Shown here: positions 1-53,120 of the stretch, piece after piece
Layout: each line of letters starts with the position of its first letter
Numbering within the stretch: position 1 is the stretch's first letter
DNA from: Alphaproteobacteria bacterium
GTDB lineage: Bacteria; Pseudomonadota; Alphaproteobacteria; UBA2966
Length of the DNA stretch: 53,120 bases
NCBI GenBank assembly: GCA_018650465.1
Contig: JABIFY010000048.1
Location: 1 to 53,120, forward strand
Direction of reading: 5' to 3'
Program-made: the position numbers and the translations under genes
Notes under the pieces: generated by a model
Databases searched by the model: none
What the model was told of the DNA's origin: nothing
Seen by the model: only the letters and a program-made list of their open reading frames with translations

Positions 1-1
1 C

Positions 2-343
2 AAAGGGGGATGTGCTCTCCTAACGGTGTGGATAAGGCCTTGCCAAGTAATTGCTGCATATTTTGAGACTTTCTTTGGTCGGAGAATCTCAAAGTATGAA
101 TCACTTCAGGGCTTTATCCTATTAAGTCGGGTACTGTGGGCTTACATTATATATTTTCATATTCTGAAGGTGGCCGGTGCCACGAACCTGTTGCTGGTCA
201 CATTCCTGATTCCGGTAAGTGCGGTGCTGTTGGGGACAAGTTTCCTCGGCGAAGTCCTGGAAACATCACATGTGATGGGAATGGCCGTAATTGCCCTGGG
301 CCTTGCCGGCATCGACGGGCGACTGTTTCGCCGCCCGTCCTGA
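2..343 (+). CDS. EamA/DMT-family transporter, C-terminal part (cut by window edge)
   Basis: The frame is open from the left edge of the window, so the true start lies outside it. The last ~65 residues match the end of EamA/RhaT-like drug/metabolite exporters: a helix ending in YIIYFHIL, then AGATNLLLVTFLIPVSA, then a final helix with LGLAGIDGR. The first ~45 residues (Cys, Arg and Tyr rich) fit the family poorly and their DNA is more AT-rich than the rest. The 5' part may therefore be divergent or decayed. A GTG at 26 is the first start codon inside the window, but it need not be real. The substrate cannot be predicted. Confidence 0.6.
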   Translation, partial: KGGCALLTVWIRPCQVIAAYFETFFGRRISKYESLQGFILLSRVLWAYIIYFHILKVAGATNLLLVTFLIPVSAVLLGTSFLGEVLETSHVMGMAVIALGLAGIDGRLFRRPS

Positions 344-354
344 CCGAAAGATAT

Positions 355-825
355 TCAGGCCCGGTGGATGCGGGCCTGAAAGCAATTGTTGGTGGCTGAC
401 CGTATGTCGACGAAGGCCACATCTTCGCTCTCAAGAATATGTTCGCTGACGGCCCGAATTTCCTCAGGGGAGACCAACTGACCCGTGCCATATTTAATGC
501 GTTCCTGATCGGTGTACCCTTTCAGCAAAACACTTTCACGCTTTGAGAAATAGTCGGGCTGTGAACGGCTGTCAGCATGTTGTGCACATTCATCGGCACA
601 CAGAAAGATTGGCCCACATTCGGCATAAGGTTGAAGTTCACTGAATGGGCGCCAGGCCAGGATCAGCATGCCTTTACCTTTTGGTATGTCTTGCAGACAA
701 TGACGGCAGGGATTGCCACCTCCATCCGAGATGCTTCGTTCCGCGGGTTGGCCATTGGCGTCCAGGCCACCACGTTGCAAGGCGCGGACATCGTCAGTGG
801 ACAGGGCGTGGAAGTGGATAGTCAT
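355..825 (-). CDS. DUF1203 family protein
   Basis: A 156-aa protein read from an ATG at 825 with an AAGGAG ribosome site nine bases upstream. The frame stays open another 42 codons to 951, but that extension runs through a REP-like repeat and is unlikely to be translated. The core has the DUF1203 pattern: an N-terminal FHALSTDDVRALQ stretch, a CRHCLQDIPKGKGMLILAWRPF-type segment split by Lys/Gly, and a later CGPIFLC segment. The paired cysteines suggest metal or redox chemistry, but no function is established for the family. It is a single gene converging on the EamA fragment, with only 11 bases between the two stop codons. Confidence 0.8.
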   Translation of the reverse strand: MTIHFHALSTDDVRALQRGGLDANGQPAERSISDGGGNPCRHCLQDIPKGKGMLILAWRPFSELQPYAECGPIFLCADECAQHADSRSQPDYFSKRESVLLKGYTDQERIKYGTGQLVSPEEIRAVSEHILESEDVAFVDIRSATNNCFQARIHRA

Positions 826-882
826 GAGGTTGGCTCCTTCAGTGTGAATTGATCTGAAGAAGTAATTGGTCGGGCGATGTGG

Positions 883-908
883 CGACACCCGGTTCTTGAG
901 GTGGGGTG
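883..908. repeat. degenerate REP-like 26-mer
   Basis: This 26-base stretch matches the intact left arm at 939-964 at 19 of 26 positions without gaps (shared CACCC, CTTGA and GGGGT blocks). It looks like an older, decayed copy of the same element, 30 bp away. Confidence 0.45.
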
Positions 909-938
909 TTACTCTGTTTTTCCATGTATTAAACACCA

Positions 939-1038
939 CGTCACCCCGCACTTGATGCGGGGTCTACGCCTGTGCCGTTATGTTCGGCGCATTCCAATTG
1001 GACCGCCGCATGGACCCCGCATCAAGTGCGGGGTGACG
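939..1038. repeat. REP-like inverted repeat pair, perfect 26-bp arms
   Basis: Arms at 939-964 and 1013-1038 are exact reverse complements. Each arm is itself an imperfect palindrome (CCCCGC-acttgat-GCGGGG). The 48-base spacer shows no gene. The GTCACCCCGC...TTGA...GCGGGGT pattern resembles the REP/BIME elements scattered between genes in many alphaproteobacteria. A related single unit lies at 4186-4210. It sits between the F0 operon terminator and the DUF1203 gene. Confidence 0.8.
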
Positions 1039-1110
1039 AAGTGTTTTGGAAGTAGATTTATCGTCAGCGGAGGAGGCTCGTGGCGAGTATATGGAAGAGA
1101 CGTCCCCCAA

Positions 1111-1143
1111 CAAAAAACCCCCGCCAAATGAATGACGGGGGTT
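1111..1143 (-). terminator. rho-independent terminator of the atpIBEF'F operon
   Basis: Read on the minus strand, AACCCCC (1143-1137 complement) pairs with GGGGGTT (1122-1116 complement) around a short loop, followed directly by TTTTTTG. It lies 26 bp past the atpF stop codon and closes the F0 operon. Confidence 0.85.
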
Positions 1144-1169
1144 ATCTGTTCAGGATGTCAAAATGCAAA

Positions 1170-1661
1170 CTAGTGTAGCTTGCCTTCGATATCACCGATT
1201 GACTGGTTAATCAGGTTTGCCGCTTTGGCTTCATCAATGTTGTCCTTGATCAAGCTGCCCGCTGCCTTGATGGCGACATCAATGGCAGTGTTGCGAACTT
1301 CCTGAACCACCTGGGCTTCCGCCTGGGTGATTTTCTCTAACGCCATATCAGTACGGCGTTTGATCTCGGCTTCCAGAGCCACCTCGGCTTCAGCGGCCAA
1401 ACGTTCGGCTTCAACTTTGGCCTGGGCGACAATGTCGTCGGCTTCGGCCAAAGCGTCGCGTTGCTTGCGCTGATAGCTGGCGAGCAAGGCTTGCGCTTCT
1501 TCGCGCAAAGCCGCTGCATCATCCAGTTCCTTCTTGATACCCACAGAGCGGTCATCAAGGGCACCTGTGATCTTGTCAGAAACCTTCCACAGCATGAATG
1601 CCGCGAAGATGACAAAGGCAACGGCGACCCAAAAGGCGGGATCTTCCATCAAATGAGCCAT
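1170..1661 (-). CDS. atpF: F0F1 ATP synthase subunit b
   Basis: A 163-aa peripheral-stalk subunit of the F0 sector. One membrane helix lies at about residues 10-28 (FWVAVAFVIFAAFMLW), followed by a long, highly charged Ala/Glu/Lys/Arg coiled coil to about residue 135 that would dimerise with b' and hold F1. Length is normal for b. It starts one base after the stop of the upstream b' gene, so the two should be made in matched amounts, and it is the last gene of the operon before a terminator. The gene order with two b-type paralogues is typical of alphaproteobacteria and other photosynthetic-lineage ATP synthases. Confidence 0.95.
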   Translation of the reverse strand: MAHLMEDPAFWVAVAFVIFAAFMLWKVSDKITGALDDRSVGIKKELDDAAALREEAQALLASYQRKQRDALAEADDIVAQAKVEAERLAAEAEVALEAEIKRRTDMALEKITQAEAQVVQEVRNTAIDVAIKAAGSLIKDNIDEAKAANLINQSIGDIEGKLH

Positions 1662-1662
1662 A

Positions 1663-2154
1663 TTATTTGCCCTCCGTCATTGAGCTGGCAACAGCGGCCT
1701 CAAGGGCAGCATCGTCAACATCAACGCCGATCAGACGAGCAGCGACCGATTTGGCTGTATCCGAAGCTACTGTGCGAATGTGGCCCACGGCGACTTCACG
1801 GGCAGCCGCAATACGGGCATCCGCTTCGGCCATTTGGCCTGACAGTTTGGCTTCGACTTCACCACGTTTGGCATCCGCCTTGGCGTTCATCTCGTCCCGT
1901 GCTGCCTGAGCCGTATTATGAGCCGAGGCCCGGGCTTCCGACAGTGCGGTCTCGTACGCCTTGATCGCATCATCCGCTTCCCCTCGCAGGCTTTCAGCCT
2001 TCTCGAGGTCGTTGGTGACACGCTCCTGGCGCGCTTCCAGAACATCGCCAATACGCGGCAAGGCAACCTTCCACATCACCAGAAACAAGGCGAGGAAAGA
2101 AATCACCAGCCAGACGAGCTGTGGCGAAAAATCTGTAATTATTAGTTGAGGCAT
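1663..2154 (-). CDS. atpG: F0F1 ATP synthase subunit b'
   Basis: Read from ATG 2154 this gives 163 aa starting MPQLIITDF, the usual beginning of alphaproteobacterial b' proteins; the frame is open 31 codons further to 2247 but that stretch has no family match. One membrane helix (about 12-30, LVWLVISFLALFLVMWKV) is followed by RIGDVLEARQERV, then a long charged coiled coil. It pairs with subunit b to form a heterodimeric stalk. Symbols vary in use (atpF', atpF2, atpG, atpX). The stop abuts the start of atpF with one base between. Confidence 0.93.
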   Translation of the reverse strand: MPQLIITDFSPQLVWLVISFLALFLVMWKVALPRIGDVLEARQERVTNDLEKAESLRGEADDAIKAYETALSEARASAHNTAQAARDEMNAKADAKRGEVEAKLSGQMAEADARIAAAREVAVGHIRTVASDTAKSVAARLIGVDVDDAALEAAVASSMTEGK

Positions 2155-2291
2155 CGGCTTCAACCCTGGTTTTGTGTGAAGGGTCCGAAGAAATTCCGGA
2201 CCGGTCACATAGACATCTGTATCGTCTGCAAACAATCCGGCAGTCAAAAAACTATGACGGGCCGGCGTATCGCATTCCGAACTGTTACCTT

Positions 2292-2329
2292 TTGAATTGC
2301 GCCCAACCCCAAGGTCAGGCGCAGATCAA
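2292..2329 (-). repeat. hairpin 3' of atpE (probable mRNA-stabilising or processing element)
   Basis: TTGAATTGCGCC (2292-2303) and GGCGCAGATCAA (2318-2329) pair at 10 of 12 positions. On the mRNA the stem starts three bases after the atpE stop codon and is not followed by a U-run, so it looks like a 3'-end stabiliser or processing site rather than a terminator. This would fit the need for far more c subunit than a, b or b'. Confidence 0.5.
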
Positions 2330-2332
2330 GAC

Positions 2333-2563
2333 CTAGGCGAACAGGATCAGGAAAGCAATCAGCAGCGCGAAAAGCGCAATAGCTTCTGTGAGCGCAAAGC
2401 CCAGCATAACGTTACCGAACATTTTCGGTGCAGCAGCGGGGTTGCGGATACCAGCAGAGATATATGCAGCAAAGATGCTACCAATACCAACGCCAACGCC
2501 GGCGAGACCGATTGTGGCGAGACCTGCACCGATTTGCTTAGCAGCTTCCAGTTCCATTTCCAT
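2333..2563 (-). CDS. atpE: F0F1 ATP synthase subunit c
   Basis: A 76-aa hairpin of two membrane helices that forms the rotor ring. The polar loop is Arg40-Asn41-Pro42, and the ion-carrying carboxylate is Glu60 in the second helix ([14 protein letters not shown]). Helix 1 has the Gly-rich GVGVGIGS packing motif. The residues around Glu60 look like a proton-type rather than a sodium-type ring, though this is not certain from sequence alone. It is flanked by atpB upstream and atpG downstream, with a 3' hairpin that may raise its expression. Confidence 0.97.
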
Positions 2564-2629
2564 GGTTCCTTTTGATTAGATTAGAGAGTTTAAGTTAAAC
2601 GAGAAATTCTTTATGCCTGAAAGTATATC

Positions 2630-3367
2630 CTAGTGATGCAAGTGAATGGCATCATTCAGATAAAGGCAGGTCAGAATGGTGAAAACGTATGCCTGAAGGA
2701 AGGCGACGATAAGTTCGAGGCCGTAAAGGGCGACGATAGCGACCAGCGGGAAAACACCGAAGACGCCAAGAGCAACCACAAAGCCACCAAATACCTTCAA
2801 CAAAGTGTGTCCAGCCATCATGTTGGCGAACAACCGCAAGGCCAGACTGACCGGACGTGTGAGGTAGGAAATGACTTCAATAGGGATCAACAGGGGCATC
2901 AGGAACATGGGCACACCGGCAGGTGCGAACAGGCTCAGGAATTTGGCCTTGTGGCGGATGATGCCGATCAGGGTGACCCCAAGGAAAACAACAATCGCCA
3001 TACCAAAGGTAACAATGATGTGGCTGGTCGATGTGAAAGAATAGGGGATCAGGCCCAGAACGTTGGAAAACAGGATGAACATGAACAGGGAGAAAACGAA
3101 GGGAAAGTATTTACGACCTTGCGAGCCGACGTTTTCGCGCAACATGCCTGCGATGAATTCATAACTGAGTTCTGCCACTGATTGCCAGCGACCGGGCACC
3201 ATGGCGCGACCGCGCATGCTCATGGTCAGCATCAGGGTGATGGCGACAATGGTGATGATCATCCACAGGGATGAATTGGTAAAGGACGCATCAATTCCGG
3301 CAATGTCGATATCGACAAGGCGCTTGATTTCAAATTGTGCGAGCGGGCTGTGTTTTTCAGCAGACAC
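2630..3367 (-). CDS. atpB: F0F1 ATP synthase subunit a
   Basis: A 245-aa stator subunit with five to six membrane helices that carries the two proton half-channels. The essential arginine is Arg178 in SLALRLFANMMAGH. The PIEVISYLTRPVSLALR segment before it and the C-terminal LELIVAFLQAYVFTILTCLYLNDAIHLHH are classic. Helix 1 lies at about 32-50. Length is normal. It is the second gene of the F0 operon, between atpI (90-bp gap) and atpE (66-bp gap). Confidence 0.97.
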   Translation of the reverse strand: MSAEKHSPLAQFEIKRLVDIDIAGIDASFTNSSLWMIITIVAITLMLTMSMRGRAMVPGRWQSVAELSYEFIAGMLRENVGSQGRKYFPFVFSLFMFILFSNVLGLIPYSFTSTSHIIVTFGMAIVVFLGVTLIGIIRHKAKFLSLFAPAGVPMFLMPLLIPIEVISYLTRPVSLALRLFANMMAGHTLLKVFGGFVVALGVFGVFPLVAIVALYGLELIVAFLQAYVFTILTCLYLNDAIHLHH

Positions 3368-3457
3368 CCGTTTACTCCTCGGTTCGGGAAAATCGTTCCC
3401 AGTATATATTTCGGGAACGTGTGTTCCCGGCTCTGTCTTCTCAACTCAATCTTGATC

Positions 3458-3814
3458 TCAATCTTCGGGCGGTTTCGCCACATTGTCCTGCGAAGGTATT
3501 CCTTCATGCAGATCAGCGTTCAGGCGCATCGCCGTCCGATACGTATTTCTCAGTCCAATACCGCAACCCAGCAGCAGCATCGCCAACATCACCCATGGCC
3601 GGGTTCCCAGCCAATCGTCCAAAAACCAACCAATACCGCCGCTGACCAGCAATGCCGAGATCATCTCGACGGCGATACGCATGGCCGCACCAGCACCCGG
3701 TTTTTCCGGCGCTGTGGCCGTTTCCCGGGTTACCCGCTCATCTTCCCTGGACCGCGCCGCGCGCAAGCGGGCGTCAAGTTCGGTAAAAGATGTCTTCGGG
3801 TCCTCTTCGGTCAT
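3458..3814 (-). CDS. atpI: AtpI-family ATP synthase accessory protein
   Basis: A 118-aa protein with a charged N-terminus (about 1-40, Arg/Glu rich) and two membrane helices (about 45-63 and 72-90) containing GGIGWFLDDWLGTRPW, the family hallmark. AtpI/AtpZ proteins assist assembly of the c ring or Mg/Ca supply, and their exact role is debated. It starts at ATG 3814 just after a GGAAGAG ribosome site and is the first gene of the F0 operon, so the operon promoter should lie in 3815-4259. Confidence 0.9.
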   Translation of the reverse strand: MTEEDPKTSFTELDARLRAARSREDERVTRETATAPEKPGAGAAMRIAVEMISALLVSGGIGWFLDDWLGTRPWVMLAMLLLGCGIGLRNTYRTAMRLNADLHEGIPSQDNVAKPPED

Positions 3815-4259
3815 CTCTTCCGTCCGATGAGGGGGTCTGGAAACACCAGCTTTTCAGCCAGTTCAGACCCAAATGGCAAAGTCAACCAGGTGCCCCATTT
3901 CAGAAATAAGCCGCCCGGAGGTGATCGGTCATTCAAAAGCGCCAAAAACGGCGAAAAACACCGGAAAATTTGCCCTTAAAAACCGCGTGCACAATAGGGA
4001 TTGCCCCGAAGACTGTCAACCCTCATTGGAAAAGAGTTAAACTGCTGAAAAATATAGATAAATTAATGAAAATGAGGCGCCCAATCAGAACAAATTCAAA
4101 TCACGAAAACAAGCGATGGACAAAAAAATCACCTGATCCCTGCATATCTGTAAATAACAGTTTTTGAGGCGAAACTACTTCCCTTCGTCATGCGCGGGCT
4201 TGACCCGCATACCCACGTCTTTTTTTACCGACATCCAGGAAAAGCCGAAAAATTGAGCC
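3815..4259. other. intergenic region between smc and atpI, probable atp promoter
   Basis: 445 bp with no convincing gene. The half next to atpI (3815-3980) has normal base composition. The half next to smc (3985-4165) is AT-rich, with short frames that resemble nothing. A REP-like unit sits at 4186-4210. The F0 operon must be driven from here, but no promoter hexamers stand out well enough to place. Confidence 0.5.
4186..4210. repeat. REP-like palindromic unit
   Basis: A single unit of the form CGTCATGCGCGGGCTTGACCCGCAT split here by a GCGGG-cttga-CCCGC core. It shares the CGTCA, CTTGA and CGGG features of the element at 939-1038. It lies 50 bp past the smc stop codon, a usual position for 3'-end protecting REP sequences. 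Confidence 0.55.
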
Positions 4260-7200
4260 TTAAGCCGACTCTTTGATGAGTTCAGCCTGGGCCAGGTCGA
4301 CGGAGACGAGCTGGCTGACGCCGCGTTCGCCCATGGTGACGCCGAACAGGCGTTCCATGGCGGCCATGGAGACCGGGTTGTGGGTGATGATCAGAAAACG
4401 CGTGCCGGTGCTGGCAGAGATTTCGTTGACCAGGCTGACAAAGCGTTCAACGTTGCTGTCGTCCAGCGGGGCGTCAACCTCATCCAGCACACAGATCGGG
4501 GCGGGGGTGGTCAGGAAGACGGCAAACAGGAGCGACGTGGCGGTCAGGGCCTGCTCACCACCGGACAGCAGGGACATGTTCTGCATGCGTTTGCCGGGCG
4601 GGCTGGCCATGATTTCAAGGCCGGCTTCCAGGGGATCGTCGGATTCCGTAAGGGCCAAATGGGCCTGGCCACCGCCGAACAGTTGGCTGAACAGCTCCCG
4701 GAAATGGGTGTCGACTTCCTTGAAGGCAGCCAGCAGGCGTTCACGGCCTTCGCGATTGAGGCTGGAAATGCCCTGGCGTAAGCGGGCAATAGCTTCTTCC
4801 AGGTCGGTGCGTTCAGAAACCATGGTCTGGATTTGTTCGGTCAGTTCATTGGCTTCGGCTTCGGCCCGCAAGTTGACCGGGCCCATATTGTCGCGCTCGC
4901 GTTTCAGGCGCTCCAGGCGATTGTCGATGGCGTCACGCTGCGGCAGGTCTTCGCCTTCTTTCAGGTCAACGATTTCCAGCACCTTGTCGGGCATGCAGTC
5001 CAGTACTTCACGCACACGGACAACAATTTCTTCAATGGTCTGGGCCGCCTGGGCCACACGGGCTTCGATGCGGACCCGGTCTTCGCGGGCCGCGGCCAAG
5101 GCATTGGCGGCCTCGCGCAATTCCTTTTCACAATCCGACAAGGCGCTTTCGGTGGTGGCCAGAGCATCGGCAGCTTCGTTGCGCTTTTCTTCGGAACTTT
5201 CAATTTGGTCCAGCAGGGCCTCACGGCGTTCGGCGATTTCTTCTGGCAGGGCGCGGGCTGTTTCCAGTTCTTCAGTGGCTTCTTCGCGTCGGGCTGTCAG
5301 CTGTTCGAGTTGGCTGCCCGCAGATGACTTGCGGCTTAACCAGGACTGACGCTCCCCTTCAATGGCCTGCATACGCTGTGCCCGGCCGCGGGCCTGGGCC
5401 GCAAGGCTGTCGCGGGCACCGACGGCTTCGCCATGATCGCGGCGCAGGTTGGCAACCTGCTCGCGCAAGGCCGCAACGGTTTCGCGGGCGGCTTCCATGG
5501 GCGGCATGGCAGCGAGGGTTTCCTGGGTTTCGGTCACTGCCGTGCCAGCCTCGGTGACATCGTCTTTGGCTTCAACCAGGGTTTCGTTCAGGGCCGTCAG
5601 GCGGGATTCGCGGGCAGCACGGGCCTCAACGGCGCGGGCGTGGGTATCCTGCATGCGGTGCACCAGGGCGTCGGCGTTACGGGCAGCTTCGCGACTGGCC
5701 TGTTCGGCTTCCGTGGCCTGTTTGGCGGCAGCAGAGGCAGCCTCGAACAGATCGCGAGCCTCGCCAACTTTTTCTTCCAGTTCAGCACGTGTGCGACCCA
5801 GGTCTTCCAGGCGATTGCGCTGGGCAAGGCGTTGGGCGGCTGTGGTCGGCGCACCGGATGTGGCGGTATAGCCATCCCAGCGCCAAAAGCCACCTTCGCG
5901 GCTGACCAGACGTTGGCCCTGAACCAGGCGGCCCAGCAAACGGTTGCCATCTTCATCGCTGGCAACAATGCCGATCTGACTGAGACGTCGCACCAGGGCG
6001 GGTGGACCGGATACATATTTGCTTAAGGGTTCAACTTCGTCCGGCAAGGCAGGGACCTGATCAAAGGCCTGCATTTCGCGCCAGTAGACGGGTGCGCCTG
6101 TATCTGTCGGCACATCCAGATCATCGCCCAGGGCGGCACCCAAAGCCGCTTCATATCCGGCTTGCACCTGGATGGCATCGATCACCGGTGGCCACAGGTC
6201 TTCGTCTTCCACGGACAACAAACGACGCAAGGCTGTTTCTTCACCGCCAATGCGACCCAGGTCTTTTTCCATGGTCTGCAGAACTTCGCGGCGTTCATTT
6301 TCGATCAACTGGGCGTCGGCGCGGGCCATTTCGGCATTTTCGGTGCCCTCATGGGCTTCCAGGGCGCGCTGGGCAGCTTCTTCAATAGCGCCATCCGCGA
6401 TTTCAGGTTCGCCTTCGGCTTGGGCCGCGGCGACCAGGCGGTCGCGTTCCTGGGTGACCTGGTCGTGGCGCTGTTGCAGGCGGGCCAGGCGGCGTTGCAC
6501 ATTTTCAATTTCGTTGCGCAGACCGTTGCGCTGGGCATCTTCCTGGGCGACGCGGTGGCTGGCTTCATCCAGTTCCGTTTCAACGCCGGTCAGAACGGTA
6601 CGGGTTTCTTCGACGCGTTCCTCGGCGGCTTCTCCATGTTCGGTCTCGCCTTCGCGGGCCAGTTCCAGTTCTTCATGTTCGTTGTTCAGGCGCGCAACAT
6701 TGCTGTCGGCATCGCGTGAATGCTCTTCCTCGCGGGTCAGATCGGCGGCGATCTGGGCCAGGCGATTTTCCAGTTGGGTCTGGATTTCACGGGCCCGGCG
6801 TTCTTCGGCTTCGAGGCCATCGCGGGCCGCGGTCAAGCGATGCAAGGCCGCTGCACATTCAGCCTCAGCCTGGCGCAGGGGCGGTAATTTTTCGGCGATC
6901 CGGGTCTGTGTTGTCGTGGCGACGGCATTCACACGCGTCAGGTCGGCGACCTTTGTTTCTGACAGTTTAAAATCTTCTGCGGCTTTTTCAGTGGCCGCCT
7001 GGCCATCCACATACCGGATATGCAGGGCAGTGGCCTCTGCTTTACGAATATGATCAGAGATATTGCGATAGCGTGAGGCTTGGCGGGCCTGGCGTTTGAG
7101 GCTGCCCAACTGGCCTTCCATGGCAAGGACCACATCTTCCAGACGCTCCATGTTGGCTTCGGCAGCGCGCAAGCGCAGCTCTGCCTCATGGCGGCGCGAA

Positions 7201-7721
7201 TGCAAACCAGTGATGCCGGCGGCTTCTTCCAGCACATGACGACGCTGAATAGGCTTGGCATTTATCAGGGCACCGATCTGGCCCTGACTGACCAGGGCTG
7301 TGGAATGAGCACCGGTGGCCAGATCAGCAAACAAAAGCTGCACATCCTTGGCCCGGACTTCCTGACCATTGATCAGATAAGTTGAGCCATGTTCGCGTTG
7401 TATGCGGCGGGTAACTTCAATTTCATCGGTATCGTTGTAGGCCGCGGGGGCCTGGCGTTCTGCATTATCCAGGGACAGGGTCACTTCGGCCAAATTGCGG
7501 GCAGGGCGGGTGTTGGTGCCGTTGAAGATCACGTCATCCATGCCGCTGCCGCGCATTTTCTTGGCAGACGTTTCGCCCATGACCCAGCGCAGGGCTTCAA
7601 TCAGGTTGGATTTGCCGCAGCCATTGGGGCCGACAACACCGGTCATGCCGGGCTCGATCATCAGCTCGGTTGGATCAACAAAAGATTTAAAGCCCGAAAG
7701 CCTCAGCCGCGTAAATTGCAC
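4260..7721 (-). CDS. smc: chromosome segregation protein SMC
   Basis: A full-length 1153-aa SMC ATPase that condenses and segregates the chromosome with ScpA/ScpB. The N-terminal head has Walker A GPNGCGKSN (31-39) within GMTGVVGPNGCGKSNLIEAL. Two long coiled coils surround a hinge at roughly 510-640. The C-terminal head has the signature LLSGGEQALTATSL and Walker B PICVLDEVDAPLDDSNV, with a late D-loop/H-loop (FLIITHNP). The first Met at 7721 gives MQFTRLRLSGFKSF, the standard start. It follows dsbA on the same strand with a 118-bp gap that holds a long hairpin, so dsbA and smc may share a transcript. Confidence 0.97.
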   Translation of the reverse strand: MQFTRLRLSGFKSFVDPTELMIEPGMTGVVGPNGCGKSNLIEALRWVMGETSAKKMRGSGMDDVIFNGTNTRPARNLAEVTLSLDNAERQAPAAYNDTDEIEVTRRIQREHGSTYLINGQEVRAKDVQLLFADLATGAHSTALVSQGQIGALINAKPIQRRHVLEEAAGITGLHSRRHEAELRLRAAEANMERLEDVVLAMEGQLGSLKRQARQASRYRNISDHIRKAEATALHIRYVDGQAATEKAAEDFKLSETKVADLTRVNAVATTTQTRIAEKLPPLRQAEAECAAALHRLTAARDGLEAEERRAREIQTQLENRLAQIAADLTREEEHSRDADSNVARLNNEHEELELAREGETEHGEAAEERVEETRTVLTGVETELDEASHRVAQEDAQRNGLRNEIENVQRRLARLQQRHDQVTQERDRLVAAAQAEGEPEIADGAIEEAAQRALEAHEGTENAEMARADAQLIENERREVLQTMEKDLGRIGGEETALRRLLSVEDEDLWPPVIDAIQVQAGYEAALGAALGDDLDVPTDTGAPVYWREMQAFDQVPALPDEVEPLSKYVSGPPALVRRLSQIGIVASDEDGNRLLGRLVQGQRLVSREGGFWRWDGYTATSGAPTTAAQRLAQRNRLEDLGRTRAELEEKVGEARDLFEAASAAAKQATEAEQASREAARNADALVHRMQDTHARAVEARAARESRLTALNETLVEAKDDVTEAGTAVTETQETLAAMPPMEAARETVAALREQVANLRRDHGEAVGARDSLAAQARGRAQRMQAIEGERQSWLSRKSSAGSQLEQLTARREEATEELETARALPEEIAERREALLDQIESSEEKRNEAADALATTESALSDCEKELREAANALAAAREDRVRIEARVAQAAQTIEEIVVRVREVLDCMPDKVLEIVDLKEGEDLPQRDAIDNRLERLKRERDNMGPVNLRAEAEANELTEQIQTMVSERTDLEEAIARLRQGISSLNREGRERLLAAFKEVDTHFRELFSQLFGGGQAHLALTESDDPLEAGLEIMASPPGKRMQNMSLLSGGEQALTATSLLFAVFLTTPAPICVLDEVDAPLDDSNVERFVSLVNEISASTGTRFLIITHNPVSMAAMERLFGVTMGERGVSQLVSVDLAQAELIKESA

Positions 7722-7763
7722 CGTGTATTCCTGTCGTAAGGGTCTTGAATTTGTTTGTTATTG

Positions 7764-7803
7764 GGGCAAGTCGTGGCCTTGATTTATTGCCGACGACTTG
7801 CCC
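7764..7803 (-). repeat. perfect 11-bp inverted repeat between dsbA and smc
   Basis: GGGCAAGTCGT at 7764-7774 and its exact reverse complement at 7793-7803, with an 18-base loop. In the dsbA-to-smc direction it is not followed by a U-run. It may be a processing site, an attenuator or a partial terminator that sets smc expression relative to dsbA. It could also be a binding site for a regulator of smc. Confidence 0.55.
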
Positions 7804-7839
7804 GATCGTTTGTCTTGCCTGGTCGTTTCTCTCAAAGGT

Positions 7840-8466
7840 CTAATTCAAAAGCGGATCAACCACTTTCGAGAACGCCTCCAGATCCATGCCCCCGGCATGG
7901 GTTTTACCGTCAATGACGAAGGAAGGCGTCGAGTTTATTTCATGCTTTTCCTGCCCATACTTGCGGGTTTGCAGGATGCCATCGCCCAGTTTTTTGTCGG
8001 CAAGGCAGGCATCGAAATCAGAGATACTCACGCCGCCCATCTGACCCAGCTTGGCCAGCTCGGCTTTTTGATCCTTGGCCCGGGACCAGTTGGATTGCTG
8101 CGTGAACAAAATGTTGATGTAAGGGAAAAAGCGATCCGCCCCGGAACAGCGCGCCAGGATAGAGGCCTGATAGGCAGCCCGATCAAGCGGGAATTCACGG
8201 AATATCAAGCGAACCTTGCCCGTATCAATATATTTTTTCTTGATTTCAGGCAGGTAAGTATTGTGGAACTGGGCGCAATGGGGGCAGGTCATCGAGGCAT
8301 ACTCAATTACCGTTATCGGGGCCTTGGCATCACCCATGGCCATGTCCTGATCCGCAGGCAAAGGACCATTGTCCGCCGCCACCGATGATCCCGGTGCCAG
8401 AGCAATTATCACCATCAAGAAGGCGGCAAATACCGCCGAAAACACGCCATTTTTCACAGATTTCAT
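7840..8466 (-). CDS. DsbA-family periplasmic thiol-disulfide oxidoreductase
   Basis: Read from ATG 8466 (GGAG upstream) this is 208 aa with a signal peptide (about 1-31, cleavage near SSVAA). The frame is open 32 codons further but without a signal-like start. The thioredoxin fold has the active site Cys61-Pro-His-Cys64 in YASMTCPHCAQFH and a cis-proline at Pro181 (NSTPSFVI). Two more cysteines, 107 and 154, could form the structural disulfide seen in alphaproteobacterial DsbA proteins. It probably oxidises exported proteins. The upstream region is unusually rich in GANTC sites and carries a 16-bp palindrome, which suggests regulated expression. Confidence 0.88.
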   Translation of the reverse strand: MKSVKNGVFSAVFAAFLMVIIALAPGSSVAADNGPLPADQDMAMGDAKAPITVIEYASMTCPHCAQFHNTYLPEIKKKYIDTGKVRLIFREFPLDRAAYQASILARCSGADRFFPYINILFTQQSNWSRAKDQKAELAKLGQMGGVSISDFDACLADKKLGDGILQTRKYGQEKHEINSTPSFVIDGKTHAGGMDLEAFSKVVDPLLN

Positions 8467-8529
8467 CTTTCTCTGCTCCAGCTGATTTGGAGCTTTATCT
8501 ACATCAAGTTGCGTCAAAGTGACCTCCAG

Positions 8530-8545
8530 CCACAATATATTGTGG
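8530..8545. promoter_or_regulatory. perfect 16-bp palindrome, candidate operator for dsbA
   Basis: CCACAATATATTGTGG is a perfect dyad with no spacer, 64 bp upstream of the dsbA start and just downstream of the GANTC cluster in the direction of transcription. It looks like a homodimeric regulator site. The regulator is not identifiable from this window. Confidence 0.5.
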
Positions 8546-8554
8546 GATACTATG

Positions 8555-8654
8555 GATTCCATTCTGACTCTACAAGCAAATAGAGTCGAATCTTTGGTGT
8601 CTATTATCGGAAGAATTTCCGACCGCCTTACAAGTATTTGGATTCGTTAGATTC
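8555..8654. promoter_or_regulatory. cluster of six GANTC (CcrM) sites upstream of dsbA-smc
   Basis: GANTC pentamers start at 8555, 8566, 8583, 8588, 8641 and 8650. Chance expectation is about 0.4 per 100 bp. Two of them are the arms of a perfect inverted repeat (GACTCTA at 8566-8572, TAGAGTC at 8581-8587). GANTC is the target of CcrM, which is encoded 4 kb away in this window. In Caulobacter, GANTC methylation state controls cell-cycle promoters. Confidence 0.65.
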
Positions 8655-8706
8655 TTATCCATTACTTGCCTGGCAGGTCATAGAAAAACCTGGAATTGCG
8701 ACCAGA

Positions 8707-9258
8707 TTATGACCGCTTTTTTGTGTCGGCAGCTGTAACGCTGCGACCAAATTTGGCCAGGGCATCGCGCAGGTCCGGGTCTTTGGTCAGCTCTACTTCG
8801 GCTTCAATGGCCCGCATCTCTGCCGGGTCCAGTTTCCGGAGTATTTTTTTGGGCTTGATTTCGCCTTTCGGGATCGGGGCCTGGATCAATTTCAGTCGGG
8901 CCACAGCGGCATAGCCGAAAAACTGGTTGATGCGCTGGATTACCTGCGGTTCTTCATGTTGCAGGGCCAGGGCTGCCGCCCCTGCCACACGAATTTGCAA
9001 AGTCCCGGCCCGGCGTTCACTGCGTGGAAAGCTGAGCTTTTCCGGGCTGGTATCGTCGGCCAAATCATTGCCGACGATCTCACGCCAGCGCGTAATGATT
9101 TCCCCCTGCATAAAGCCACGCTTTTGCAGGGTGTCGCGGGTGACACCGGGCATAATCGAGCCAATATTGCGAATTTTACCCCAGCGTCGAGTGGATTTTT
9201 GGTCCTTAGGGGCTTTCTTTTTGGCAGTTGGCTTTTTGTTAGGCTTGTCGTCTGACAT
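8707..9258 (-). CDS. DUF721 / DciA-like protein
   Basis: 183 aa from ATG 9258. A Lys-rich, probably disordered N-terminus (about 1-25, KKPTAKKKAPK) precedes the DUF721 domain (about 35-125), recognisable from LQKRGFMQGEIITRWREIVGNDLADDTSPEKLSF and GTLQIRVAGAAALALQHEEPQVIQRINQFFG. A charged C-terminal tail follows. DUF721 includes DciA, which helps load the DnaB helicase in bacteria that lack DnaC; this protein may do the same, by inference. It is divergent from mutY with 60 bp between start codons, so the two share a promoter region. Confidence 0.8.
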   Translation of the reverse strand: MSDDKPNKKPTAKKKAPKDQKSTRRWGKIRNIGSIMPGVTRDTLQKRGFMQGEIITRWREIVGNDLADDTSPEKLSFPRSERRAGTLQIRVAGAAALALQHEEPQVIQRINQFFGYAAVARLKLIQAPIPKGEIKPKKILRKLDPAEMRAIEAEVELTKDPDLRDALAKFGRSVTAADTKKRS

Positions 9259-9318
9259 GCTGCGATCCGCAGTAATTTGGATGATCACGACTCTTAACAG
9301 ACCAGCCATAAGATTCAC

Positions 9319-10365
9319 ATGCCAAAATCACCTCTCACTTTAGACCCCGTTTCTGCCTTGCTAGCCTGGTATGATAAATACGCCCGTGTCCTGCCCTGGC
9401 GTTTCCGGCCCGGCCAAACCGCAAACCCTTATCACGTTTGGCTGTCAGAGATCATGTTACAGCAAACGACAGTGGTCACGGTCGGCCCCTATTTCAATAA
9501 ATTCCTCAAGCGCTGGCCAACGGTCATTGATCTCGCCGCGGCACCGCTGGATGATGTGCTGGCCAACTGGGCCGGGCTTGGCTATTACGCCCGGGCCCGC
9601 AATTTACACAAATGCGCTGTAGCTGTTGCGGCCAATGGGGGCGTGTTCCCGGATAGCGAAGCCGGATTAATGGATCTGCCCGGCATTGGCCCCTATACCG
9701 CCGCCGCCATCGGGGCCATTGCTTATGATCTGCCGCTGATGCCGGTGGACGGCAATATCGAACGGGTGACTGCTCGATATCTCGCCATCAGCAAACCCTT
9801 GCCTGGGGTGAAGGGTGAATTACGGGACAAGGCACAGAAGTTCAAAACAAACGACCGCCCTGGTGATATGGCGCAGGCCCTGATGGACCTGGGGGCAACG
9901 ATTTGCACCCCGCGCAACCCCACATGTGAAGCCTGCCCAATCAGCAAAGGCTGCAAAGCCTTGGCCAAAGGCATCGCCGCCGACCTGCCAAAACGCTCAC
10001 CTAAAAAACCGCGTCCGGTACGTTATGCCACCATGTTCTGGCTAACCCGCCCCGATGGTCGGGTGCTGCTACAAAAGCGTCCGGAAAAGGGGCTGCTCGG
10101 TAGTATGCTGGGCTTGGCGTCAACGGAATGGCTTGAGGAGCCCGTCGGAAATGTTGAAACCCACGCCCCGGCAAAATCCAAATGGACCGCAGTGGATGGC
10201 ACCGTCGGCCACACCTTTACCCATTTTCACCTTGAGGTCAGTGTGCTGACGGCCAAAACATCAAGAAAAGAAAAGACCGGTGAAATCTGGTTGTTGCCCG
10301 AGGATTTGGGAGACCACGCTGTGCCGACGCTGTTTCGCAAAGTGGGGAAGTTTGTGGCAAGCTGA
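9319..10365 (+). CDS. mutY: A/G-specific adenine glycosylase MutY
   Basis: A 348-aa base-excision repair enzyme that removes adenine mispaired with 8-oxoguanine. The HhH-GPD fold has catalytic Glu44 (WLSEIMLQQTTV), the hairpin LPGIGPYTA (120-128) and catalytic Asp144 (MPVDGNIERV). The 4Fe-4S cluster ligands are Cys196, 203, 206 and 212. The C-terminal NUDIX-like domain (about 230-345) reads 8-oxoG (VGHTFTHFHLEV). The length is typical. The stop codon directly abuts the stop codon of the converging SMP-30 gene with no base in between. Confidence 0.96.
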   Translation: MPKSPLTLDPVSALLAWYDKYARVLPWRFRPGQTANPYHVWLSEIMLQQTTVVTVGPYFNKFLKRWPTVIDLAAAPLDDVLANWAGLGYYARARNLHKCAVAVAANGGVFPDSEAGLMDLPGIGPYTAAAIGAIAYDLPLMPVDGNIERVTARYLAISKPLPGVKGELRDKAQKFKTNDRPGDMAQALMDLGATICTPRNPTCEACPISKGCKALAKGIAADLPKRSPKKPRPVRYATMFWLTRPDGRVLLQKRPEKGLLGSMLGLASTEWLEEPVGNVETHAPAKSKWTAVDGTVGHTFTHFHLEVSVLTAKTSRKEKTGEIWLLPEDLGDHAVPTLFRKVGKFVAS

Positions 10366-11334
10366 CTATCCGCCAGCCACACCTTGTGTATTCACATACA
10401 GCGAATAGAGCGACTGGCTGGAAGCCATGAACAGGCGGTTGCGTTTTGGGCCGCCGAAGCAAACATTGGCGCAGCGTTCGGGCAAGGCGATGCGGCCGAT
10501 TTTGGTGCCGTCGGGGGCGAAGACCAGGACGCCATCGAGGTCAGCCGACCCCATGCCCCAGCCACACCAGAGATTGCCGTCGATATCGCAGCGCATGCCG
10601 TCGGGCGTGCCGCCAGGACCGGCATCTATATGAATCCGCTGGTTGCCTAATTCGCGGCCATTGTCGGCCACATCATAGGCAAGGATTTTGCGGTTGGGCT
10701 CGCCACGGGAATCTACCAGATAGAGAATTTTTTCGTCGGGCGAAAAACACAAGCCATTTGGCCCGAGGGCGTCTGTTGAAACGATTGTTGCCTCGCCGCT
10801 GTCGCCATCGATGCGATAGACGGCTTGCGGGATTTCTGAATCTGCCTTGTGGCCTTCGTAATTGCCGAGGATGCCAAAGACCGGGTCCGTGAACCAAATG
10901 GAGCCGTCGGATTTAACGATGACATCATTGGGGGAATTCAGGGACTTGCCCTGCCAGTTGTCCATCATCACGGTAAGGCTGCCGTCATGTTCGGTTCTGG
11001 TCACGCGCCTGCCACCATGTTCACAGGAAACCAGGCGGCCCTGGCGGTCGCGGGTGGCACCATTGGCAAAATTGGAGGGCTTGCGATAGACGCTGACCTT
11101 GGCGGTTTCTTCTTCCCACTTCAGGATGCGGTTATTGGGAATGTCGCTCCATAACAAATAGCGCCCATCACCAAACCAGACCGGGCCTTCCGACCAGCGA
11201 CAGCCTGTATGCAGACGTTCAACCGCCGCACTGAACACACGATATTGATCAAACCGCGGGTCCAGGGTTTCGATGGCCGGGTCGGGATAGCGCGGATACT
11301 CCCGCCAGCCAGCAGTGGTGGGTTGATCTGTCAT
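10366..11334 (-). CDS. SMP-30/gluconolactonase/LRE family protein
   Basis: A 322-aa six-bladed beta-propeller lactonase. The metal-site elements of the SMP-30 family are present: Glu49 in WSEGPVWF, an Asn in SPNDVIVKSDGSIWFTDP, and an Asp in GTPDGMRCDIDGNLW. Such enzymes hydrolyse sugar lactones such as gluconolactone or xylonolactone, using a divalent cation. There is no signal peptide, so it is cytoplasmic. The substrate cannot be chosen from sequence and there are no sugar-catabolic neighbours. It is followed downstream by nothing on its own strand, and lies 22 bp before the end of ccrM, on the same strand. Confidence 0.88.
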   Translation of the reverse strand: MTDQPTTAGWREYPRYPDPAIETLDPRFDQYRVFSAAVERLHTGCRWSEGPVWFGDGRYLLWSDIPNNRILKWEEETAKVSVYRKPSNFANGATRDRQGRLVSCEHGGRRVTRTEHDGSLTVMMDNWQGKSLNSPNDVIVKSDGSIWFTDPVFGILGNYEGHKADSEIPQAVYRIDGDSGEATIVSTDALGPNGLCFSPDEKILYLVDSRGEPNRKILAYDVADNGRELGNQRIHIDAGPGGTPDGMRCDIDGNLWCGWGMGSADLDGVLVFAPDGTKIGRIALPERCANVCFGGPKRNRLFMASSQSLYSLYVNTQGVAGG

Positions 11335-11356
11335 ATTATGCTCAGTTCAGCTTATC

Positions 11357-12500
<1,144 letters not shown>

Positions 12501-12507
12501 CAAATAG

Positions 12508-13119
12508 TTACGAAATTTTAATAAGTTTTTGGATTGGGGCAAATGATGTGCGATGATGAATCGTGACCCCTAGATGTTGCAGGCCGAGCTGATGTTCGGG
12601 GGTGCCATAACCCTGATTTTTTTTCCAGCCATAGCCCGGAAACTGTTGATCGAGGTCTGCCATGAGGCGATCCCGTGTCACTTTTGCCACGATTGAGGCC
12701 GCTGCGATGGACAGGGATTTACCATCACCCCTGATGATCGTTTCCGCCGGGCAAGGCAGTTCAGTGGGCAGGCGATTACCATCTATCAAGGCAAAATCCG
12801 GCCCTGGCTGGTCGCAATCAAACAAACCACGCAGCGCTCGACGCATGGCCAGCATGGTGGCTTCCAGAATATTCAGCTCATCAATTTCAGCCACACTGGC
12901 CATACCTACAGCGAAACGGGCACTGGCCAGGATTGGGTCATACAAGGCTTCCCGCTTTTTTTTGCTGAGCTTTTTGGAATCATCCATACCCGGCGGCATG
13001 TTGTCCCTGTCCAATATGACGGCTGCCGCCACAACCGGCCCGGCCCAGGGACCGCGCCCGGCTTCATCGACACCTGCCACCAGACCGTCATGGGCGTTTT
13101 CATATTCCAGATCAGGCAT
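12508..13119 (-). CDS. rnhB: ribonuclease HII
   Basis: A 203-aa enzyme that cuts RNA in RNA-DNA hybrids and removes misincorporated ribonucleotides. The N-terminal motif VAGVDEAGRGPWAGPV supplies Asp18 and Glu19 of the DEDD active site. A third acidic residue lies in DFALIDGN, and SIAAASIVAKVTRDRLM is the conserved C-terminal helix. Normal length. It is probably co-transcribed with ccrM downstream, though ccrM may have its own GANTC-controlled promoter. Confidence 0.96.
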   Translation of the reverse strand: MPDLEYENAHDGLVAGVDEAGRGPWAGPVVAAAVILDRDNMPPGMDDSKKLSKKKREALYDPILASARFAVGMASVAEIDELNILEATMLAMRRALRGLFDCDQPGPDFALIDGNRLPTELPCPAETIIRGDGKSLSIAAASIVAKVTRDRLMADLDQQFPGYGWKKNQGYGTPEHQLGLQHLGVTIHHRTSFAPIQKLIKIS

Positions 13120-13131
13120 GGAGGATTACTG

Positions 13132-13554
13132 TCACCCCGGCTCCCAGTCAGGTGCAGCCATTTCAAAACCGGCGAAATCGAAGGCCGGGCTGACGGTGCA
13201 GCCGACAAGGGTCCAGTCGCCGGTTGGTTTGGCGCTTTGCCAGGCCATCTCAGGCACGATGATTTGTGGTTGTTGGCCATTTACCAGGTCTGGTCCCAAC
13301 AAGTGGACTTTTGTGCTCTTGCCATCTTCGCTGATCGATAGCTTCAGGGTGTCACCTGCGTAATAGTGCCAGATTTCTGTGGCATCAACCCGGTGCCAGT
13401 GGGATCGCTCGCCTGCGCTCAGCAAGTAATAAATGGCTGTTCCGGTACCACGCGCTTCCCCGGCCTCATGCCGCCAGGTTTCTGCAAAATGGCCGCCCTC
13501 CGGATGGGGCTGCAGACCCAGACGTTTGATGATTGCCGCAGCGTCAGAATTCAC
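13132..13554 (-). CDS. DUF985 cupin-like protein
   Basis: A 140-aa single-domain protein with the cupin_5/DUF985 pattern: PHPEGGHFAETWR near the start, TAIYYLLSAGERSHWHRVDATEIWHYYAGD in the middle split by a turn, and LVGCTVSPAFDFAGFEMA at the end. The His residues of HWHRVD and IWHYY are the likely metal ligands. The enzymatic role of the family is not established. It lies between gloB (3-bp gap) and rnhB (12-bp gap), so gloB, this gene, rnhB and ccrM probably form one transcript. Confidence 0.85.
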   Translation of the reverse strand: MNSDAAAIIKRLGLQPHPEGGHFAETWRHEAGEARGTGTAIYYLLSAGERSHWHRVDATEIWHYYAGDTLKLSISEDGKSTKVHLLGPDLVNGQQPQIIVPEMAWQSAKPTGDWTLVGCTVSPAFDFAGFEMAAPDWEPG

Positions 13555-13557
13555 GGG

Positions 13558-14328
13558 CTAAAAATTGTCCTTGCGTGTGCGGACTTCGGCAAAGACGGCG
13601 ACGGGGTCTGAACCAGGCATACCGACAACATTTTGCAGGGCCTCTTGATCGGCGCGCATAAAGGGATTTGTGGCCAGTTCATCACCAATAGTTGACGGCA
13701 CGGTTGGTTTGCCGTCCGCCCGCAGGGCGCGGATTTGATTGCCGCGGCTGACCAGTTTGCTGTTGGCTGGTTCAATCGTCAGGGCGAAATTCAAATTGGC
13801 TTCTGTATATTCGTGGGCGCAATATATTTTTGTGGCAGGTGGCAAATCACGTAATTTGTCCAGTGACGTCCACATCTGCTCAAAGGTGCCCTCAAAGACC
13901 CGGCCACAGCCCAGGGCGAACAGGGTGTCGCCACAGAACAGGGCGTCTGATTGTTCAAACCAATAGGCATTATGTCCGGCCGTATGGCCCGGCACGTCAA
14001 AGACTAATGCGACGGATGAGCCAAAGGTAAAGGTATCGCCATCCCCAAGGGCCAGATCAATGCCGGGAATGCGTTCCTGCTCCATACGGGGGCCGACAAT
14101 CTGGCAGTCATATTTTTCTTTCAGTTCCAGATTGGCTCCGGTGTGGTCGCCATGGTGATGGGTGTTGATAATCCAGTCCAGGGTCCAGCCCCGGTCTTCC
14201 AGTGCTGCAACGACTGGCCCGCCTACCGCCGGGTCAACGACACCGGTTATGCCACTGTCTTCATCATGGGCAAGATAGACATAGTTGTCGGAAAGAACCG
14301 GAATTTGCACGACTTCAATGTGGGCCAC
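13558..14328 (-). CDS. gloB: hydroxyacylglutathione hydrolase (glyoxalase II)
   Basis: A 256-aa metallo-beta-lactamase-fold enzyme that hydrolyses S-D-lactoylglutathione to lactate and glutathione, the second step of methylglyoxal detoxification. The metal motif THHHGDH is at 56-62. The second ligand set is GHTAGHNAYW and GDTLFALGCGRVFEG; the glutathione-binding C-terminus has CAHEYTEANLNFA and RTRKDNF. Normal length. It leads a minus-strand run with the DUF985 gene, rnhB and ccrM and is divergent from the methyltransferase gene. Confidence 0.95.
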   Translation of the reverse strand: MAHIEVVQIPVLSDNYVYLAHDEDSGITGVVDPAVGGPVVAALEDRGWTLDWIINTHHHGDHTGANLELKEKYDCQIVGPRMEQERIPGIDLALGDGDTFTFGSSVALVFDVPGHTAGHNAYWFEQSDALFCGDTLFALGCGRVFEGTFEQMWTSLDKLRDLPPATKIYCAHEYTEANLNFALTIEPANSKLVSRGNQIRALRADGKPTVPSTIGDELATNPFMRADQEALQNVVGMPGSDPVAVFAEVRTRKDNF

Positions 14329-14432
14329 TTTGGGAACTCCTGAAAAATAGGTGAGGCACAGTTATATCATGAACGCCAATTCTGCCAATCCGCTACATTC
14401 GCAATCATCAAGTATCATGTTAAACTCGCGGT

Positions 14433-15188
14433 ATGCGCCCTGATGTAATTGATCTCGCCCATTTTTATGCCAGCCACCTGGGCCAGGTGGCGCGGCGTAT
14501 CATTCGTCGCCGTATTCGTCTGGCATGGCCTGACGTCAAGGGATTGCGGGTTCTGGGTATTGGTTACGCGACACCTTATATGTCGCCGTTCCGGGAAGAA
14601 TCTGAACGCTCTCTCGCTGTGATGCCGGCGACCCAGGGCGTTGTGCACTGGCCCAGGGATGGCGCTAATCTTGTGGTCTTGTCCGAAGAACGAGAGCTGC
14701 CTTTTCCAGACGAATCTGTTGATCGGGTTGTGCTGGTTCATGCGGTTGAGAATGCCGAACAAATCGCACCTTTGCTGGAAGAAGTCTGGCGCATTTTGAC
14801 GCCACCGGGACGATTGCTGGTCGTTGTGCCCAACCGTCGCGGCCTGTGGGCACGATTTGAATCGACGCCCTTTGGTCATGGTCGACCCTATTCGCCGCCC
14901 CAGCTGACGCGGTTATTGCGAGAAACGAACTTTTCGCCAGCTATTGTTGAGCCTGCCCTGTTTGTGCCGCCTGGCCAGTGGCGCATGATTTTGCGGGCAG
15001 CCAATTTGTTCGAACGTTTCGGTCAGCGCTGGGGATTGGGACTGGCCGGTGTCTTGGTGGTTGAAGCCGGGAAACAGGTCTATGCCCTGCCCACACAAAG
15101 CCAGACGCACAAGAAAAAGAAAGGCCCGCGCGTAACAAGACCTCTTCGAGGCGGCGTGACGACCCGTTCAACAGGGGATAAATCCTGA
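14433..15188 (+). CDS. SAM-dependent methyltransferase-like protein
   Basis: A 251-aa protein with a class I methyltransferase-like core: LRVLGIGYATPYM (38-50) as the SAM-loop equivalent, ELPFPDESVDRVVLVHAVEN (motif IV region) and EEVWRILTPPGRLLVVVPNRRGLWAR (motif VI). The glycine loop is weaker than the usual GxGxG, so SAM binding is likely but not certain. The C-terminus is Lys/Arg-rich. Homologues commonly sit next to and divergent from gloB in alphaproteobacteria. The substrate is unknown. Confidence 0.8.
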   Translation: MRPDVIDLAHFYASHLGQVARRIIRRRIRLAWPDVKGLRVLGIGYATPYMSPFREESERSLAVMPATQGVVHWPRDGANLVVLSEERELPFPDESVDRVVLVHAVENAEQIAPLLEEVWRILTPPGRLLVVVPNRRGLWARFESTPFGHGRPYSPPQLTRLLRETNFSPAIVEPALFVPPGQWRMILRAANLFERFGQRWGLGLAGVLVVEAGKQVYALPTQSQTHKKKKGPRVTRPLRGGVTTRSTGDKS

Positions 15189-15209
15189 TGTTTTACACCT
15201 GAAAAGCCC

Positions 15210-15246
15210 GACAAGGCAGGTAAGAAAGTCTATAGTTTGCCTTGTC
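15210..15246. repeat. 9-bp inverted repeat between methyltransferase and chorismate mutase genes
   Basis: GACAAGGCA (15210-15218) and TGCCTTGTC (15238-15246) are exact reverse complements with a 19-base loop. There is no U-run on either side. It lies 79 bp before the chorismate mutase start and could be an operator or a leader hairpin for the aromatic amino acid genes. Confidence 0.4.
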
Positions 15247-15324
15247 TTCAAAGGGGATTCAGGACTACTAATATGCGCTTCGCGACATAGTGAAACCCAA
15301 ACAACATAGAGCCAGCGACAAATT

Positions 15325-16212
15325 ATGAGCCGCACAACAAACAATCTCGATAAATTGCGCAAGCAGATTGACGACATCGACAACAAGATGCTGGATCTGT
15401 TGATGCAGCGCACCGATGTCGTTGAGCAAATCGGTGAAGCCAAGCGCCAGGATTCTGCTGCCGTAGATTTGTCTGGCTCGCTTAACATGCGCCCGGCCCG
15501 CGAAGCGCGTTTAATGCGACGTCTTTTGGGCCGCCACGACGGTCGCTTGCCAGAAATTGTTGTGGCCCGCATCTGGCGCGAAATGATTTCCGCTTTCACC
15601 ATGCAACAAGGCCCCTTGAAAGTGGCCGTTTGCGCACCGGAAAAGTCGGTTGCCTATTGGGACTTGTCGCGCATGCAATTTGGCTCAGCCACGCCCATGA
15701 CATTACACCGCAGCCATGGCGTTGTACTCAGAGCCGTCTCTGCCGGAGATGGGACTGTCGGGATTTTGCCATTGCCACAGGATGGGGAAGGGGATGCCTG
15801 GTGGACGCATCTTGCCGTTGACGCAGAAAATGCGCCCCGTGTTATTGCCCGCCTGCCTTTTGTGCAAGATCGCACCGCCTGGTTTGAAGGCATGGGGGCC
15901 CTGGCCATCGCGCCAATTGATCACGAAGACAGTGATAACGATATTTCCATGATCGTCATTGCCGCGGACCCCCAGATCAGCCGGGCCCGCTTGCACCGGG
16001 AAATGCAAGCTGCCGGATTTGTTGGCCGCATTATTGCGGCGGTGGGGAAGGGCGGTGATCATGCTGAATGGTTGCATCTGGTTGAAGTGGACGGCTATCT
16101 TGCCGCTGACGACAAACGCCTGGCTGCCTTCGTCAAAGCTTGTGACGGCGATGTCGAGCGCGTTATCCGCATTGGTGGTTATGCCGTGCCGATGCGAATC
16201 GGCGAAGATTAA
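15325..16212 (+). CDS. chorismate mutase with degenerate prephenate dehydratase-like C-terminus
   Basis: 295 aa. Residues about 8-95 form an AroQ-type chorismate mutase with the expected active-site residues Arg12, Arg29, Lys40, Arg59 and Glu60. It converts chorismate to prephenate. Residues about 98-290 follow the layout of prephenate dehydratase plus an ACT-like domain (LKVAVCAPEKSVAYWDLSRMQFG; VGILPLPQDGEGDAWW), but the catalytic Thr-Arg-Phe motif is not recognisable and the ACT segment (SMIVIAADPQISRARLH) is weak. The tail is probably non-catalytic, perhaps regulatory. It starts a plus-strand unit with the HisC-like and TyrC genes. Confidence 0.85.
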   Translation: MSRTTNNLDKLRKQIDDIDNKMLDLLMQRTDVVEQIGEAKRQDSAAVDLSGSLNMRPAREARLMRRLLGRHDGRLPEIVVARIWREMISAFTMQQGPLKVAVCAPEKSVAYWDLSRMQFGSATPMTLHRSHGVVLRAVSAGDGTVGILPLPQDGEGDAWWTHLAVDAENAPRVIARLPFVQDRTAWFEGMGALAIAPIDHEDSDNDISMIVIAADPQISRARLHREMQAAGFVGRIIAAVGKGGDHAEWLHLVEVDGYLAADDKRLAAFVKACDGDVERVIRIGGYAVPMRIGED

Positions 16213-16264
16213 AGTACCTGAATTTCAACGACAAAGATTACGACAAAAGAAGAGGATCAAAACC

Positions 16265-17359
16265 ATGAGCGGACCAGAACCGCGCCCGGGTATCCTGAAG
16301 GCCCCGGCCTATGTTGGTGGCGCTTCGAAAGCCGAAGGTGCCAATCGCAGCATTAAGCTTTCTTCCAATGAATGTGCCTTGGGCTGTAGTGATAAAGCTG
16401 TTGAAGCCTATCAGACTGTATCGACAGAGTTACATCGCTATCCCGATGGCGGTGCTACTGAATTGCGCCAGGCCCTGGCGGCCCGGCACAATCTGGAGAT
16501 GGATCGTATTGTCTGTGGCGATGGCTCGGACGAAGTGCTTTACATGCTGACCCGCGCCTATGCCGGCCAGGATGAGGAAGTGCTTTTTCATCAACACGGA
16601 TTTGTGGTCTATCGCCTGGCATGTCTGGGGGCAGGGGCCACGCCGACAACCGCACCGGAAATTGATTGCCGGGCTGACGTGGATGCTATGCTGGCCGCCG
16701 TTACCGACAAGACACGGATCGTATTTTTGACCAATCCGGGGGCCGTAGGCACCTATGTGACGGAAGAAGAAGTACGCCGCCTGCATGCCGGTTTGCGCGA
16801 CGATATATTGTTGGTCATCGACGAAGCCTATGCCGAATATGTCACAGCGGAAGATTTTTCATCGTCTATCGATCTGGCCCGCGAGAGCCATAATATTGTG
16901 ATCACGCGTACCTTCTCCAAGGCTTATGGTCTGGCGGCTGTACGCCTGGGCTGGTGTTATGCGCCTGCCCCGGTTGCCGATGTGCTGAACCGTTTGCGTG
17001 GACCTTTTAATGTCACAGCCCCGGCCCAGGCGGCAGGTATTGCAGCCCTGGATGACCAGGATTTTGTTGACCGTGTTGTTGCCCATAATGAAGAATGGCG
17101 CTCTTGGCTGGAGACCAGCCTGAAGGATCAGGGCTATGGCGTTTTGCCCAGTGTCACCAATTTCATGATGGTGAAATTTGATGACGAAGACGATGCCAAT
17201 GCGGCCCAGGCCCACCTGGAAAAACACGGAATTTTGGTGCGGGACATGCGGGCTTATGGATTGGGAGATCACTTGCGAATCACCGTTGGATTGGGCGAAG
17301 ACTGTCGCGCGGTTGATGAAGCCCTGAGTTCGTTTCGATCACAGGATCAAGCGGGCTGA
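16265..17359 (+). CDS. hisC: HisC-like histidinol-phosphate/aromatic aminotransferase
   Basis: 364 aa from ATG 16265 with an AGAGGA site upstream; the frame is open much further back but through the chorismate mutase gene. Fold-type I PLP enzyme: SSNECALG at the N-terminus, DGSDEVLYML (86-95), Asp186 and Tyr189 in IDEAYAEYV, the PLP lysine Lys219 in RTFSKAYGLA, Arg227, and a C-terminal carboxylate-binding Arg in HLRITVGL. Oddly the usual NPNNPTGT loop reads NPGAVGT, one residue shorter and without the Asn that contacts PLP. The setting between chorismate mutase and TyrC suggests a role in tyrosine or phenylalanine transamination rather than histidine synthesis. Confidence 0.88.
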   Translation: MSGPEPRPGILKAPAYVGGASKAEGANRSIKLSSNECALGCSDKAVEAYQTVSTELHRYPDGGATELRQALAARHNLEMDRIVCGDGSDEVLYMLTRAYAGQDEEVLFHQHGFVVYRLACLGAGATPTTAPEIDCRADVDAMLAAVTDKTRIVFLTNPGAVGTYVTEEEVRRLHAGLRDDILLVIDEAYAEYVTAEDFSSSIDLARESHNIVITRTFSKAYGLAAVRLGWCYAPAPVADVLNRLRGPFNVTAPAQAAGIAALDDQDFVDRVVAHNEEWRSWLETSLKDQGYGVLPSVTNFMMVKFDDEDDANAAQAHLEKHGILVRDMRAYGLGDHLRITVGLGEDCRAVDEALSSFRSQDQAG

Positions 17360-17363
17360 CACC

Positions 17364-18320
17364 ATGTCTATTCCGGAGCTGAGTGAAGAAAGTGAATTTG
17401 CCGACGGCGTGCTGTACAAGCGCGTGGCGCTGTTGGGTGTCGGCCTGATCAATGGCTCGCTCGCCTGGGGTTTGTTACGTCATGGCCTGGCAGATCAAAT
17501 CGTCGGCTATTCGCGCAGCCAGGGGTCGGTGGACCGTGCCCTGGAGCTTGGCTTTATAAGCGAAGGCAGCACCGATGCAGCTGAGGCTGTCAAAGACGCA
17601 GACCTGGTTGTCATCGGCACACCTGTCGGTGCCAGTGGTGAACTGGCGGCTCTGATTGCCGATAATCTGAAGCCAGGGTCTACCCTGACGGATGTGGGAT
17701 CGGTGAAATCTGCTGTCGTCCGTGATGTGGGGCCACACGTTCCACAAGGGGTTCATTTTGTGCCCGGTCACCCGGTTGCTGGTACGGAAAATTCCGGACC
17801 GGATGCCGGCTTTGCCGAATTGTTTGAAGACCACTGGTGCATTTTGACACCGCCTGCGGGTACCGATCAGCAAGCCGTCGATCGACTTGCTGCCATGTGG
17901 CAACGCCTGAAAAGCAAGGTCGAATTCATGGACGCCAAACACCACGATCTGGTGTTGGCCGTGACGTCTCATTTGCCACACCTGATTGCCTACAATATTG
18001 TTGGCACAGCTGCTGACATGGAAGAAGTCACACGGGGTGAGGTTATCAAATATGCCGGTGGTGGTTTTCACGACTTCACCCGGATCGCCGCTTCTGACCC
18101 GACCATGTGGCGGGATGTTTTTTTGAACAACAAAGAAGCCGTGCTGGAAATGCTGGGTCGCTTCAGTGAAGATTTGACGGCCCTGCAACGTGCGATCCGT
18201 TGGGGGGACGGCGATATCCTGTTCGACCTGTTTACGCGCACCCGCAAGATAAGGCGCGAAGTGGTGGCCGCAGGCCAGGCAGAAGTGCCCAAGCCACCTG
18301 GGGATATTAACAAGGCCTGA
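17364..18320 (+). CDS. tyrC: prephenate/arogenate dehydrogenase
   Basis: A 318-aa TyrA-family enzyme that oxidatively decarboxylates prephenate or arogenate on the way to tyrosine. The NAD(P)-binding motif is GVGLINGSLAWGL (25-37). HPVAGTENSGPDAGFAELFEDHWCILTP is the substrate-side signature, and LAVTSHLPHLIAYNIVGTA carries the catalytic-region His. The following FHDFTRIAASDPTMWRDVF is highly conserved. It starts four bases after the hisC-like stop, so the two are translationally close. No ACT domain is present, so feedback control may come from elsewhere. Confidence 0.93.
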   Translation: MSIPELSEESEFADGVLYKRVALLGVGLINGSLAWGLLRHGLADQIVGYSRSQGSVDRALELGFISEGSTDAAEAVKDADLVVIGTPVGASGELAALIADNLKPGSTLTDVGSVKSAVVRDVGPHVPQGVHFVPGHPVAGTENSGPDAGFAELFEDHWCILTPPAGTDQQAVDRLAAMWQRLKSKVEFMDAKHHDLVLAVTSHLPHLIAYNIVGTAADMEEVTRGEVIKYAGGGFHDFTRIAASDPTMWRDVFLNNKEAVLEMLGRFSEDLTALQRAIRWGDGDILFDLFTRTRKIRREVVAAGQAEVPKPPGDINKA

Positions 18321-18454
18321 TGAATGCCTTGCCGATAAATTAACCGGACAAGTTCAGGAAATTTCCTTTATAGTAATATCAAGGCGCAATAATGTAACTT
18401 GAATTGTCGCCTATAATTCAGTTTTGCAGGATGTGAATGACCGGGTCACCACAT

Positions 18455-18545
18455 CGCCAGTCTATATCGCCAGTCTATATCGCCAGTCTATATCGCCAGT
18501 CTATATCGCCAGTCTATATCGCCAGTCTATATCGCCAGTCTATAT
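18455..18545 (+). repeat. seven perfect 13-bp tandem repeats before the sensor kinase
   Basis: The unit CGCCAGTCTATAT occurs seven times without a single mismatch. The array ends 11 bp before the preferred kinase ATG (18557). Because 13 is not a multiple of three and the unit has no stop codon in any forward frame, the array can be translated as repeats of RQSISPVYIASLY. An upstream ATG at 18437 (with AGGA before it) is in frame with the kinase at exactly this copy number. Gain or loss of a unit would shift that frame. Confidence 0.95.
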
Positions 18546-18556
18546 CGGGAGAGTTC

Positions 18557-20968
18557 ATGCAGCGATCCCTGGTTGCTCGATATTACATCATCAGCGTGCT
18601 GGTCTTGAGTGCGCTTGTTGCTATTTCGCTTATCTGGAACCTTGATAATCTGGACAGGCAAGATGTTCGTCTGGCCACAGCGGAAGCCGAAGCCAACTGG
18701 AAAAAGGATCAGGCCTTCCGTCAATGGGCAACGTTGCACGGTGGCTTGTATGTCCGGCCCAACAAACGCACACCCCCCAATCCCTATCTGGGACATCTGC
18801 CGAATCGCGATATCAAAACCACCAAAGGGGCCGACCTGACCCTGATGAACCCGGCTTACATGATGCGTCAGATGACGGAAGAGTTTGAAGACATGTACGG
18901 GGTCAAGGGCAAGATTACCGGCCAGATATTACTCAATCCCCGGAACAAGGCCGATGCCTGGGAATTATCAGCCTTGAAGGCCTTTGACCGCGGCGCCAAA
19001 AAAGTTGTTGAGCAAACCAATATCGAAGGTGCACCTTATTTGCGGCTGATGCGGCCCATGATCATGAAAAAGGGCTGCGTCAAATGTCACGGGCACCTTG
19101 GCTTCAAGGAAGGTGATATTCGTGGCGGCGTCAGTGTTTCTATTCCCCTGAGTTCGTATATTGCCGCGGGTCGTGGCACAAAGCAGATCATGCTGGTTTC
19201 CCACGGCGGGGTCTGGTTCAGCGGGCTTTTTATTTTGGCCTTTGTCGCCTTTCGCAGTCGCCGGCATGAAAAGAAAGATTTTCAGGCGAAACGTGATTTG
19301 CACAATGCCTATGATCAACTGGAGGCCCGTGTTGACGAGCGCACACATGAGCTGACCGATACAAATACGGAACTGAAGAGTCAGATAGCAGAACGGCAAA
19401 GAGCCGAAATAGCTGTTATCAGAAGCGAAGAACGAATTTCGGCTATTGTCGAAAATGCTGTGGACGGCATCATCACAATTGATAACAGAGGCATTGTCGA
19501 CTCAATCAATCCTGCCGCTGAGAAAATTTTTGGCTATAGCGCTAGTCAGATTATCGGGTCCAGCATCAGCATGTTAATGCCAACGGAAGAAGCCAGAAAG
19601 CATGATAGTAATATCAGTCGATATCTTGATGGTGGTCCCTCAAATATCATCGGTATGGGACGCGAAGTGCAGGGGCGACGCAAGGATGGTGAATTGTTTC
19701 CCATGCATCTTGCGGTCAGTGAATTTTCTTTGGAAGACAAACAGATGTTTACCGGTATCATCCGGGATATAACTGCAAGTAAAGAGGCTGAAAAGGCCCT
19801 CTATCAGGCCAAATCAGAGGCTGAAGAGGCCAGTCAGGCCAAGTCAGAATTTTTGTCCTCCATGAGCCACGAGTTGAGATCACCCCTGAACTCAATTCTC
19901 GGATTTGGGCAACTTATGGCACTTAATCCTGATGAACCTCTGACCGAAGAACAAGCGGAGGCCGTTGATCATATTTCAAAGAGCGGCAAGCACTTGCTTG
20001 AACTGATCGACGGGGTGCTGGATCTTGCAAAAATCGAAGCAGGTTCAGTTGGGGTTTCCATCGAAAAAACTTCACTCGCTTCTGCGCTTGCAGAAAGTCA
20101 GGATACGCTCAACGCCATGGCCCAGGCACGAGGCATTACATTTGTCCTGCCACAAGATATGGCGAGCGTACCTGTGGTCCTCGCTGACTCGACGCGGTTG
20201 CGCCAGGTCCTGCTTAATCTGATGTCCAACGCCATCAAATATAACCGGGAAAATGGCACGGTGACGATCTTAGTCACAAAAACCGGGGACAGCCGTGTAC
20301 GGGTCGGCATCACCGACGTTGGTGAGGGCATTCCCAAGGACAGGCAGTCCGAACTATTTGTCCCTTTCAGTCGGTTGAGCAAGGAATCTACCGACATTCA
20401 GGGGACAGGTATTGGCCTGGTTATCTGCAAAAACCTGATTGAAGCCATGAAAGGGACCGTCGGCTTTGAAAGTGAAATTGGCAAAGGGACAACATTCTGG
20501 TTTGAACTGCCAATTGCCCGGCATACAGATGCCAACGATGTTGATCAACAGCCAGCGGATAACCCATTGTTGACCCTTGGTACCTCAACATCCGTTGATG
20601 GCAAAATTCTTTACGTTGAAGATAATCCGGACAATCTGGAACTGATGCGCAAAATTGTTTCCAGAGTAAGAGGATTGTCGATGATCTCTTCCCATACAGC
20701 CGAGTTGGGCATTCAGATGGCGAAAGATATGCAGCCAGGTGTTATCATCCTGGACATTAATCTTCCTGGCATGAGCGGCCTTCAAGCCGTGAAACTGCTA
20801 ACCACAGACGCGGCCACCAAAGACATCCCCGTCATCGCGCTAAGTGCAGCTGCGACAAAGCGTGATATCGAAAATGGACTGGAAGCCGGGTTTGTTGAAT
20901 ATCTGACCAAACCCCTGAATGTTGTCGAAGTTATCGAGGCCATCAGATCTGCACTTAAGCTGAGTTAG
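18557..20968 (+). CDS. hybrid histidine kinase with periplasmic c-type haem sensor domain
   Basis: 803 aa from ATG 18557 (GGGAGAG site); an in-frame ATG at 18437 would add 40 repeat-encoded residues. Order: membrane helix (~9-28); periplasmic Tll0287-like/DUF3365 domain (~35-205) with the haem-attachment motif Cys174-Val-Lys-Cys-His178; second helix (~211-232); coiled coil (~240-290); PAS domain (~290-405); HisKA with His438 (SSMSHELRSPLN); HATPase with Asn558, Asp587 and GTGIGL; C-terminal receiver with phospho-acceptor Asp733 (ILDINLPGMSG) and Lys785. It probably senses redox state or a gas ligand at the haem. No output regulator is encoded nearby, so the receiver may pass phosphate to a distant phosphotransfer protein. 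Confidence 0.93.
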   Translation: MQRSLVARYYIISVLVLSALVAISLIWNLDNLDRQDVRLATAEAEANWKKDQAFRQWATLHGGLYVRPNKRTPPNPYLGHLPNRDIKTTKGADLTLMNPAYMMRQMTEEFEDMYGVKGKITGQILLNPRNKADAWELSALKAFDRGAKKVVEQTNIEGAPYLRLMRPMIMKKGCVKCHGHLGFKEGDIRGGVSVSIPLSSYIAAGRGTKQIMLVSHGGVWFSGLFILAFVAFRSRRHEKKDFQAKRDLHNAYDQLEARVDERTHELTDTNTELKSQIAERQRAEIAVIRSEERISAIVENAVDGIITIDNRGIVDSINPAAEKIFGYSASQIIGSSISMLMPTEEARKHDSNISRYLDGGPSNIIGMGREVQGRRKDGELFPMHLAVSEFSLEDKQMFTGIIRDITASKEAEKALYQAKSEAEEASQAKSEFLSSMSHELRSPLNSILGFGQLMALNPDEPLTEEQAEAVDHISKSGKHLLELIDGVLDLAKIEAGSVGVSIEKTSLASALAESQDTLNAMAQARGITFVLPQDMASVPVVLADSTRLRQVLLNLMSNAIKYNRENGTVTILVTKTGDSRVRVGITDVGEGIPKDRQSELFVPFSRLSKESTDIQGTGIGLVICKNLIEAMKGTVGFESEIGKGTTFWFELPIARHTDANDVDQQPADNPLLTLGTSTSVDGKILYVEDNPDNLELMRKIVSRVRGLSMISSHTAELGIQMAKDMQPGVIILDINLPGMSGLQAVKLLTTDAATKDIPVIALSAAATKRDIENGLEAGFVEYLTKPLNVVEVIEAIRSALKLS

Positions 20969-21005
20969 GTGATTTACTTGCTGAACTGGCCCCGGTTTTG
21001 GGGAA

Positions 21006-21542
21006 TTAGTCAGCCTGGGTCTTGTATCCTCGCAGGTGGTTGTATTTTTCGATCTGGTGGGGCGACAGGATTTTGGGTGTTTCCAGATGAGTAGCCAGGT
21101 GAATATAGCGTAGCTCACTTCTTGTGCGCCCGATTTCCTCAAGTGCTGTACGCAAGTTTTCCTTGTTGATCGTCCCTGCCACAAAATGATTTTCAAGTTT
21201 TTGCTCAAGGACGATCAGCCTTTCGCCTTTTTCCATTGCATGGTGCTTCATGTTGAGAAAAAGCCGAGTGATCTTTTCGACCTGGACAGGATTTAGCCGA
21301 ATTTGGTCCGTCAATTCCAGCAGATGAGCAGGACCGGGCACGCCGTTCAATTCAGCTGCCTTGGCCAGTCCCCAGCCGCCACCCCGCTTCAATTCTGCGA
21401 TATCCTTCGCTGAAAGGGATTTGATCGCCCGATTTTCTTCGCCGGAATATTTTGACTTGTGATCATGAGAATGACCGGAACTTGCAGCCTGGGCATTACT
21501 TGCGGCAAGCAGGATAGAAAAGCTGAGCAAGAGATACTTCAT
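21006..21542 (-). CDS. His-rich periplasmic Spy/CpxP-like protein
   Basis: 178 aa with a signal peptide (1-19, ending NAQA) followed by a metal-binding-looking SSGHSHDHKSK stretch. The rest is helical. The segments GWGLAKAAELNGVPGPAHLLEL and LTDQIRLNPVQVEKITRLF resemble the LTxxQ-type repeats of Spy/CpxP/CnrX-like periplasmic proteins that sense metals or protect unfolded proteins. Which of these it is cannot be decided. The start ATG overlaps the stop of the upstream GFA gene by four bases (ATGA), so the two are translationally coupled. It converges with the kinase gene. Confidence 0.75.
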   Translation of the reverse strand: MKYLLLSFSILLAASNAQAASSGHSHDHKSKYSGEENRAIKSLSAKDIAELKRGGGWGLAKAAELNGVPGPAHLLELTDQIRLNPVQVEKITRLFLNMKHHAMEKGERLIVLEQKLENHFVAGTINKENLRTALEEIGRTRSELRYIHLATHLETPKILSPHQIEKYNHLRGYKTQAD

Positions 21543-22015
21543 GATTCTTCCTTCGTTGAAGATGCTGCAGCCTCTTCGAGCGCTGCATAAAGTTGGTCGA
21601 CCTCAGGCTGGCCTTCAAACAGGGTCACGTGATCCGGGAAAGTCAGCCAGGGTACTTTGCGCGCTGTAAATACATGTACCATGGGTTCGGGGATTTGCTC
21701 GTTGTCCAGCGTACCGGCACGGATGCGGACCACAGTTGGTGCGTCCGGGTCCTGGTGGTAGATGCGATTGCCGCAGTCGGGACAGAACCAGGCCCTGTTG
21801 CGGCGTCCCGTATCTGTCATGCGTTCCCAGGTTTTCAGATTGTTTGAAAACGTAACATCTGTACTTTTGACCACAAGCGATACGGCGAAGGCGCTGCCGG
21901 ATTGCTTACGGCAATCGTTACAGTGACAGGCAACCGACACAACTGAAGGACTGTGTATTTGATAGTGGGCATTGCCACACTGGCAGGAGCCTGCCAGTTC
22001 AATATTTTTAGTCAT
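21539..22015 (-). CDS. GFA-family (Mss4-like) zinc-binding protein
   Basis: 158 aa from ATG 22015, with AGGA eight bases upstream; the frame is open 14 codons further. The glutathione-dependent formaldehyde-activating (GFA) fold is shown by three cysteine groups: CQCGNAHY near residue 10, ACHCNDCRKQSGSAF, and FCPDCGNRIYH. These would bind two zinc ions. Many GFA proteins have no proven enzyme activity, so formaldehyde activation should not be assumed. It is coupled to the downstream His-rich periplasmic gene by an ATGA overlap. Confidence 0.88.
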   Translation of the reverse strand: MTKNIELAGSCQCGNAHYQIHSPSVVSVACHCNDCRKQSGSAFAVSLVVKSTDVTFSNNLKTWERMTDTGRRNRAWFCPDCGNRIYHQDPDAPTVVRIRAGTLDNEQIPEPMVHVFTARKVPWLTFPDHVTLFEGQPEVDQLYAALEEAAASSTKEES

Positions 22016-22130
22016 GCCGTAATCCTGGTTTAATTTGTGCTGACATAATGCCGTCAATCATGGCGACAATATGACGCTACATCGTTACGGTTGGATTTGC
22101 GAAATGGTGAATTTACAGCAGGCGATTAAA

Positions 22131-22544
22131 ATGGACTTATTGAATATTCAGGCGGGGCCGTTTGTCTTCAAGGCAAAACTGGAACTGCAAGAGGCACCCA
22201 AAACCTGTGCCCGCTTTATGGAACTTCTGCCTTTTGCCAACAAGGTCATTCATTCCCGCTGGAGTGGCGAGGCCGTCTGGGTGCCGCTGGGTGATTTTGA
22301 AACCGGTCTCGATTTTGAAAATCACACCGTGCATCCTTCTCGCGGTGATATTTTGCTCTATCCCGGTGGTTTCAGCGAAACCGAAATTCTTTTTGCCTAT
22401 GGCAGTTCCAGCTTTGCCAGCAGGATGGGTGATCTTGCCGGCAACCATTTTCTGACCGTTGTTGAAGGCCAGGAAAATCTGGCTGAATTCGGGCGTCTGG
22501 TGCTGTGGGAAGGTGCCCAGGATATCGTGTTTTCTGGCGCATGA
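22131..22544 (+). CDS. DUF3830 cyclophilin-like protein
   Basis: 137 aa from ATG 22131, where the family match begins (LLNIQAGPFVFKAKLELQEAPKTCARF); in-frame starts at 22071 and 22104 are possible but have no conserved sequence after them. The DUF3830 pattern is clear: FANKVIHSRWSGEAVWVPLGD, HPSRGDILLYPGG and the C-terminal GNHFLTVVEGQENL. The fold is related to cyclophilins, but the biological role is not known. It is a single gene, divergent from the GFA gene. Confidence 0.82.
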   Translation: MDLLNIQAGPFVFKAKLELQEAPKTCARFMELLPFANKVIHSRWSGEAVWVPLGDFETGLDFENHTVHPSRGDILLYPGGFSETEILFAYGSSSFASRMGDLAGNHFLTVVEGQENLAEFGRLVLWEGAQDIVFSGA

Positions 22545-22593
22545 TGCGCTCTGGCACAGCCAAAGGTCAAAGACGGTTGGCAGCGACAAACAT

Positions 22594-22920
22594 CTAGGTA
22601 TCAGGTGCCGTATAGGCCACTGATCCTGCCTTTTGCATGGCGGCAACGCCATCTTCAAAGGTCATCAGGGGCGTGATGTCAAAGCGCCTTAAGCCCCCAC
22701 CGGCCATAGCTGCCATGGAAAAAGCCTTGGCGCTGATATTGTCGGGCATTTGCACGATGGCTGCTGAATCATATTCACCAAACGACAGCCAGGACCCAAC
22801 AAAAGATCCACCCATAGCCTCGACCATGGGGATCACGGTTTGCAGGCGGTTTTCCGGCTTTTCAACCAGTTTGGCCAGGGCATCGGCGGTGAAAGATATC
22901 TGAAACAAATAGTGGGACAT
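22594..22920 (-). CDS. GYD domain protein
   Basis: A 108-aa protein with the GYD-family layout: FQISFTADALAKLVEKPENR at the N-terminus, then AMGGSFVGSWLSFGEYDSAAIVQMPD, in which FGEYD is the motif region that names the family, then a short helix and LTFED-like tail. These are small ferredoxin-like dimers of unknown function. It lies downstream of the VOC gene on the same strand with a 23-bp gap. Confidence 0.8.
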   Translation of the reverse strand: MSHYLFQISFTADALAKLVEKPENRLQTVIPMVEAMGGSFVGSWLSFGEYDSAAIVQMPDNISAKAFSMAAMAGGGLRRFDITPLMTFEDGVAAMQKAGSVAYTAPDT

Positions 22921-22943
22921 AATTCTTGCCTTTTATAGAAAAT

Positions 22944-23360
22944 TCAGGTGGTTGGCTTACGTTCAATCAAATCCCATTTGTTGCCAAAGGCATCACGGAA
23001 AACGGCCACGATACCGTAAGCCTCGTGACGGGGTTCTTCGAGGAATTCGACGCCCGCCTCAACATAGCGGGCATGGTCGGTGGCAAAATCATCGGTGCCT
23101 AAAAACAAAAATATGCGGTCGCCCGCTTGGTGGCCGATGGCATTTGTCTGCGCGTCTGTATCGGCTTTTGCCAGCATCAGACCCGGTCCTGCATTCAGGC
23201 CCGGTTCTGCATTCACAGAAGGGGAAACGACTACCCAGCGCTTTGTGAGCGATAGGGCTGTATCTTCGACCAGATTAAAGCCCAGAACACTTACATAATA
23301 ATCGATCGCCTGATCATAATCAGGCACCAATAAAGTGACGGCAGAAAGGGATTGGGTCAT
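22944..23360 (-). CDS. VOC-family (glyoxalase/bleomycin resistance-like) protein
   Basis: 138 aa with the beta-alpha-beta-beta-beta repeats of the vicinal oxygen chelate superfamily: VTLLVPDYDQAIDYYVSVLGFNLVEDT at the start, FLFLGTDDFATDHARYVEAGVEFLEEPR, then GIVAVFRDAFGNKWDLIER. A C-terminal metal-ligand Glu/Asp position is present (WDLIE). The substrate is unknown. The start overlaps the stop of the upstream EamA gene by four bases. Confidence 0.85.
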   Translation of the reverse strand: MTQSLSAVTLLVPDYDQAIDYYVSVLGFNLVEDTALSLTKRWVVVSPSVNAEPGLNAGPGLMLAKADTDAQTNAIGHQAGDRIFLFLGTDDFATDHARYVEAGVEFLEEPRHEAYGIVAVFRDAFGNKWDLIERKPTT

Positions 23361-24235
23361 GAAATTTCCGACTGTTTAGCATCTTTGTTTATGGGAGATT
23401 TTAACAACAACAGGCCACTGGCGACAATGACTGCGGCACCGATCCAGATGCCAACATCCGGTAAATCGTCAAAAAAGATGTAGCCAATGATCGACGCCGA
23501 AACCAGTTCCAGATAAACCAGCGGCGCCAGGGTTGATGCTTCGGCATAGCGGAAAGCCGTAATGGACAGGATGTGGCTCAAGGCCGAGAGACAGCCCATG
23601 GTCAGAAACAGATGCAAGTCCTGAACCGCGGGCAAGGACCAGGCCCAAATCGCTTGTGGCGTCAAAATCAGGGTGCCAACAACGCATTGAAAAACCAGGG
23701 TGCGTATCGGGTCGCTCTGACGTGAGGCCTGGCGTGTGGTGATGACATAGAAGGCGAAAAACGCACCGGCCCCCATGGCCAGCAAGACACCTATATCCAT
23801 ATCCATGCCGGGACGCAAAATGATCAGGGCACCTGAAAAACCAAGCACCACGGCCACGGTCTTGATCGTCGTCAGACGTTCTTTTAGAAAAATTACGGCC
23901 AACAAAGCTGCGATGATCGGGGCCACAAAATAGGCGCTGATAGCTGTCGCCAGTGGTGTCCGGGCAATGGCAAGAAAAAACAACGTCATGGCAGACATCA
24001 GGAAAATGGTGCGCAGAATATGCGGGCCCAGATTGTTTTGCGGAAAAATCCGTTTGCCGTGACTGAACACAGCGAAGGGCAACACCACCATCGAGGCCAC
24101 AGCATATCGCGCCCAACCGATATACAGGGGGGAATGCTGACCGGAGAGATATTTGGCCAGACCGTCCACAGTAGGGATCAACAACATGGCCAAAGTCATC
24201 AGGACGATCCCCATCAGGTTTCCTGACAGTTTCAT
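23357..24235 (-). CDS. EamA/DMT-family transporter
   Basis: 292 aa from ATG 24235; a TTG at 24271 that overlaps the previous stop codon is an alternative, and the choice is uncertain because neither has a good ribosome site. There are ten predicted membrane helices in two EamA repeats. Recognisable parts are PTVDGLAKYLSG and YIGWARYAVAS in repeat 1, and VFQCVVGTLILTPQAIWAW and LAPLVYLELVSASIIGYIFFDDLPD in repeat 2. The family exports metabolites, often amino acids or nucleosides. It lies between the DUF2125 and VOC genes in a likely four-gene run. Confidence 0.85.
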   Translation of the reverse strand: MKLSGNLMGIVLMTLAMLLIPTVDGLAKYLSGQHSPLYIGWARYAVASMVVLPFAVFSHGKRIFPQNNLGPHILRTIFLMSAMTLFFLAIARTPLATAISAYFVAPIIAALLAVIFLKERLTTIKTVAVVLGFSGALIILRPGMDMDIGVLLAMGAGAFFAFYVITTRQASRQSDPIRTLVFQCVVGTLILTPQAIWAWSLPAVQDLHLFLTMGCLSALSHILSITAFRYAEASTLAPLVYLELVSASIIGYIFFDDLPDVGIWIGAAVIVASGLLLLKSPINKDAKQSEIS

Positions 24236-24267
24236 GAGGTGCGCGCTTTCATAGGGGTGTGTGATCT

Positions 24268-25299
24268 TCAATCAGCGGGTATTTGCAAGGGCTTGAGGCG
24301 TGCCGCAGAAAATGAACCGATAGTCAGATTTCCGCCCTGGGCCGTGACGGGCACCGTGATGCTGCCGTTGACTTCCTTGCCCAGCATATTCAGCCCGATT
24401 GTCAGACCGGCGGCATTCAGTGGCGTAATCAGGCCCCGGTCTGCCAGGCTGCGAATGGTCTTGTCGTGATCCCGGAACGAGGCCGTGCCGGAACCAAGTG
24501 GTCGCAGGCGGTTGTCCAGGGTCAGAGTGCCAAGGGCGGTTGCGTCCAGGTTACCCCATTTGATGCGGGTGCGGGTGAAATCAACTGTGCCACCTGCATC
24601 TCGCCAGGCAACGATGGGACCTTGTGACCAGGATCGCGGCAGGGGACCAGTGATGGTTGCTTGCAAGCGGATGACCTCAACCAGGTCACCGAACAGGGGG
24701 GCAATGTTTTTGGGCAGTTGAACCTGGTCGGCCTGGAGATCAATTTTTGTTTCCTGCAACAGGTTTACCTGTGCTGTCAGATGACCGGCCAGCACAGGCC
24801 CCACCAAGGCAGACCCCGACAGGGCGAGGCCATCGAAGCGCACATCCAGAGCGGCCAGGCGTCCGTTATTGGCTATATCGATTTTGCCTTTGGTTGTTTG
24901 CGCCGCAGTCGTCAGGTCGCGCACTGTACCGCTTTTATCTGTGAATTCAGTCCTTTGCGGGGCACTGGTTGTGACATGGATGCGCCACGGCTTCAGGGGG
25001 CTCTGGATTGTTGCGATGTCTTGTGCGCTCCAGTGCCAATAGCCAGGTTCGCCCTTGTTTGCGCGACCCAGTTCCAGGCGGGCAATTGTGGCATCTACGG
25101 ACAAGGGAAAGCCGCTGACAACAACCGGACCACTTTCTGCCACAAAGCCTTCGGCCCGACGCTGACCCAGCCAGATTTTCAGGCCATCCTGCAGTCCATC
25201 CGCCAACTGGTTCCAGTACCAGACATAACCGCCGGACAGACCCGCCAGCAAAGCGATGACCAGAATGGCGATCAAGGCCAATGGGGATCGGTTTTCCAA
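24268..25299 (-). CDS. DUF2125 protein
   Basis: 343 aa with a single N-terminal membrane anchor (about 8-28, LIAILVIALLAGLSGGYVWYW) and a long periplasmic beta-rich body. The DUF2125 pattern includes SGFPLSVDATIARLELG, WHWSAQDIATIQSPLKPWRI, KIDLQADQVQLPKNI and LGTLTLDNRLRPLGSGTASF. The family is alphaproteobacterial and its function is unknown; the AsmA-like repeats of beta structure suggest an envelope role. It is the first gene of the run that continues with EamA, VOC and GYD, and is divergent from a second EamA gene. Confidence 0.85.
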   Translation of the reverse strand: MENRSPLALIAILVIALLAGLSGGYVWYWNQLADGLQDGLKIWLGQRRAEGFVAESGPVVVSGFPLSVDATIARLELGRANKGEPGYWHWSAQDIATIQSPLKPWRIHVTTSAPQRTEFTDKSGTVRDLTTAAQTTKGKIDIANNGRLAALDVRFDGLALSGSALVGPVLAGHLTAQVNLLQETKIDLQADQVQLPKNIAPLFGDLVEVIRLQATITGPLPRSWSQGPIVAWRDAGGTVDFTRTRIKWGNLDATALGTLTLDNRLRPLGSGTASFRDHDKTIRSLADRGLITPLNAAGLTIGLNMLGKEVNGSITVPVTAQGGNLTIGSFSAARLKPLQIPAD

Positions 25300-25427
25300 G
25301 TGTTGAATTCCTTATTCAGAACGGCTGGGCTTTGCCAGAATGCCTGAAACACTTTACTACAGAGACTGTCCTTATAATTTGTGTACACCCGGATTGCCAG
25401 CAATACGCCCCCCGCGAAAGTTTCCCA

Positions 25428-26327
25428 ATGATCGATAAAGAAAATGCCCCATCCAACATGGGCTTGTGGCTGACCTTGACACCAGGTGTTTTTGTCTTCC
25501 TCTGGAGCACAGGGTTTATCGGCGCGAAACTGGGGCTACCCTATGTCGAACCCATGACATTCCTCAGCTGGCGCTTTGGTATCGTGGCCGCGCTCATGTT
25601 GTTGTTGGCCCTGGTAACGGGCGCACCCTGGCCAAAGGATCTGAAGATGGTCGTGCATATCGCCATTGCCGGTGTGATGCTGCAGGCGGTCTATCTTGGT
25701 GGCGTATTTGCCTCCATCAGTCATGGCGTGCCCGCCGGGGTGTCGGCCTTGATTGTCGGTGTACAACCCATCCTGACAGCCATTGCTGCTGGTCCCTTCC
25801 TGGGTGAAAAAATCAGCCGCCGGCAATGGCTGGGGTTTTTACTGGGCCTTATAGGTGTGACCCTGGTGGTCTGGAACAAACTCGGTCTCGGGGCAGGTAC
25901 CCCGTGGGGCATGAGCCTGTCAGTCATCGCCTTGTTTGGTATTACCGGTGGCACGCTTTATCAAAAGAAATATTGCCCCAACCTTGATCTGCGCACCGGG
26001 GCCGTGATCCAGTTTTCTGTCAGCACAGTCATCCTTTTCCTCTTCGCCTGGTATGGCGAGACCATGGAAATTATCTGGAGTGGCGAATTTATCTTTGCCC
26101 TGGCCTGGCTCTGTATCGTCATGTCCTTTGGGGCCATTAGTTTGTTGTTCATCCTGATCCGGCGCGGTGAGGCAGCCAAGGTTGCCAGCCTGTTTTATAT
26201 GGTGCCGCCCTCCACCGCCCTGATCGCCTTTTTTATGTTTGATGAGACATTGGATGGCGTGGCCCTGGGCGGGATGGCCATTGCTGTCTTTGGTGTGGCC
26301 CTGGTAAATTTAAAGCGCCGCACATGA
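25428..26327 (+). CDS. EamA/DMT-family transporter
   Basis: 299 aa from ATG 25428 (GAAAG upstream). The frame is open a further 49 codons but that part runs through the divergent promoter region. Ten predicted helices; PGVFVFLWSTGFIGAKLGLPYVEPMTFLSWRF is the typical repeat-1 start, and IQFSVSTVILFLFAW and FYMVPPSTALIAFFMFDETL belong to repeat 2. The stop overlaps the ChaC start by four bases, so it is translationally coupled to gamma-glutamylcyclotransferase. A thiol or gamma-glutamyl-compound export role is possible but only inferred. Confidence 0.87.
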   Translation: MIDKENAPSNMGLWLTLTPGVFVFLWSTGFIGAKLGLPYVEPMTFLSWRFGIVAALMLLLALVTGAPWPKDLKMVVHIAIAGVMLQAVYLGGVFASISHGVPAGVSALIVGVQPILTAIAAGPFLGEKISRRQWLGFLLGLIGVTLVVWNKLGLGAGTPWGMSLSVIALFGITGGTLYQKKYCPNLDLRTGAVIQFSVSTVILFLFAWYGETMEIIWSGEFIFALAWLCIVMSFGAISLLFILIRRGEAAKVASLFYMVPPSTALIAFFMFDETLDGVALGGMAIAVFGVALVNLKRRT

Positions 26328-26896
26328 CATGGCGGGGCCGGGTTCAGGCGAAACTCACTGCAGAAAAATCCGACCTCTGGGTGTTCGGCTATGGCTCTTT
26401 GATGTGGAAGCCGGACTTTGCCTATACAGATATGCTGGAAGCCAGGCTTTTTGGCTTCCACCGCGCACCTTGTGTTTTTTCCTGGCACCATCGTGGCACA
26501 GAAAACAATCCAGGACTGGTCATGGGTCTGGATGCCGGTGGCAGTTGCCGGGGTCGTATCCTGCGGGTCAAACAGTCTGACGCGCCTGCTGTAATGGACT
26601 ATTTGCACGAACGGGAAATGATTTCCGGCGTCTATAAACCAACCTTGCGGACGCTGCACATGGCCAAGGGCCGGGTTGAAAAACGCACGGCACTTTGTTT
26701 TGTTACCGAGCGAAAGCATGTTCAATATGCGGGTGGCCTGGATTTTGAGACCCAGGTCAAACTTATTCGCAACGGCATCGGGCCCAGCGGCAAATGTGTA
26801 GATTATTTCGCCGAAACCATCGCCCACATGGACGAACTTGGTATCGCCGATGGGCCCTTGCATAAATTGCTGGCAGCGGTGCAGAAAAAAAGTTAA
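26324..26896 (+). CDS. ChaC-like gamma-glutamylcyclotransferase
   Basis: A 190-aa enzyme that would cleave glutathione to 5-oxoproline and Cys-Gly. The substrate-binding motif YGSLMW is at 23-28. The catalytic glutamate is in YLHEREM (Glu96/Glu98). FHRAPCVFSWHHRGTENNPGLVMGLD matches the ChaC family. Length is normal for bacterial ChaC. It overlaps the upstream EamA stop by four bases. Confidence 0.9.
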   Translation: MTWRGRVQAKLTAEKSDLWVFGYGSLMWKPDFAYTDMLEARLFGFHRAPCVFSWHHRGTENNPGLVMGLDAGGSCRGRILRVKQSDAPAVMDYLHEREMISGVYKPTLRTLHMAKGRVEKRTALCFVTERKHVQYAGGLDFETQVKLIRNGIGPSGKCVDYFAETIAHMDELGIADGPLHKLLAAVQKKS

Positions 26897-27004
26897 GCGA
26901 GGTCAACACTTAAGCACCTTGCCGGGTAAGACCGACGTTTGTCTGGTTTTATTATTCCACCATGCACCACGAGAGCCAGGCTTTGCTTCCATGCATAAAG
27001 GCTA

Positions 27005-27565
27005 TCATCCCCGCATCTTCGCCAGTGCATGTGGCGGCGTCGTAAAGGGTGCGCCCAGGGGGGCGTCTTTGGTTTCAGAATATTGGTTCAGGGACCAATG
27101 AACTGTCGGGAACGCCAGGTCATCCCACGGGATATCGTCCCAATGAAATAATTCAACTTCAGCACTTTCCTCGCCAACGCCATAATTTTCGGTCAGCAAA
27201 CGTGCCCGGTAAATGATCTGCACGTGGCTGATGCGCGGGATGTCGTAGATCGCCAGAATGCCATCGACCTCGATATCTGCCAGGGCCTCTTCTTTTGCTT
27301 CGCGGGCCGCACCTTCCGCGGTGCTTTCGTTTTCTTCCATAAAACCGGCGGGGATGGTCCAGTAGCCGCTGCGCGGTTCAATGGACCTGCGACACAGCAG
27401 GAACTTGTCTTCCCAGGTGCAGACAGCGCCAACGATGATCTTTGGGTTAACGTAGTTGATGAAGCCGCAAGAATCACAGACCAGGCGGTCGCGATTGTCG
27501 CCATCCGGCATACGGTTGGAAAAATCTCCGGCCAAATCGGACGGTGGTGCCAGCGGCTTTGACAT
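27005..27565 (-). CDS. NUDIX hydrolase with N-terminal zinc-ribbon segment
   Basis: 186 aa from ATG 27565; a TTG at 27586 is a weaker alternative. A half zinc ribbon (LVCDSCGFINYVNPKIIVGAV) precedes the NUDIX domain. The NUDIX box runs from GFMEENESTAEGAAREAKEE, with the REAKEE metal-binding core, at about residues 88-110. It hydrolyses a nucleoside diphosphate linked to another moiety, perhaps NADH or ADP-ribose as in NudC-like proteins, but the substrate is not decided. It is monocistronic. The terminator at 27701-27727 belongs to the gene on its other side. Confidence 0.9.
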   Translation of the reverse strand: MSKPLAPPSDLAGDFSNRMPDGDNRDRLVCDSCGFINYVNPKIIVGAVCTWEDKFLLCRRSIEPRSGYWTIPAGFMEENESTAEGAAREAKEEALADIEVDGILAIYDIPRISHVQIIYRARLLTENYGVGEESAEVELFHWDDIPWDDLAFPTVHWSLNQYSETKDAPLGAPFTTPPHALAKMRG

Positions 27566-27700
27566 GAACCCGGTTGCTCCCTGCAAATAAGGCTTCGCAT
27601 GACCCCGGTTTAAACGGGATCGCTTCTGCTTTGTTTATTCGTGCGCTCCCAAGGTTTGAGGAAACGCTCTGGCTATTATGCCCGAAGTTCACGGCAAGAA

Positions 27701-27727
27701 AAAAGCCCCGGCCGAAAATCCGGGGCT
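27701..27727 (-). terminator. rho-independent terminator downstream of the 73-aa gene
   Basis: On the minus strand AGCCCCGG pairs with CCGGGGCT (27720-27727 with 27704-27711, eight perfect pairs) and is followed by TTTTTTCTTG. It lies 77 bp after the stop codon of the small gene at 27804-28025, supporting that gene as a real transcript. Confidence 0.8.
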
Positions 27728-27803
27728 AATTTCCAGGGCGACTCCGATTTTAATGGAATCGCTCTGATCATGTAAATGTTCTCAGGTGGCTCGATCTTCC
27801 TGA

Positions 27804-28025
27804 TCAAGCCCTGATGTTGACCCCACCACCTTCGCTGGCTTTTCGCGAGGCCCGTCGTTCCGCTTCTTCTCGTTCTCTTTCGCGCTTGGTTTCCTGGGCT
27901 GCCGCTTCTTCTGTCTTGGCCACGGCCCGGCGCGTTTCCTGTTCCCGAACCTTGGATGGTTGCGGGCTTTGTTGGGCTGCCGCTGCTGTTTGTTCAACAG
28001 GCGGTGCGGCTTGTCCTATTTCCAT
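27804..28025 (-). CDS. small charged Ala/Glu/Arg-rich protein, unknown function
   Basis: 73 aa. It starts at ATG 28025 with a strong AAGGAG ribosome site six bases upstream and ends 77 bp before a good terminator, which together make it a credible gene despite its short length. The N-terminal third is Pro/Gln/Ala-rich and probably disordered. Residues ~25-60 are a highly charged helix (RREREREEAERRAS type) and the end is GGGVNIRA, like the hydrophobic tails of other small alphaproteobacterial proteins. There is no signal peptide or membrane segment. Function is unknown. Confidence 0.6.
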   Translation of the reverse strand: MEIGQAAPPVEQTAAAAQQSPQPSKVREQETRRAVAKTEEAAAQETKREREREEAERRASRKASEGGGVNIRA

Positions 28026-28331
28026 CTCGGCTCCTTCAGCGCCTCACGGCGCGTGATGTTGACTCTGTCCGCGACAAGTTCAGGCACATTCAGCACCTCT
28101 CGTCACATCCAGTTTGTCGTTGCTGTGGCCGAATTCTTCAGCGTTCTCAAAATCATTACGCTGCTGCTATTTATTGCAATCGCATTTTCTGCCGACAGCA
28201 ATATCAAATGGGTAACCAGCACGTGTTCTGCCGGAAAACCAGATTTACTTAAAGAACCCTCACATGATCAATCCTCATGCCGTCATCTGTCAAGCGAATA
28301 AAGCTTTTCTTAACCATGATTTTGGCCTGCC
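28026..28331. other. intergenic region without recognised genes
   Basis: 306 bp. Plus-strand frames exist here but overlap the small gene and encode Cys- and Ser-rich sequence with no family pattern. It presumably holds the promoter of the 73-aa gene. Nothing else is visible. Confidence 0.5.
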
Positions 28332-28394
28332 TTGGGTCCTGGAATCGGGCAAGTGGTTCAGGACGTGCCACATGTCCTGGTTGATTTGACCCAA
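28332..28394. repeat. nested inverted repeats upstream of the candidate small RNA
   Basis: The inner stem is CAGGACGTG (28359-28367) and CATGTCCTG (28371-28379), nine pairs with one G-U and a three-base loop. The outer arms TTGGGTC (28332-28338) and GACCCAA (28388-28394) are exact complements. The 12-mer TCCTGGTTGATT at 28375-28386 recurs at 28438-28449. It could be a regulator site or a structured RNA leader. Confidence 0.5.
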
Positions 28395-28504
28395 AATAGG
28401 TCACAATAAGCCAATATCACCCCCTGATGGTTGCGAATCCTGGTTGATTCAAATGACTTGCAGGAAATTTATGAGTCTTGAAAAAACTGGCATAGTAGTT
28501 GCAG

Positions 28505-28642
28505 TAACTAGGTTGAAGATCAACCGGTCCCCCACTGGAAGACTTCGATCAGGAGACTCCCCTCTCCTGTTAAACTTTCGGGTTTTCCCCAAGACCCGAT
28601 AAAAGAATGGAGGCGTAATCCCCTTACGTCTCCATTTTTTTG
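28505..28642 (+). ncRNA. candidate small regulatory RNA with serial C-rich loops
   Basis: About 140 nt folding into consecutive hairpins: GGTTGA-aga-TCAACC (28511-28525); CCGGT-ccccc-ACTGG (28524-28538, exclusive with the first by two bases); CAGGAGA-ctcccc-TCTCCTG (28550-28569); CGGGTTTT-cccc-AAGACCCG (28579-28598); and a 12-pair terminator stem with loop TCCCC (28607-28635) followed by seven Ts. Four successive apical loops are C-rich, as expected of an RNA that pairs with Shine-Dalgarno or G-rich sites. There is no convincing open frame. The 5' end is a guess; TTGAAA at 28478 may be a -35 box. The opposite strand (loops GGGG) is a less likely reading. Confidence 0.65.
28607..28642 (+). terminator. 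strong terminator, shared between the small RNA and the ccm operon
   Basis: ATGGAGGCGTAA (28607-28618) pairs with TTACGTCTCCAT (28624-28635), 12 pairs with one G-U and a five-base loop, then TTTTTTTG on the plus strand. On the minus strand the stem is followed by TTCTTTT, so it can also end transcription from ccmI, whose stop codon is 8 bp away. Confidence 0.88.
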
Positions 28643-28649
28643 TTTTCGG

Positions 28650-30068
28650 CTACTGAAGTGGAAGTTTTGCCAGCTGGCCACTGACTGCTTGCCAGGCTTG
28701 ACCGTCTTTGGGCAACAAGGTCAGCAACTTTGTCCAGCGTTCCCGTGCCAGACTGAACTGCTTGTTCTGCGAGGCCGCAAGCCCGGTGAAATACAAGGCA
28801 TCCTGGTTATCCGGTTTGATCGCCAGTACTTTTTTGAAGATGTCGACCGCTTCCGTCGGCAAGGGTTTGCTGCGGTCAGATTTCTCGATTAGGGCTGACG
28901 CCCGTTGCATCATGGCATCAATGTTGTTGGGCTGAAGGCGCGTAATCTGGGCCAGGGCTTCGGCGGCTTTGTCTTGCTCACCCAAAACACCATAGGCGCG
29001 GGCCAGGCGCTGCCAGCCTTCCAGGTCATCAGGCTCATCCTTCAGGCGTTCGGCCAGGCGGTTCACCATGCTGCGGATCATTTCCGACCGGTCACCAGTG
29101 CTCATGTCTTTTGCGGCAGCCACATCTGCCTGGCTTGGTCCGGGAGCCTGAGCGGCTTCGTCAGATGCCGGCATCTGGTTCCCGCCGGTTGGCGCCAGGG
29201 ATTTAGGAAGTACGGAAGCCAACTCAACGCCCTGGGCTTTGGCGACTTTTTCCAGACGTTGCATCAAGGCTGGCATCCAGGGTGCATCCGCCGGACTGTC
29301 AGCCACAAGTGCCAGCCAGCCGTCCATGGCCGCCTGCAAGTCATCCTGTTGGGCTGCAAATTCGGCCAGATAAAACCGCGATCCCATATGGGTTGGGTCG
29401 ATCTTGAGGGCCTTTTCAAAGGCTTCTTTTGCCGCCGGGATGACCTCGTTGCCGGATGTCAGGACCAGGCTTTCACCATAGGACATCAGCAAGTCGGTGT
29501 TGTCTGGTTCCAGTTTCAGGGCTTGTTGAAAGGCGTTTGCCGCCTCATCATATTGCGCGACCGAGCTATAGGATTGGCCCAGCAAGGACCAGCCATCGAG
29601 ATTGTCGGGTTCGGTTTCCATGCGTTTGGCGAGGCGTTCAATGACCTCCCGCATTTTGCCCGGTTGTCCATCGGCTGGCGGGGTTGAGCGTTGGGCAAAC
29701 GGCTGGCCCGGAACGCCAGGTGTGCCCAACTGGGCGTACATAAAGAAGCCAAGCACAGCCATACCAAGAGCAATCATGGCGGCAACCGGCAAGGAGCGTG
29801 CTGCGGCTGATTTTTGCGCATCGCCGGCCACTTCGCCGGTATTCAAGCCCAGCATGCGGCGTTCTATTTCCAGCTTTGCCGCCTTGCCTTCGTCGTCAGA
29901 CAAAAGGCCGCGCCGGACATCGCTTTCAAGTTCCCGCAGTTGATCGCGGTAAACCTCAAGGGAAAAGTCATCACGTGTGATCGACGCCTTGCCTGATCGC
30001 AACATGGGCACAACAACGAACAAGGCCGCGACAATGGTCATCAGCGATAGAACAAGCCAGAGCGTCAT
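28650..30068 (-). CDS. ccmI: cytochrome c biogenesis protein CcmI
   Basis: 472 aa. Two N-terminal membrane helices (about 3-22 and 90-108) flank a cytoplasmic loop with SLEVYRDQLRELESDVRRGLLSDDEGKAAKLEIERRML split by charged turns, the CcmI signature. A long periplasmic region has at least five TPR-like repeats (WSLLGQSYSSVAQYDEAANAFQQAL; WQRLARAYGVLGEQDKAAEAL). CcmI holds apocytochrome c C-termini and hands them to the CcmF/CcmH haem lyase. Last gene of the ccm operon; its ATG overlaps the ccmH stop by four bases. Confidence 0.94.
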   Translation of the reverse strand: MTLWLVLSLMTIVAALFVVVPMLRSGKASITRDDFSLEVYRDQLRELESDVRRGLLSDDEGKAAKLEIERRMLGLNTGEVAGDAQKSAAARSLPVAAMIALGMAVLGFFMYAQLGTPGVPGQPFAQRSTPPADGQPGKMREVIERLAKRMETEPDNLDGWSLLGQSYSSVAQYDEAANAFQQALKLEPDNTDLLMSYGESLVLTSGNEVIPAAKEAFEKALKIDPTHMGSRFYLAEFAAQQDDLQAAMDGWLALVADSPADAPWMPALMQRLEKVAKAQGVELASVLPKSLAPTGGNQMPASDEAAQAPGPSQADVAAAKDMSTGDRSEMIRSMVNRLAERLKDEPDDLEGWQRLARAYGVLGEQDKAAEALAQITRLQPNNIDAMMQRASALIEKSDRSKPLPTEAVDIFKKVLAIKPDNQDALYFTGLAASQNKQFSLARERWTKLLTLLPKDGQAWQAVSGQLAKLPLQ

Positions 30069-30565
30069 GAGTTGCCTTCTTGTGTGTCATCCAAAAGTTT
30101 TTTCAGTTTCACTTCTTCCTCTGCGTTCAGAGAAGCTGCTGTAGCGACAGGCACAATTCTGCTGCGCCGCATAAACAAAAAGACACCGAACAGAGCCAGC
30201 AGGAAGATCACCACGGGGCCGAACCACAACACATAGGTGCTTGATTTAACCGGAGGGTCCAGCAACACCCAGTCACCGTATCGGTCAACGATATAGGCGA
30301 GGGTTTCGTCATCGCTGTCACCGGCAGCGATGCGCTGGCGCACCAAAATGCGCAAATCGCGCGCCAGTTCCGCGTTGGAATCGCTAATGGACTGGTTTTG
30401 GCAAACCAGACAACGCAACAATTTATGCAAGGCCAGGGCACGGGTTTCATCTACCGGATTTTCCAGGGGTTTGTCGATTGTTGACTGAGCCTGCACCAGT
30501 ACAGGGGTAACCAATATCGAAACAATGGCAAAAATCAGGACAATAAATCTGGCGAAGCGGTTCAT
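30065..30565 (-). CDS. ccmH: cytochrome c maturation protein CcmH
   Basis: 166 aa with a signal/anchor sequence (about 6-26) and a C-terminal membrane helix (about 107-125). The redox motif is LRCLVCQNQSISDSNAELARDLR, with Cys52 and Cys55. It reduces the CxxCH disulfide of apocytochromes so that haem can attach, working with CcmG and CcmF. It corresponds to the N-terminal (CcmL) half of the fused E. coli CcmH, with ccmI encoding the TPR half. It overlaps both neighbours by ATGA. Confidence 0.96.
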   Translation of the reverse strand: MNRFARFIVLIFAIVSILVTPVLVQAQSTIDKPLENPVDETRALALHKLLRCLVCQNQSISDSNAELARDLRILVRQRIAAGDSDDETLAYIVDRYGDWVLLDPPVKSSTYVLWFGPVVIFLLALFGVFLFMRRSRIVPVATAASLNAEEEVKLKKLLDDTQEGNS

Positions 30566-31098
30566 TTTTTGGCTTTTAACTTTCGCACCAGGGGCAGGAT
30601 CTTGTTGTCCAGATCATCCTGAGAGACAACGCCAACATGCTTGTAGCGAATGCGCCCGCCTTGATCGACAACAAAGGTTTCCGGCACGCCATAGACGCCC
30701 CAGTCGATGCCCACGCGGCCATTGCGATCGGCACCGGCCCGTTTATAGGGATTGCCGTACCGCGCCAACCAGTTGCTGGCATTGTCGGGGTCGTCTTTGT
30801 AATTGATGCCATGCAGGGTGACCTCGCCGGACTTGGCCAGCGCCATGAAGACGGGATGCTCAACCCGGCAAGGGCCACACCACGAGGCAAAGACGTTCAC
30901 CAAAGTGACTTCACCCACTTGCAAGTCGGCGGACTTCAGCCCCAGATCATGATCCTTGACCGGCGGCAAGTTGAACTCCGGTACCGGCTTGTCGATCAGG
31001 GCTGAGGGAATGTCACGCGGCTTCAGACCCAGCCCCACATAAAGGGCGACGGCAAGGGCAAAAAACAGCACAAAGGGAATAATGTAACCAAGACGCAT
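30562..31098 (-). CDS. ccmG: thiol:disulfide interchange protein CcmG/DsbE
   Basis: 178 aa from ATG 31098, one base after the ccmF stop; the frame is open 29 codons further inside ccmF. An N-terminal membrane anchor (about 5-24) precedes a periplasmic thioredoxin domain with active site Cys74-Gly-Pro-Cys77 in NVFASWCGPCRVEHP. The GVYGVPETFVVD segment carries the cis-proline and the acidic residues typical of CcmG. It passes reductant from CcdA/DsbD to CcmH and apocytochromes. Confidence 0.95.
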   Translation of the reverse strand: MRLGYIIPFVLFFALAVALYVGLGLKPRDIPSALIDKPVPEFNLPPVKDHDLGLKSADLQVGEVTLVNVFASWCGPCRVEHPVFMALAKSGEVTLHGINYKDDPDNASNWLARYGNPYKRAGADRNGRVGIDWGVYGVPETFVVDQGGRIRYKHVGVVSQDDLDNKILPLVRKLKAKK

Positions 31099-31099
31099 A

Positions 31100-33085
31100 T
31101 CAGGCTTTCGCCTCCTTGAGGGGGGCAGACTTTCGCTTGGCGGCAGGCGCACCCACACGGTGCCGCCGATCAGACAGGGAGACAAAACCGCCGATGACCA
31201 TGATCAGACATCCAGCCCAAATCCAGTGCACCAGCGGTTTGACATAAAATCGGGTGGCATAGCCGCCCTTGCCATCCGCGTCACCGATCACGGCATAAAG
31301 ATCAGATGTCAAAGTCGGGCGGATGGCAGCTTCTGTGGTGGTCATGGTGGAAGTTGTGAACGACCGGGTTTCCGGCTCCATTGTCGTGATATATTCACCT
31401 TCCGAGGAAACATCGAAGGTACCGCGCAAGGCTGAATAGTTTGGCCCCTGAACGGTTTTGGCCCCCTTCAGGGTCAAATCATACTGGCCAATGGAAATGG
31501 TCTCACCAGGGCGCATGACCTTGGCTTGTTCTTCCGTCCAGGACTCCACACCGGTTACACCCATGATGACAATACCTACGCCAATGTGGGCCAGGGTCAT
31601 GCCGTGGGCCGCACGGGGCAGGCCGCGCAAGCGACGCCAGCTATCGGCAGGCGATATGGTGAACAGTTTGAGACGGGCGAACCACTCCAGCAAGGCACCG
31701 GCCACCAGCCAGACACCCAGGGCCATGCCAAAGATGGCCAATACAGGCCCTCCCGTGCGCAGATACCAGGTACCAAGTGCCACAACGACAGACAGGGCAA
31801 AGGCGAACTTCAGTCGCGCCATGGCTGCACCCAGGTCACCGCGCTTCCAGGCCATCATAGGGCCTGCCGCCAGCGCCACAAAAAGTGGCACCATCAGCGG
31901 CACAAAAGTGGCATTGAAATAAGGCGGGCCAACTGAAACCTTTTCACCGGTCAGGGCATCCAGAAACAGCGGATACAACGTGCCCAACAGCACCGTGGCA
32001 CAGGCCGTGGTCAGCAACATATTGTTCAGCACCAAAGCGCCTTCGCGGCTGATGGGCGAAAACAGACCGCCACTTCTCAGGGCCGGTCCGCGCATGGCAA
32101 ACAGCAACAACGATCCACCAACAACGATCGCGAGGAATAGCAAAATAAAGACACCGCGTTCCGGATCTGTGGCAAAAGCATGTACCGACGTCAGCACGCC
32201 TGAGCGCACGATGAAGGTGCCCAGCAAACTGAGCGAGAAAGTCAGGATCGCCAGTAGAATGGTCCAGGCCTTCAGGGTGTCGCGCTTTTCAACCACGATG
32301 GCCGAATGCAACAAGGCCGTGCCCAGCAGCCAGGGCATGAAAGATGCATTTTCCACCGGATCCCAGAACCACCAACCACCCCAACCCAGCTCGTAATAGG
32401 CCCACCAACTGCCAAGGGCGATGCCGATGGTCAGGAAGCACCAGGCCAGCAGGGTCCATGGACGAACCCAGCGGGCCCAGGCCGGATCGACCCGGCCTTC
32501 AATCAGGGCCGCAATAGCAAAGGAAAAGGCCATGGAAAAACCCACATAGCCCAGATAGAGAAAGGGTGGATGAATGGCGAGGCCCGGGTCCTGCAACAAA
32601 GGGTTCAGGCCATTACCATCAAGCGGCGGATTGGGCAGGCGTTCAAAGGGGGTAGAGGTTAACAGAATAAAGAGCAGAAAGCCGACACCAATCAGGCCTT
32701 GAACCGAAAGCACCCGCGCCCGCAAATAGGGCGGCAGATTACGGCCAAAGGCAGCAACAGCGCCACCAAACATGGCCAGGATCAATATCCATAACAACAG
32801 CGAGCCTTCATGATTGCCCCAGACACCGGAAATTTTGTACAGCATCGGCTTGGCGGAATGACTGTTGGCAACGACGGCGGTCAGCGTGAAGTCGGAAACC
32901 ACAAAGGCATAAGTCAGCGCAGCAAAAGAGACGGCAATAAAAAACAATTGGCCCAGGGCTGCGGGTCGGGCCACGGCAACCCAGGATTCAATCCCGTTTT
33001 GCGCCCCGATCAAAGGCAGGGTGCCTTGGACAATGGCCAGAACAAGCGCCAGCATCAAGGCATAGTGACCGATTTCAGCGACCAT
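31100..33085 (-). CDS. ccmF: haem lyase CcmF
   Basis: A 661-aa integral membrane protein with about fifteen helices. The tryptophan-rich motif GWGGWWFWDPVENASFMPW (near 230-250) is the haem-handling WWD domain. HPPFLYLGYVGFSMAF and the conserved His residues in periplasmic loops bind haem. The large periplasmic loop near 510-610 is normal. CcmF takes haem from holo-CcmE and attaches it to reduced apocytochrome c. Length and context are typical. Confidence 0.97.
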   Translation of the reverse strand: MVAEIGHYALMLALVLAIVQGTLPLIGAQNGIESWVAVARPAALGQLFFIAVSFAALTYAFVVSDFTLTAVVANSHSAKPMLYKISGVWGNHEGSLLLWILILAMFGGAVAAFGRNLPPYLRARVLSVQGLIGVGFLLFILLTSTPFERLPNPPLDGNGLNPLLQDPGLAIHPPFLYLGYVGFSMAFSFAIAALIEGRVDPAWARWVRPWTLLAWCFLTIGIALGSWWAYYELGWGGWWFWDPVENASFMPWLLGTALLHSAIVVEKRDTLKAWTILLAILTFSLSLLGTFIVRSGVLTSVHAFATDPERGVFILLFLAIVVGGSLLLFAMRGPALRSGGLFSPISREGALVLNNMLLTTACATVLLGTLYPLFLDALTGEKVSVGPPYFNATFVPLMVPLFVALAAGPMMAWKRGDLGAAMARLKFAFALSVVVALGTWYLRTGGPVLAIFGMALGVWLVAGALLEWFARLKLFTISPADSWRRLRGLPRAAHGMTLAHIGVGIVIMGVTGVESWTEEQAKVMRPGETISIGQYDLTLKGAKTVQGPNYSALRGTFDVSSEGEYITTMEPETRSFTTSTMTTTEAAIRPTLTSDLYAVIGDADGKGGYATRFYVKPLVHWIWAGCLIMVIGGFVSLSDRRHRVGAPAAKRKSAPLKEAKA

Positions 33086-33118
33086 GGGTTATCCTGTCAT
33101 TTTCATATCTGGCAAAAC

Positions 33119-33559
33119 TTATTCATCACCTTTCCATTGCCCTGATTTTTTCAGGGCATCGGCAACTTCCGGCGGCATATAGTTTTCGTCGTGCTTTGCC
33201 AGAACTTCGCTGGCCAGGAAGACACCGCTGGCATCCAGTTTACCCTCAGCAACAACCCCTTGTCCCTCCCGAAAAAGGTCCGGCAGGCTGCCTTTGAAGA
33301 CAACCTTGATCGCATTGTCGTGATCGGTGATGCGGAAGTGGGTTGTCATGCCGTCTTCGGCCTTTTTGACGCTTTCTTCCTCGACCAGTCCACCTAGTCT
33401 GAAACGACGATCCTGTTCAAAGGATTTGGCGGTGACATCGCTTGGCGTGTGGAAAAATACCAGGTTGTCACTGAAGGCGTTCAGCATCAGGGCCGTGGCC
33501 ACGCCCAAAAGGGCCATACCGAAGAGAACAAGATACAGGCGGCGGCGTTTGCGGGTCAT
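33119..33559 (-). CDS. ccmE: cytochrome c maturation haem chaperone CcmE
   Basis: 146 aa. A short cytoplasmic MTRKRRRL start and one membrane helix (8-27) precede a periplasmic OB-fold beta-barrel. The covalent haem-binding His123 and the axial Tyr127 lie in LAKHDENYMPPEV. FRLGGLVEEESVKK is the conserved first strand region. It receives haem from CcmC and is released by the CcmAB ATPase. The start overlaps the ccmD stop (ATGA). Confidence 0.97.
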   Translation of the reverse strand: MTRKRRRLYLVLFGMALLGVATALMLNAFSDNLVFFHTPSDVTAKSFEQDRRFRLGGLVEEESVKKAEDGMTTHFRITDHDNAIKVVFKGSLPDLFREGQGVVAEGKLDASGVFLASEVLAKHDENYMPPEVADALKKSGQWKGDE

Positions 33560-33726
33560 GGGGCTTTTCGCTTTGCACGTTGGCTTTGAAGTTTCTCGAG
33601 GGTATCGCGTTCACGGACAAATCCGCGCCAGCTGTCAATCACAATGGCGATCATCACAGCTGCTGTAATACCAAAAGATGGCCAGACAAAGGCAGCGTAT
33701 CCACCCATATGAAAAAATTCGCTCAT
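33556..33726 (-). CDS. ccmD: haem exporter protein CcmD
   Basis: A 56-aa protein that is easily missed by its size. Translation from ATG 33726 gives an N-terminal FHMGGYAAFVWPSFGIT, one membrane helix (about 11-31) and a charged coiled-coil tail rich in Arg, Glu and Lys. The GGYAAFVWPS segment is the CcmD hallmark. CcmD holds CcmC, CcmE and CcmAB together for release of haem-loaded CcmE. Its TGA overlaps the ccmE start, and it begins 15 bp after the ccmC stop. Confidence 0.92.
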   Translation of the reverse strand: MSEFFHMGGYAAFVWPSFGITAAVMIAIVIDSWRGFVRERDTLEKLQSQRAKRKAP

Positions 33727-33741
33727 TGTTATGCCTGTACC

Positions 33742-34470
33742 TTATTGGTTCACTTGAGCCATGCGCAGGGTCCGGACCTTGCGGGCCATGATCTCGCGCT
33801 GGGTGCGGACAATGACGACGGCGATGTAAAAGGCGGTAAAGCCCAGCGCCATCGTCAACAAGGGGACCAGCATGGAAGCATGAATGGCCGGCCCGTCCAT
33901 CTTCATGACACTGGCGGGCTGATGTAGTGTGTTCCACCAGTCCACAGAAAATTTGATGATCGGTACATTCACGGCACCAACCAGGGCGAGGATCGCGGCA
34001 GCCTTGCCGGCGCGCTGGGGATCGTCAAAGGCCTCCCACAAAGCCATGTAACCGATATAGAGGAAAAACAGAATCAGATAAGACGTCAGTCGCGCATCCC
34101 AGACCCACCAGGTGCCCCACATGGGTTGGCCCCACAAAGATCCGGACGCCAGTGTGGCAAAGGTGAACCCGGCGCCCACTGGTGCCGATGCCTTGGCCAT
34201 CAAGTCGGCGACCGGGTGCTTCCAGATCAGGCCGGTGGCGCTGGCGATGGCCATGCCGGAATAGATGAACATGGACATCCAGGCGGAGGGCACATGAACG
34301 AACATGATGCGCATGCTTTCGCCCTGCTGGTAATCGGCGGGTGCGACGAAGAAACCAAGATAAAGCCCGACGACAATCAAGACCGCTGACAGGCCCGCCA
34401 TCCAGGGCAGCAGGGCTGAACTCATGCGGACAAATCGGGCCGGGTTGGCAAATTTGTGTAAGGTTTGCAT
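33742..34470 (-). CDS. ccmC: haem exporter/transfer protein CcmC
   Basis: 242 aa with six membrane helices. The WWD motif reads WGTWWVWDARLTS (about 113-125), flanked by His residues in periplasmic loops (FVHVPSAWMS, and the distal NTLHQPASV) that ligate haem. It loads haem onto CcmE His123. Its size and the positions of motifs are standard. An 86-bp gap separates it from ccmB upstream, enough for an internal promoter but none is evident. Confidence 0.97.
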   Translation of the reverse strand: MQTLHKFANPARFVRMSSALLPWMAGLSAVLIVVGLYLGFFVAPADYQQGESMRIMFVHVPSAWMSMFIYSGMAIASATGLIWKHPVADLMAKASAPVGAGFTFATLASGSLWGQPMWGTWWVWDARLTSYLILFFLYIGYMALWEAFDDPQRAGKAAAILALVGAVNVPIIKFSVDWWNTLHQPASVMKMDGPAIHASMLVPLLTMALGFTAFYIAVVIVRTQREIMARKVRTLRMAQVNQ

Positions 34471-34556
34471 AACGCCCTGTTTATCCCTGTTTCGAACCTT
34501 TGGTGCAAGTCATTCTGATGCGTCTTTTCGACACATTTGCGCGGATGTAAATAGCC

Positions 34557-35222
34557 TCATTCCAAATTCAACTTCAGGGCGGCGGCGGCGGCCCAGGGGC
34601 ACAAAGCCACCGATCCCAGCAACATGGCCCCCAGTACAAGAAGATGGGGTCGTTCGGTCAAGCCGCCAATGGCCGCATCGATGGCACCCACGCCGAAAAT
34701 CAGCACCGGGATGTAAAGGGGGATCACCAGCAACGACAATAAAACCCCGCCGCGACGTACACCGACGGTCAAGGCCGCCCCGATCGCGCCGATCAGACTG
34801 AGGGTTGGCGTGCCCAGCAACATGGTGATCATTAGTGTGACAAACCCTGATGGTTCCAGATGCAACAACACCCCCAGCACGGGCGCGATGATGATTAAGG
34901 GCAGGCCTGTCGTCAGCCAGTGGGCCAGGCATTTGGCCAAAACGGTAACCTCCAGGGGCAAAGAACCCAGGGTCAGAAGGTCCAGGCTACCGTCTTCGAA
35001 ATCAGCCTGGAATAACCGGTCCAGCGACAACATGGAGGCCAACATGGCTGCCACCCACAAAACGCCTGAACTAATGCGTTGCAGAATATTGGCCTCTGGT
35101 CCGACGCCCAATGGAAACAGGGTTACAGTCAGGACAAAGAACATGACGACCATGGTGCTGGCACTGCCCTGACGAAAAGCCAGTGACACGTCCCGGCGCA
35201 CAAGGCTGAAAAACCGGTTCAT
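34557..35222 (-). CDS. ccmB: haem exporter protein CcmB (ABC permease)
   Basis: 221 aa with six membrane helices. The N-terminal RRDVSLAFRQGS and the segment LFQADFEDGSLDLL, which contacts the ATPase, are typical of CcmB. With CcmA it forms an ABC complex whose ATP hydrolysis releases holo-CcmE from CcmC/CcmD. The start codon overlaps the ccmA stop by four bases (ATGA). Confidence 0.95.
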   Translation of the reverse strand: MNRFFSLVRRDVSLAFRQGSASTMVVMFFVLTVTLFPLGVGPEANILQRISSGVLWVAAMLASMLSLDRLFQADFEDGSLDLLTLGSLPLEVTVLAKCLAHWLTTGLPLIIIAPVLGVLLHLEPSGFVTLMITMLLGTPTLSLIGAIGAALTVGVRRGGVLLSLLVIPLYIPVLIFGVGAIDAAIGGLTERPHLLVLGAMLLGSVALCPWAAAAALKLNLE

Positions 35223-35863
35223 AAGGCGTACTCGGGCATCTGGGCCGGGGCAAGGACCAGGGTTTCGCTGCTCTCGAAGCCTAAATCAATATGGGTGGCA
35301 GCGATGACCATGCCGCCTTCCGCCCGGTGGTCGGCAATCAGTTTGGCCAACAAGGCGACAGATGCATCATCCAGAGAGACCGAAGGTTCATCCAGCAACC
35401 AGACCGGCTTTTTGGCGGCAGCGATGCGGGCAATATTCAACCGCCTGCGCTGACCGGCTGAAAGGTATCGGCCGGGCACATCGGCGATGTGGGTCAGGGC
35501 CATACGATCCAGAGCTTCTTCAGCGCCTGATTTGGGGTCGGGGTTGCCTTCAAAACCGGACCAGAATTCAAGATTTTCAAAAACCGTAAAGGCTGGCTTC
35601 ACCGGGTCAAGGTGGCCGACATAATGAATATGCTCGCGAAATGTTTCCACATCCCGGTCTTCGCTACCGTCGCTGTGGGTATAGGTCAGATGGCCCTGCT
35701 CGGGTTTCAGAAAGCCAGCCGCCAGACGCAGCAGGGTCGACTTGCCGCTGCCATTGGGACCGCGTAACAGTAAGGCATTGCCAGGTTCCACGGAAAACCC
35801 CAGGTCTCGAAAGACCACGCGTTCACCGCGAATACAGGTGAGGTTATGTCCTGAGAAACTCAT
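35219..35863 (-). CDS. ccmA: haem exporter ATP-binding protein CcmA
   Basis: 214-aa ABC ATPase. Walker A is RGPNGSGKSTLLRL (34-47), the signature LSAGQRRRLNIARI is unusual in having AGQ as CcmA proteins do, and Walker B is PVWLLDEPSVSLDDAS. It drives release of haem-loaded CcmE. It is the first gene of the nine-gene ccmABCDEFGHI operon, so the operon promoter should lie in or just beyond the 62 bp between it and the end of the ligase gene at 35926. Confidence 0.96.
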   Translation of the reverse strand: MSFSGHNLTCIRGERVVFRDLGFSVEPGNALLLRGPNGSGKSTLLRLAAGFLKPEQGHLTYTHSDGSEDRDVETFREHIHYVGHLDPVKPAFTVFENLEFWSGFEGNPDPKSGAEEALDRMALTHIADVPGRYLSAGQRRRLNIARIAAAKKPVWLLDEPSVSLDDASVALLAKLIADHRAEGGMVIAATHIDLGFESSETLVLAPAQMPEYAL

Positions 35864-35925
35864 TCAATTTGTCCGTTGCTCAAGTCCAGGAGATATCGCC
35901 ACTGGCAGTTCGTCCTTGACCAGGC

Positions 35926-37164
35926 CTATTCGTATGAACGCACGTCGTCAATAACCTTGCCGTCATTGGCGAGGCTGCCGGGTGCGACAATTTCGACATG
36001 GCCGCTTAATTTACTGACCGATTGCAAGCTGGCCGCAATGGCGTCGGTCAGACCTTCGGGCGCGCCGTCGACTTCACATTGCAGGGTCATGATGTCCTTG
36101 CCGTCAACATTCGCAACAACAAGGCGACCTTTCCTGATTTCCGGGTGGCGGGCGATGGTTTGGTTAACCTGAGCCGGGTGCACAAACATACCCTTTATTT
36201 TTGTGGTCTGATCGGCCCGGCCCATCCAGCCCTTGATACGTTTGTTCGTTCGTCCACAGGGGCTTTGGCCAGGCAGGATGGCAGACAGGTCGCCGGTTGC
36301 AAAACGCGTGAGCGGATAGGTTTTGTTGATGATGGTGACAACAACCTCGCCCACTTCGCCATCCGGCAAAACTTCACCACTGCCCGGGCGGACGATTTCT
36401 ACAAGAGCATTTTCTTCGATGATCATGCCTTCCATGGCTTTTGATTCGTAGGCAATGGACCCCAGTTCAGCCGTGGCGTATCCCTGCAGCACTGTAACGC
36501 CATGATCAATGATCGCCTGGCGAACCGGGGGCAACAGGGCTTCGCCACCCACCGAAGCTGATTTGTAGGAGGGTTCAATACCTTTTTCCGCCGCCTTGTC
36601 GAGCAGGATCTTCAGGAAGGACGGCGTGCCGGCATAGGCCTGGGGCTTCAGGTGCATCATGGCAGCAATTTGTTGTTCGGTGTTGCCCGTCCCGCCCGGA
36701 AAAACCGGACAGCCAATGGCCCGGGCGCCGGCTTCCATGATCATGCCAGCCGGGGTCAGGTGATAGGAAAAAGTGTTGTGAACGATCTGGCCTGGCCGCA
36801 TACCGGCAGCCCAGAAACTGCGAGCCACGCGCCAGTAATCAGACACATTGCCACCAGGCTCGTAAATATAGCCAGGGGACTGATGAATCCAGGTAATGTC
36901 CGCAACAGCTTCCGCATTCAATCCACCAAAGGGCGTTTCCTTTGCCTGGCGTTCGATCAAATCAGATTTGCGGGTGACGGGCAGGGTGGCCAGAGCTTCC
37001 AGGCTTGTGATGTCAGCCGCATCCACGTCCTTGAGAATTTCACTGAAATAGGGCGCCTTGGCTTTGGCCCAGGCTACCTGCTCACTTAAGGCAGCCATCT
37101 GTTCTTTTTCACGCACCTCTGGATCACGGATTTCAAGGTCGTCGTAAAATTCCTGGTGGGACAT
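35926..37164 (-). CDS. phenylacetate-CoA ligase-like AMP-forming enzyme
   Basis: 412 aa, PaaK-type adenylate-forming ligase. Recognisable parts: a SPGYIYEPGG segment near the start, the substrate/AMP region GYATAELGSIAYES, the hinge-side GRADQTTKIKGMFVHPAQVNQT, and a small C-terminal domain with VANVDGKDIMTLQCEVDG. It would activate an aromatic or related carboxylic acid as an acyl-CoA. It sits at the end of the liv-type transport operon, 94 bp after livF. No other phenylacetate-degradation gene is present, so phenylacetate itself is not established as the substrate. Confidence 0.85.
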   Translation of the reverse strand: MSHQEFYDDLEIRDPEVREKEQMAALSEQVAWAKAKAPYFSEILKDVDAADITSLEALATLPVTRKSDLIERQAKETPFGGLNAEAVADITWIHQSPGYIYEPGGNVSDYWRVARSFWAAGMRPGQIVHNTFSYHLTPAGMIMEAGARAIGCPVFPGGTGNTEQQIAAMMHLKPQAYAGTPSFLKILLDKAAEKGIEPSYKSASVGGEALLPPVRQAIIDHGVTVLQGYATAELGSIAYESKAMEGMIIEENALVEIVRPGSGEVLPDGEVGEVVVTIINKTYPLTRFATGDLSAILPGQSPCGRTNKRIKGWMGRADQTTKIKGMFVHPAQVNQTIARHPEIRKGRLVVANVDGKDIMTLQCEVDGAPEGLTDAIAASLQSVSKLSGHVEIVAPGSLANDGKVIDDVRSYE

Positions 37165-37258
37165 AATTTTGGCCTCTGGCGGTTAAGTCGTTAAAAAAAG
37201 GGTCGTTAAAACAAATGTGCCCGGACCATTTGATCCGGGCACAGAAAAAGTCGTTGGA

Positions 37259-38074
37259 TCAGGCCAGCCAGCGTTTGCGGCGGCGATAATGTTTGACATC
37301 GCGGAAGCTTTTGCGTTCGCCCGCGGCCATGCCAAGATAGAATTCCTTCACGTCTTCGTTGCTGGCCAGTTTGTCGGCATCGCCATCCATGACGATGCGA
37401 CCATTTTCCAGAATGTAGCCATAACTGGCGTAGCGCAAAGCGACCGATGTGTTCTGTTCTGCGAGCAAGAAGCTGACGCCTTCGTCCTTGTTCAAGCGAT
37501 GGACGATTTCAAAAATTTCTTCAACCAACTGCGGGGCCAGTCCCATGGACGGCTCATCCAGCAAAATCAGTTTGGGCTTTGCCATCAAGGCGCGGCCAAT
37601 GGCAACCATTTGTTGTTCGCCGCCGGACACATATCCGGCTAATGACGTCTGGCGATCAACAAGGCGCGGGAAATAACTGTAGACCATGTCCAGGTCCCTC
37701 TGCACAGCAGCTCGTCCATCCTTGCGGGTGTAGGAGCCTGTCAGCAGGTTTTCCTCGACGGTCAGATGTTCAAAACAATGGCGGCCTTCCATAACCTGGA
37801 TGACGCCCTTGCTGACCAGTGCATTAGGGGTCAGGCTGTCGACCTGTTCACCCATATATTCAATGGTGCCCTTGGTCACATCGCCGCGTTCTGCACGCAG
37901 CAGGTTGGAGATGGATTTCAGGGTGGTTGATTTACCGGCACCGTTGGCACCGAGGAGGGCAACAATGCCCCCCTCGGGAACCTCGAGAGAAACGCCCTTC
38001 AGCACCAGAATGACGTGGTTATAAACCACCTCAATATTTTTGACGCTCAAAAGCATGTTTCCGTCTTCGCTCAT
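37259..38074 (-). CDS. branched-chain amino acid-type ABC transporter ATP-binding protein (LivF-like)
   Basis: 271 aa. Walker A is LLGANGAGKSTTLKSI, the signature is YVSGGEQQMVAIGRALM and Walker B is PKLILLDEPSMGLAPQL. It is about 35 residues longer than E. coli LivF at the C-terminus, ending in a basic RDVKHYRRRKRWLA tail. It lies after the binding-protein gene and before the PaaK-like gene, and completes a HAAT-family importer with the genes at 38224-42541. The substrate may be a carboxylic acid rather than an amino acid. Confidence 0.92.
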   Translation of the reverse strand: MSEDGNMLLSVKNIEVVYNHVILVLKGVSLEVPEGGIVALLGANGAGKSTTLKSISNLLRAERGDVTKGTIEYMGEQVDSLTPNALVSKGVIQVMEGRHCFEHLTVEENLLTGSYTRKDGRAAVQRDLDMVYSYFPRLVDRQTSLAGYVSGGEQQMVAIGRALMAKPKLILLDEPSMGLAPQLVEEIFEIVHRLNKDEGVSFLLAEQNTSVALRYASYGYILENGRIVMDGDADKLASNEDVKEFYLGMAAGERKSFRDVKHYRRRKRWLA

Positions 38075-38126
38075 TTATTCAGCTCCGAATTTCGAGGTTA
38101 CCAACTGCGTATTTGACGACACCGGA

Positions 38127-38211
38127 GCGTTCTCAATGACAATCGAGTCATTGAAAACGTCCAGCTTATTGATATTTAGCAATTTTTGCCGAAAACAGAG
38201 AGACTGTTTTC
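38127..38211 (-). repeat. two hairpins between the binding-protein gene and livF
   Basis: Stem 1 joins 38127-38140 to 38146-38159, 12 of 14 pairs with a perfect TCAATGAC/GTCATTGA core. Stem 2 is GAAAACAG (38191-38198) with CTGTTTTC (38204-38211), eight perfect pairs. Neither is followed by a U-run. Hairpins here often protect the mRNA of abundant binding proteins and lower expression of the following gene. Confidence 0.55.
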
Positions 38212-38223
38212 TTTGAAATTGCC

Positions 38224-39555
38224 CTAGCACTTACGTGGTGTAATCTTGTTTTCCTTGGCAAAAGCTGCCGCGGCTTCTTCAATCATTGGACGGATCATGT
38301 CTTGCATTGTATCTGTCCAACCCTTGACGATTTTCCACTCGGTACCGCTCCACTGCTGGAACATCACCTTGCCACCACCTTCGTGGTTAGCGCAGGAAAT
38401 CGAAATCGGACCCATGAAGCCTTTGACGCCAAGCTCAGCAATGCGGGCTTCCGTCAGGTTCAGGTTTTCCAGACCCCAGCGGACTTGCTCGCCGGACATG
38501 GCTGTGTTGCCATATTTGCCCATGGCTGTACGAACAGCTTCTGTATCGTAAATGGCGTTGATGATGCCACGATTGTACAGAACTTGACCGATTTGGGCTT
38601 TGTTGGCCGCAGCGTTATCGCCACCATAAACGTGCTTGACGATGTCACCATGTGCCTGAGTGCCAGCACCTGGCTGATTGAAGGTTGCTGCAATATAGCC
38701 AATTGCTGACTTGCCAGCTGGCAATACATCAGCTTCGGCACCTGACCACCAGTTGCCAATGAAATGATCCATTGGGAAACGAATGGCAGCGGCTTCTTTG
38801 ATAGCCACCTGGTTCATGACGCCCCAACCTGTCAGGAAGACATAGTCTGGCTTGTAACGGCGAACCTGAAGCCATGCTGCTTTTTGTTCTTGACCTGGGT
38901 GGTCAACAGCAAGGGCTTTGAAGTCATAACCGTATTTTTTAGACAGCTTGGTGAAGGTTGGCAGAGGCTCTTTACCATAACCGGAGTTGTGATAGATGAA
39001 GGCAATCTTCTTGCCCTTCAGATTATTTTTCCCGCCTTCGCGCTCACCAACATAGTTGATGAAAGCTGCAGCTTGCGACCAGTATGAGGTCGGGAAGGTA
39101 AAGGCCCAAGGAAATACACGGCCATCACCGGCTGCTGTACGACCATAACCCATGGAGTGCACGGGAACCTTGTCAATCGGTGTCTTGGGGATCAAGGCAT
39201 AGGTAATGCCTGTTGAGTTCGGGTTGAATACGGAAGCACCCACATCACCCTTGTTCTTGAGTTTTTCGTAACACTCAATACCAACTTTGGTGTTGTACTG
39301 TGTTTCGCACTCTTCAAACTTGATCTTGACGCCATTGATGCCGCCGTCACGGGCGTTCAACAGTTTCAGATAATCACCATAGCCGTTGGCCAATGGAATA
39401 CCGCCCACGGCATAAGGGCCTGTGCGATAAATGATCAGCGGGAAAAACTGTTCCCCGGCTGCCTCAGCCGTTGAAGAAAGTACTGGAGCCGCGACCAGCG
39501 GGGCTGCCAGAATAGCTGCGCCCATCGCAGCCACAAGAGTTTTTTTCAAGTTCAT
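38224..39555 (-). CDS. ABC transporter substrate-binding protein (LivJ-like)
   Basis: 443 aa with a signal peptide (about 1-33, ending STAEAAG) and two periplasmic type I lobes. FPLIIYRTGPYAVGGIPLANGYGDYLKLLNARDGGINGVKI is the typical binding-protein opening split by its turn, and CYEKLKNKGDVGASVFNPNSTGITYA follows. It is longer than leucine/isoleucine-binding LivJ. A GGGAGGAT ribosome site precedes the ATG. It delivers substrate to the LivH/LivM pair. The long binding-protein type and neighbouring ligases suggest an aromatic or branched organic acid. Confidence 0.92.
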   Translation of the reverse strand: MNLKKTLVAAMGAAILAAPLVAAPVLSSTAEAAGEQFFPLIIYRTGPYAVGGIPLANGYGDYLKLLNARDGGINGVKIKFEECETQYNTKVGIECYEKLKNKGDVGASVFNPNSTGITYALIPKTPIDKVPVHSMGYGRTAAGDGRVFPWAFTFPTSYWSQAAAFINYVGEREGGKNNLKGKKIAFIYHNSGYGKEPLPTFTKLSKKYGYDFKALAVDHPGQEQKAAWLQVRRYKPDYVFLTGWGVMNQVAIKEAAAIRFPMDHFIGNWWSGAEADVLPAGKSAIGYIAATFNQPGAGTQAHGDIVKHVYGGDNAAANKAQIGQVLYNRGIINAIYDTEAVRTAMGKYGNTAMSGEQVRWGLENLNLTEARIAELGVKGFMGPISISCANHEGGGKVMFQQWSGTEWKIVKGWTDTMQDMIRPMIEEAAAAFAKENKITPRKC

Positions 39556-39683
39556 TACTTAGATCCTCCCTGTTGTTGGACAGGTTGCCCTGCCTCCTTT
39601 AACCCTAACTCAAGAACCCCGTCAGACCAAATTTTCTGTTTTGAGTATCTGACGGATGTTCCGGGTCTGCTTTATGACCTGCC

Positions 39684-40760
39684 CTAATAAGGGAAAGGCC
39701 ACAATCTCAGTTTTTCCTTGGCGATTTGCCACAGGCGCGCCAAGCCATGCGGCTCGACAATCACAAAGAAAATAATCAAAACACCAAATATCATGACTTC
39801 GAAGTGCTTCTGCAAGTCGATCGGCATATTAAAGCCAAAGAACTGCGGTGCATTTGTCAGTAAGATAGGTACAGCCGTAATAAAGGCAGCGCCGATGAAT
39901 GAGCCCAGGATACTGCCAAGGCCGCCGATAATGACCATGAACAGAACCTGGAATGAAACCGTAATGGCAAAAGCTTCCGTTTCGACGGAACCCAGCCACG
40001 TGAAGACAAACAGGGCACCGGCAACACCACAATAGAATGACGAGATGGCAAAGGCCGACAGTTTGGCGTGCAAGGGGCGAATGCCGATAATTTCTGCGGC
40101 AATGTCCATGTCGCGGATTGCCATCCAGGATCGCCCGATGTGACCCCGTGTCAGGTTCTTGGCCACCAGGGCCAGAACGACGACGACGACAAGCGTGATC
40201 ATATACCTGGCTTCGGCAGTGGCGGCTGGCCCGGTAATCATAAAGCCGAACATCTCCCGCGGCGGGGCTGTGATCGTGCCAGATGGATTGTAGTTATAGA
40301 ACCAGGCCACCTTGTTGAACAACCACTGCAAAAAGAACTGGGCAGCCAGTGTTGCCACTGCCAGATAAAAGCCCTTGATACGCAGACTGGGAATGCCAAA
40401 CATGATGCCGACAAATGCCGCAACCACACCGGACAGCAGAAACACAACAATCATGTTCAGGTCCGGGAAACTGGTGGCCAGCTTATAGGCTGCATAAGCG
40501 CCCACGGCCATGAAGCCGCCTGTACCAAGAGAAATCTGGCCGCAGTAACCCGCCAGCAAATTGAGACCAATTGCCGCCAGGGCAAAAATCAGGAATGGAA
40601 TGATCACGGCCTGCAGCATATATTCGCTGGAGGTCAGGGGGATCACGACAAAAGCAACAACCAGGGCAATGGCCATCAGCCAGCGGTCTTGCTTTAGCGG
40701 GAAGATCGCCTGGTCGTCGGCGTAGTTTGTTTTGTACTGACCTGATTCACGATACAACAT
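39684..40760 (-). CDS. branched-chain amino acid-type ABC transporter permease (LivM-like)
   Basis: 358 aa with about ten membrane helices. Family features are FALAAIGLNLLAGYCGQISLGTGGFMAVGAYAAY, a long periplasmic loop (about 160-185) and the coupling segment NLTRGHIGRSWMAIRDMDIAAEIIGIRPLHAKLSAFAISSF, quoted here in part by its EAA-like core. A polar N-terminal extension (about 1-27) precedes helix 1. It begins 5 bp after the livH-like stop. Confidence 0.93.
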   Translation of the reverse strand: MLYRESGQYKTNYADDQAIFPLKQDRWLMAIALVVAFVVIPLTSSEYMLQAVIIPFLIFALAAIGLNLLAGYCGQISLGTGGFMAVGAYAAYKLATSFPDLNMIVVFLLSGVVAAFVGIMFGIPSLRIKGFYLAVATLAAQFFLQWLFNKVAWFYNYNPSGTITAPPREMFGFMITGPAATAEARYMITLVVVVVLALVAKNLTRGHIGRSWMAIRDMDIAAEIIGIRPLHAKLSAFAISSFYCGVAGALFVFTWLGSVETEAFAITVSFQVLFMVIIGGLGSILGSFIGAAFITAVPILLTNAPQFFGFNMPIDLQKHFEVMIFGVLIIFFVIVEPHGLARLWQIAKEKLRLWPFPY

Positions 40761-40765
40761 GTGGT

Positions 40766-41701
40766 CTAAACCCTCTCAATGATCTTTTCGCCGAACAGCC
40801 CCTGGGGCCGGAACAGCAGGAAGACAAGCGCCAACATGTAGGCAAACCAGTTTTCAATGGCACCGCCGATGAGCGGGCCCCAATAAATTTCTGCAACTTT
40901 TTCGCCCACACCGATGATCAGGCCACCAACAATGGCACCAGGGATCGATGTGAAGCCGCCCAGGATCAGAACCGGCAGGGCTTTCAGAGCAATCAGCGAC
41001 AGCGAGAACTGCACGCCACTTTTTGTGCCCCACATGATACCCGCAACCAGGCCAACAAAACCGGCGACAGACCAGACAACAATCCAGATGGTCTTCAGGG
41101 GGATGCCCACAGACAGGGCTGCCTGGTGGTCGTCGGCCACGGCGCGCAGGGCGCGACCAATAACCGTGTAGCGGAAAAACAGCGCCAGCCCGCCAACCAT
41201 GGCAGCGCCAATGGCCGCCGCCCAGATGTCAAATTCGTTCAGCAGCATGCCGCCGATTTCGAAAGGCGCATCCGGGATTCCAACGTCCAGGCGATGAATG
41301 TCCGATCCCCAGACCGTTTCGCCAAATCCCTCCAGAAAGAAGGTGATGCCGATGGTGGCCATGAACAGAATAATGTCTGGCTGATTGACCAGCGGACGCA
41401 GCACCAGCTTTTCAATGATGACCGCGACAATAACCATAACGCCAGCTGCGATGATCAGGGCCAGCCAGACCGGCACGCCCTTTTCCATCAAGCCCACAAG
41501 GGTCAGGGCGGCAAACAGCACCATGGCACCCTGGGCAAAGTTGAACACGCCTGAGGCCTTGAAGATCAGCACAAACCCCAGCGCCACCAGAGAATACATC
41601 ACACCGGTCAACAACCCGCCAACAACTACTTCGGCGAAAAAAATTGGCTCGGAGAACATGTCCACAAAGGGCAGGACGAATATTGCGTTTAATACTTCCA
41701 T
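40766..41701 (-). CDS. branched-chain amino acid-type ABC transporter permease (LivH-like)
   Basis: 311 aa with about eight membrane helices. Typical motifs: GLLTGVMYSLVALGFVLIF and ASGVFNFAQGAMVLFAAL near the N-terminus, and the cytoplasmic coupling loop VIGRALRAVADDHQAALSVGIP (split by its Ala-rich turn). The C-terminal GLIIGVGEKVAEIYWGP and LFRPQGLFGEKIIERV are standard. It pairs with the LivM-like permease downstream. Confidence 0.93.
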   Translation of the reverse strand: MEVLNAIFVLPFVDMFSEPIFFAEVVVGGLLTGVMYSLVALGFVLIFKASGVFNFAQGAMVLFAALTLVGLMEKGVPVWLALIIAAGVMVIVAVIIEKLVLRPLVNQPDIILFMATIGITFFLEGFGETVWGSDIHRLDVGIPDAPFEIGGMLLNEFDIWAAAIGAAMVGGLALFFRYTVIGRALRAVADDHQAALSVGIPLKTIWIVVWSVAGFVGLVAGIMWGTKSGVQFSLSLIALKALPVLILGGFTSIPGAIVGGLIIGVGEKVAEIYWGPLIGGAIENWFAYMLALVFLLFRPQGLFGEKIIERV

Positions 41702-41749
41702 CGTTTCAGCGAAGCTCCCATGCTGCCGGGAATTCCGGCAGCCTCGTAA

Positions 41750-42541
41750 TTATTCGTGCGCAACGCCCAGATAGGCATCAATGACGTTCTGATCGGCCCG
41801 GACAACATCCGGCACACCGTCAGCAATTTTTTCACCATGGTCCAGAACCACAACGTGGTCCGACAAATCCATCACCACGCCCATGTCATGTTCGATCAAA
41901 CCGATAGTGGTTCCAAATTCATCGTTGGTATCCAGGATAAAGCGGCACATGTCCTCTTTTTCCTCAACATTCATCCCGGCCATAGGCTCGTCCAGCAACA
42001 ACAGCTTTGGTTCTGCTGCCAACGCCCGGCCCAGTTCGACCCGCTTTTGCAAGCCATAAGGAAGCCGTCCAACAGGTGTCTTGCGAATGGCCTCGATCTC
42101 AAGGAAATCGATGATGCGTTCAACAAATTCACGATGTTCCAGCTCTTCCTTGCGGGCCGGGCCGATATTAATGGCCTGCCACAGGAAGTTCCGTTTCATC
42201 TTCAGGTTTCGCCCGGTCATGATGTTGTCCAGGGTCGACATGCCGGTGAACAAAGCCACATTCTGGAAGGTTCGGGCAATGCCGCCCTGTGCCGCCAGAT
42301 GTGGGCGCATCTTACGGCGCACTTCACCACCAAAGGTGATGGTGCCTTCCTGGGGGTGATAAAACCCGTTGATCACATTCAACATGGATGTTTTGCCGGC
42401 ACCGTTCGGACCAATGATAGCGCAAATCTCACGCTCCCTGATCTCCAGACTAACGCCGGTGATGGCTTTGACACCGCCGAAAGACAGACTGATATTGTCT
42501 ACTTTCAGGAGTGTATCGCCGATATTTCTTGTCTCAGTCAT
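41750..42541 (-). CDS. branched-chain amino acid-type ABC transporter ATP-binding protein (LivG-like)
   Basis: 263 aa. Walker A is IIGPNGAGKTSMLNVI, the LivG-type insertion is ARTFQNVALFTGMSTLDNIMTGRN, the signature is RLPYGLQKRVELGRALA (a YGLQK variant as usual in LivG), and Walker B is LLLLDEPMAGMN. The H-loop is IEHDMGVVMDLSD. It comes directly after the acyl-CoA ligase gene (71-bp gap) and before the permeases, giving the order ligase, livG, livH, livM, binding protein, livF, paaK-like. Confidence 0.94.
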   Translation of the reverse strand: MTETRNIGDTLLKVDNISLSFGGVKAITGVSLEIREREICAIIGPNGAGKTSMLNVINGFYHPQEGTITFGGEVRRKMRPHLAAQGGIARTFQNVALFTGMSTLDNIMTGRNLKMKRNFLWQAINIGPARKEELEHREFVERIIDFLEIEAIRKTPVGRLPYGLQKRVELGRALAAEPKLLLLDEPMAGMNVEEKEDMCRFILDTNDEFGTTIGLIEHDMGVVMDLSDHVVVLDHGEKIADGVPDVVRADQNVIDAYLGVAHE

Positions 42542-42612
42542 TTCGGGGTAATTGCTCCGAATTTTTGATTTGTTTCTTGCGATCTAATTGTCATCGGTTG
42601 TTTTGCCATCAA

Positions 42613-44577
42613 CTAGCTGGCTTTTTGCACGGACGAATAAACTTCCGTATCACGGATTTTCAGTTCAGCTTTGATAACGCCTTCTTTGCCGTTCTCAAAC
42701 GTGACCTTGGCTTCAATAGGGATAAGGTCCTTGTCGGAATACAGCGCTTCAATCAAATCGTCATAACGCTCGAAGACGATCTTGCGACGGATTTTGCCGG
42801 TCCGGGTCAATTCGCCATCATCGGCATCCAGCATCTTGTGCAAAATCAGAAAGCGCTTGACTTGTGAGCCTGCCAGACTTGGGTCGGCGGCCAGACTGCG
42901 ATTGGATTCTTCAATGTTGCCTTTGATGATCGCATAGACTTCATCACGGTTCGCCAGATCAACGTAGCTGCCATAATTCAGATTGTTGCGCTCGGCCCAG
43001 TTGCCCATTGAATCCAGATCAATGTTGATGAAAGCGGTGACATAATCTTTTCCATCGCCAAAAGTAACCGCTTCACGAATGTTGGCGTGGAATTTTAATT
43101 TGTTTTCCAGGAACTTGGGGGCAAACATAGTGCCGTCATTTAACTTGCCCACGTCCTTGGCACGATCAATGATGCGCACATGTCCGTCGTCATCAATGTA
43201 GCCGGCATCGCCCGTGTGGACCCAGCCATCTTCGGTTTTTGTCTCGCGCGTGGCTTCTTCGTTTTTGTAATAGCCGACAAAGACGCCGGGGCTGCGATAA
43301 AGAACTTCCTTGGTTGCTTCGTCAATCTTGATTTCACAATCAGGGACAGGGGTGCCAACGGTTTCAACGTTCACTTCATCGTCAGGCTGAATAGTGACGT
43401 AAACAGTGGCTTCGGTCTGGCCATACAACTGCTTCAGGTTGACGCCGATCGAGCGATAGAATTCAAACAGTTCCGGGCCAATGGCTTCACCACCGGTATA
43501 AGCAATGCGGATGTTGGAAAAACCCAGGGTATCCCGCAAGGGACCAAAAACCAGGATTTTGCCGATGCTATACATGATGCGATCTAAAAGCGGTACAGGT
43601 TTGCTTTCCAGCAATTTAGTGCCGGATTTTTTGGCGACGCCCATGAAATAAGCGAAAATCTTGCGCTTGATCGGTGCCGCGTCTTCCATGCGCACCATGA
43701 CATTTGTCAGGATATTTTCAAATATACGTGGTGGCGCGAAAAATGAGGTTGGTCCCAGCTCGCGCAGATCAATCATTACTGTGTCAGAACTTTCCGGGCA
43801 GCTGACGGAATAGCCTGCACACAGCGCCTGGCCATAGGAAATTGCGTGATCGCCAACCCAGGCCATGGGCAAATACGCAAGCACGTCGTCCGTATCGCGG
43901 AAACGCTCACGCGCATTGGCATTGCGGCAGGTAATGATGACATTGTCATAGGACAACATGACCCCTTTGGGCCGGCCAGTGGTGCCGGACGTATAAAGCA
44001 TGACGCCAACATCAGCGCCCTTGCCTTTGGCGATTTCATCCAGAAAATAATCCGGATTGTTTTTGTCGAACTGATGGCCGCGAGCCTGAACTTCCTTGTA
44101 GGCAAACAAGTCAGACTGGCGATAGTGGCGCATGCCACGCGGGTCATTATAGATAATGCTGGTCAGGTTCGGGCAGCGGTCTTGAACGGACAGGACCTTG
44201 TCAGCCTGCTCCTGGTTCTCGACGATGGCAAATTTGACCTCGGCATGCTCCAGAACATATTGCATCTCTTCGGCAACAGAATCCTGATAAACCGGCACGG
44301 GAATACCACCCAGTGACTGAATGGCCATCATGGCCATGTACAGTTCCGGCCGGTTGTCGCCAACGATGGCAACCTTGTCTTCGCGTTCAAAGCCAAAACT
44401 GGCCAGTCCACAAGCCAGCGAGCGTACATTTTCAACAACTTGTGACCAATCCCAGGTCAGCCAAATGCCCAGATCCTTTTCGCGCAAGGCGACCCGGTTC
44501 GGTCGGTTAATACCATGGTCCAAAAGTAGTTTTGGAAATGTATCGAGGCTTGAAAGTGAATCCTGCCTGTCAGTCAT
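42613..44577 (-). CDS. AMP-dependent long-chain acyl-CoA synthetase-like ligase
   Basis: 654 aa from ATG 44577 (GGAG eight bases upstream). The frame is open a further 76 codons but this has no family match. The phosphate-binding motif MLYTSGTTGRPKG is at 193-205. Later motifs are LYGQTEATVYVT, DGWVHTGDAGYIDDDGHVRIIDRAKDVGKLNDG (A8/hinge region, given in part) and a C-terminal domain with GNIEESNRSLAADPSLAGSQVKRF. It activates a fatty or aryl acid as its CoA ester. It is the first gene of the transport operon, so import and activation appear coupled. Confidence 0.9.
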   Translation of the reverse strand: MTDRQDSLSSLDTFPKLLLDHGINRPNRVALREKDLGIWLTWDWSQVVENVRSLACGLASFGFEREDKVAIVGDNRPELYMAMMAIQSLGGIPVPVYQDSVAEEMQYVLEHAEVKFAIVENQEQADKVLSVQDRCPNLTSIIYNDPRGMRHYRQSDLFAYKEVQARGHQFDKNNPDYFLDEIAKGKGADVGVMLYTSGTTGRPKGVMLSYDNVIITCRNANARERFRDTDDVLAYLPMAWVGDHAISYGQALCAGYSVSCPESSDTVMIDLRELGPTSFFAPPRIFENILTNVMVRMEDAAPIKRKIFAYFMGVAKKSGTKLLESKPVPLLDRIMYSIGKILVFGPLRDTLGFSNIRIAYTGGEAIGPELFEFYRSIGVNLKQLYGQTEATVYVTIQPDDEVNVETVGTPVPDCEIKIDEATKEVLYRSPGVFVGYYKNEEATRETKTEDGWVHTGDAGYIDDDGHVRIIDRAKDVGKLNDGTMFAPKFLENKLKFHANIREAVTFGDGKDYVTAFINIDLDSMGNWAERNNLNYGSYVDLANRDEVYAIIKGNIEESNRSLAADPSLAGSQVKRFLILHKMLDADDGELTRTGKIRRKIVFERYDDLIEALYSDKDLIPIEAKVTFENGKEGVIKAELKIRDTEVYSSVQKAS

Positions 44578-44920
44578 GCCCGGGCTCCGGCTGCAAGGGG
44601 TGTGAAATTTGGGAATATCAGAAATAAAGTAACGCGTCGGCTCAGGCACAGGGGTTTGCCGAAAATACACGGGTCTACAGAGCCAAAAACAGCGTTGAAA
44701 ACGCTGTCGGGCTTGCCTGTCGAACGGCTGTGTTGCGGACGATTTGTCACGCTTTTGGTGCTTCTCCCTGAACGACCGTTTGCCGGTTCTTGTTCTGGTA
44801 ATCAACTAAGTACGCTTGAGAAAACTCTCAAGTAACGATTTCACGCCAACAATAGCCATTTTGCATGTCGGTGCAACCCGGCGGAATGATTCAGTTTCCA
44901 GCATTTATTTACCTGTTTGA
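44578..44920. other. upstream region of the ligase-liv operon
   Basis: 343 bp between the DUF3237 gene and the ligase. The only frames are extensions of the ligase and plus-strand shadows. It must hold the operon promoter and includes the inverted repeat at 44815-44832. No hexamer pair is clear enough to call. Confidence 0.45.
44815..44832. promoter_or_regulatory. inverted repeat CTTGAGA-N4-TCTCAAG, candidate operator
   Basis: A perfect 7-bp dyad with a four-base AAAC spacer, 238 bp upstream of the ligase start and 88 bp downstream of the DUF3237 stop. The size fits a homodimeric repressor such as a GntR, TetR or MarR family member, but none is encoded in the window. Confidence 0.4.
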
Positions 44921-45373
44921 TCAGAGGACTGCATAGACATCCAGCTTCACACAATCGGCTTCCCGTGCGCCTGTGCAAACACAAATTGTATGATTAAGCC
45001 AGTTCAATTGTGGATCAGATGTTTCAAAAAAGGGTGTCGTACGCATGTAATACAAGGCAGGGTCTACTGTTTCACCCTGGGCGACGCGCGCCATAACGTC
45101 TGCCGGCCCGTGTCGGTAGCCCTTGTTCTCCACGTAAATCAGGGCGCCATTTGTGGTTTGCATGGTGTATCTGGCTTCCAGAAAGGCGCTGCCATCGCGG
45201 CGGACGATCTGCCAATCGGCCCCGCCCGGTAAAATGGTGCCTGATAATTGGGGACCTTCAAAACTGCCGCCGGTGATGGGAATAATCCGGCGTCGCCCGG
45301 CATGTATCTCACCCAGCTCCTGGACGTCGCCAATTGTGATTCTTGCGCTGTAAACAAATTCTGTTTTGATCAT
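44921..45373 (-). CDS. DUF3237 family protein
   Basis: A 150-aa beta-barrel-like protein with the DUF3237 pattern: a DVQELGEIHAGRRRIIPITGGSFEGP opening (given in part), GTILPGGADWQIVRRDG, LEARYTMQTTNGALIYVENKGYRHG, and MRTTPFFETSDPQLNWLNHTICVCTG at the end. The function is unknown, but homologues are often found near genes for aromatic or acyl-CoA catabolism. The start codon overlaps the crotonase stop by four bases, so the two are coupled. Confidence 0.85.
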   Translation of the reverse strand: MIKTEFVYSARITIGDVQELGEIHAGRRRIIPITGGSFEGPQLSGTILPGGADWQIVRRDGSAFLEARYTMQTTNGALIYVENKGYRHGPADVMARVAQGETVDPALYYMRTTPFFETSDPQLNWLNHTICVCTGAREADCVKLDVYAVL

Positions 45374-46146
45374 GTTGCCTTCTCCCCATGCCGTCCTTCC
45401 CCCGCGGCAAAACGTCGCGCGCCGCCTGTGGCTTCCTGCTCAAGCGCTGACTTGCCCAACTGAAATTCCTTGGCCATGGCATCGTCCAGGCTGCGACCCT
45501 GCTGTTCATAGACGGAGGCACGGTCTGATAACATACAGGTTTGCGGCAATTTACTTAGCTCCAGTGCAAGGGCTTCGGCCGCCTCACGGGCGGTGCCGTT
45601 CGGGACGACCCGGTTGGCAAGGCCCATCATCAAGGCTTCCTCAGACCCAACTTCACGTCCGGTTAACACCAGGTCGAGGGCCCTGCCCATACCGACAATG
45701 CGCGGCAGTCGGACAGTGCCACCGTCAATCAGTGGTACACCCCAACGGCGGCAAAAGACGCCGAAAACAGCATCTTCTTCTGCTATTCTCATGTCACACC
45801 ACAAGGCAAGTTCCAGCCCGCCCGCCACTGCATGGCCGGATATGGCCGCAATAACCGGCTTGCCAAGGTGAAGGCGAGAAATACCCATGGGGGCATCGCC
45901 ATCGGGTTCCAGTCGACTGGTTCGCGGCCCGTCTGGCCCTTCGGCAAAGGCTTTCAGGTCGGCTCCGGCGCAAAAAGTACCGTGCTTGCCCCACAAGACG
46001 CCCACTTTCGCGCTTTCGTCCGCATCGAAGGCGCGAAAGGCGTCGGCGAGGGCCTCAGCCGTGGGTCGATCCACTGCGTTTCTCACCTCCGGGCGGTCGA
46101 GGATAACTGTTGTCACCGGACCCTTTTTCTCTACCAATACTGTCAT
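45370..46146 (-). CDS. enoyl-CoA hydratase/isomerase family protein
   Basis: 258 aa from ATG 46146 with AAGGA eight bases upstream. The crotonase fold shows its two oxyanion-hole segments, GTFCAGADLKAFA and ISGHAVAGGLELALWCDMRIA, and the RWGVPLIDGGTVRLPRIVG region. It hydrates or isomerises an enoyl-CoA. The exact reaction is unclear because the catalytic glutamates of true enoyl-CoA hydratase are not both obvious. It is divergent from acnA with a 136-bp shared upstream region and coupled to DUF3237 downstream. Confidence 0.88.
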   Translation of the reverse strand: MTVLVEKKGPVTTVILDRPEVRNAVDRPTAEALADAFRAFDADESAKVGVLWGKHGTFCAGADLKAFAEGPDGPRTSRLEPDGDAPMGISRLHLGKPVIAAISGHAVAGGLELALWCDMRIAEEDAVFGVFCRRWGVPLIDGGTVRLPRIVGMGRALDLVLTGREVGSEEALMMGLANRVVPNGTAREAAEALALELSKLPQTCMLSDRASVYEQQGRSLDDAMAKEFQLGKSALEQEATGGARRFAAGEGRHGEKAT

Positions 46147-46282
46147 CGTTGTCGTCCTTCTTGAATTCCTGTCCCTGGAAGCGTAAAAACACGCCAACAA
46201 TACACCAGTCTGGAAATACTGTTTTGACTGGCGGATCACCCATTAATACAGGCCCTACAATGCCGGGCCAAGGAGAACCGAC

Positions 46283-48967
46283 GTGACGACTTCCGGTCAG
46301 GATACCTTAAAGACCCGACGCACATTAAAAGTGGGCGAACGCTCATACGATTACTTCAGTCTGGCAGCGGCCGCCGCTGAACTTGGCGATTTTTCAAAAC
46401 TGCCATTTTCCCTGAAGGTCTTGATGGAAAACCTGTTGCGCTATGAAGATGGCCGCACGGTTGTGACGGATGATGCCAAGGCTTTGGTGGGTTGGCTGAA
46501 AGATCAGAAGTCAGATCGTGAAATCGCCTATCGTCCGGCCCGCGTCCTGATGCAGGATTTCACCGGTGTGCCGGCTGTGGTTGATCTGGCCGCCATGCGC
46601 GATGCCATGAACGATCTGGGCGGCGACGCCAAAAAGATTAACCCGCTGTCGCCTGTTGACCTGGTCATCGATCACTCGGTCATGGTCGACAAATACGGCA
46701 CCGACACAGCCTTTGACGAAAACGTTGCGGCTGAAATGAAGCGCAATGCTGAACGCTATGCCTTCTTGCGCTGGGGCCAGGAAGCCTTTGATAACTTCCG
46801 CGTTGTACCGCCGGGAACGGGTATCTGCCACCAGGTCAACCTGGAATATCTGGCTCAGGTCGTCTGGACTGCCGATGAAGACGGCACCGAAATCGCTTAC
46901 CCCGATACCCTGGTCGGCACCGACAGTCACACCACCATGGTCAACGGCCTTGCCGTTCTGGGTTGGGGAGTGGGCGGTATTGAAGCTGAAGCTGCCATGT
47001 TGGGCCAGCCGGTTTCCATGTTGTTGCCAGAAGTTGTTGGCTTCAAGTTGACCGGTGAAATGTCCGAAGGTATCACGGCCACCGATCTGGTGCTGAAGGT
47101 TGTTGAAATGCTGCGCGCCAAAGGCGTCGTCGGCAAGTTCGTGGAATTCTACGGCCCGGCCCTGGACGTGCTGTCCCTGGCTGACCGCGCGACCATCGCC
47201 AACATGGCCCCTGAATATGGTGCCACCTGCGGCTTCTTCCCCATCGATCAGGAAACCCTGAACTACATGCACCTGTCCGGTCGTGACGAAGATCGCATTG
47301 CCCTGGTCGAAGCCTATGCCAAGGCACAAGGCATGTGGCGCGATGCCGATACGCCTGATCCTTTGTTCACGTCTACTCTGGAACTGGATATTTCATCCGT
47401 CGTGCCGGGGATCTCCGGTCCCAAGCGTCCGCAGGACTGGATTGCCCTGGCCGGTGCCGATCAGGCATTTACCACTGCCCTGGACGAAGTCTTTGACATT
47501 GCCGACCGGGCTGACATGCCGCAAGAAGTTGACGGCGAATCATACGACATGAAAAATGGTGACGTTGTTCTGGCTGCCATTACCAGCTGTACCAACACAT
47601 CAAACCCGGGCGTCATGATCGCCGCTGGTCTGGTGGCGCAAAAAGCTGTCGCCAAGGGCCTGAGGGTCAAGCCATGGGTCAAGACCTCGCTGGCCCCTGG
47701 TTCCAAGGTTGTGACCGATTACCTGGTCAAAGCCGGTTTGCAGGACCCCCTCGACGAACTTGGTTTTAACCTGGTGGGTTATGGCTGCATGACCTGTATC
47801 GGCAACTCCGGTCCGCTGGACGAACCCATCGCCAAGGCCATCACCGACGGTGACATGGTCGCCGCCGCTGTGGTTTCCAGTAACCGTAACTTTGAAGGCC
47901 GGGTAAACCCGCATGTGAAAGCCAACTATCTGGCTTCCCCGCCACTGGTTGTGGCTTACGCCCTGGCAGGCAGCATGCGCAAAAACATCATGACCGAGCC
48001 TCTGGGCAAGGGCAAAGATGGCAACCCGGTTTATCTGTCGGACGTGTGGCCAACTACTGCTGAAGTGCAGGCCGCCGTCGCCAAAAGTGTCACCCGTGAA
48101 AGCTTCCAGGCGCGTTACGCCGATGTCTTCGCCGGTACTAAAGAATGGCAGGCCATCGTGCCTGACGAAGGCCTGACTTATGGCTGGGACATGACTTCAA
48201 CCTATGTGCAAAAGCCGCCTTACTTTGAAGGTATGGGCATGGAACCCGGCACGTTCTCGGATATCACCGGGGCCCGTGAGTTGGCCTTGCTGGGCGATTC
48301 CATTACCACAGATCACATCTCGCCAGCCGGTTCTTTCAAGGAAGAAACCCCGGCTGGTGAATATCTTGTCAGCAATCAGGTGCCATCGCGTGAGTTCAAC
48401 TCTTATGGCTCTCGCCGTGGCAACCATGAAGTCATGATGCGCGGCACCTTTGGCAACATCCGTTTGCGCAACGAAATGGCACCGGGCACTGAAGGCGGCA
48501 TCACCCGTCACCAACCTTCAGGCGAGCAGATGTCCATCTATGATGCGGCCATGAAATATGAAGCTGATGGCGTTTCATTGGTCATCGTTGGTGGCAAGGA
48601 ATATGGCACCGGCTCATCTCGTGACTGGGCCGCCAAAGGCACCATGTTGCTGGGTGTGAAGGCCGTGATCGTTGAAAGCTTCGAGCGTATTCACCGCTCC
48701 AACCTGGTCGGCATGGGCATCCTGCCTTTGCAGTTCAAAGATGGCCAGGATCGCAAAACCCTGAAGCTGGATGGCACCGAAGTCTTTGACATCACCGGCG
48801 TTGCCGATGGCATCACACCGGGTATGGACGTGGCCTGCAAAATCACCCGCGCCGATGGCAGCAGCGAAGAGATCACATTGCTGTGCCGGATCGATACGGA
48901 AGATGAAGTGGATTATTATCGCAACGGCGGCATCCTGCACTATGTGCTCAGGAACCTCGCTGCGTAA
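46283..48967 (+). CDS. acnA: aconitate hydratase A
   Basis: 894-aa TCA-cycle enzyme that interconverts citrate and isocitrate. It starts at GTG 46283 behind a good AAGGAG site. The 4Fe-4S ligands are Cys436 ([10 protein letters not shown]), Cys502 and Cys505 ([12 protein letters not shown]). The substrate-binding [23 protein letters not shown] and the swivelling C-terminal domain ([23 protein letters not shown]) are complete. Length is normal for AcnA/IRP-type aconitases. It has its own promoter region and a strong terminator. Confidence 0.98.
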
Positions 48968-48992
48968 GGTATCGCAAAATCAAAACGGATCA

Positions 48993-49018
48993 GGGCGGGG
49001 ATTTCCCCGCCCTTTTTT
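48993..49018 (+). terminator. rho-independent terminator of acnA
   Basis: GGGCGGGGA pairs with TCCCCGCCC (nine pairs, two-base loop), followed by TTTTTT. It lies 25 bp after the acnA stop. Its symmetric GC stem may also block readthrough from the converging 81-aa gene, though there is no U-run on that side. Confidence 0.9.
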
Positions 49019-49042
49019 GTGGCCGAAATAATTGGACGGGTT

Positions 49043-49288
49043 CTATTTGTCCTGCAAGTTATGACTGTCGGCGGCCGTCAGGTCCAGATCATAGACCTGT
49101 TTCAGGTTTGCGATGTCCTCCAGGCTTTTGCCTTCAAACGGGATCTTGCCTTCAAAGGCATGCAGGACAATACCTTCCAGCAAATCACCTAGCGAGATAT
49201 CCTTGTACTCGGCCACGGCCTTCAGCACTTTCAAAATTCTTTTTTCCAGACGCACACCGGTCTGAACACGCTCGACGGATTGTTTCAC
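49043..49288 (-). CDS. small ribbon-helix-helix-like protein
   Basis: 81 aa. The part VQTGVRLEKRILKVLKAVAEYKDISLGDLLEGIVLHAFEG (about 9-50) fits a strand followed by two helices, as in CopG/Arc-type DNA-binding proteins, and the rest is an acidic tail. A role as a small transcription factor or antitoxin-like protein is possible. No toxin partner is adjacent. It is monocistronic and converges with acnA. Confidence 0.7.
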   Translation of the reverse strand: MKQSVERVQTGVRLEKRILKVLKAVAEYKDISLGDLLEGIVLHAFEGKIPFEGKSLEDIANLKQVYDLDLTAADSHNLQDK

Positions 49289-49441
49289 AGAACTTCCTTT
49301 TATCTGAAACTTGGTAGCTTTGTACCGGGGTAGTCTAGCAACTTCATCACCTTTTTGTCACCCGAATGTGATTCGCACGCCTCAATTGATTGGCTTACAA
49401 CTCGGCGTCTAGCCAGATCAGCCTGGCCCGGGATCGGAACA

Positions 49442-50170
49442 ATGACTTCAATGATTCTACGCACAATTGGTTTAATACTGGTCGCAACAATGATGTTTGC
49501 GTCGCCTGCTACCGCGAAATCAAAATCACCCGTGGTACTGGAACTGTTCACCAGCCAGGGCTGTTCCTCCTGCCCGTCTGCCGATAAAATTCTGGGTAAA
49601 TTGGCCAAAGAAGACGACGTTATCGCCCTCAGTTTTCATGTTGATTACTGGGACTATATCGGCTGGAAAGATACCTTCGCCAGCAAGGTCACGACCGCCC
49701 GGCAATATGACTATGCCAAATCTCTGGGTCAGCGAAATGTCTATACGCCGCAACTGGTTCTGGGTGGCCAGGAACATTATGTCGGATCGGATGAACACCG
49801 CATTCTGGTCGCCATCAACCAAGCAAAAGGCAGGGTAGCCTCAGACGCTAAAATCCATATTCAAAAAACAGGCGAAGGTCTGAAACTAACCGTTTCCGGC
49901 AATGGGGATGGGGATTGTGAGGCCTGGTTGTTTGCCTTTGATCGTCGCCATGAAGTTGCCGTGCAGCGCGGTGAAAACAGTGGCAACAAACTGGCCTATA
50001 CCAATGTCGTGCGCGATGTGCGCTTGCTGGGGCGCTGGGATGGTGGCGACCGCAGTTTCAATATTCGCCATGATCAGATCACCATGCAAAAACGCGACGG
50101 TTATGTGATCGTGGTCCAGGCCAAAGGGCAGGGGCCTGTGTTGGCAGCCAAACAGCACTGGCTGAAGTAG
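49442..50170 (+). CDS. DUF1223 thioredoxin-like secreted protein
   Basis: 242 aa from ATG 49442 with a signal peptide (about 1-25, ending SPATAK). The frame opens earlier at 49355 but without a signal. The family motif ELFTSQGCSSCPSADKILG supplies Cys41 and Cys44 in a CxxC arrangement, followed by FHVDYWDYIGWKDTFAS and YTPQLVLGGQEHYVGSD. The fold is thioredoxin-like but the function is unknown. It stands alone with nitroreductase 101 bp downstream. Confidence 0.88.
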   Translation: MTSMILRTIGLILVATMMFASPATAKSKSPVVLELFTSQGCSSCPSADKILGKLAKEDDVIALSFHVDYWDYIGWKDTFASKVTTARQYDYAKSLGQRNVYTPQLVLGGQEHYVGSDEHRILVAINQAKGRVASDAKIHIQKTGEGLKLTVSGNGDGDCEAWLFAFDRRHEVAVQRGENSGNKLAYTNVVRDVRLLGRWDGGDRSFNIRHDQITMQKRDGYVIVVQAKGQGPVLAAKQHWLK

Positions 50171-50271
50171 TCCAGTGCCTCACTGGCTTAATTGACGCTG
50201 ACTGATTGCAGAGCCTGATTATACGGGTTCTAATAAGGCCAGCCCCGCCTGAATATTTCACGGAAAAAAAC

Positions 50272-50943
50272 ATGAAACTGGATGACGCGATTGCCGGTCG
50301 TCGCTCGATGCGCGAATTTTTGCCTGACCCGGTGCCTCAAGGGACCGTCCACCGCATCCTGGAAATTGCCTCACGGGCACCTTCGGGCACGAATATTCAG
50401 CCTTGGAAGGTGATTGTGGTAACTGGCGACGATCAGGCCAAAGTCACAAAGGCGATCATGGATTACCGTCTTGAGGAAGCAAAGGCAGACGCCCCGAAAG
50501 ACACCAAGATGCCGCGCCGATGGGCCGAACCCTATCTCTCCCGACGACGCAAAGTAGGCTATGACATGTATGCCAAGCTGGGCATTGAAAAAGGCGACAA
50601 GCCGGCCATGTGGGCCCAGCATGGTCGCAACTATGAATTTTTTGGTGCGCCCGTGGGCCTGTTCTTTGTTGTCGACGAAGACCTTGATCAGGCCAGTTGG
50701 CTGGACCTTGGCATGTTCATGCAAAATGTCATGCTGGTGGCGAAACAGGAAGGCCTGGATACATGCCCGCAAGGGGCCTTCCTGCATTATGCCGATCTGG
50801 TGCACGCTGCCTTGGGGTTGGACGATACCCAGCGCTTGGCCAGTGGCATGTCGCTGGGCGTCGCCGACATGTCTGCCCCCGTCAACAGCCTGGAAACCGA
50901 ACGTGTCGCCGTCGACGAATTCTCAGACTTTCGCGGATTTTAG
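50272..50943 (+). CDS. nitroreductase family protein
   Basis: 223 aa from ATG 50272 (the frame is open 22 codons upstream). The FMN-binding opening is AIAGRRSMREFLPDPVP, then ASRAPSGTNIQPWKVIVVTG, and later GLDTCPQGAFLHYADLVHAALG and SLGVADMSAPVNSLETER. It would be a flavin enzyme using NAD(P)H to reduce nitro groups or quinones. The physiological substrate is unknown. It converges with the gene at 50958 with 14 bp between. Confidence 0.9.
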   Translation: MKLDDAIAGRRSMREFLPDPVPQGTVHRILEIASRAPSGTNIQPWKVIVVTGDDQAKVTKAIMDYRLEEAKADAPKDTKMPRRWAEPYLSRRRKVGYDMYAKLGIEKGDKPAMWAQHGRNYEFFGAPVGLFFVVDEDLDQASWLDLGMFMQNVMLVAKQEGLDTCPQGAFLHYADLVHAALGLDDTQRLASGMSLGVADMSAPVNSLETERVAVDEFSDFRGF

Positions 50944-50957
50944 ACCTGTGGATATTG

Positions 50958-52370
50958 TCAGCGGCGAGAGCTGACGAGTTTGTCCGCCTGATCCGGATAA
51001 TGTTTCAGGAAACGGTCGACCGCCCAGTCGGGCCAGGGCTCGTAGATGTTTTCATCATACCCCATCATGGGATAAACCTTTTCACCGCGTGACAGTTCTT
51101 GGCCATCGCGGCGCACCAGCGGCGGCAGGCTGCGTCTGTTCACATCCATGGTGGGGTACAAGGCATTAGCCAGGGATTTTTCCTTTTCATATTGCAGGGC
51201 AACATCATAGGCGTCTGCCGTCTGTATGATGCCGTCGCGGTCGAAATATTCGAACGTGCCCTTGCCAAAGATCTTTGCATCCGGCCCCGCATCGCGTGGT
51301 TGCTGGTCTGACGTCAGGTTCAGGGATTTTAACCCGCCTTCACCCGTCATCTGCAATTCACCCGCATCCGTCTCACCATCCTGATCCGCATCCCGCCAGA
51401 TGCCAAACTTGGACCACGCCGCGTCACGTTCATCCAGTACACCATCGGCGTTACCGCCCTGGGCCAATTGGTCAAACCAGGCCAACCCCTCCAGATCAGT
51501 TTTGGCCGTCGCCAGATAATCCTTGAAGGCGATCTCATCTTTATGCGAGATCAGCCGATCCCCGTCCCGGTCATAAACAAACAACCCTTCCTCTGGCCCC
51601 GGCCACGCCAGCACCTGTCGTGAGCCTGTACTCGCTATGTCGAACCGAGCAGTGGAATGGGAGAGGGGAATGATTCTTATGTTTCCGTCGTTGTTGAGAT
51701 CGAGGATGACGGGCCAGCCCCAGCCACCGTCGTAACCCCCGGCTTGACCTGCGACATCCGCATGTCCGTCACCGAAATCACCCGCGAACCCGTTGTCAGC
51801 CGAACCAGAATAGTCCGCACCATTGTTATTGCCGCCTGCCGAAGCTGAACTACCGTTGTCACCATTTGCTGGTGCCCCGTATCCCGACGTGCCTACGCCC
51901 TGAAAACCAGCACCAGAATAAGTTGGATCGCCGAAGTAGCCTTGGGGTCCTTGGGAAGCAGTTGGCGTACCCATTGAATTGTCCGAGACTTCTGCCGGGT
52001 TCGATGCAGCAACAGTATTTTGATTTGCTTTCGCCCGCTGTTGGGTGGCAATCTGATTTTCAAAATTGAACAAATCTGTTGCGTCCAGAAAAGACGTAAC
52101 GGTGGGCCTGTTTGTATCTGTCAAGTTCTCATTAAAGGGATCGTTGACCGTAACACCGGCCTTCACTGCATGCGCGACTGTTTTGGCGATATCCTCTTGT
52201 GGTGTCCTCTGAGCCACCGAAATTCCAACGGCGTTATTCCGAATCCAACCCCGGTATTGTTGGTGTGATTGATTCGCCCTTGTTTGTATGACGGTATCAA
52301 CTGTCTCCTGTCTTAAAAACGAACAAAACGGAATCGATTTCAATTCGTATATGTTCCCGAACAACTTCAT
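50958..52370 (-). CDS. protein with hemolysin-type Ca-binding C-terminal domain
   Basis: 470 aa if read from ATG 52370, but this start overlaps the end of the upstream gene by 74 bases and a later start is possible. Residues ~1-115 match nothing known. ~120-215 is a Gly/Asn/Ser/Asp-rich linker. ~220-370 resembles the conserved segment found at the end of large RTX/hemolysin-type exoproteins: GWPVILDLNNDGNIRIIPLS, EEGLFVYDRDGDRLI, DGVLDERDAAWSKFGIWRDADQDGETDAGEL, the last quoted in part. The Asp/Asn-rich loops should bind Ca2+. There are no RTX nonapeptides, signal peptide or transporter genes. Function unknown. Confidence 0.7.
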   Translation of the reverse strand: MKLFGNIYELKSIPFCSFLRQETVDTVIQTRANQSHQQYRGWIRNNAVGISVAQRTPQEDIAKTVAHAVKAGVTVNDPFNENLTDTNRPTVTSFLDATDLFNFENQIATQQRAKANQNTVAASNPAEVSDNSMGTPTASQGPQGYFGDPTYSGAGFQGVGTSGYGAPANGDNGSSASAGGNNNGADYSGSADNGFAGDFGDGHADVAGQAGGYDGGWGWPVILDLNNDGNIRIIPLSHSTARFDIASTGSRQVLAWPGPEEGLFVYDRDGDRLISHKDEIAFKDYLATAKTDLEGLAWFDQLAQGGNADGVLDERDAAWSKFGIWRDADQDGETDAGELQMTGEGGLKSLNLTSDQQPRDAGPDAKIFGKGTFEYFDRDGIIQTADAYDVALQYEKEKSLANALYPTMDVNRRSLPPLVRRDGQELSRGEKVYPMMGYDENIYEPWPDWAVDRFLKHYPDQADKLVSSRR

Positions 52371-52800
52371 TTTTCATCCAGCAAGGTTTCATATTTCGGT
52401 CACTTTCTTTCATGCTGATGTGTTTCCGGGAGATACTTATTGCTGATACAAGTTGCTCAAAACCAAACACAATCAGCCACTCATTTTCCATGGCCATTGG
52501 CATGTCTTCGAGAGACCAGTTCGCCTGAGTATGTATCCAGGTTGAAACTGCTTTTTCCTTGCCAATCTGAAATTCACCGCCTTGATAGGGCCCTAGGATA
52601 CAAGCAATCTTCCAATCACCTTCAAATGAAGCAAGAGGGATAGAAACTGTCTCGCCGCGCTGGAGTGTGGCCAGCTTGGTCTTTACGCTGCTCTGAAAGC
52701 GGGCTTCTTGAGATAGATATCCTGAATACAGGTAATATCCGCCGAAGATGATGCCGGCTAAAATCAGTGTTGTGATCAGAGGTCTCCGTCTTGTGCGCAT
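52297..52800 (-). CDS. membrane-anchored hypothetical protein
   Basis: 167 aa with a basic start (MRTRRRP) and one N-terminal membrane helix (about 8-28, LITTLILAGIIFGGYYLYSGY), the rest presumably periplasmic. The body contains FEGDWKIACILGPYQGGEF and a late Met/Lys-rich stretch. No family is recognised. Its 3' end overlaps the downstream Ca-binding gene by 74 bases, so the two are probably co-transcribed and may act together. Its base composition near the 3' end is more AT-rich than the neighbours. Confidence 0.6.
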   Translation of the reverse strand: MRTRRRPLITTLILAGIIFGGYYLYSGYLSQEARFQSSVKTKLATLQRGETVSIPLASFEGDWKIACILGPYQGGEFQIGKEKAVSTWIHTQANWSLEDMPMAMENEWLIVFGFEQLVSAISISRKHISMKESDRNMKPCWMKNEVVREHIRIEIDSVLFVFKTGDS

Positions 52801-52965
52801 CGTTTTTCCTATTGAATATTTTTGCTCGACCGAAGTATAAATTAGGCCAAATTCCTATATGCAGGGATCAGAGCGGGAAAATTCAGCAACAACAAGTTTA
52901 ACCGCTCAAAATACAATTATACACGCATAAAACATAAAAACAAGCAAAAAACGTATACACTTCAC

Positions 52966-52996
52966 AAAAAAAGGCCCACCGGGAAGGCAGGCCTTT
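52966..52996 (-). terminator. rho-independent terminator of htpG
   Basis: On the minus strand AAAGGCC pairs with GGCCTTT (52990-52996 with 52970-52976), followed by TTTTGTG. It lies 24 bp after the htpG stop codon. The 165 bp between it and the start at 52800 are AT-rich and must hold the promoter of the small membrane protein gene. Confidence 0.75.
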
Positions 52997-53019
52997 AATC
53001 TTTGTTTTATTTCAGCCGT

Positions 53020-53120
53020 TTAGCCAAACTTTGCACTCATGGCCTGGGACAGGCGACGGGAGAAGGCGGCGGGGTCGGGGACCGGGTCGCCTTCCAGGAT
53101 GCGGGCTTGATCCAGCAGCA
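53020..53120 (-). CDS. htpG: molecular chaperone HtpG, C-terminal end (cut by window edge)
   Basis: The last 33 codons of a gene that starts beyond the right edge. The residues LLDQARILEGDPVPDPAAF, then SRRLSQAMSAKFG, match the C-terminal dimerisation helix of bacterial Hsp90 (HtpG). A terminator follows 24 bp after the TAA. The call rests on a short segment, so confidence is moderate. Confidence 0.65.
   Translation of the reverse strand, partial: LLDQARILEGDPVPDPAAFSRRLSQAMSAKFG

Follow-up and report, generated by a model that had tools for sequence, protein, structure and literature searches.

Does the DNA adjoining the cytochrome c maturation (ccm) genes of an alphaproteobacterium encode, on its plus strand, a small RNA with serial C-rich loops and, if so, what kind of RNA is it and how might it be controlled? 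A sequence-only reading of the window, meaning the whole 53 kb stretch of DNA analysed, had proposed such an RNA. We find that the RNA is real and new as a family, and that its kind is already known; that it exists as a structured RNA under selection is nearly certain. The RNA and its neighbours are listed in Table 1. The small protein encoded on its other side is charged, ends in GGGVNIRA at the C terminus and had no match in a Pfam search. An intergenic ten-pair hairpin surrounds CAGGACGTGCCACATGTCCTG upstream of the RNA (28358-28380 of the window), and a search for plasmid matches returned none.

Table 1 Features of the RNA locus and of a second RNA with C-rich loops in the same genus.
Feature	Position	Strand	Evidence or description
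C-rich-loop small RNA, four hairpins including terminator	28511..28642	+	Fold z -7.5, homologues, covariation
Hairpin 1	28511..28550	+	Outer stem 28511-28518/28543-28550, inner stem 28524-28528/28534-28538, loop CCCCC 28529-28533
Hairpin 2	28550..28569	+	Stem 28550-28556/28563-28569, loop CTCCCC 28557-28562
Hairpin 3	28578..28599	+	Stem 28578-28586/28591-28599, loop CCCC 28587-28590; counterpart in 5/7 family genomes
Hairpin 4, intrinsic terminator	28606..28641	+	Stem 28606-28618/28624-28636, loop TCCCC 28619-28623; counterpart in 5/7 family genomes
Candidate sigma-54 -24/-12 promoter, TGGCATAGTAGTTGCA	28488..28503	+	Invariant GG and GC, right spacing
Enhancer-like dyad, TGACCCAAAATAGGTCA	28388..28404	+	About 110-125 bases upstream of predicted start
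ccmI/cycH, converging neighbour	28650..30068	-	Pfam TPR_CcmH_CycH; synteny kept in relatives
Small protein gene, diverging from the RNA	27804..28025	-	Similar small proteins in the same place in relatives
Second structured RNA	G000:C16 about 768-900; G001:C46 about 2828-2960	-	Loops TCTCCC(C) and GCCTCCCC; GCCCCCC terminator loop

The fold is far more stable than those of shuffled sequences. Positions 28505-28642 of the plus strand gave an MFE of -56.7 kcal/mol, compared with -31.1 ± 3.4 kcal/mol in 200 shuffles (z = -7.5; 0/200), and the minus strand of the RNA region folded much more weakly (z = -2.3). Cytosine accounts for 18 of the 20 loop bases as against 38 of the 132 bases of the whole RNA (hypergeometric p = 6e-10), and every loop base is unpaired in the ensemble with probability 1.0. 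Hairpin 4 is a 13-pair terminator, followed by seven Ts (28635-28641). When the whole window was scanned for hairpins with at least four loop Cs, consecutive hairpins of this kind were found at the RNA locus only, as were uninterrupted four-C loop runs. The four stems and loops first proposed were thus placed correctly to within one or two bases; for hairpin 1 the inner stem had been recognized and the eight-pair outer stem overlooked.

In a seven-genome family set (G000, the window's genome, to G006) we located ccmI in the five genomes other than G000 and G001 and read the adjoining DNA. G001 belongs to the same genus as G000, G003 and G005 make up one genus, and G004 represents another. The copy in G001 occupies the same place as in G000, is 83% identical and keeps the C runs of all four loops. 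Compensatory changes distinguish the two copies in hairpin 2 (G-C to A-T) and hairpin 3 (T-A to A-T), five one-sided stem changes in G001 still give a standard pair, and a single pair is broken, in the outer stem of hairpin 1. Counterparts of hairpin 3 and of the terminator, with C-rich loops, lie in the same place in G003, G004 and G005, converging on ccmI; hairpins 1 and 2 can be aligned within the window's genus only, the 5' part being different in G003 and G005. No such hairpins occur in the DNA read beside ccmI in G002 and G006. Across the five-genome alignment, 96% of cells are paired and double changes affect 10 of 21 pairs, compared with at most 3 double-changed pairs in slid-partner controls; the covariation score was reached in 0/500 shuffles. 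Judged from these substitutions, the structure is under selection. The sequence-only reading had named compensatory stem changes with conserved loops in related genomes among its checks, and conservation of neither stems nor loops among the grounds for abandoning it; the compensatory changes and the kept C runs were found, and the latter is not the case. There is strong support for its proposal that the locus encodes a small RNA with C-rich loops in series, since position, covarying stems, C runs and promoter are all conserved.

A covariance model scored 72-84 bits on the five family copies (G000, G001, G003, G004 and G005), with the next-best matches in the class sample reaching at most 33 bits and no convincing match elsewhere among 289 genomes sampled across the class. 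Those class-wide matches of 17-33 bits that we inspected were ordinary terminators without the set of C-rich loops, except for a second RNA of the genus, and nothing comparable follows ccmI at 80 ccmF loci of other Alphaproteobacteria. Because five of the seven family genomes carry the RNA, with none at the 80 other ccmF loci and none convincing class-wide, it looks young and family-restricted.

Position directly at the 3' end of ccmI would also suit a bidirectional terminator of the ccm operon flanked by chance hairpins, with no separate RNA gene, and in the window's genus both sides of hairpin 4 are indeed T-rich. In G003, G004 and G005, however, the T run is found on the plus-strand side alone, and the plus-strand run is kept in all five copies; the one-sided T run in these three genomes indicates that hairpin 4 terminates a plus-strand transcript. 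Hairpins 2 and 3 are conserved too, with covariation, a conserved promoter points at the RNA, and such an element is missing from the 80 other ccmF loci. We regard the terminator explanation as very improbable. The earlier suggestion that the converging ccm operon shares the terminator could apply within the window's genus only, and fails in the three genomes with a one-sided T run.

A separate RNA gene might still encode protein. The sequence-only reading saw no plausible open frame, but a 43-codon frame runs from an ATG at 28471 to a TAA (28471-28602), crossing hairpins 1-3, and is equally long and open in G001, as would suit an mRNA whose structured coding sequence specifies a 43-residue protein, or an RNA with both functions. 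The changes between G000 and G001 argue otherwise: 18 of the 22 changed codons are non-synonymous and 4 synonymous, and the 12, 9 and 10 changes at the three codon positions show no bias. The frame is not present in the genus of G003 and G005 (absent from the former and unrelated in the latter), its ATG lies upstream of the start predicted from the sigma-54 site, and its product has no Pfam match. We rejected the frame as coding, on the non-synonymous excess, the lack of codon-position bias and its absence from the second genus, and consider a messenger or dual function scarcely credible. The earlier statement holds in that there is no coding constraint, and not as to the existence of an open frame.

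The RNA appears to have a promoter of its own. The -24/-12 site in the window is two positions off the sigma-54 consensus; the aligned site in G001, in the same place, is a perfect consensus (TGGCACGGTAGTTGCT), and in G003 and G005 it reads TGGCATGGCGRTTGCG, within a block that is well conserved between these two genomes. We searched the 4.8 Mb genome with TGGCAYRN4TTGCW, a pattern relaxed so as to include the site in the window, and obtained eight occurrences versus one for a reversed control. Of these, three stand in front of flagellar genes known to be controlled by sigma-54 in Caulobacter, namely two flagellin genes and flbT, as expected of genuine sigma-54 promoters. In G000, G001, G003 and G005 no plus-strand sequence near the RNA matches better than this site; the G004 copy has no sigma-54 match upstream. 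Transcription from it would start at about 28512-28516, at the foot of hairpin 1. A sigma-70 promoter scan found none on the plus strand; a conserved CTTGAAA upstream was considered as a sigma-70 element and rejected for want of a -10 at a fitting distance. Every family genome that carries the RNA has rpoN, G006 has rpoN and no RNA, and in G002 neither was detected. The G002 assembly comprises three contigs and is 100% complete, and the sigma-54 DNA-binding domain PF04552 was not found in it. Taken as predicted from these sites, sigma-54 control of the RNA is probable.

Further upstream, the enhancer-like dyad is kept as TG[AT]CCCA[AG]AATGG in G001, G003 and G005, and it lies in the usual place for an enhancer-binding protein, for which it is a putative site. 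Activators of this type encoded in the genome are NtrC, NtrX, FlbD and a fourth one. FlbD is an unlikely activator here: the flagellin and flbT promoters contain obvious repeats of CCGGCA/TGCCGG, and the small RNA promoter does not. Those promoters (G000:C70 and C144) have textbook sigma-54 sites, and their repeats are likely FlbD sites. NtrC is a candidate activator. When dyads were compared with the NtrC consensus TGCACC-N5-GGTGCA, that of G001 alone reached 9/12, and the region upstream of glnK-amtB has no such site either.

The genus has more than one RNA of this sort. Two further loci, G000:C16:768-833 and G001:C46:2828-2886, were recovered with the covariance model at 23.7 and 31.8 bits. 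Each has a long hairpin containing TCTCCC(C) and GCCTCCCC, and the two share one terminator sequence, GAGATGCTGCCCCCCAGCATCTC, with Ts after it. Its presence in G000 and G001 gives the genus at least two RNAs with C-rich loops; the second has no sigma-54 site in either genome. The sequence-only reading had missed this second RNA, the sigma-54 promoter and the restriction to one lineage. The second RNA adjoins the gene of a 159-residue protein and, on C16, also a gene whose product has a stretch read as a caspase-like protease. On the same contig of G001 (C46, 343-410, plus strand) there is a SAM-V riboswitch-like match of 38.6 bits, against a gathering threshold of 41.

We compared the first RNA with described families. 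Nothing in the window matched Rfam at the gathering threshold, in keeping with the earlier view that no recognized family is represented, and weak matches to U12, pRNA, snoRNAs and others were dismissed as chance. Two sub-threshold matches raise the question of whether the RNA is a strongly diverged member of alpha-r7 (RF02342) or BjrC80 (RF02354) that moved next to ccmI. Both alignments, though weak, are full-length, and that to alpha-r7 places GUCCCCC and CCCCUCUCC in register. In alpha-r7 RNAs, C-rich motifs sit at the tips of three stem-loops (PMC3771888); the present alphaproteobacterial RNA likewise has C-rich apical loops on three or more hairpins in series, that of the terminator included, and serial CCCCC-loop hairpins and a C-rich terminator loop also mark the BjrC80 model consensus. 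The scores, however, are far under gathering (14.9 bits, E 0.43-1.1, versus 60 for alpha-r7; 19.0 bits versus 80 for BjrC80), and the other genomes of the bacterial family gave a match to neither. Unlike alpha-r7, which is found at the polA locus, the RNA lies at ccmI; polA is on another contig, with no C-rich hairpin RNA in the 1.5 kb after it. A class search for alpha-r7 returned four sub-threshold matches, none in this order, and no intermediate sequences so far. Like anatomy without sequence similarity is documented, the authors of the sX13 study having noted exactly this for alpha-r7 and sX13 (PMC3771888). Descent from alpha-r7 or BjrC80 is thus unlikely in our judgement.

Closest in anatomy is sX13 of Xanthomonas (PMC3771888), also highly structured, with a CCCC or CCCCC apical loop on every hairpin; conserved C-rich apical loops over variable stems are found here as well. 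sX13 has three C-rich loops and was shown to repress mRNAs that carry GGGG close to their start codons, for which the G motifs are needed as well as its own C motifs (PMC3771888). It differs in lying beside polA rather than ccmI and in having three loops rather than four, whereas the present RNA has a sigma-54 promoter; we saw no relationship between the two. The alpha-r14 RNA NfeR1 (PMC10746234) and the cuckoo (CcsR) RNAs also combine several hairpins with redundant anti-Shine-Dalgarno loops, of which alphaproteobacterial NfeR1 has three, and NfeR1 is under nitrogen-linked control (PMC10746234). By computed duplexes, the loops studied here could pair with AGGGGA sites. They read CCCCC, CTCCCC, CCCC and TCCCC and present UCCCC/ACCCC without the CCUCCUCCC carried by alpha-r14, and NfeR1 is transcribed with sigma-70 and LsrB, with NtrC as repressor (PMC10746234). 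PmaR of Agrobacterium (PMC6234868) also contacts its targets through a C-rich single-stranded loop, but does so with a single large loop carried by a single long stem, is mostly activating, so that C-rich loops can also activate, and shows no family relation. As regards control, the conserved -24/-12 site at the right spacing in G000, G001, G003 and G005, in a genome with rpoN and enhancer-binding proteins, recalls Qrr of Vibrio (PMC10162802) and NrsZ of Pseudomonas (PMC9308961), which are transcribed with sigma-54 and an enhancer-binding protein; both are gammaproteobacterial, and the text consulted on them describes no C-run loops. The RNA does not qualify by score as alpha-r7 or BjrC80, nor by motif as alpha-r14 or cuckoo, and by analogy it would most likely work as sX13 and alpha-r7/alpha-r14 do. 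It looks like one more case of common anatomy without sequence similarity, here with a sigma-54 promoter.

The sequence AGGGGA, complementary to the hairpin 2 loop UCCCCU, occurs 3-9 bases before an ATG 161 times in comparison with 60 for a reversed control, and this excess implies that about 100 genes could be available as targets. Computed loop duplexes prefer GGGGA over GGAGG by 3-4 kcal/mol, and C seeds of four to six bases are unspecific for target choice. That the RNA masks G-rich ribosome sites, as the sequence-only reading suggested, is plausible by analogy with the tested RNAs sX13 (PMC3771888) and NfeR1 (PMC10746234) and agrees with the surplus of AGGGGA before ATG. As we picture it, an enhancer-binding protein (NtrC, NtrX or the fourth activator, probably not FlbD) would relay the activating signal and sigma-54 RNA polymerase would make the RNA, whose rigid stems would hold four unpaired UCCCC/ACCCC loops ready for pairing. 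These largely interchangeable loops would bind GGGGA-type sequences in ribosome-binding sites or close to them, so that several mRNAs would be shut off from translation together.

RNAs can also act on proteins, as CsrB and CrcZ do in titrating RNA-binding proteins, and near-identical repeated loops on variable stems are decoy anatomy too, so that the RNA could titrate a protein recognizing single-stranded C runs in hairpin loops instead of acting as antisense. CsrA binds GGA in loops, a site absent from all four loops, and we know of no C-run-binding translation regulator of such a type in Alphaproteobacteria. Among RNAs of like anatomy, those that have been tested target G-rich sites in mRNAs (PMC3771888, PMC10746234). 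A decoy role seems improbable to us, and silencing by loop-mediated antisense pairing is, by analogy, likely. On balance we favour a free-standing, sigma-54-dependent, trans-acting small RNA, with a predicted transcript of about 128 bases, that would mask G-rich sites.

A wider role is conceivable but doubtful: a sigma-54 regulon hub born in this lineage, in which the family's own small RNA would pass a nitrogen or redox signal, received through an NtrC/NtrX-type activator, to dozens of AGGGGA-led mRNAs, silenced at once through four interchangeable C-run loops, with the second C-loop RNA acting from a different promoter. If true, this would mean that the anatomy of sX13 and alpha-r7 arose independently under a different sigma factor. 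The RNA provides a well-supported, apparently independent case for serial C-rich loops as a recurrent design for multi-target silencing, an idea stated for sX13, and connects it with predicted sigma-54 control in a lineage of Alphaproteobacteria that has hardly been studied, where the occurrence of two to four loops in natural variants makes the question of loop number and loop redundancy testable.
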